A stretch of DNA of 20,228 bases from IMG/VR virus record IMGVR_UViG_3300038825_000003, positions 1 through 20,228 of that record, one strand, 5' to 3'. Below the pieces are notes generated by a model. That model did no database searches. It saw only the letters and a list, made by a program, of their open reading frames with translations, and was not told where the DNA came from. Made by a program: the position numbers and the translations under genes. Shown piece after piece: positions 1-20,228 of this stretch (position 1 is the stretch's first letter; the number at the start of each line of letters is the position of its first letter). Source of the DNA: a virus.

Positions 1-509
1 TGTTTAAAAGCGAATATTCAACGCTTGGTGACGTTCTGACTGCGCTGGATGTGCTGCCCGAATACGGGCTGTCATTCGCGCAATATTTCCAAGATGGTGC
101 GCTGGTGACGACTGTGGTGCATTTGGAAACCGGCGAAAAGATAAGCAGCTTTTTGCAGATCAGCCCAGAAAAAGACACGCCACAATCATTCATTAGCTGC
201 GTGACATATTTCCGCAGGGCAAGTTTGTTGACGATGTTCGGATTGAATAGCAATGACGATGATGGTAATCTCGCAAGTGGTTCTGGCGCGTTTCCCTCCC
301 GTTCGCAGCCTAAACCAAAGAGGCCAGTCGCTGCATCCACTCCGGCGGCTGGCCTCGCCTCCAACGATGTTTTAGCTGAAAAATTAGATGCGTGTAAAAG
401 CGTGCGTGATGTCAACGCGCTTTACACTGCGCTGTATGGTGCCAGCGGCATAAAAGCACCAGACGATCAAATTGCAATGTTTAGCAAACGGAAAGAGGAA
501 CTAGCCTAA
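1..509 (+). CDS. erf: ERF-family single-strand annealing recombinase, 5'-truncated by the window edge
   Basis: The reading frame is open from the left edge (first whole codon at 3) to TAA at 507-509, so the 168 residues visible are the C-terminal part and the true start lies outside the window. The fragment opens with Y-STLGDVLTALDVLPEYGLSFAQ, then a TTVVHLETGEKISS strand, then TYFRRASLLTMFGLNSNDDDGN. This matches the ERF superfamily of single-strand annealing proteins ('Y.tl.dvl.a....e.Gls..Q', 'H..tGe', 'tYarRy.l....g....DDDGn'). These proteins bind ssDNA and anneal homologous strands in phage recombination and genome circularisation or repair. After DDDGN comes a Pro/Ser/Lys-rich linker, then a short helical C-terminal segment. 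The stop overlaps the next start (TAATG), suggesting translational coupling. Family assignment is firm; the missing N-terminus cannot be judged. Confidence 0.88.
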   Translation, partial: FKSEYSTLGDVLTALDVLPEYGLSFAQYFQDGALVTTVVHLETGEKISSFLQISPEKDTPQSFISCVTYFRRASLLTMFGLNSNDDDGNLASGSGAFPSRSQPKPKRPVAASTPAAGLASNDVLAEKLDACKSVRDVNALYTALYGASGIKAPDDQIAMFSKRKEELA

Positions 510-760
510 TGACTGAGTATGATAACACCAATCGCGGCGCGATTTTCAAGAACAACGATAAGACCGCCGAAAATCAGCCAGACTACACTGGCAAGATCAA
601 CGTGGATGGCGTTGAAAAGCGGATTGCGTTGTGGATACGCGAAAGCGCGGCTGGCAATAAATATATGTCGGCTGCAATAAGCGATCCGATGCCACCCAAA
701 GAACAAGACGCGCCAAGGGCAGAACAGATGCAGCCTTTAGCAGATGCGATCCCGTTCTAA
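509..760 (+). CDS. Small conserved phage protein of the 'YDNTNRGAIFKN' type, function unknown
   Basis: This 83-residue protein starts at an ATG overlapping the ERF stop (TAATG). Its N-terminal block EYDNTNRGAIFKNNDK, followed by PDYTGKINVDGVEKRIALWI and NKYMSAAI, is a pattern I recognise from many small phage and plasmid proteins that sit beside recombination or ssDNA-binding genes. Strand-rich short segments suggest a small beta-barrel, and the C-terminus is Pro/Glu-rich and probably disordered. Its coupling to an annealing protein makes a role in DNA recombination or replication plausible, but that is inference. No catalytic motif is visible. Confidence 0.75.
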   Translation: MTEYDNTNRGAIFKNNDKTAENQPDYTGKINVDGVEKRIALWIRESAAGNKYMSAAISDPMPPKEQDAPRAEQMQPLADAIPF

Positions 761-977
761 GAAAAAACCAACCTATGCACCGGCCTCAAATGCACAAGGT
801 CGGTGCGTATGGTGCAACAAGACCCTGCGCTTCAGCGATCCCGATTGGGTTGTGGATGGCGCAAAACAAATTCTGCATCTTGGATGCTTTAGGGAAAGAT
901 TGGATATTTTAAATGCAAATCGAAAAGAACGTGCCGATCCCACCAGCGGGTCGCAGCAAAATCGAAATCATCAATGA
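744..977 (+). CDS. Putative small zinc-binding protein (CxxC...HxxC)
   Basis: This 77-residue ORF begins with ATG inside the preceding gene (17-base overlap). A very basic N-terminus (RSRSKKK) precedes C21-V-W-C24 and H45-L-G-C48, a spacing typical of small treble-clef or LIM-like zinc ribbons. The paired CxxC/HxxC pattern is the main evidence that this is a real gene. The last ~20 codons overlap the next gene in another frame and are rich in N, Q, R and S, so the folded part probably ends near residue 58. No clear Shine-Dalgarno sequence precedes the ATG, consistent with coupling to the upstream gene. It could bind DNA or protein; no specific function can be assigned. Confidence 0.6.
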   Translation: MRSRSKKKPTYAPASNAQGRCVWCNKTLRFSDPDWVVDGAKQILHLGCFRERLDILNANRKERADPTSGSQQNRNHQ

Positions 978-1119
978 TATGGAAATTGGTGATAGCGTGC
1001 TTTGCGAAACATATGAACAGGCAATGTCATTGCGTGACGCTTTGCGTTATCGCGGCCTAAAATACACCACCCGCAAAATGGATGACGCTGGCGGGTGGCG
1101 GGTATGGCGGCTGGAATAG
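913..1119 (+). CDS. Conserved 68-residue phage protein, function unknown
   Basis: The ORF starts with ATG 65 bases before the end of the upstream zinc-binding ORF and ends at TAG 1117-1119. The layout 'IEKNVPIPPAGR' - 'MEIGDSVLC' - 'ALRYRGLKYTTRKM' - 'GGWRVWRLE' is one I recognise from many small phage proteins near replication and recombination genes: a lead peptide, a GDS turn, a helix over A..R, then a K(F/Y)TTRK strand and a C-terminal R(V/I)WR strand. It looks like a compact alpha/beta fold, possibly nucleic-acid binding, but no function is established to my knowledge. It is the last gene of the rightward cluster; only five bases separate its stop from the stop of the converging late operon. 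Confidence 0.75.
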   Translation: MQIEKNVPIPPAGRSKIEIINDMEIGDSVLCETYEQAMSLRDALRYRGLKYTTRKMDDAGGWRVWRLE

Positions 1120-1124
1120 CCGCC
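1106..1124. terminator. GC-rich hairpin at the convergent gene ends
   Basis: GGCGGCT (1106-1112) and AGCCGCC (1118-1124) form a perfect 7-bp stem with a 5-base loop, GGAAT. It covers the last codons and stop of the + strand gene and abuts the stop of the - strand holin at 1125. On the + strand it is followed by TTACTTCTT, a pyrimidine-rich but imperfect U tract; on the - strand no U tract follows. It is best read as a rightward, possibly bidirectional, terminator or transcript-end stabiliser between converging early and late transcripts. Strength is uncertain because the U tract is poor. Confidence 0.5.
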
Positions 1125-1511
1125 TTACTTCTTGCCGAAAAACTTGCTTGCTGAACGCATACCAAAGCTGGCGGCAACGATAGTGCCAAGCGTATATTGA
1201 TAATATTGCGGCATCGCCTCAAGTGCAGAAAATCCATCAGCAACGACAGCCCTGCCCCAATCACCGCAAAACGCCAAGATCAACGGTATGCTGAACAGAA
1301 TGGTCAACCATTCATCTTTCCAGCTTGTTGATGTGGCATCAGCCATCTTTAAATCCCAGTCTATTTCGCCTGTGGCTTGCTTCTGGGCAACAATAGCCGC
1401 TGCTTTAGCTTGTGCGACCTTTGTTTCTGCCGCTGCCTTGCTGGTTTCAACTTTGCCTTCAAGCCACGTTGACGCAAGATTTGCCAGCGGTGATATCAAT
1501 AAATTAAGCAT
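1125..1511 (-). CDS. Holin, HP1/superfamily II-like
   Basis: This 128-residue protein has an alanine/lysine-rich amphipathic N-terminal helix (about 15-45, likely coiled coil), then STSWKDEWLTILFSIPLILAF, a first membrane segment (about 66-82), and a second at about 105-120 (YQYTLGTIVAASFGM) with a basic tail ending FFGKK. The 'SWKDEW...L.SIPLI..F' and 'P.YYQYTL...AASFG.R' blocks match the HP1-type phage holin family as I know it. Holins form inner-membrane lesions that release a cytoplasmic endolysin. The gene overlaps the lysozyme stop by 8 bases and is the last gene of the late operon, so holin and lysozyme are co-expressed. It is the second holin-like gene in this cassette. Confidence 0.82.
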   Translation of the reverse strand: MLNLLISPLANLASTWLEGKVETSKAAAETKVAQAKAAAIVAQKQATGEIDWDLKMADATSTSWKDEWLTILFSIPLILAFCGDWGRAVVADGFSALEAMPQYYQYTLGTIVAASFGMRSASKFFGKK

Positions 1512-1953
1512 CTGATAAAGCCCTCATCCGATCAATTAACCGGCCAGCGCGATTTGGCACTTGCCTTGCCCATTTACTGTCGGCCATCTGCGTTGCAGCT
1601 TCGTCATAGTCATAATTAGCTATGGCTGCACGACACTTGAGGAAGCGACCCAGCCGACTGCGACCCAAGTTGAACGCCATATTCGCCAAGATTAGCTGAC
1701 ATTCTTCCGGCAGATCATCCCAATTATCGAATAAAGATCGGCAATCTTCGACAGTGACCGCAATATCAAGCGCAAATAATTGGCGACAGCGTTCCGGTGT
1801 AATCTGCGTGCCGACAGGTCTGCCGTGTTCCGCATCAGCTTCACGGATCAAATGCCCGATGCCGACAGTGGGCAAGCCCAAATGATCCAAATAAACATCT
1901 AGCCGCACGCCCTCATCGCTGGCTATTTCTTCGCGTAATTGATCCATATTCAT
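1504..1953 (-). CDS. Endolysin, T4-type lysozyme (GH24 muramidase)
   Basis: This 149-residue protein cleaves the MurNAc-GlcNAc beta-1,4 bond of peptidoglycan. The T4 lysozyme catalytic triad aligns with E14 (SDEGVRLDVY), D23 (LDHLG) and T29 (PTVGIGH), with spacing E-8-D-5-T as in T4 lysozyme. The C-terminal helical lobe is present (ANMAFNLG, KWARQVPNRAGRLIDRMR). No signal peptide or signal-anchor is visible, so export should depend on a holin. The start overlaps the upstream nuclease stop by 4 bases; M3 is an alternative start. Length and domain layout are complete. Confidence 0.93.
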   Translation of the reverse strand: MNMDQLREEIASDEGVRLDVYLDHLGLPTVGIGHLIREADAEHGRPVGTQITPERCRQLFALDIAVTVEDCRSLFDNWDDLPEECQLILANMAFNLGRSRLGRFLKCRAAIANYDYDEAATQMADSKWARQVPNRAGRLIDRMRALSDA

Positions 1954-2375
1954 CTTCTCATCTCCAAAACAACAGCCAGCGTTTTATCCCAGCTTTCACG
2001 TTCCGCATCTTCTGTGAAGCGCGTTGGCGACAAGCGCATACTGTATTGCCGTACTGACGTAACCGGCAAGAACAAGCACCGTCTGGCATCGGGTGAAACA
2101 AGGCACAAAACATCATAATCTTCTTTCTTTGGCAAATGTTTCGTTTTGCAGCCGTGACCAAGCTGGAAATGGTGACGCGCAGATCGACCATCTTTATTAC
2201 CCAATAGACTAGCAGTCTTGACTTGTATGCGTAAAAAAGTCTGGTCAAGGAATGCCAGCGCATCAATTTTATCCATTGGGCAATGCGTTGCTTTCCAGCC
2301 CATAGACAATATCGCAGACAAAGCAATGTGTTCCCCCATCAATCCCGTTGCAGTTGCACTAAGTGACAATGACAC
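1950..2375 (-). CDS. PD-(D/E)XK-like endonuclease domain protein
   Basis: This is a 141-residue protein with a GTG start overlapping the upstream stop; an ATG at codon 13 is an alternative. The order is a helix with G-x-x-G-E15-H-I-A, a strand with K-I-D38-A-L-A, then R-I-Q51-V-K53-T-A, and later a D-Y-D-V-L-C-L-V strand followed by LFLPV. This is the E...D...(E/Q)xK core of PD-(D/E)XK nucleases, most like small endonuclease or Holliday-junction-resolvase-like families that use QVK. Expected activity is metal-dependent DNA cleavage, cytoplasmic. It lies inside the lysis cassette, between the coiled-coil membrane protein and lysozyme, with overlaps on both sides, so it is a late gene. Substrate is unknown; host DNA degradation or branched-DNA trimming before packaging are possibilities. 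Confidence 0.62.
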   Translation of the reverse strand: MSLSLSATATGLMGEHIALSAILSMGWKATHCPMDKIDALAFLDQTFLRIQVKTASLLGNKDGRSARHHFQLGHGCKTKHLPKKEDYDVLCLVSPDARRCLFLPVTSVRQYSMRLSPTRFTEDAERESWDKTLAVVLEMRR

Positions 2376-2856
2376 CAGCCGTTGCTGTTAATACGCCGAT
2401 AAACAGCCCAATGATAACCACAACCAACCCAACAACAATAGCCCCAACTTTGAAGTTTTCTATCATCTCTTGGTGCCGTTCGCGTTCTATCTTGCGCTGC
2501 GCCGCACGCGCTTCTTTGGCTTGCTGGATACGCTTTTGCCGTTCTGCCAATATCGCAGCCCAAGTGCCGTGACCAAAACGAAAGTCAACCATTCGCGCAA
2601 CTTCGGCAACCTGTTCCGCTGCCAGCCTTGCGTCAATCATTTCTTTTGCGACCGACTGCACGCCAAACTGGTCAGCCAGACCCATACCGGTCTTTTTGTT
2701 GCTGGCTTCTTGAACTTGCTTTTGGCCGGTAAACATCGCATCAATCTGACCAGCTATTTGCCCGATATCTTGTGCGGTGGATATGTTGGATTTTATGAAA
2801 TCTACGCTGCTTTTAAGAAGCGCGATACCCGTCAGCGCGGTCGAAATTGGTTCCAT
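2359..2856 (-). CDS. Tail-anchored coiled-coil membrane protein in the lysis cassette
   Basis: This 165-residue protein begins MEPISTALTGIALLKSSVDF, then has a charged helical middle with strong coiled-coil character at about 100-135 (many A, E, K, Q, R), then a single hydrophobic segment at about 136-160 (VGAIVVGLVVVIIGLFIGVL). The pattern of 'MDPI.A...' start, helical body and C-terminal membrane anchor is one I recognise from marine phage lysis regions. Function is not established. A spanin-like or holin-modulating role is possible, but its orientation (C-terminal anchor) differs from a classic N-anchored i-spanin such as lambda Rz. It overlaps the upstream exported-protein gene by 44 bases and the nuclease gene by 17. 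Confidence 0.72.
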   Translation of the reverse strand: MEPISTALTGIALLKSSVDFIKSNISTAQDIGQIAGQIDAMFTGQKQVQEASNKKTGMGLADQFGVQSVAKEMIDARLAAEQVAEVARMVDFRFGHGTWAAILAERQKRIQQAKEARAAQRKIERERHQEMIENFKVGAIVVGLVVVIIGLFIGVLTATAGVIVT

Positions 2857-3052
2857 TGGTAAGCTGCCCCTTTTTTAAAGGCTGACACCGCCACTTCATC
2901 GGCATCAAGTTAGCAATGCTCCCAATGTCCTTTGCCATAATCATAGCGCGGGATCGGCAAGCTTCCCGCGTTTCACTGTAAATAAATGAGTGGTATTCTG
3001 TGCAATCAGTCGGTGCGCCTATTACGCAAGCCAAAACGATTGCTTTAAACAT
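2813..3052 (-). CDS. Small exported cysteine-containing protein of unknown function
   Basis: This 79-residue protein starts M-F-K followed by a short hydrophobic stretch (AIVLACVIGAP), then T-D-C-T-E-Y-H-S-F and E-A-C-R-S-R-A. The 'hydrophobic N-terminus, (D/E)C(T/V)E(F/Y)H, E.C..RA' pattern is common in small phage proteins next to holins. The three cysteines after residue 15 (17, 32, 55) suggest a periplasmic, disulfide-bonded product; C9 lies in the hydrophobic stretch. A lipobox reading (V-L-A-C9) is weak because the preceding segment is too short. The start overlaps the holin stop by 8 bases, and the 3' end overlaps the coiled-coil gene by 44 bases. Position would fit an outer-membrane-facing lysis partner, but that is inference. 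Confidence 0.62.
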   Translation of the reverse strand: MFKAIVLACVIGAPTDCTEYHSFIYSETREACRSRAMIMAKDIGSIANLMPMKWRCQPLKKGQLTNGTNFDRADGYRAS

Positions 3053-3218
3053 CGTCTTTGCGACCAGTTAAAAACTTAACGGTGTCGGTTTCCCAAATAC
3101 GGATCAGCACCCAAATGCCGGTGAACAAAGCGACAATATCTGGAAACATACCAACCCACGCAGCAAATGTGCCTGTGCCAGCAACAACGTCAATGATCAC
3201 TTTGTTTTCTTCGTTCAT
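3045..3218 (-). CDS. Small class II-like holin (57 residues)
   Basis: This short gene runs from ATG (3216-3218) to TAA (3045-3047). An AGGTGA Shine-Dalgarno sequence lies 3-5 bases before the ATG and overlaps the upstream gene's stop. The protein has a charged N-terminus (MNEENK), one long hydrophobic stretch at about residues 11-41 (FAAWVGMFPDIVALFTGIWV), then I-R-I-W-E-T-D-T-V and a basic tail. 'MFP.I.ALF...W.LIRI.ETDTV' is characteristic of the small holins of T7-like and marine phages. It opens the lysis cassette directly after the tail-accessory genes. With a second, unrelated holin at 1125-1511 the cassette may encode a holin/antiholin pair. Confidence 0.82.
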   Translation of the reverse strand: MNEENKVIIDVVAGTGTFAAWVGMFPDIVALFTGIWVLIRIWETDTVKFLTGRKDDV

Positions 3219-3225
3219 AGATCAC

Positions 3226-3585
3226 CTATGCGTAGGGGCTGTCACCGCAGCAAGAAGGCCAAGCTGCTTTCAGTTCTGCAATGCTGGTTGCGCTGTCACC
3301 GGCAGTCGGTGCGTCACGCAAGGCTTGTTTATCAGCCACAATTTGCGTTGTGCTTGCGCCGGTTTCTTGCGCTTTCATAAAGTCAGTATCAAGCGCGGCC
3401 AATAACGGCGTGCGTGCTTCCCGAACCTTATCAGCAAAGATCGCTTTCGCAGCGTCCAAATCTTCGGTGATCACAGAACCATTTAACACCCAAGCACCAC
3501 GAAAATCGCGGTTTGCCGGTACTGTGGCAGTGCTTGCGTCTATCTGGTTGCCATCGCGGTCAACGATATAAGTTGCAACAGTCAT
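3226..3585 (-). CDS. Tail-accessory protein with a fibre-assembly/XkdW-like C-terminal helix pair
   Basis: This 119-residue protein has an N-terminal strand-rich part (TYIVDRDGNQIDAS...FRGAWVLNGSVI) followed by a helical hairpin: AKAIFADKVREARTPLLAALD, then FMKAQETGAS, then KQALRDAPT. The 'R..R.p.LA.LD.DFMKA.E.G......I...KQ.LRD.p' arrangement is common at the ends of phage tail-fibre or tail-accessory proteins, including XkdW-like ones. 'FRGAWVLNGSVI' resembles the F-R-x-A-W motif of the neighbouring 158-residue protein. It lies between the fibre genes and the holin, so it probably helps fibre assembly or is a minor tail component. Exact role unknown. Confidence 0.68.
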   Translation of the reverse strand: MTVATYIVDRDGNQIDASTATVPANRDFRGAWVLNGSVITEDLDAAKAIFADKVREARTPLLAALDTDFMKAQETGASTTQIVADKQALRDAPTAGDSATSIAELKAAWPSCCGDSPYA

Positions 3586-3594
3586 AATTATCCC

Positions 3595-4071
3595 CTATGC
3601 GGCTATTTTCTCAGTGGTTAAATCGTCTTTAATTTTCCAAGCATTGCGCCATTCGCGGGTGCTTGGCAATTGATCCTTGTGGCATATTACCATCTTCGGC
3701 TTGTTGCCGCTATCCCAAGTCTGCCAGATGTGCCGTGGCAAGTCTTTCATTATCAGATATTCGATGCACTGTTCCATTGTGCCAGCTTCGATTGGCTGTG
3801 TTTCGTGCAGCAAATAACCGCGCGTGTGCCGTTTAAAGTCTGGCTTGGCCTCATCATCAGCTAATTCCCAATAAACTTCAACCGGTGGCAATATGCCCCC
3901 CGCCAGAAAAGCCGCACAAAAGTTCGGGTCTGGAACCAGCACCTTGGCACATCCATCAACGTCATTTTCATAAACTACCCGAAAATCAGATTGCACCGGA
4001 TCAAGATGCTTTTTTGCCCAGCATAGGCGGTCAAACAGGTGGGTGCCTTTGAAATTTGGTGTCTGGGTCAT
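3595..4071 (-). CDS. Conserved phage protein of the tail-fibre/lysis boundary, function unknown
   Basis: This 158-residue protein starts at an ATG overlapping the stop of the upstream fibre paralogue (TGATG), with that gene's GGAG as ribosome-binding site. The middle has 'DPNFCAAFLAGGILPPVEVYWEL'-type sequence, and the C-terminal half has MEQCIEYLIMKDLPRHIWQT, then NKPKMVICHKDQLPSTREWR and NAWKI. That C-terminal block is familiar from marine phage genomes as a conserved unknown next to fibre genes ('eAieYLi.KDiP..vW', 'p..R.fRNAW.'). No enzyme motif, signal peptide or membrane segment is seen. A fibre-assembly or tail-accessory role is inferred only from position. Confidence 0.7.
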   Translation of the reverse strand: MTQTPNFKGTHLFDRLCWAKKHLDPVQSDFRVVYENDVDGCAKVLVPDPNFCAAFLAGGILPPVEVYWELADDEAKPDFKRHTRGYLLHETQPIEAGTMEQCIEYLIMKDLPRHIWQTWDSGNKPKMVICHKDQLPSTREWRNAWKIKDDLTTEKIAA

Positions 4072-4457
4072 CAGGCGAGGTCTCCTAGAATTGAAGATCC
4101 CACAAACTGAACATCATAAAGGGTAGAGTTTACATATGTTATTGAATATCTAGCGGCACTTGTCGTAGGAGTGTATGAAAATCTGTTTTGAGAAATGTTT
4201 ATTAGGTTAGAACTGCCAGACCCCGCCATTCCGTTATGCGTGTAATTTACGTTTGCGAGTGATGCAACAAAAGTGGTGGTATAATCACCAGTTCCATTGT
4301 CTGTTAATCCACTTACATTGAGCGAATCTCGAGTTGCAATAGTGCCAGTACCATCAAAGTTTGCCCACGCCTTCGCACTACCATTTACAACGTAACTTGT
4401 ATCAAGTGACCCTGCGGTGCTGTGTTGAATCTGGTCTGCTATAATTTTTCCAGCCAT
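4071..4457 (-). CDS. Short tail-fibre/adhesin-type protein, paralogue 3
   Basis: I place the start at ATG 4455-4457, just after the upstream stop, because MAGKIIADQI aligns with the N-termini of the two paralogues and GGAG lies ahead of it; an earlier in-frame ATG at 4505 would run 16 codons into the upstream gene. The 128-residue product contains NGSAKAWANFDGTGTIATRD, SLNVSGLTDNGTGDYTTTF and NVNYTHNG, a repeat-like beta-rich motif found in small tail-fibre proteins of marine phages. It is a likely distal fibre or receptor-contact protein. It shares the C-terminal GDLA with the two upstream genes, and that codon block carries the ribosome-binding site of the next gene. Confidence 0.75.
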   Translation of the reverse strand: MAGKIIADQIQHSTAGSLDTSYVVNGSAKAWANFDGTGTIATRDSLNVSGLTDNGTGDYTTTFVASLANVNYTHNGMAGSGSSNLINISQNRFSYTPTTSAARYSITYVNSTLYDVQFVGSSILGDLA

Positions 4458-4458
4458 T

Positions 4459-4839
4459 TTATGCAAGGTCTCCTTGACAAACTGTTCTGATACTAGCGTC
4501 CACATATGAAGAACCGGTATAATTTCTTGTAACCCAAGAAGATGTTGTTAAACCACTTGTCCACTGTTGGTTTTCATTATTGTCTACAGTAAAAGTAGGA
4601 ACAGTATTAGCGTCACTAAAGATATTAATTACGTTATGCGTTTGTATTCCAGTATTTGTGTCACCTAATGATGAGATGCCAAAGCTATTGTTTATTGTGG
4701 TTCCTGTACTGTTTGTGTTATTCCAAGCCTTCGCCAAACCCTGCTGCAACTGCATAGTCGCTGCACCGCCTTCAGAGGTCACTGTGATATCACCAGCGGA
4801 GGTCTTGCCGGTGAGCGTGTCTACTTTGATTTCAGACAT
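4459..4839 (-). CDS. Short tail-fibre/adhesin-type protein, paralogue 2
   Basis: This 126-residue protein starts at ATG overlapping the upstream TGA. The N-terminal MSEIKVDTLTG matches MGTLKVDTVVG of paralogue 1, followed by a TVTSEGG turn, then LAKAW at about residues 35-39 aligned with the AKAW of its neighbours. After that it diverges: NNTNSTGTTINNSFGISSLG replaces the 'FDGTGTIA' strand. Composition is rich in S, T, N and G with no long helices, typical of trimeric beta-structured fibre tips. It ends CQGDLA. It is the most diverged of the three, as expected for a receptor-binding segment. Confidence 0.72.
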   Translation of the reverse strand: MSEIKVDTLTGKTSAGDITVTSEGGAATMQLQQGLAKAWNNTNSTGTTINNSFGISSLGDTNTGIQTHNVINIFSDANTVPTFTVDNNENQQWTSGLTTSSWVTRNYTGSSYVDASIRTVCQGDLA

Positions 4840-5237
4840 CAGGCTAAGTCTCCAAAGATTTGAGTAGATATGCTATTCGCATCCGCTGAACTATTTATAG
4901 ATGCTGCGTTTGTAATCCAAAAGCCGCCCGAAGAAGAAGTAGAACGGGCGTGACTTCCAGCTATCTCTGTGCCAGTCAACAAGCCAAAGGTTGTTTCATC
5001 AATGATTGCAGCACCACCAAAAGAAAAATCAGCGTTGCTCATACTATTAATAAATGCGTACTTATAATTTCCTACTCCACTATCGACCAATGTGCTTGAG
5101 TTGAAGCTATCTGCAAATGCAATAGTTCCTGCACTTCCATCAAAAAAGTTCCACGCCTTTGCTGCACTCTGCTTCGTCAGCGTGACAGGACTTGTGCCAT
5201 CTGACCCAACGACTGTATCAACTTTTAAAGTTCCCAT
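4839..5237 (-). CDS. Short tail-fibre/adhesin-type protein, paralogue 1
   Basis: This 132-residue protein has the order MGTLKVDTVVG (N-cap), SPVTLTKQSAAKAWNFFDGS, AGTIAFADSFNSSTLVDSG, VGNYKYAFINSMSNADFSFG, then a variable Ser/Ala/Thr-rich half and the C-terminal FGDLA. 'AKAW..FDG..GTIA..DS.N.S.L.D.G.G.Y...F' aligns with paralogue 3 nearly position by position, which supports tandem duplication. No membrane or signal sequence is present, consistent with assembly into the tail in the cytoplasm. Stop TGA overlaps the next ATG. Confidence 0.75.
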   Translation of the reverse strand: MGTLKVDTVVGSDGTSPVTLTKQSAAKAWNFFDGSAGTIAFADSFNSSTLVDSGVGNYKYAFINSMSNADFSFGGAAIIDETTFGLLTGTEIAGSHARSTSSSGGFWITNAASINSSADANSISTQIFGDLA

Positions 5238-5690
5238 TTACGCCACCACCAAATTGCCGTTGACTGTCAGCGTTACGCCGGTCGCCACTGTTAAACTAAA
5301 AAACGCGCCAGCATTGTCACCAGACGCAATCGTTGTGTCTGTGTCTAGCTGTTGTTCGTGAACGCGGAAAATGTCGCCCTTGCCGTTTGTTGTGTCGCCG
5401 GTCGCGCCATTCTCGCCTTGGAAATATCCAGCACCACCCGCAACAGCTTGTGATGGTTCGGCGGTGTCGGCAGTCTGATCAACATCAAACAGATCAATCC
5501 AAGCGTCATTGTCGGCGTTGCGCTGCTTCAACTTGTTGGCTGTTGTGTCATACCAAAGTTGATGGGCATATGTCGTGCTAGGCGCAGTCGCCCCTGCGTT
5601 TGTGCTAACAACCGCCCCAAGCGCATTATTTATATCTGTGCGCGTAGCCGGAAAAGTCTGGTTTTCAATTACATAATCGTGTTGTGCCAT
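5238..5690 (-). CDS. Tail-fibre-like structural protein
   Basis: This 150-residue protein starts just after the stop of the J-like gene with GGGG upstream of the ATG. The N-terminus MAQHDYVIENQTFPATRTDI with NALGAVVSTNAGATAPSTTY and HQLWYDTTANKLKQRNADND is a widespread N-terminal module of marine phage tail-fibre proteins ('MAqhDYvI.N.....r.DiN.aL.aI.t.NsGat.Ps.tyayq.W.Dt..n.lK.Rn..n..W'). The C-terminal half is beta-rich and ends TVATGVTLTVNGNLVVA. It probably attaches the short fibres that follow to the tail tip. Its shortness suggests that the fibre is built from several small polypeptides. Confidence 0.78.
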   Translation of the reverse strand: MAQHDYVIENQTFPATRTDINNALGAVVSTNAGATAPSTTYAHQLWYDTTANKLKQRNADNDAWIDLFDVDQTADTAEPSQAVAGGAGYFQGENGATGDTTNGKGDIFRVHEQQLDTDTTIASGDNAGAFFSLTVATGVTLTVNGNLVVA

Positions 5691-8489
5691 TTAAAACCCC
5701 GTTGCAACATAATCAAACAAGCGATCCACCGCCACGTTGCTGCTATTATAGAACGTGATCGTGAAACCCGTTGCTGATTTACTTGTTATACCATAATAAT
5801 CGCCAGATTGCATATCCCCAACCGAAACCGACACTGCACGCAATGCTTTAAAGGCATTTGTAAACGTGATTGCTTTCCCACCAGTTCCGCTTTGAATATC
5901 ATTATCGCTTTCTGTGCGCGTTGGCAATCTGATTTCGGCAGTTAGTTCTGATATGGCTGGCGTTTCTTGGCTGTCAATAGTGGTTAAATTAGCCCTAAAC
6001 CGCAACGCCCTTGCCGTATATGTGCCGACCACAAATTGCCGATAAGCTGTCCACGATGGCGAACCAGCCGGATCGTCTTGCGTTGTGCTAACGAATAGAT
6101 CAACGTCAGTTGCGCCGCTTGCTGGTGTGCCGGTATGCTGCGAAAACTGCGTGAATTTTAGCGTTGCTGTGGCTTGCGCTGTAAATACTGCGCCAAGATC
6201 AATATAGTTTGCAAAATCATATGTGCCGGATGATGCCACAAAGCCAGTGCCGCCACCAAACAAACCGGTCGCATCATCAAAATTGCCAGCAACGCTATCG
6301 AATAGATTTGTTGTATCAAGTCGCAACGTATCGTCAACAACTACGCAAGTTGTTTTCGTGCCAGTGAAATCGGTATGTTCTGATAAGCTGTTTGCTAGAT
6401 TTAATCCGCTAACATCATCAACCAGAACAACGCTGCTTGCCGCATTTACGCTTTGCCCACCAAACTTATTGACCGCTTTCAAAAAATATGTGCCGGTTTT
6501 TGCTGGTGTCATTACTGTGTTTGTTGGTCTTGGCACTTTTTTCACAACGGTTTGCGCGTTGTTAAATGTTGCACCAATCGTCAATGGCGAATGCCGGATA
6601 ACGTAATGCGACAAATCTTGATCAATTGATGCCGTCCAGCTTAAATCTGCATTCGATCCCACCACATTCACGCTAAAATTAGTTACATCAGATGCCGTTG
6701 CAGCTTGCCCGACAATAGTATGATTTGCCGTTGCAAAAGCTGATTTCACCCCAAGACTGCTAATTGAACGTGCGCGGATGTTATATGTGCCGCCAGCCTT
6801 GACATTAACCAATGTAAATCTTTGACCCGCAGCAATTCCAAGTGACTTATAAATTGTTTCAGTTGACAGCTTTGCTTCAACTTCAAACTGCTCCGCATAA
6901 ATAGAAGTTGATGCAACATCCACGACCAGCACCGAAATTGCTTGTTGATTAAATAACTCTAACGTATCAGATGGCGTGATGGTTGGGGCTGGTACGTTAA
7001 ACGGATCGGGCAGATTTGTGTTATCTAGGGTAAAAGCTTGTTCATATACATTTGCCCAACTATAAACAATCGGATTGGTTTCACGTAAAAACAACGCCAC
7101 AATTATTATTGGCATTCCATTATCGTCATCGCTAACTGAAAACGACCATTCCGCAACTTCAAAAACTTTTTGAGAAAAGCCAAGGCGACTATTTGTGATC
7201 TGTACACTGTCGCCAACGGAAAGATCAAATGCCTTCATTGTAAAAGTTGCTGACATTGTGACTTGCTGCCGATTGCGATAAAGCGCAATTCTTGACAACC
7301 TTTGCGCCATTGTGTGGCTTGTCGTATAAGGTAAATTATATTCGAGAAATTTACGCAAGCCGCCATCTTCAGTTTCAAATGTTGAAGATGTCAAAGCTGG
7401 ATAATCTGTCGGCACATAATTAGTTGATGGCGGCGAAAAAACACCCTTGACGGCATTATAATTGTCACGCTTGCTGCGTTTGGTCTGGATTGAAATCGGG
7501 CTGGTTATATCATCTTCATCTAAAACAATTGTTGGTGATCTATATTCTGAAACTTTTAATGTGAATTTGCCATTAACATATGACACTACGCCGCCGCAGC
7601 TTGTCACCATTTCTTCCAAAATGCGTTTTGGCGCATTGTTAGTTGCCAAAGTGCCGTGGATTTCATAGCGTTTTTCTGATCCACCACCACTCAAATAAAG
7701 TGTTTGTTCACAAGTATTTGCCGCCGCAATGATATCTGTGTCGTTTATTTCTGTTGCATCACAGCCAAGCCCATAAAAACTATCTGTTAAATAATCGCGG
7801 ATCGCTAACGCTGGATTTGCTGAATAAGCAGTGGTGGCTGTGCGCGGATCATATAATTTTTTACCGCGTACTTTTGCGCTGAAGTTAGGTATGCCGGTCG
7901 GGAACACATCATTATCAAAGCGTAGTCTGATATACATATATGCGATGCCTTGCAGCCGGTGGCTGCTAGTCCAGACCGCACTTTCAGAAACAAGACTGCT
8001 GTCGGCTGTTTGCGTAGCGCTGCCGGTATGCAACTTAACGCGGACTTTGCCATTAAAACGTGATGGGCTTGTTACGTTGCCGCTGCCATCAAACGTCAAA
8101 GCCTCATCATTCAAATATATTGTTTGAAAACTATCAATTTCGTGCGATGCCACCAAAATAACAAGATGCAAATATTCATCGCTTCCGGTGCTTTCAATAT
8201 GACCTAAAACGCCAGAAATGCGGGTTTCACCATAGACAAAACGGCGCGGCACGATTGGCTGTTTGATCATTTGCGTGCGGTTAAGTGCTTCCGATGTATA
8301 GTCAGAATATTGTGCGGCGGTGGGTGCCTGTGGACTTGGTGCTAACGCATTGGCTGCGCCAGACGATGCTATTGTGACTGCGGCCATAGCATAATTGCCG
8401 CTTAAAGCATAAACAGCCGCTGTTAGGATAGTAAGTGGGTCTTTGATTGCCTTTTTGACACCGCGAACAAAACTCGAAACCCAACTCAT
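5691..8489 (-). CDS. Tail tip / host-specificity protein, lambda J-like
   Basis: This is a 932-residue protein. Residues 1-50 include a hydrophobic stretch (LTILTAAVYALSGNYAMAAV) like that near the start of tail-tip proteins. Residues ~75-265 resemble the J N-terminal hub (R-R-F-V-Y-G-E-T-R-I-S-G, later VFPTGIPNF and VRGKKLYDPRT, then NPALAIRDYL). Residues ~285-470 form a hub/baseplate-like domain (RILEEMVTSCGG, FDLSVGDSVQITN). Residues ~510-690 look like two fibronectin type III-like repeats, and ~700-932 are beta-rich and probably receptor-facing, ending DRLFDYVATGF. J-type proteins close the tail tip and bind the receptor. The gene is coupled to its upstream neighbour by TAATG. It is shorter than lambda J (1132), and no separate K or I genes precede it. 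Confidence 0.88.
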   Translation of the reverse strand: MSWVSSFVRGVKKAIKDPLTILTAAVYALSGNYAMAAVTIASSGAANALAPSPQAPTAAQYSDYTSEALNRTQMIKQPIVPRRFVYGETRISGVLGHIESTGSDEYLHLVILVASHEIDSFQTIYLNDEALTFDGSGNVTSPSRFNGKVRVKLHTGSATQTADSSLVSESAVWTSSHRLQGIAYMYIRLRFDNDVFPTGIPNFSAKVRGKKLYDPRTATTAYSANPALAIRDYLTDSFYGLGCDATEINDTDIIAAANTCEQTLYLSGGGSEKRYEIHGTLATNNAPKRILEEMVTSCGGVVSYVNGKFTLKVSEYRSPTIVLDEDDITSPISIQTKRSKRDNYNAVKGVFSPPSTNYVPTDYPALTSSTFETEDGGLRKFLEYNLPYTTSHTMAQRLSRIALYRNRQQVTMSATFTMKAFDLSVGDSVQITNSRLGFSQKVFEVAEWSFSVSDDDNGMPIIIVALFLRETNPIVYSWANVYEQAFTLDNTNLPDPFNVPAPTITPSDTLELFNQQAISVLVVDVASTSIYAEQFEVEAKLSTETIYKSLGIAAGQRFTLVNVKAGGTYNIRARSISSLGVKSAFATANHTIVGQAATASDVTNFSVNVVGSNADLSWTASIDQDLSHYVIRHSPLTIGATFNNAQTVVKKVPRPTNTVMTPAKTGTYFLKAVNKFGGQSVNAASSVVLVDDVSGLNLANSLSEHTDFTGTKTTCVVVDDTLRLDTTNLFDSVAGNFDDATGLFGGGTGFVASSGTYDFANYIDLGAVFTAQATATLKFTQFSQHTGTPASGATDVDLFVSTTQDDPAGSPSWTAYRQFVVGTYTARALRFRANLTTIDSQETPAISELTAEIRLPTRTESDNDIQSGTGGKAITFTNAFKALRAVSVSVGDMQSGDYYGITSKSATGFTITFYNSSNVAVDRLFDYVATGF

Positions 8490-9049
8490 TATTTTTTACC
8501 CCAAACAACTTGTTTGTCTTGTAAGTCGGCTATAAGCTCCAATCCTTTATCACTTGGGTAATCAATTTTTTGATCTTCACTGGTATATCTTCTTACCCGC
8601 GCTATTTCCAAATCAACCAAACGGCTTTCACAGTCAATCACAACGGTTGCCGTCTCGCCGCTTTCTTGAATGCTCATTTGATCCATCTGTCCTTTGAAAA
8701 CAACATATGGGTCATTGTTTATTGCGCCGTTGGCATCTAAAGTGCCAAAATAAAGCGTCATTGGTCGGCCTTGATAGTTTTCTATCAACGCAGATGCGAC
8801 TATTGATGACGGCAATCCAGACAAAGTAACGCTAACATTTGTAGCGCGGATTTCGCTGGTTTCATCAATGTCACTAATTGATAGCATATTACCGCCGCCA
8901 TCATAATCTTCACCGCCGAAAGTTAGCGTATCCAACCCAGTCCATATTCGCAAATCACCGCCATCAAATTCAAAATGCACAGCAAAAAACGGCTTCAATG
9001 ATGCCGCTGACAAACTGTTATCAAAGTTTGTGCCTAATGATCTGGTCAT
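8489..9049 (-). CDS. Tail-tip/minor tail protein, DUF2163-like, gpL position
   Basis: This is a 186-residue protein. The blocks LKPFFAVHFEFDGGDLRIWT, DTLTFGGEDYDGGGNMLSIS, TLSGLPSSIVASAL and NYQGRPMTLYFGTLD are the pattern of a common tail-tip family ('kPfFa.el.f.g..lrlWtG...i...g..y.G.G.lL.i..i.et.ei.a.g...tLsGlp..i...al.e.yqGr...vy.G'). The family is similar in context to the hub-region proteins of gene transfer agents and lambda-like tails. It likely forms part of the ring connecting the distal tail to the J-like tip. It overlaps the upstream gene by 4 bases and the downstream J-like gene by 1. Confidence 0.75.
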   Translation of the reverse strand: MTRSLGTNFDNSLSAASLKPFFAVHFEFDGGDLRIWTGLDTLTFGGEDYDGGGNMLSISDIDETSEIRATNVSVTLSGLPSSIVASALIENYQGRPMTLYFGTLDANGAINNDPYVVFKGQMDQMSIQESGETATVVIDCESRLVDLEIARVRRYTSEDQKIDYPSDKGLELIADLQDKQVVWGKK

Positions 9050-9675
9050 AGCTTTTCAATCGCGCCAAATGTCAATTTATAAAAACCGGCATTATTAATC
9101 TGCCAGTCTGTTACTGGTGTTGATAAATGAAAAAGACCTTTAGCACTGCTAACGACAACGCTTGCACCATCAGCCGGTGATGATCTTAAATCCGGCCAAA
9201 TAGTCAAGGCGGCTTGCCCGCTGGCGTTGCTATTAACATCATCTAGCACTTTATAAAGCCGCGCAGTCAACCCACTGCCAAGCTGAATATAATCGCCAGC
9301 CTTTAAATAGCCAGTCGCCGATGCTGGTAAACCGTCAATGTTTAATTCGTTGCCTGTTTGACTTGCGCCATTAATAACCGGCGTGCCAGCCGCAGATGCC
9401 GCTGAACCGCGTGGCGTTGCTCCATTTGGATCACCCAGCAAGAATGATCCGACAGAACCATACAGTTTCATAAAAAACGCAATCCAAACTTCGGCATCAT
9501 CTCGCTTCATTGGCGGTAATGAAATATCAGCTTCCCATCGCGCACCTTGAAATTGATATGTTTGCGTTGCCATTGTAAATGGCGATGATGTTTGCCCAAT
9601 AACATTACGCGCAATCAAATTGACGCTAGAAACGCCTGTGTGCGTTGGAAATGTAAGCGGATAACTGATTGTCAT
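9046..9675 (-). CDS. Distal tail protein (gpM position)
   Basis: This 209-residue protein has the N-terminal FPLTFPTHTG-like opening (SYPLTFPTHTGVSSVNLIAR), a YQFQGARWEADISLPPMKRD segment, then GSVGSFLLGDPNGATPRG, and a second half with NGASQTGNELNIDGLPAS and LKAGDYIQLGSGLTARLYKV ending YKLTFGAIEKL. 'G.fLLGDP.gatPrG', 'Q.Gn.L..dG.p.s....LkaGDyiQlGsg...rlykvl.Dv' is a frequent distal-tail signature in siphophages. It follows the tape measure by two bases with GGGGG upstream of ATG, and precedes the L-like gene. It probably forms the ring at the end of the tube; low-level function is inferred from position. Confidence 0.78.
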   Translation of the reverse strand: MTISYPLTFPTHTGVSSVNLIARNVIGQTSSPFTMATQTYQFQGARWEADISLPPMKRDDAEVWIAFFMKLYGSVGSFLLGDPNGATPRGSAASAAGTPVINGASQTGNELNIDGLPASATGYLKAGDYIQLGSGLTARLYKVLDDVNSNASGQAALTIWPDLRSSPADGASVVVSSAKGLFHLSTPVTDWQINNAGFYKLTFGAIEKL

Positions 9676-9677
9676 AA

Positions 9678-11297
9678 TTAACCCCCAAACGCACTAGCAA
9701 AAGAACCACCGCGCCGCTTGGCATCAACAATGGCAGCTTGCGATGCCGCTTGTATTTGTGGCAACATATTCATTACCTCAGTTCTAACCGTCTGCGAAAC
9801 GCCAGTTGAAAGGTTAATCGTCTGATTGACAGTAACTTGGCCGCCACCGCCATTAGGCACAATAGTGCCAGAAACGCCATCCGGCACAAACAATTCTGCG
9901 CCTCTCTCGCCCACAACAGAAACTTTATTGCGTGGTGGTCTGCCGCCATTTGCAAAGAAACCGCCAAATGCGCGACCTATGCTTGCAAATATATTCCCGC
10001 CACTTGCACCGCCCATACCGGCAGCGATTTGACCCGTGATGTTTTTCTGTATCGCTATTCTTGCAAGGTCGGCAACGATTGAGCTTGCCATTGCCCGAAA
10101 AGCATCCTTTGCGCTAGATGTGCCTGTGGTGATCCCGACCAAAGCATCTTCTAGCGACTTGATACCGCGCACCGCTGCGCTTTCCATATTTTTTTGCACG
10201 TCTTTCGCAGCATCAGCCAAGTCGATTAGCTGCTTGCGATATGTTTTGCCGGTTTCGTTCCCTGCGTTTTGTGCATTGGTCAATTCGTTTGTGGCATCTT
10301 TTGTGCTGTTTATTGCATCGCGCAAATCTTGGAAAAACCCAGCGGTCACAAATGAATATGTGCCAACCTTTTGAATTGATTTCAAAGCATCGTTATCAAT
10401 AACGCGGCCAAGGGCTTTTGCCGCATCAATTAGAAAATTAAGGCCTCTAATGATCCGATTGACAAAACCTTGAATAGATATGCTAATTCGTTCCGCCATA
10501 TTGACGACAGATAAAGCTAACGCTTTAGCAAAGTTCTGCATTCCACCGGCTGTTTCGATTGCTTTGACCAATTTATCGCGGATCAAGTCAACAACCACGC
10601 GAAAAGCTGGCGCAAGACCAGCGGTTATTTGATCTGCAACGCCCTTAAACATTACGCCAAGTTTCATCATCGCGTCATTGGCTTCTTCAACGCCTTTGAC
10701 CGAACTCGATGAAAGTATGAAGCCAAGACCTTCGGCATCTTGGAACATCTGTTGCAGGGCTGCGCTGCCGCCTTCTAGCGTGTTTACAAACGCCACGCCT
10801 TCGCTGTCGAACAGCTTAAACGCAAGCCGCACTTTATCGCCGCTGCTTTGCACTTGATCAAATGCGTCTGCCAGCTTCAACATTTGCTGATCAAGTGATA
10901 ATTTGGTCAGTTCTTTGGCATTCAAGCCAAGTTCTTTTAGCGCATCTTTGGCTTCGCCGGTATTGTTAGCCGCTTCAGACAAACGCCGCGTAAACCGCTG
11001 CACCGCCATATCGACTGTGCGCGTTTCCACGCCAGCCAGATTGGACGCATATCGCAGCTTTTGTAATGCTTGACTGGTGACGCCCAGCTTTTGCGCTGTC
11101 TTGCCCAGCGTGTCGATGCTTTGCAGTGATGACTTGACCAGCAAGCCAATACCAGCCGCACCGGCAACCGCTGTCAGACCGACCTTGAAATTGAACAGTG
11201 CTTTGCGAACAAGACCTAGTGATTGGTTCAGTTTGCGGAAAGTGCCGCGTGTAAGGTCTTTTGCGGTGATGGTAAAATTAAGATTTTGATTTGCCAT
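9678..11297 (-). CDS. Tape measure protein
   Basis: This 539-residue protein starts at ATG 11295-11297 with AAGGTGA upstream. It is mostly helical: an N-terminal TITAKDLTRGTFRKLNQSLG segment, a hydrophobic segment at about 36-57, then helices such as LGKTAQKLGVTSQALQKLRY typical of tape measures. A lambda-H-like C-terminal part at about 378-425 (GIKSLEDALVGITTGTSSAK, DAFRAMASSIVADLARIAIQ) is followed by a Gly-rich tail containing VSVVGERGAELFVPDG, a common tape-measure C-terminal motif. Tape measures set tail length; at roughly 0.15 nm per residue this would give a tail near 80 nm. It follows the G/GT chaperone, whose frameshift product overlaps its start by 20 bases. Confidence 0.93.
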   Translation of the reverse strand: MANQNLNFTITAKDLTRGTFRKLNQSLGLVRKALFNFKVGLTAVAGAAGIGLLVKSSLQSIDTLGKTAQKLGVTSQALQKLRYASNLAGVETRTVDMAVQRFTRRLSEAANNTGEAKDALKELGLNAKELTKLSLDQQMLKLADAFDQVQSSGDKVRLAFKLFDSEGVAFVNTLEGGSAALQQMFQDAEGLGFILSSSSVKGVEEANDAMMKLGVMFKGVADQITAGLAPAFRVVVDLIRDKLVKAIETAGGMQNFAKALALSVVNMAERISISIQGFVNRIIRGLNFLIDAAKALGRVIDNDALKSIQKVGTYSFVTAGFFQDLRDAINSTKDATNELTNAQNAGNETGKTYRKQLIDLADAAKDVQKNMESAAVRGIKSLEDALVGITTGTSSAKDAFRAMASSIVADLARIAIQKNITGQIAAGMGGASGGNIFASIGRAFGGFFANGGRPPRNKVSVVGERGAELFVPDGVSGTIVPNGGGGQVTVNQTINLSTGVSQTVRTEVMNMLPQIQAASQAAIVDAKRRGGSFASAFGG

Positions 11298-11768
11298 CTT
11301 CGATCACCTTAAAATATGCGAACCATTCATTCAGTTCTGTCAGCGTCAATTCTTCAATTTCGGCTTGTGTCTTGTGAAGGCGATCCGCCAAGGCCAGCAT
11401 ATTCAGCCTCAACGGGTCGCCCTTTAGTTTTTTTCCGCATCCCCAACGCTTTCAACATCGCCAAACATTTGCCCAGCAATATCAGCAATCAAGGCCACGC
11501 TATCACCCATCAGGTGCATCTTATCTTCTAGCGTGAACATCCGCTTGCCATCAGCATCTTCAGCTTTGGTAATAATCAGATCAACCATTCCGCTGATCGT
11601 CATATTGTTCAGAAAGTCTTTGTGCTTTCTTTGAAGCTTGTCAATGTCTCCGGCGGTAATGGCTCCAGAATAAATAACCAATGGTTGCCCATCTTCGCCC
11701 CACTCATCAACTTTAATGACCTTTCGGTCGCGGTTACGCCTTGCGGCGATCTGTTCTCCCAAGCCCAT
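11278..11768 (-). CDS. Tail assembly chaperone GT fusion made by -1 ribosomal frameshift
   Basis: The 114-codon ORF ends GAA-AAA-AAC-TAA. In the -1 frame the sequence stays open for 49 further codons (CTA-AAG-GGC-GAC... to TAA at 11278-11280), so slippage would give a 163-residue protein. The extension includes LRLNMLALADRLHKTQAEIE and LTLTELNEWFAYFKVIED, which looks like the T domain of tail assembly chaperones. In lambda, G and GT bind the tape measure and recruit tube subunits, and neither stays in the virion. The shift lies between tube and tape measure as expected, and the extension fills the only 'gap' of over 100 bases in the late operon. I see no stop codon in the -1 frame before 11280. 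Confidence 0.85.
11424..11768 (-). CDS. Tail assembly chaperone, short (G) product
   Basis: This 114-residue 0-frame product starts at ATG with AAGGGG ahead of it. The sequence GLGEQIAARRNRDRKVIKVD opens it, then EWGEDGQPLVIYSGAITAGD, a helical part (KLQRKHKDFLNNMTISGMVD) and KMHLMGDSVALIADIAGQMF. The 'W..dg.p..i....itagd...lq.k' layout is typical of G-type chaperones of siphophages. It is expected in excess over the frameshifted form. It ends within the slip site, K-N-stop. Its role is to coat the tape measure and bind tube subunits during assembly. Confidence 0.85.
   Translation of the reverse strand: MGLGEQIAARRNRDRKVIKVDEWGEDGQPLVIYSGAITAGDIDKLQRKHKDFLNNMTISGMVDLIITKAEDADGKRMFTLEDKMHLMGDSVALIADIAGQMFGDVESVGDAEKN
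11427..11433 (-). promoter_or_regulatory. Programmed -1 frameshift heptamer A AAA AAC
   Basis: Seven consecutive A residues followed by C give a canonical X XXY YYZ heptamer in the correct phase (0-frame ..A AAA AAC), one codon before the TAA. Just downstream AAGGGCGA (11424 to 11417) could pair, with one bulge, to TCGCCTT (11383 to 11377), and a GAGGC/GCCTT pairing lies inside; these are candidate stimulatory structures, judged by eye only. Confidence 0.85.
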
Positions 11769-11778
11769 TATTTACCCC

Positions 11779-12168
11779 TTATGTTACGGTTGTTTCAGTT
11801 AGACCACCTGTGCCTTGCAGCGAATAGGTGGCAGTGTTTATGCCATCAGATGTTACACCGATTGAACGGCTGGTAACAAGTGCAGTGCCGGTCAACTTGT
11901 GATCGCCGCTTGTGTTACCTTCCATTTGCAGATTTAACGTCACGCTATCGCCAGCGGTCACTGCTTGCTGTGCGGTGTCTGTGTCGTCAAAATATGTCTC
12001 AACGGTTGCAGTGAAATCTGTGAATGATGCCTTGTATGATTTGGCGGTGTCACCCATCACTGTGTCTTCGATTGTGTCGGCAGTTTCATCAACAGAAAAG
12101 CTGATCACTTCAGCCATTGCATCTGTGCCGATTAGAACGACACCATCGTTTCCTTTAAAAGTCGCCAT
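11779..12168 (-). CDS. Major tail tube protein
   Basis: This 129-residue protein has MATFKGNDGVVLIGTDAMAE, then V-I-S-F-S-V-D-E-T-A-D-T-I-E-D-T, MGDTAKSYKASFTDFTATVE and a beta-rich second half with SVTLNLQMEGN and TALVTSRSIGVTSDGINTAT. 'D..v......d....v.sf..de.ad..e.T.mgd..k.y.....d....v...fD..d.aq' is the tail tube family used by many siphophages. Copies polymerise into stacked rings around the tape measure. The ATG is preceded by a strong AGGAG at good spacing, overlapping the upstream stop, in keeping with a highly made structural protein. Confidence 0.88.
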   Translation of the reverse strand: MATFKGNDGVVLIGTDAMAEVISFSVDETADTIEDTVMGDTAKSYKASFTDFTATVETYFDDTDTAQQAVTAGDSVTLNLQMEGNTSGDHKLTGTALVTSRSIGVTSDGINTATYSLQGTGGLTETTVT

Positions 12169-12179
12169 CGTTATATCTC

Positions 12180-12626
12180 CTAAACGGCAGTTTCAACGTC
12201 ATTTTCTTTGGTGCGGTATTGCACCGAAAGAGTGAACCGACCAACGGCAACCGACTGTTCGCCATCGCCACTATAGTCAGCCTCAAACGCGGTAACTTGT
12301 GCATCTTTTGCCAAGCCACCAAGCGTCACATCAGCGGCAATGGCTTCTTCAACCTCAACCGCAATAGTATCAAGCGAATTGTCATAATTCGCCGTGCCAG
12401 AAACGTATGCTTCAACAGCAACGTCAAGAACCCTATTTACCGAACGCGCCAGCGTGATTGTATCAAACTCAGTGGCTTCGCTCTTGGTAAAAATACACAG
12501 TGCTGGCAACTTTGTCTGTTCCAGCGGAAATATACGGCTGCGAAATACGTTGCTGCCGGTAGTGGTCAATCCCGTTAGTGTCGTCACGATCTGGTCGCGT
12601 ATTTGCTGCCGAACGTGCGCCATCAT
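12180..12626 (-). CDS. Tail terminator / tail completion-like protein (gpU position)
   Basis: This 148-residue protein begins AHVRQQIRDQIVTTLTGLTT, a helix, followed by F-R-S-R-I-F-P-L-E-Q-T-K-L-P-A-L-C-I-F-T, then R-S-V-N-R-V-L-D-V-A-V-E-A-Y-V-S, and ends with GRFTLSVQYRTKENDV. The helix-strand order with 'lPal.I.......' and 'R.l.l.V....' is that of tail terminators, which cap the tube and stop its growth; it has about the length of lambda gpU (131) plus a short addition. It overlaps the FII-like gene by 4 bases and precedes the tube gene. A minor tail Z-like role is the main alternative. Confidence 0.68.
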   Translation of the reverse strand: MMAHVRQQIRDQIVTTLTGLTTTGSNVFRSRIFPLEQTKLPALCIFTKSEATEFDTITLARSVNRVLDVAVEAYVSGTANYDNSLDTIAVEVEEAIAADVTLGGLAKDAQVTAFEADYSGDGEQSVAVGRFTLSVQYRTKENDVETAV

Positions 12627-12919
12627 TGTTTCTCCAGAACCAGCGTGGTCATACCAGTGCCGTCATCCTGCACAATCCGCATTGTGTAGGCCACCGCATT
12701 GATCGTGATAGTGTCGCCTTCAGCGGCGGTTGAAACGTCTGCGGTGCGGCAAACAAAGCGTGGTTGCTGTAATGCAAAGCCAACGCCCCCGCCAGCGTCA
12801 ACCTCAACGAAATCATTGTCAAATATGCCATTGATCGTGCCGCCCGAATAGGTCGCTGCAACCCCAAAATCGTCAACGCCAATGAAGATGGCGCGATCAT
12901 TTGCGGTTTCGACTGCCAT
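12623..12919 (-). CDS. Head-tail joining/closure protein, lambda FII-like
   Basis: This 98-residue protein has FIGVDDFGVAATYSGGTING, then GIFDNDFVEVDAGGGVGFAL, QQPRFVCRTADVSTAAEGDT and YTMRIVQDDGTGMTTLVLEK. 'f...dfg..aty.....v.gifd..y..v........s..p.f.crtaDv.......gd...i.g..Y.v......dgtG...l.Le' is the gpFII attachment-protein pattern. FII-type proteins sit below the connector and join head to tail. It is adjacent to small connector-position genes upstream and the tail terminator downstream, matching lambda order. Confidence 0.85.
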   Translation of the reverse strand: MAVETANDRAIFIGVDDFGVAATYSGGTINGIFDNDFVEVDAGGGVGFALQQPRFVCRTADVSTAAEGDTITINAVAYTMRIVQDDGTGMTTLVLEKQ

Positions 12920-13101
12920 TAGTCGGCATCCACTTCAGCGGCTTTTGCCTTTTTAGCTGACCACAGTTTCGCAAATCCGCGATCAATCAGCTTGTTCGCC
13001 TCATCTTGACGCACATCGTGATCTTCGCCAGCAAGCATAATGCCGACCGATCCCGCTTGGCAGTCTTTGATAGCTGTGATTTTGATCAGTTTTGTTGTCA
13101 T
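12919..13101 (-). CDS. Small conserved head-gene-cluster protein, function unknown
   Basis: This 60-residue protein, MTTKLIKITAIKDCQAGSVG..., has a short strand with 'A..DC.AG..G', then H-D-V-R-Q-D-E-A-N-K-L-I-D-R-G-F-A-K and a Lys/Ala-rich tail. Small proteins of this kind, with a SH3-like strand and a helix 'eA..Li..G.A', are common between capsid and connector genes. It overlaps both neighbours by 1-4 bases. It and the next gene upstream (13098-13310) look like distant relatives because both have an early C/K-rich strand, G(E/D)-V/H turn and a terminal helix, but similarity is weak. No specific role can be assigned. Confidence 0.68.
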   Translation of the reverse strand: MTTKLIKITAIKDCQAGSVGIMLAGEDHDVRQDEANKLIDRGFAKLWSAKKAKAAEVDAD

Positions 13102-13310
13102 TTTTTCTTTGTGTTCCGCTTTACTAGGCTGGCCGCAGATTTCTTTGTGATGCCGATTGCCCGATCAGTGATGCCAACTTTATCTTCAACCACTTCGACT
13201 TTGCCAGTATTGACCAAATCGAAACCAATGTTTTCTGGCAGTTCAACAATATCGCCAACTTCGTGCGCCTTGCCTTGAATTAAAATATTGCGTTTGCATT
13301 TGATTTTCAT
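13098..13310 (-). CDS. Small conserved head-gene-cluster protein, function unknown
   Basis: This 70-residue protein, MKIKCKRNILIQGKAHEVGD..., continues IVELPENIGFDLVNTGKVEV and ends in a basic segment (ITKKSAASLVKRNTKKK). 'G....vGdiv.lp......l...g.v.' is typical of small proteins downstream of the capsid gene with a small beta-barrel. It is the first gene after the terminator that follows the capsid gene. The strongly basic C-terminus could touch DNA inside the head or the connector. Role unknown. Confidence 0.68.
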   Translation of the reverse strand: MKIKCKRNILIQGKAHEVGDIVELPENIGFDLVNTGKVEVVEDKVGITDRAIGITKKSAASLVKRNTKKK

Positions 13311-13326
13311 ATTAGACCCCTATGGG

Positions 13327-13354
13327 AAAAGCAGGGCGACCGTAGCCGCCCCGC
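13327..13354 (-). terminator. Rho-independent-type terminator downstream of the capsid gene
   Basis: Reading the - strand, GCGGGGCGGC (13354 to 13345) can pair with GTCGCCCTGC (13340 to 13331), giving a 10-bp stem with two G-U pairs and a UACG loop closed by C-G, an extra-stable tetraloop. It is followed by TTTT (13330 to 13327). It lies eight bases after the capsid stop codon and before the next gene, so it should reduce transcription into the tail genes or protect the capsid message end. Confidence 0.8.
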
Positions 13355-13361
13355 TAGTTAT

Positions 13362-14645
13362 TTAGGCATCAATGTCGAGACACGCAGCGAATGACTGTGC
13401 GTGACGAACAGCAATGTCGAGTTCTTGCATAACGCGGATGCGAACCGCGCCTGTTGAACCGGCTGTGTAAGGGTCGATCAAGATGTCTGGTGTGCTGAAG
13501 AAGCCCATCATCAACTGGCTAAAGTCACCGTAGATCATTGCAGATGCAGTGGTCAGTGTGCCTTTGGTCAGGTCAGATGGCACGTTATTGGTGATCGCAA
13601 GGTCGTAACCGTAAAGCGAGTTCCAAGGTGCATCCAGCAACATTACGCTATCTGTTGACGCAACCTTTGAAGTTGAAGCCATATGTGACTTAACTTTCGG
13701 GTTGGTCAAATAGGCAAGTGTGTTGCCGTTGATTGCAGCGTTGTCAACTTCGACTTCTTTCACCAGATCGGTGATTGCTTGCCAAGTTAGATCGCCACCG
13801 TTTGTGCCGATAGCAACTGAACCAATGCCAGTTGTGCCGGTGATGCCGGTTGGCTCATTAGAACCGCCGCCTTCGATAGCAACATCTTCGACCTTTTGAG
13901 CGATTGCGTTCAACAGGTCATCGCGAATGATTTGCTCAACAGATGGGTCAGACTGGATCATCAGCAAGCGGCTGATATCTGTGAATGCACCCAATGACTT
14001 TGGTGACATTGTGATCTGTGAGAAAACAGCGTTCACTTCAGATGTTGCGCCATTTTCAGCAACGAAACCGGCTGAAACGCCAGTTGCAAGCTTTGGAATA
14101 GCAACGTCACCTTTTAGGCCAGTCATAAAGCGTGCGCCAAGCTCGTTGAATACCAAGCGCGAACGCAGGGCATCAACAAACTGATCACCAAGATGATCTG
14201 TGCCGACCAAGTGACCACCGGCTGTCGCTGTGCCAACAGTCAGGTCACGCTTGCCGCCCCAGAATGAATCCGGTGCGTAGAAACCGCGTGCTTCGCGGCC
14301 ATTGTTCTTTGCAATCTGCTCAGAAACTTCACGCTCAAGACCCTGCAAGCCAGAACCATTGACCAAGCCGCGAACAGCTTTGATGAATGAATACTGACGC
14401 TGCTCTTTTTCTGACATATCAACCGCACCGGCTGACTGCTCAAGAGGCTTGCCTTCGCCAATAGCGTCAAGCAATGTTGCGCGAAACTGTGCAACAGACT
14501 GACCAGCACCAATAGCTTGATCGGCTAGATCGCGGCGGTTGTGTTTAACAGCAAGATTGATGATCTCGCTGGCATTCTTTTGGAAATCGCGCTTGGCTGC
14601 TTCGGCGGCTGCTTCGCGGATTTCATCGTGATTTACTTCAGACAT
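13362..14645 (-). CDS. Major capsid protein from an internal in-frame start (predicted 427 residues)
   Basis: Within the 852-codon ORF, codon 426 is ATG (14643-14645) preceded by AAGGAG nine bases upstream, the best Shine-Dalgarno sequence in the window. The position is exactly the boundary after the protease domain, at MSEVNHDEIREAAAEAA, a typical beginning for a capsid protein with a helical delta domain. The resulting 427 residues match the usual length of an HK97-type capsid precursor (HK97 gp5: 385). An independent start would solve the problem of making hundreds of capsid subunits per protease. The expected cleavage site lies between the delta domain and the fold, near residue ~120-140 of this product. 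Internal initiation is inference from the sequence. Confidence 0.7.
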   Translation of the reverse strand: MSEVNHDEIREAAAEAAKRDFQKNASEIINLAVKHNRRDLADQAIGAGQSVAQFRATLLDAIGEGKPLEQSAGAVDMSEKEQRQYSFIKAVRGLVNGSGLQGLEREVSEQIAKNNGREARGFYAPDSFWGGKRDLTVGTATAGGHLVGTDHLGDQFVDALRSRLVFNELGARFMTGLKGDVAIPKLATGVSAGFVAENGATSEVNAVFSQITMSPKSLGAFTDISRLLMIQSDPSVEQIIRDDLLNAIAQKVEDVAIEGGGSNEPTGITGTTGIGSVAIGTNGGDLTWQAITDLVKEVEVDNAAINGNTLAYLTNPKVKSHMASTSKVASTDSVMLLDAPWNSLYGYDLAITNNVPSDLTKGTLTTASAMIYGDFSQLMMGFFSTPDILIDPYTAGSTGAVRIRVMQELDIAVRHAQSFAACLDIDA

Positions 14646-15920
14646 TTTTGATGTCTCCTTTTTTATCACAGGTTCAACAATTTCAGCACTGCGGTTCACG
14701 CCGACACCAGCGTCAGCGGGAACAGATACAATACTAGCTTCGTATGGCACCCAAGATGAAATGCCGACCGTCCCGTCAGCCCTCTTGTCTTCCATTTCGC
14801 GGATTTGATACCCAATTGAGACATTCGACCGGATACCGTCCTTGACGTCTTGATAAACCTCTTGAGCCAGCGCACTTTTTCCAAAGCGAACCACCGACCG
14901 CAACTTGCGATCAGATTGATCCAAATAGGTACGTTCAATAACGCCAATCTGCTTTGTCAGGTCGTGATCTAACAGCAACGGTGCGTGACCGCTGCCTAAC
15001 CTTGACAAATCTACTGCGCCATCATTGTGGCGCAAAACTTCATAACCAAAAGACCGTTCAACCGGTTCTTCGCTTGAAATCGACATTCTGACGCGGCGGT
15101 CATCTTCTTCGACCATATCCGCAGCACGCGACCGAAACACCAGTTCGCCGCGATCAAGCCGATCCATTTCTTCATCATCTTTGTAACCGGCGGTTTGAGC
15201 AACCGGCGGTGTCGCATCTGACTTGCCAAACGTGATCGTCACGCTGTCGTCAGTCTCGACAATATCTTGAATATGTCTATCCATTGTCTTTACCTCGCTA
15301 GTGCTAAGATACCGCAGATCATTGATCTTGGTCAATGTGCTAAACTTGTGACCCACAAGGCGATCTGTGCCTTCATAGCCTTCATCTGTGCTTTGATATA
15401 TGCGGATCAACGCGGCTGGGTCATCTGGTGTGCCGGTAATTGTGAAATCGCTGTCTGGCACGTTGATGCTGCCGTCACGCTCAATGCGTTCGATTTCGCC
15501 CCGCGCAGTGCCGCCGGATGATCCCCACGACACAAAGTCGCCAATCGAAAGCGCATCTGGTGCAGCGCGTTCGCCTTCGTCAATTCTATCCAAAGCCATA
15601 TCTTTTGCCCTTGCCCACGTTTGACCGGCATCACCGCCCCACGCTGCCCAAGCAACGCGACCTTTTGACGGATAGCCTTCTTCCCCTGCGCTGAACCCTT
15701 CAGCTTGCTTATCAACTTCGTGACGGCTGAAAAAGCTGTGCATCCGGCGCACAATATCGGCAGATAGTTCTTGCCGGTTAGCCAGTTGGTTTGCACGCGC
15801 CACCGCAACCGCTGTGCCACCCTTTTCGCCTTCAGCACGCCACTTTTTGAATTTACGCGCTTCCGCTGCCATCCCTTCAGTCGGTTTTAGGTTTATTTCA
15901 ACGCCTTTATAGGTCGCCAT
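13362..15920 (-). CDS. Fused head-maturation protease and HK97-fold major capsid protein with an extra N-terminal module
   Basis: This is an 852-residue polyprotein-like ORF. Residues 1-115 are helical with RRMHSFFSRHEVDKQAEGFS and GRVAWAAWGGDAGQTWARAK, a phage head-gene module. Residues ~120-200 are a small SH3/tudor-like domain (IGDFVSWGSSGGTARGEIER, VGHKFSTLTKI). Residues ~245-405 are an S78-type prohead protease: GHAPLLLDHD with H319, DGIRSNVSIGY with S368, and E395 in YEASIVSVPAD as likely active-site residues. Residues 426-560 resemble the helical delta (scaffold) domain, and ~560-852 the capsid fold (AIPKLATGVSAGFVAENGAT, SPKSLGAFTDISRLLMIQSD, DDLLNAIAQKVEDVAIEGGG). Protease and capsid are separate genes in most phages. 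Internal start sites at 15284 and 14645 suggest that shorter products are also made. Its ATG overlaps the portal stop by 14 bases. Confidence 0.9.
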   Translation of the reverse strand: MATYKGVEINLKPTEGMAAEARKFKKWRAEGEKGGTAVAVARANQLANRQELSADIVRRMHSFFSRHEVDKQAEGFSAGEEGYPSKGRVAWAAWGGDAGQTWARAKDMALDRIDEGERAAPDALSIGDFVSWGSSGGTARGEIERIERDGSINVPDSDFTITGTPDDPAALIRIYQSTDEGYEGTDRLVGHKFSTLTKINDLRYLSTSEVKTMDRHIQDIVETDDSVTITFGKSDATPPVAQTAGYKDDEEMDRLDRGELVFRSRAADMVEEDDRRVRMSISSEEPVERSFGYEVLRHNDGAVDLSRLGSGHAPLLLDHDLTKQIGVIERTYLDQSDRKLRSVVRFGKSALAQEVYQDVKDGIRSNVSIGYQIREMEDKRADGTVGISSWVPYEASIVSVPADAGVGVNRSAEIVEPVIKKETSKMSEVNHDEIREAAAEAAKRDFQKNASEIINLAVKHNRRDLADQAIGAGQSVAQFRATLLDAIGEGKPLEQSAGAVDMSEKEQRQYSFIKAVRGLVNGSGLQGLEREVSEQIAKNNGREARGFYAPDSFWGGKRDLTVGTATAGGHLVGTDHLGDQFVDALRSRLVFNELGARFMTGLKGDVAIPKLATGVSAGFVAENGATSEVNAVFSQITMSPKSLGAFTDISRLLMIQSDPSVEQIIRDDLLNAIAQKVEDVAIEGGGSNEPTGITGTTGIGSVAIGTNGGDLTWQAITDLVKEVEVDNAAINGNTLAYLTNPKVKSHMASTSKVASTDSVMLLDAPWNSLYGYDLAITNNVPSDLTKGTLTTASAMIYGDFSQLMMGFFSTPDILIDPYTAGSTGAVRIRVMQELDIAVRHAQSFAACLDIDA
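14638..14664 (-). promoter_or_regulatory. Internal ribosome-binding site with start-sequestering hairpin and slippery heptamer
   Basis: In - strand order: A AAA AAG heptamer (14664-14658, in the slip phase), AAGGAG (14660-14655), stem arm AGACAT (14656-14651), loop CAAAA, stem arm ATGTCT (14645-14640) that contains the internal ATG. The 6-bp stem is perfect and pairs the whole start codon. In the -1 frame after the heptamer the codons read GGA-GAC-ATC-AAA-AAT-GTC-TGA, so a shift would end the protease at 14638. The site could therefore control the capsid/protease ratio in two ways. Confidence 0.6.
15282..15297 (-). promoter_or_regulatory. Internal ribosome-binding site before the protease domain
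   Basis: GAGGT (15296-15292) lies seven bases before an in-frame ATG (15284-15282, codon 213: MDRHIQDIVETDD). Starting here would give a protease of about 213 residues up to the capsid boundary, the normal size of a stand-alone HK97-type prohead protease, without the N-terminal and SH3-like modules. The match to a Shine-Dalgarno sequence is good but shorter than at the capsid start. Confidence 0.5.
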
Positions 15921-17394
15921 CTTCTTGCCCCGCGTCTATTGATGGTTGCGCCGGTAACTTAGTGCCAAACGGCTGGAAAGCGGTGTCGATGCCATAGCGA
16001 TCAGCTAATTCGCTTTCGCGGTTGATCTGTTCAAAGATTTCTTCAGTGTCGCGGCCATATTGGCTGTGAACGTCTTGCAAGCTGACAATGCCGTTGTTCA
16101 GTGCGGTGACGCTGGCGTTTATCTCTTTAGCCGGATCAACCCAAGCAAAGCCGCGTGGCCGATAGATAACTTGATCAGCAAACAGGTCATATTTGCCCAT
16201 TGGCAAGCTGACGCGGCCAACAGTAATTGCCATTTCAAGCCAAGCGCGATAAATCGGATCAATAAACTGGTCGATCATAAATTGCTGCACCATCTTAAAA
16301 TGGTCGCGATCTTCGATAGTGCCTTGCCGAATAGATGAATAGCTAACGCCTTCAAGGTTATTTGCCAGGGATACATATGAAACGCCAAGACCAGACGCGA
16401 TCCCGCGCAATATGCCCTTTTCAAATTCTGCAAAGCTGTCAGTCGGGTTTTGCGGGTCAAAGGCTGTGAATGACATTCCAGCCGGTAACTGTGTGAACGT
16501 GGCCGGTTCTGCCGACATTATCGGCGCGTGATTGTCATAATCATCACCAACAAAGCCGTCACCTTCGGGGCTGGTGAAGAAACCCATCTTTGACGCAGCA
16601 ACCCGCGCATTGACCAGCGTGGCTTCTTCGTAACCGTCTAGCATCTTGAGGCGCGTCAGCACATTAGACATCCACGGCACGCCACGGGTCTGCCCAGCGC
16701 GATCTTGCAGATAGCAATGGATGATTTCACTTGCTGGCACGATCTTGTGATGCCGCTTTGTCTTGCTGCCATAGCCTTGATCGTGATGCGGATGATCTTC
16801 AAACAAATAATAATTCAGCGGCTTGCCGGTGCGCTTGTCTAACTCAACACCCATACGCACTTCGTTGCCGTTGCTCAACCGCGTGTCATAACCTTCATCA
16901 AGATAGTCAGCTTCAAGAAACTTTAGCGAAAAGCCAAACGGGTTTCCGGCGGGGTTTTTGATCTTTTGAATTAGCACTTCGCCATCGCGTGCCAGCGTTT
17001 CCATAAATAGCCGCTGTGCTTGCACCCACGACACGCGGCCATCAACAGTGCAAAAACCAGCCCGACCCCACGCTTGCCACGCTTGTTCGATGATCCGGTT
17101 GCCCACGCTGTCTAGCGAATTGTCGTCATTACGCTTGCGAACTTGTATCCGCACGCCGTTTGCGCCAACCACGTTTGTTGACATTATCTGCAAATAGCGT
17201 TTGGCATATGGGTGATTGCGGCTGATTTCGCGGCAACGATCTCGCAAAACGCGCAGTGATGGTTTGATTTCGCTGTCTGCCGACCGGCTGCTTGATACAA
17301 AATCGCTGAATAGCCGACCAGTGTCAGCCCCGTGAAACGCCCTTGCCATCTTTCGCGGCTGGGGCTTGCCTTTGAAAAAGTCAAAGATGCCCAT
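15907..17394 (-). CDS. Portal protein, lambda gpB family
   Basis: This is a 495-residue protein. The N-terminus MGIFDFFKGKPQPRKMARAF is followed by the segments typical of lambda-type portals: LRDRCREISRNHPYAKRYLQ, NVVGANGVRIQ, ETLARDGEVLIQ, LKFLEADYLD, ASEIIHCYLQDRAGQTRGVP and NVLTRLKMLDGYEEATLVNA. Then AASKMGFFTSPEGD, LPAGMSFTAFDPQNPTDSFA, IASGLGVSYVSLANNLEGVS and FAWVDPAKEINA. Portals form the dodecameric ring at one capsid vertex through which terminase pumps DNA. The length is close to lambda gpB (533). GAGGT precedes the ATG. Its 3' end overlaps the protease/capsid ORF by 14 bases, unlike lambda where protease C follows directly. Confidence 0.95.
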   Translation of the reverse strand: MGIFDFFKGKPQPRKMARAFHGADTGRLFSDFVSSSRSADSEIKPSLRVLRDRCREISRNHPYAKRYLQIMSTNVVGANGVRIQVRKRNDDNSLDSVGNRIIEQAWQAWGRAGFCTVDGRVSWVQAQRLFMETLARDGEVLIQKIKNPAGNPFGFSLKFLEADYLDEGYDTRLSNGNEVRMGVELDKRTGKPLNYYLFEDHPHHDQGYGSKTKRHHKIVPASEIIHCYLQDRAGQTRGVPWMSNVLTRLKMLDGYEEATLVNARVAASKMGFFTSPEGDGFVGDDYDNHAPIMSAEPATFTQLPAGMSFTAFDPQNPTDSFAEFEKGILRGIASGLGVSYVSLANNLEGVSYSSIRQGTIEDRDHFKMVQQFMIDQFIDPIYRAWLEMAITVGRVSLPMGKYDLFADQVIYRPRGFAWVDPAKEINASVTALNNGIVSLQDVHSQYGRDTEEIFEQINRESELADRYGIDTAFQPFGTKLPAQPSIDAGQEDGDL

Positions 17395-17396
17395 TG

Positions 17397-17984
17397 TTAA
17401 AACCTCACCAAGATGGTTGCGCCGGTATTTTCACCCGCATCAGCGCGTTCTTTTTGCCGTTCTTTGGCATATTCTTGCCGGTAAAAGTTCCGCGCGTCAA
17501 TTAAGTCAGTAAATGACATTTTGGTCAATGACCGCCCGTTTATCGAATAGCTGGCAACATCTGCATCAGCCTTGCCTTGCAAAACGCTTTCGATCTTTGT
17601 GATCATTATTTCGGCGTGACTGCGTGGGTCTGCGCCGTTTATGTCCAAATCTTCAACGGCAGTGAATGTGCCACGCTCAATGACTACGCGGTTGCCGGAT
17701 GCGGTTTCTGTTACCTCTAACTGCCAATGATAAAAGCCAGCGATATAAGCTGCGCTGGTCGCGCTGTCTACCTCAAAGACATATGTGCCGTTGCTTTCGG
17801 TCGCTGCAACCTTGATTTCAGTTGCGCCGCCGCCAGTGATGCGTGCGACATATTCCATTGAATGCGTTGCCAGTGGATAATCGCTAACCAGATCGGTGCG
17901 CTTCCAAAGCAGATAATCGCCAATGATGATTGTTTCGGGTGCTTGCCCGTCAGGGGCTTCGTCTATATCAAATCTGTTTGCCAT
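17397..17984 (-). CDS. gpW-position head-tail joining protein with an added N-terminal beta domain
   Basis: This is a 195-residue protein between large terminase and portal, the position of lambda W. Residues ~17-112 are strand-rich (IIGDYLLWKRTDLVSDYPLA, AGFYHWQLEVTET, VIERGTFTAVEDL), probably an immunoglobulin-like or head-fibre-like sandwich. Residues ~118-180 are helical: DPRSHAEIMITKIESVLQGK, then VASYSINGRSLTKMSFTDLI and a charged helix FYRQEYAKERQKER. This C-terminal part has the helix - 'Y.i.GRS...m...dL' - helix plan of gpW, which is only 68 residues. A beta module followed by gpW-like helices recurs in other phages from memory. Joining role is inferred from position and fold; the N-terminal part's role is unknown. 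Confidence 0.65.
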   Translation of the reverse strand: MANRFDIDEAPDGQAPETIIIGDYLLWKRTDLVSDYPLATHSMEYVARITGGGATEIKVAATESNGTYVFEVDSATSAAYIAGFYHWQLEVTETASGNRVVIERGTFTAVEDLDINGADPRSHAEIMITKIESVLQGKADADVASYSINGRSLTKMSFTDLIDARNFYRQEYAKERQKERADAGENTGATILVRF

Positions 17985-17987
17985 TAT

Positions 17988-19853
17988 TTACCGCCAGCTA
18001 TTAACAAAGCCGCCTTGCCGTGGTCGGCGGGCAAGTGGATTAGGCTGTTGCGGCTGCGGTTGTGTTTCTGGTTCCGGCGCATTAACTACCCTATCGGCAA
18101 CAGCGTTAATATTCAGTGACAAGATGCAAAGTGCCGCATATGCGTAAACCCTGCAATCAAGTGCTTCATTCCTTGTGCGTGTTTTGACAAAATCGCGGCG
18201 TGGGAACCCTTTTTGATATTTTGTGACGATTTTTTCAGAATTTGCTAATTGCTGATAATACTCGTCAGAACGCCCCGCTGGAAAGTGACAAAACCCTGCA
18301 CCCTCCGATTGTACCTTTAATCTTGAGAAAATCAATTCCTTGATCGGAAAAGTGCCAATTGCGAACAGTTTAATCTTGCCAATGTTGTTTTTTGTCGGTC
18401 TGGACACCAGTGGCCGCTGTTCGCCGCCCATACCCTTAATCGCAAAAATGCGCCGACCTTCGCGTGGCCGGACAAAGTTATACACCGCTTGCGTATAGTG
18501 ACCGCCACTATCTATACACGCTGCCCTAATCCCTAGCTGTCTGCCGCTTTCGGTCACATATCCGGCTTTTAGGATGTTATCAAGGTCATTCCACAAATGC
18601 GGCGTTGAAGGGTCGCCATACAAGGTTTTGTAATCCAGCGACCAACTTTCTTCATCACGCCCCCATCCGACAATCTCAAGTTCAAGCCGGTCATCTTGAA
18701 CGTCAATGCCAGCGGTAACGACCACAATGTCATCTGGCACCGCATCGCCCCAATCATCTTCGCGGCCTTGAAAGTCAATATCGCCAACAGTCTCGCCTTG
18801 ATCTTCCCAAGTTTCTGCCAAGAACGTATTTACAAACACGCGCAACGTGTCGGCTGATTTCTTTGCAACCAGAAAGTCACGCACTGCATCAGCCATCACA
18901 GTCCAAGGGCTGTAAATGCCGTTGATGTGAAAACCGGCTATGCCGTTATAGTCAGCGGTCGCAACCCACTGCCCCTTGCGAACCGACCGATTGCGCTTTG
19001 GATCATCCCAGACCGACCCGCAGCTTTCGCAGACATAGCAAGCTGTGTCGGGCTTATCCTTTTCCCACTGCACTTGACCCCACTTCAGCGTTTGCACTGT
19101 GCCGCAATCTTCGCAAGGCACGAAATATTGCCGCTGGTCGCTTTCGGCATACTGGCTTTCGATCATAGACGCGCCTTTGTTGGTCGGCGTGCTAACCATA
19201 ACCATTTTGCGGTTGTGGAACGTGGCCGACCTTTTTCTTGCCAGCAAGATTGGCGATCCCTCAGAACCAGCCGAAACCGGAAAGCGATCAACCTCATCGC
19301 ATAAAACAATGCGGATCGGCCTTGATGCCAGCCCAGCCGCACTATTCGATCCGACCAAGCTGATATGACCGCCAGTGAAAACTTTGTGCGTTGTGGTGTT
19401 ATTTGCATCGCGGCTGCGTGGGTCTTTCACTTTGTGTTTCAAAGCCGGTGTATCGCGCAACATTGGCGCAAGTCGGTCTTTAGAAAACGCCTGTGCCATT
19501 TCTAGCGTTGGCTGCACTAACAAGATTGGCGCAGCATCGTGATGAATATGAAAGCCAATGACGTTCAACAGCATTTCGGTCTTGCCAACCTGTGCGCCAG
19601 CCATCACGACAATATCACGCAGGGTCGGGTCGCTGATCGCGTCCATAATGCCGCGCTGATATTCTGCCCTTGATGTGATCCAACGACCGGCGGCTGCACT
19701 AGCTTCCGATGACAGACGCCTTTCGCGGTCTGCCCACTCTCCCACGCTTAGACGGGGCGGCGGCTTCAGCGTTTGCATTGCCCCCGTTATCACCGCTATC
19801 AGTGACGACTGTGCGTCCAGCGTGTTCGTGTGGTTGGTAAGATGATAATTCAT
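17988..19853 (-). CDS. Terminase large subunit, GpA family
   Basis: This is a 621-residue packaging ATPase and nuclease. Walker A is GAQVGKTE (about 86-93, K91) and Walker B is IVLCDEVD (182-189). A zinc-ribbon-like region has C247-E-D-C250 and C275-E-S-C278 with C272 nearby. The nuclease part carries GIDVQDDRLE (D384), CIDSGGHY (D448) and NEALDCRVYAYAA (D566), the RNase H-like acidic residues. GpA-type enzymes usually cut cos sites, so cohesive-end packaging is suggested. I keep the ATG at 19853 because AGGGA lies eight bases upstream. The conserved sequence begins only at about residue 27 (MQTLKPPPRLSVGEWADRER), so a start at 19775 is possible. It overlaps the small terminase by 155 bases. 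Confidence 0.93.
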   Translation of the reverse strand: MNYHLTNHTNTLDAQSSLIAVITGAMQTLKPPPRLSVGEWADRERRLSSEASAAAGRWITSRAEYQRGIMDAISDPTLRDIVVMAGAQVGKTEMLLNVIGFHIHHDAAPILLVQPTLEMAQAFSKDRLAPMLRDTPALKHKVKDPRSRDANNTTTHKVFTGGHISLVGSNSAAGLASRPIRIVLCDEVDRFPVSAGSEGSPILLARKRSATFHNRKMVMVSTPTNKGASMIESQYAESDQRQYFVPCEDCGTVQTLKWGQVQWEKDKPDTACYVCESCGSVWDDPKRNRSVRKGQWVATADYNGIAGFHINGIYSPWTVMADAVRDFLVAKKSADTLRVFVNTFLAETWEDQGETVGDIDFQGREDDWGDAVPDDIVVVTAGIDVQDDRLELEIVGWGRDEESWSLDYKTLYGDPSTPHLWNDLDNILKAGYVTESGRQLGIRAACIDSGGHYTQAVYNFVRPREGRRIFAIKGMGGEQRPLVSRPTKNNIGKIKLFAIGTFPIKELIFSRLKVQSEGAGFCHFPAGRSDEYYQQLANSEKIVTKYQKGFPRRDFVKTRTRNEALDCRVYAYAALCILSLNINAVADRVVNAPEPETQPQPQQPNPLARRPRQGGFVNSWR

Positions 19854-20160
19854 CTAACGCTTCCCTTATCTGGTTTTCCAATATGCTTTGAATGGTTGGC
19901 AAGTCTGTTTCAGTGGCGCAGATCGGCGCACATATTGACGGCACTGCTAACAGCTTCGCCTTCATAGCCGCCAGCACTTCGACCCAAGCACCGGCAACAT
20001 CGTCAGATGCCACCAATTTGCGTTTGGCTTGTAACAACTCAAGTTCAGCCATTTGCGCGTCAGCTTCCATTTTTCTAGCGCGTGCCGCGTTATAGTCTGC
20101 ATCTTCGATCTTTGGCCGACCGACCGGCCTTTTTGTTTTTTCGGCAACTTTCTGTGCCAT
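19699..20160 (-). CDS. Terminase small subunit
   Basis: This 153-residue protein precedes the large subunit and should bind the packaging site and recruit it. The N-terminus is basic with KRPVGRPK (10-17), an AT-hook-like motif. Then comes a long helical region (DYNAARARKMEADAQMAELE and LLQAKRKLVASDDVAGAWVE), and the block LAAMKAKLLAVPSICAPICA with IQSILENQIREALDEL, typical of Nu1-type small terminases. A low-complexity Gly/Asn/Ala linker leads to a second AT-hook-like motif, KRGRVGRPRK (138-147). The start overlaps the end of the preceding ORF by TAATG, with GGTGG a few bases upstream. Confidence 0.87.
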   Translation of the reverse strand: MAQKVAEKTKRPVGRPKIEDADYNAARARKMEADAQMAELELLQAKRKLVASDDVAGAWVEVLAAMKAKLLAVPSICAPICATETDLPTIQSILENQIREALDELSSYQPHEHAGRTVVTDSGDNGGNANAEAAAPSKRGRVGRPRKASVIGS

Positions 20161-20228
20161 TATCCACCCATTGTTGCAATTATTGTCATAATTCTGTCGC
20201 TAGCGTTCTTTCGGGGTGTTGCGTTACC
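20160..20228 (-). CDS. 3' end of an unidentified gene upstream of the small terminase (partial)
   Basis: On the - strand only one frame is open from the right edge: 22 codons ending M-T-I-I-A-T-M-G-G and TAA at 20160-20162, which overlaps the small terminase ATG as TAATG. The same stop-start overlap is used repeatedly in this operon, supporting a real upstream gene. The visible residues (NATPRKNASDRI...) are too few to identify it. A CGCTAGCG palindrome lies within it; I see no convincing promoter here. Confidence 0.45.
   Translation of the reverse strand, partial: GNATPRKNASDRIMTIIATMGG

Follow-up and report, generated by a model that had tools for sequence, protein, structure and literature searches.

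An in-frame internal start in a fused phage protease-capsid gene, conserved across about 200 sequences, points to separate synthesis of the capsid chain

Introduction

Genes that join a prohead protease to a major capsid protein occur widely in phages, marine ones among them, and are annotated as a single "major capsid protein" of 600-970 residues, an annotation that is difficult to square with an ordinary shell and only limited amounts of protease. How can one such reading frame supply both? We address this question with the fusion ORF of a 20,228-base stretch of DNA, hereafter the window, which is the whole of an IMG/VR virus record. On its minus strand a probable small terminase subunit is followed by a large terminase of the lambda gpA type, a head-tail joining protein and a lambda-type portal, then by the fusion ORF and the tail genes (Table 1).

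The fusion ORF carries an S78-type protease and an HK97-type capsid protein in one frame: phrog_617 ("major head protein") matches residues 265-847 and Phage_capsid residues 576-845, while the match to NF045541 is partial and below the cut-off (140.7 of 525 bits, residues 270-504). The protease half appears to retain intact catalytic residues, in that H319, S368 and E394, which we take to be those of S78 proteases, are invariant across homologues.

Table 1. Features of the head-tail module and of the fusion ORF in the window
Feature	Position	Strand	Remarks
Head-tail module	window	-	gene set read from domain and phrog matches
Fusion ORF: N-terminal module, S78 prohead protease and HK97-type major capsid protein	13362..15920	-	852 codons
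N-terminal module, residues 1-110, phrog_2859-like	15591..15920	-	small, conserved, helical; AlphaFold2 pLDDT 84
Module-to-protease stretch, residues 111-212	15285-15590	-	exchanged among relatives
GAGG, putative Shine-Dalgarno (SD) sequence of codon 213	15293..15296	-	anti-SD energy -7.3
Candidate second internal start, codon 213	15282..15284	-	start of the 640-aa protease-capsid form
Peptidase_S78 domain, residues 310-413	14682..14999	-	profile match
AAGGAG, SD sequence for codon 426	14660-14655	-	9 nt before the ATG
Hairpin AGACAT-CAAAA-ATGTCT	14640..14656	-	perfect 6-bp stem over the start codon
Internal start codon ATG, codon 426 of 852	14645-14643	-	in frame with the fusion ORF
Predicted separate capsid precursor, 427 aa	13362..14645	-	starts at codon 426

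Results

A strong initiation signal at the protease-capsid junction

An earlier note on this DNA had pointed to an AAGGAG nine nucleotides upstream of an in-frame ATG at codon 426, and both the positions and the resulting 427-residue product are confirmed here (minus-strand junction sequence, GTGATAAAAAAGGAGACATCAAAAATGTCTGAAGTA). By itself the motif is not significant, because AAGGAG-N5-10-ATG, found once in the window, is expected 0.85 times by chance in shuffled sequences, and we reject it as proof of the start when taken alone. The predicted pairing with the anti-SD is more discriminating: the duplex energy is -8.7 kcal/mol at codon 426 versus -5.0 at the fusion's own start, and only two of the window's 389 minus-strand ATGs, codon 426 among them, reach the former value. 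The description of this site as the strongest ribosome-binding site in the window was thus nearly correct, though strictly it is surpassed by the slightly stronger signal (-9.1) of the 209-aa tail gene at 9675.

The claim that the start lies at the boundary between protease and capsid also holds. The Peptidase_S78 match ends at residue 413, and TIGR01554, a model of stand-alone HK97-type capsid proteins, aligns with the fusion from residue 421, equivalent to profile position 10 of 385. An AlphaFold2 model of residues 213-852 (26-row alignment, mean pLDDT 67) places the protease first, then a segment with pLDDT under 50 at residues 412-431, helices from 431 and finally the capsid domain. Residues 412-431 are accordingly predicted to form a disordered linker just before the first delta-like helix, and there is therefore no obvious protein-level reason for a methionine at this point.

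When the 427-residue product is taken alone, its residues 9-420 cover TIGR01554 positions 22-381 of 385; this near end-to-end alignment and the helices from residue 431 lead us to regard it as a complete HK97-type precursor, with a helical N-terminal pro-region followed by the HK97 fold, as in delta-domain precursors. A Foldseek search with the capsid domain returned as its best PDB match the capsid of roseophage R4C (8gta), followed by GTA and HK97 capsids. By analogy, we predict a delta-like pro-region at about residues 426-562 and a shell domain at about 563-852; HK97 and the extent of the 8gta chain suggest that the protease would cut at about residue 562. Mature virions are consequently a poor place to look for the codon-426 N-terminus, since residues 426 to about 562 are expected to have been removed.

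The start codon is retained across fused relatives

Near relatives comprised 80 sequences from IMG/VR and two from bacterial genomes, and further ones 22 named phages and 97 more IMG/VR loci found through CRP-406 and Mano; cultured representatives include R4C, CRP-406 and HeidiAbel_Bas97. Every one of the 199 sequences whose fusion is open across this site, 198 relatives together with the window, has an in-frame ATG at the junction. They represent 92 distinct junction contexts and are not independent of one another; metagenomic viruses also recombine. The codon is kept across IMG/VR clades and in the 22 named-phage records, whose identity is roughly 30-46%. For the second set of relatives, in which the ATG was picked by SD strength no more than 12 codons from the aligned position, the offset was zero in 45 of 51 distinct contexts. 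One relative (L201) lacks the junction ATG and has instead a GTG, with AGGAG 8 nt upstream. The lengths of the internal products centre on 435 residues (5th-95th percentile, 427-463).

A separate locus, L202 (2378-3991), encodes a related protease joined to a C-terminal half without a match to the Mano capsid; here too an ATG is found close to the junction, preceded by CAGGAA.

The Shine-Dalgarno signal is conserved as RNA

Upstream of the junction start, an SD-like core is found in 82 of the 92 distinct 24-nt contexts, a lenient count in which four-base cores were accepted, at a median spacing of 8 nt (IQR 6-9). The core falls in codon phases 0, 1 and 2 in 53, 12 and 17 contexts, respectively, and is encoded by 21 different peptides (KE, EE, LED, EGD, QRS, RG and others); its occurrence in all three reading frames and in so many peptides indicates that the RNA, and not the peptide, is under conservation. 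Among 24 non-cyanophage representatives, the SD energy at the junction stands out when compared with the full set of in-frame positions in these genes (Fisher p about 9e-12), with internal ATGs (p 5e-7) and with synonymous recodings of the peptides concerned (p 5e-4); these values assume independent representatives and indicate strong support, not exact probabilities. Among the ATGs of the gene, the one at the junction has the strongest or nearly the strongest SD in the window and in most members of the Roseobacter-phage clade.

Tests confined to one lineage are weaker, with a median p of 0.20 for synonymous recoding. Conservation of synonymous sites, which had been suggested as a check, gives a mild depletion at codons 426-430, in the 2nd-5th percentile only and not unique within the gene, and we do not use it as the main proof. 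MQ-4 and a few others have a weak junction SD, and no SD was found upstream of the retained junction ATG in the cyanophages S-CBS1, S-CBS3 and S-LBS1; the cyanophage junctions could fit a weaker use of SD signals in their hosts. In the cyanophage loci L088, L089 and L094, the stretch upstream of the retained ATG is A/C-rich and SD-free. Together, the conservation of ATG and SD across about 200 sequences strongly supports the hidden capsid start at codon 426 that the earlier note had put forward.

A hairpin over the start codon is confined to the near clade

In the window, the start codon is part of a hairpin whose arms (AGACAT, 14656-14651; ATGTCT, 14645-14640) enclose a CAAAA loop, and whose 5' arm takes in the final two bases of AAGGAG. 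Locally, the folding energy is -5.1 kcal/mol; over 71 nt it is -10.2 (z -1.6). The perfect 6-bp stem, correctly described for this DNA, does not extend to its relatives: the near clade has a version of 4-5 bp, and as a general feature the perfect form is rejected, the window alone possessing it.

The shorter version is nonetheless recurrent. Bases 2 and 3 of the start codon and the next two (TGTC or TGAC) are complemented upstream in 26 of 30 distinct near-clade contexts, against 6.5 expected under synonymous recoding. At the near-clade sites (L002-L081), TGTC is always paired with GACA and never with GTCA, and TGAC is paired with GTCA in 9 of 13 cases and never with GACA. The complement occurs in two registers, between SD and ATG or upstream of the SD. 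The same pattern appears at none of 26 other gene starts in the window and at 55 of 658 other internal ATGs, and in the Roseobacter-phage clade a matching 4-mer is present in only 3 of 38 contexts. Folding energies are not exceptional relative to synonymous recodings (mean z -0.91 versus -0.64 at control ATGs), and no conserved Rfam element was found. All supported independent contrasts on flanking-sequence trees agree with the pairing (12/12 for capsid, 7/7 for protease), support that we discount because about 20 nt is all that separates the linker from the second codon, so that both could have been exchanged as a block. From these sequence patterns, the near-clade hairpin is probably a clade-specific tuning element; the earlier note's proposal that ribosomes arriving from upstream open it goes beyond what these patterns show.

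A candidate second internal start precedes the protease

Codon 213, where the protease part opens, has the other strong SD among the internal ATGs (15282-15308, minus strand, GCGAGGTAAAGACAATG); the earlier note had missed this site. Where relatives lack the N-terminal module, their ORF starts at the equivalent methionine, preceded by an SD (L046, L051 and L060 are examples), others have the module fused and still keep an SD at this point, and part of the Roseobacter-phage clade has similar starts; CRP-823 is annotated with the module in an overlapping gene of its own. The conserved codon-213 start and these layouts make three nested products possible.

The N-terminal module has no structural match in the PDB. 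It also opens a 657-aa head-region gene of Vibrio phage 1.013, two genes upstream of the capsid gene, and occurs in a capsid maturation protease of phage DSL-LC01. Between module and protease, the window has a Hva1_TUDOR-like domain, and other sequences (L032, L054 and L043) an "RPYPNEHAARI" segment.

Discussion

Nested starts and their alternatives

The sequence comparisons lead us to the view, held firmly though short of certainty, that translation of capsid chains starts internally, at codon 426. We consider it very probable that the starts are nested, with codon 426 yielding the main capsid chain and upstream starts yielding a smaller amount of fusion that carries the protease. Ribosomes would initiate at codon 426 via the AAGGAG encoded in the protease-capsid linker, giving a normal HK97-type precursor of 427 residues that would serve as the main shell subunit and whose first roughly 137 residues may act as scaffold. 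Initiation at codon 1 or codon 213 would provide less of the protease-capsid fusion, whose capsid half would co-assemble and so bring a limited number of proteases into the procapsid, where these would remove the scaffold and cut the fusion. That bulk capsid comes from codon 426 and that the fusion is minor is suggested by the strength of the ribosome-binding site and by packing: by a rough estimate, 415 copies with about 560 extra residues each would fill most of the interior of a T=7 prohead. Loading of the protease by way of the fusion is likewise a proposed role. More tentatively, and at somewhat less than even likelihood, one mRNA may set the ratio of shell, protease and module through three products (an 852-aa module-protease-capsid, a 640-aa protease-capsid and the 427-aa capsid), with the near-clade hairpin tuning capsid initiation.

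The fusion could instead be the sole product, its capsid half assembling and the protease then cutting itself and the pro-region away, so that the ATG encodes a mere linker methionine. Indeed, no fused relative has an interrupted ORF, the catalytic triad of the protease does not vary and the long fused product is what named-phage records annotate; a methionine could in principle also be kept for some other reason, a point that bears on any use of codon 426. Yet a disordered linker demands no methionine, whereas the ATG is kept without exception among the open fusions with SD signals in all three frames, and the GTG of L201, a valine in the fusion, again follows an SD. By the rough packing estimate, 415 fusion copies would also occupy most of the prohead interior, and we regard synthesis of the fusion alone as quite unlikely. 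The same estimate counts against a reversed or balanced ratio, in which codon 426 is used, but the short chain is minor and most shell subunits derive from the fusion. The position of the start codon partly within the near-clade hairpin, which could lower initiation, and the weak SD of some lineages would be in keeping with such a ratio; against it, the junction SD ranks at or near the top among the gene's ATGs in the window and most of the Roseobacter-phage clade, and we consider it unlikely.

The junction might also be the relic of a recent gene fusion, with the old capsid start and its SD out of use. Unfused relatives do exist, which makes a past fusion of two genes plausible: L083, a distant homologue, encodes its capsid in an unfused ORF that has a start of its own, and single-protein scans with R4C and L083 returned no further unfused examples. 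An unused start and SD would be expected to decay, whereas this signal persists to about 30-40% identity, with the SD re-encoded in other frames and peptides, and a relic is thus very unlikely. Nested starts remain the preferred reading and, if correct, would resolve the conflict between shell and protease dose simply; the annotation of a large capsid family would then need correcting, and arguments about mass or copy number that start from the annotated fusion may be wrong.

Comparison with known systems

Fused protease-capsid genes and the nesting of lambda C/Nu3 are already known; a search of open-access papers yielded no report of an internal capsid start in fused genes. Like the NF045541/phrog_617 fusions, the gene in the window, which matches phrog_617, combines protease, scaffold region and capsid. 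Fusions have been described for MD8 gp5 (PMC8508860), Arthrobacter phages (PMC5513430) and Paracoccus prophages (PMC6536676), in each case, within the accessible portions of these papers, as a single product and with no internal start proposed; as characterised there, the MD8 and Paracoccus proteases are ClpP-like, in contrast to the S78 protease of the window.

The closest solved relative of the window's capsid half is the R4C capsid, and the R4C fusion gene has a junction ATG with GGAGG. The R4C shell consists of 415 copies of the capsid chain (PMC10276861), modelled as 268 residues against a gene product of 629; the text of that paper contains neither "protease" nor "cleav" and does not explain the route from one length to the other. 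HK97 gp4 and gp5 likewise place the protease before a delta-like scaffold and a shell of HK97 fold, as two separate genes where the window has one ORF.

In lambda C, the classic nested prohead protease gene, an in-frame second start gives rise to an abundant C-terminal product without the protease, and the long form is a minor carrier. These nested genes go back to Shaw and Murialdo 1980, as cited in PMC8508860. As in C/Nu3, the protease gene of the window has an in-frame internal start with a ribosome-binding site; unlike in lambda, which uses the internal product as scaffold and encodes its capsid in a separate gene, the internal product here is predicted to be a capsid precursor with its own scaffold region. 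The gene in the window works like C/Nu3, but is not C/Nu3.
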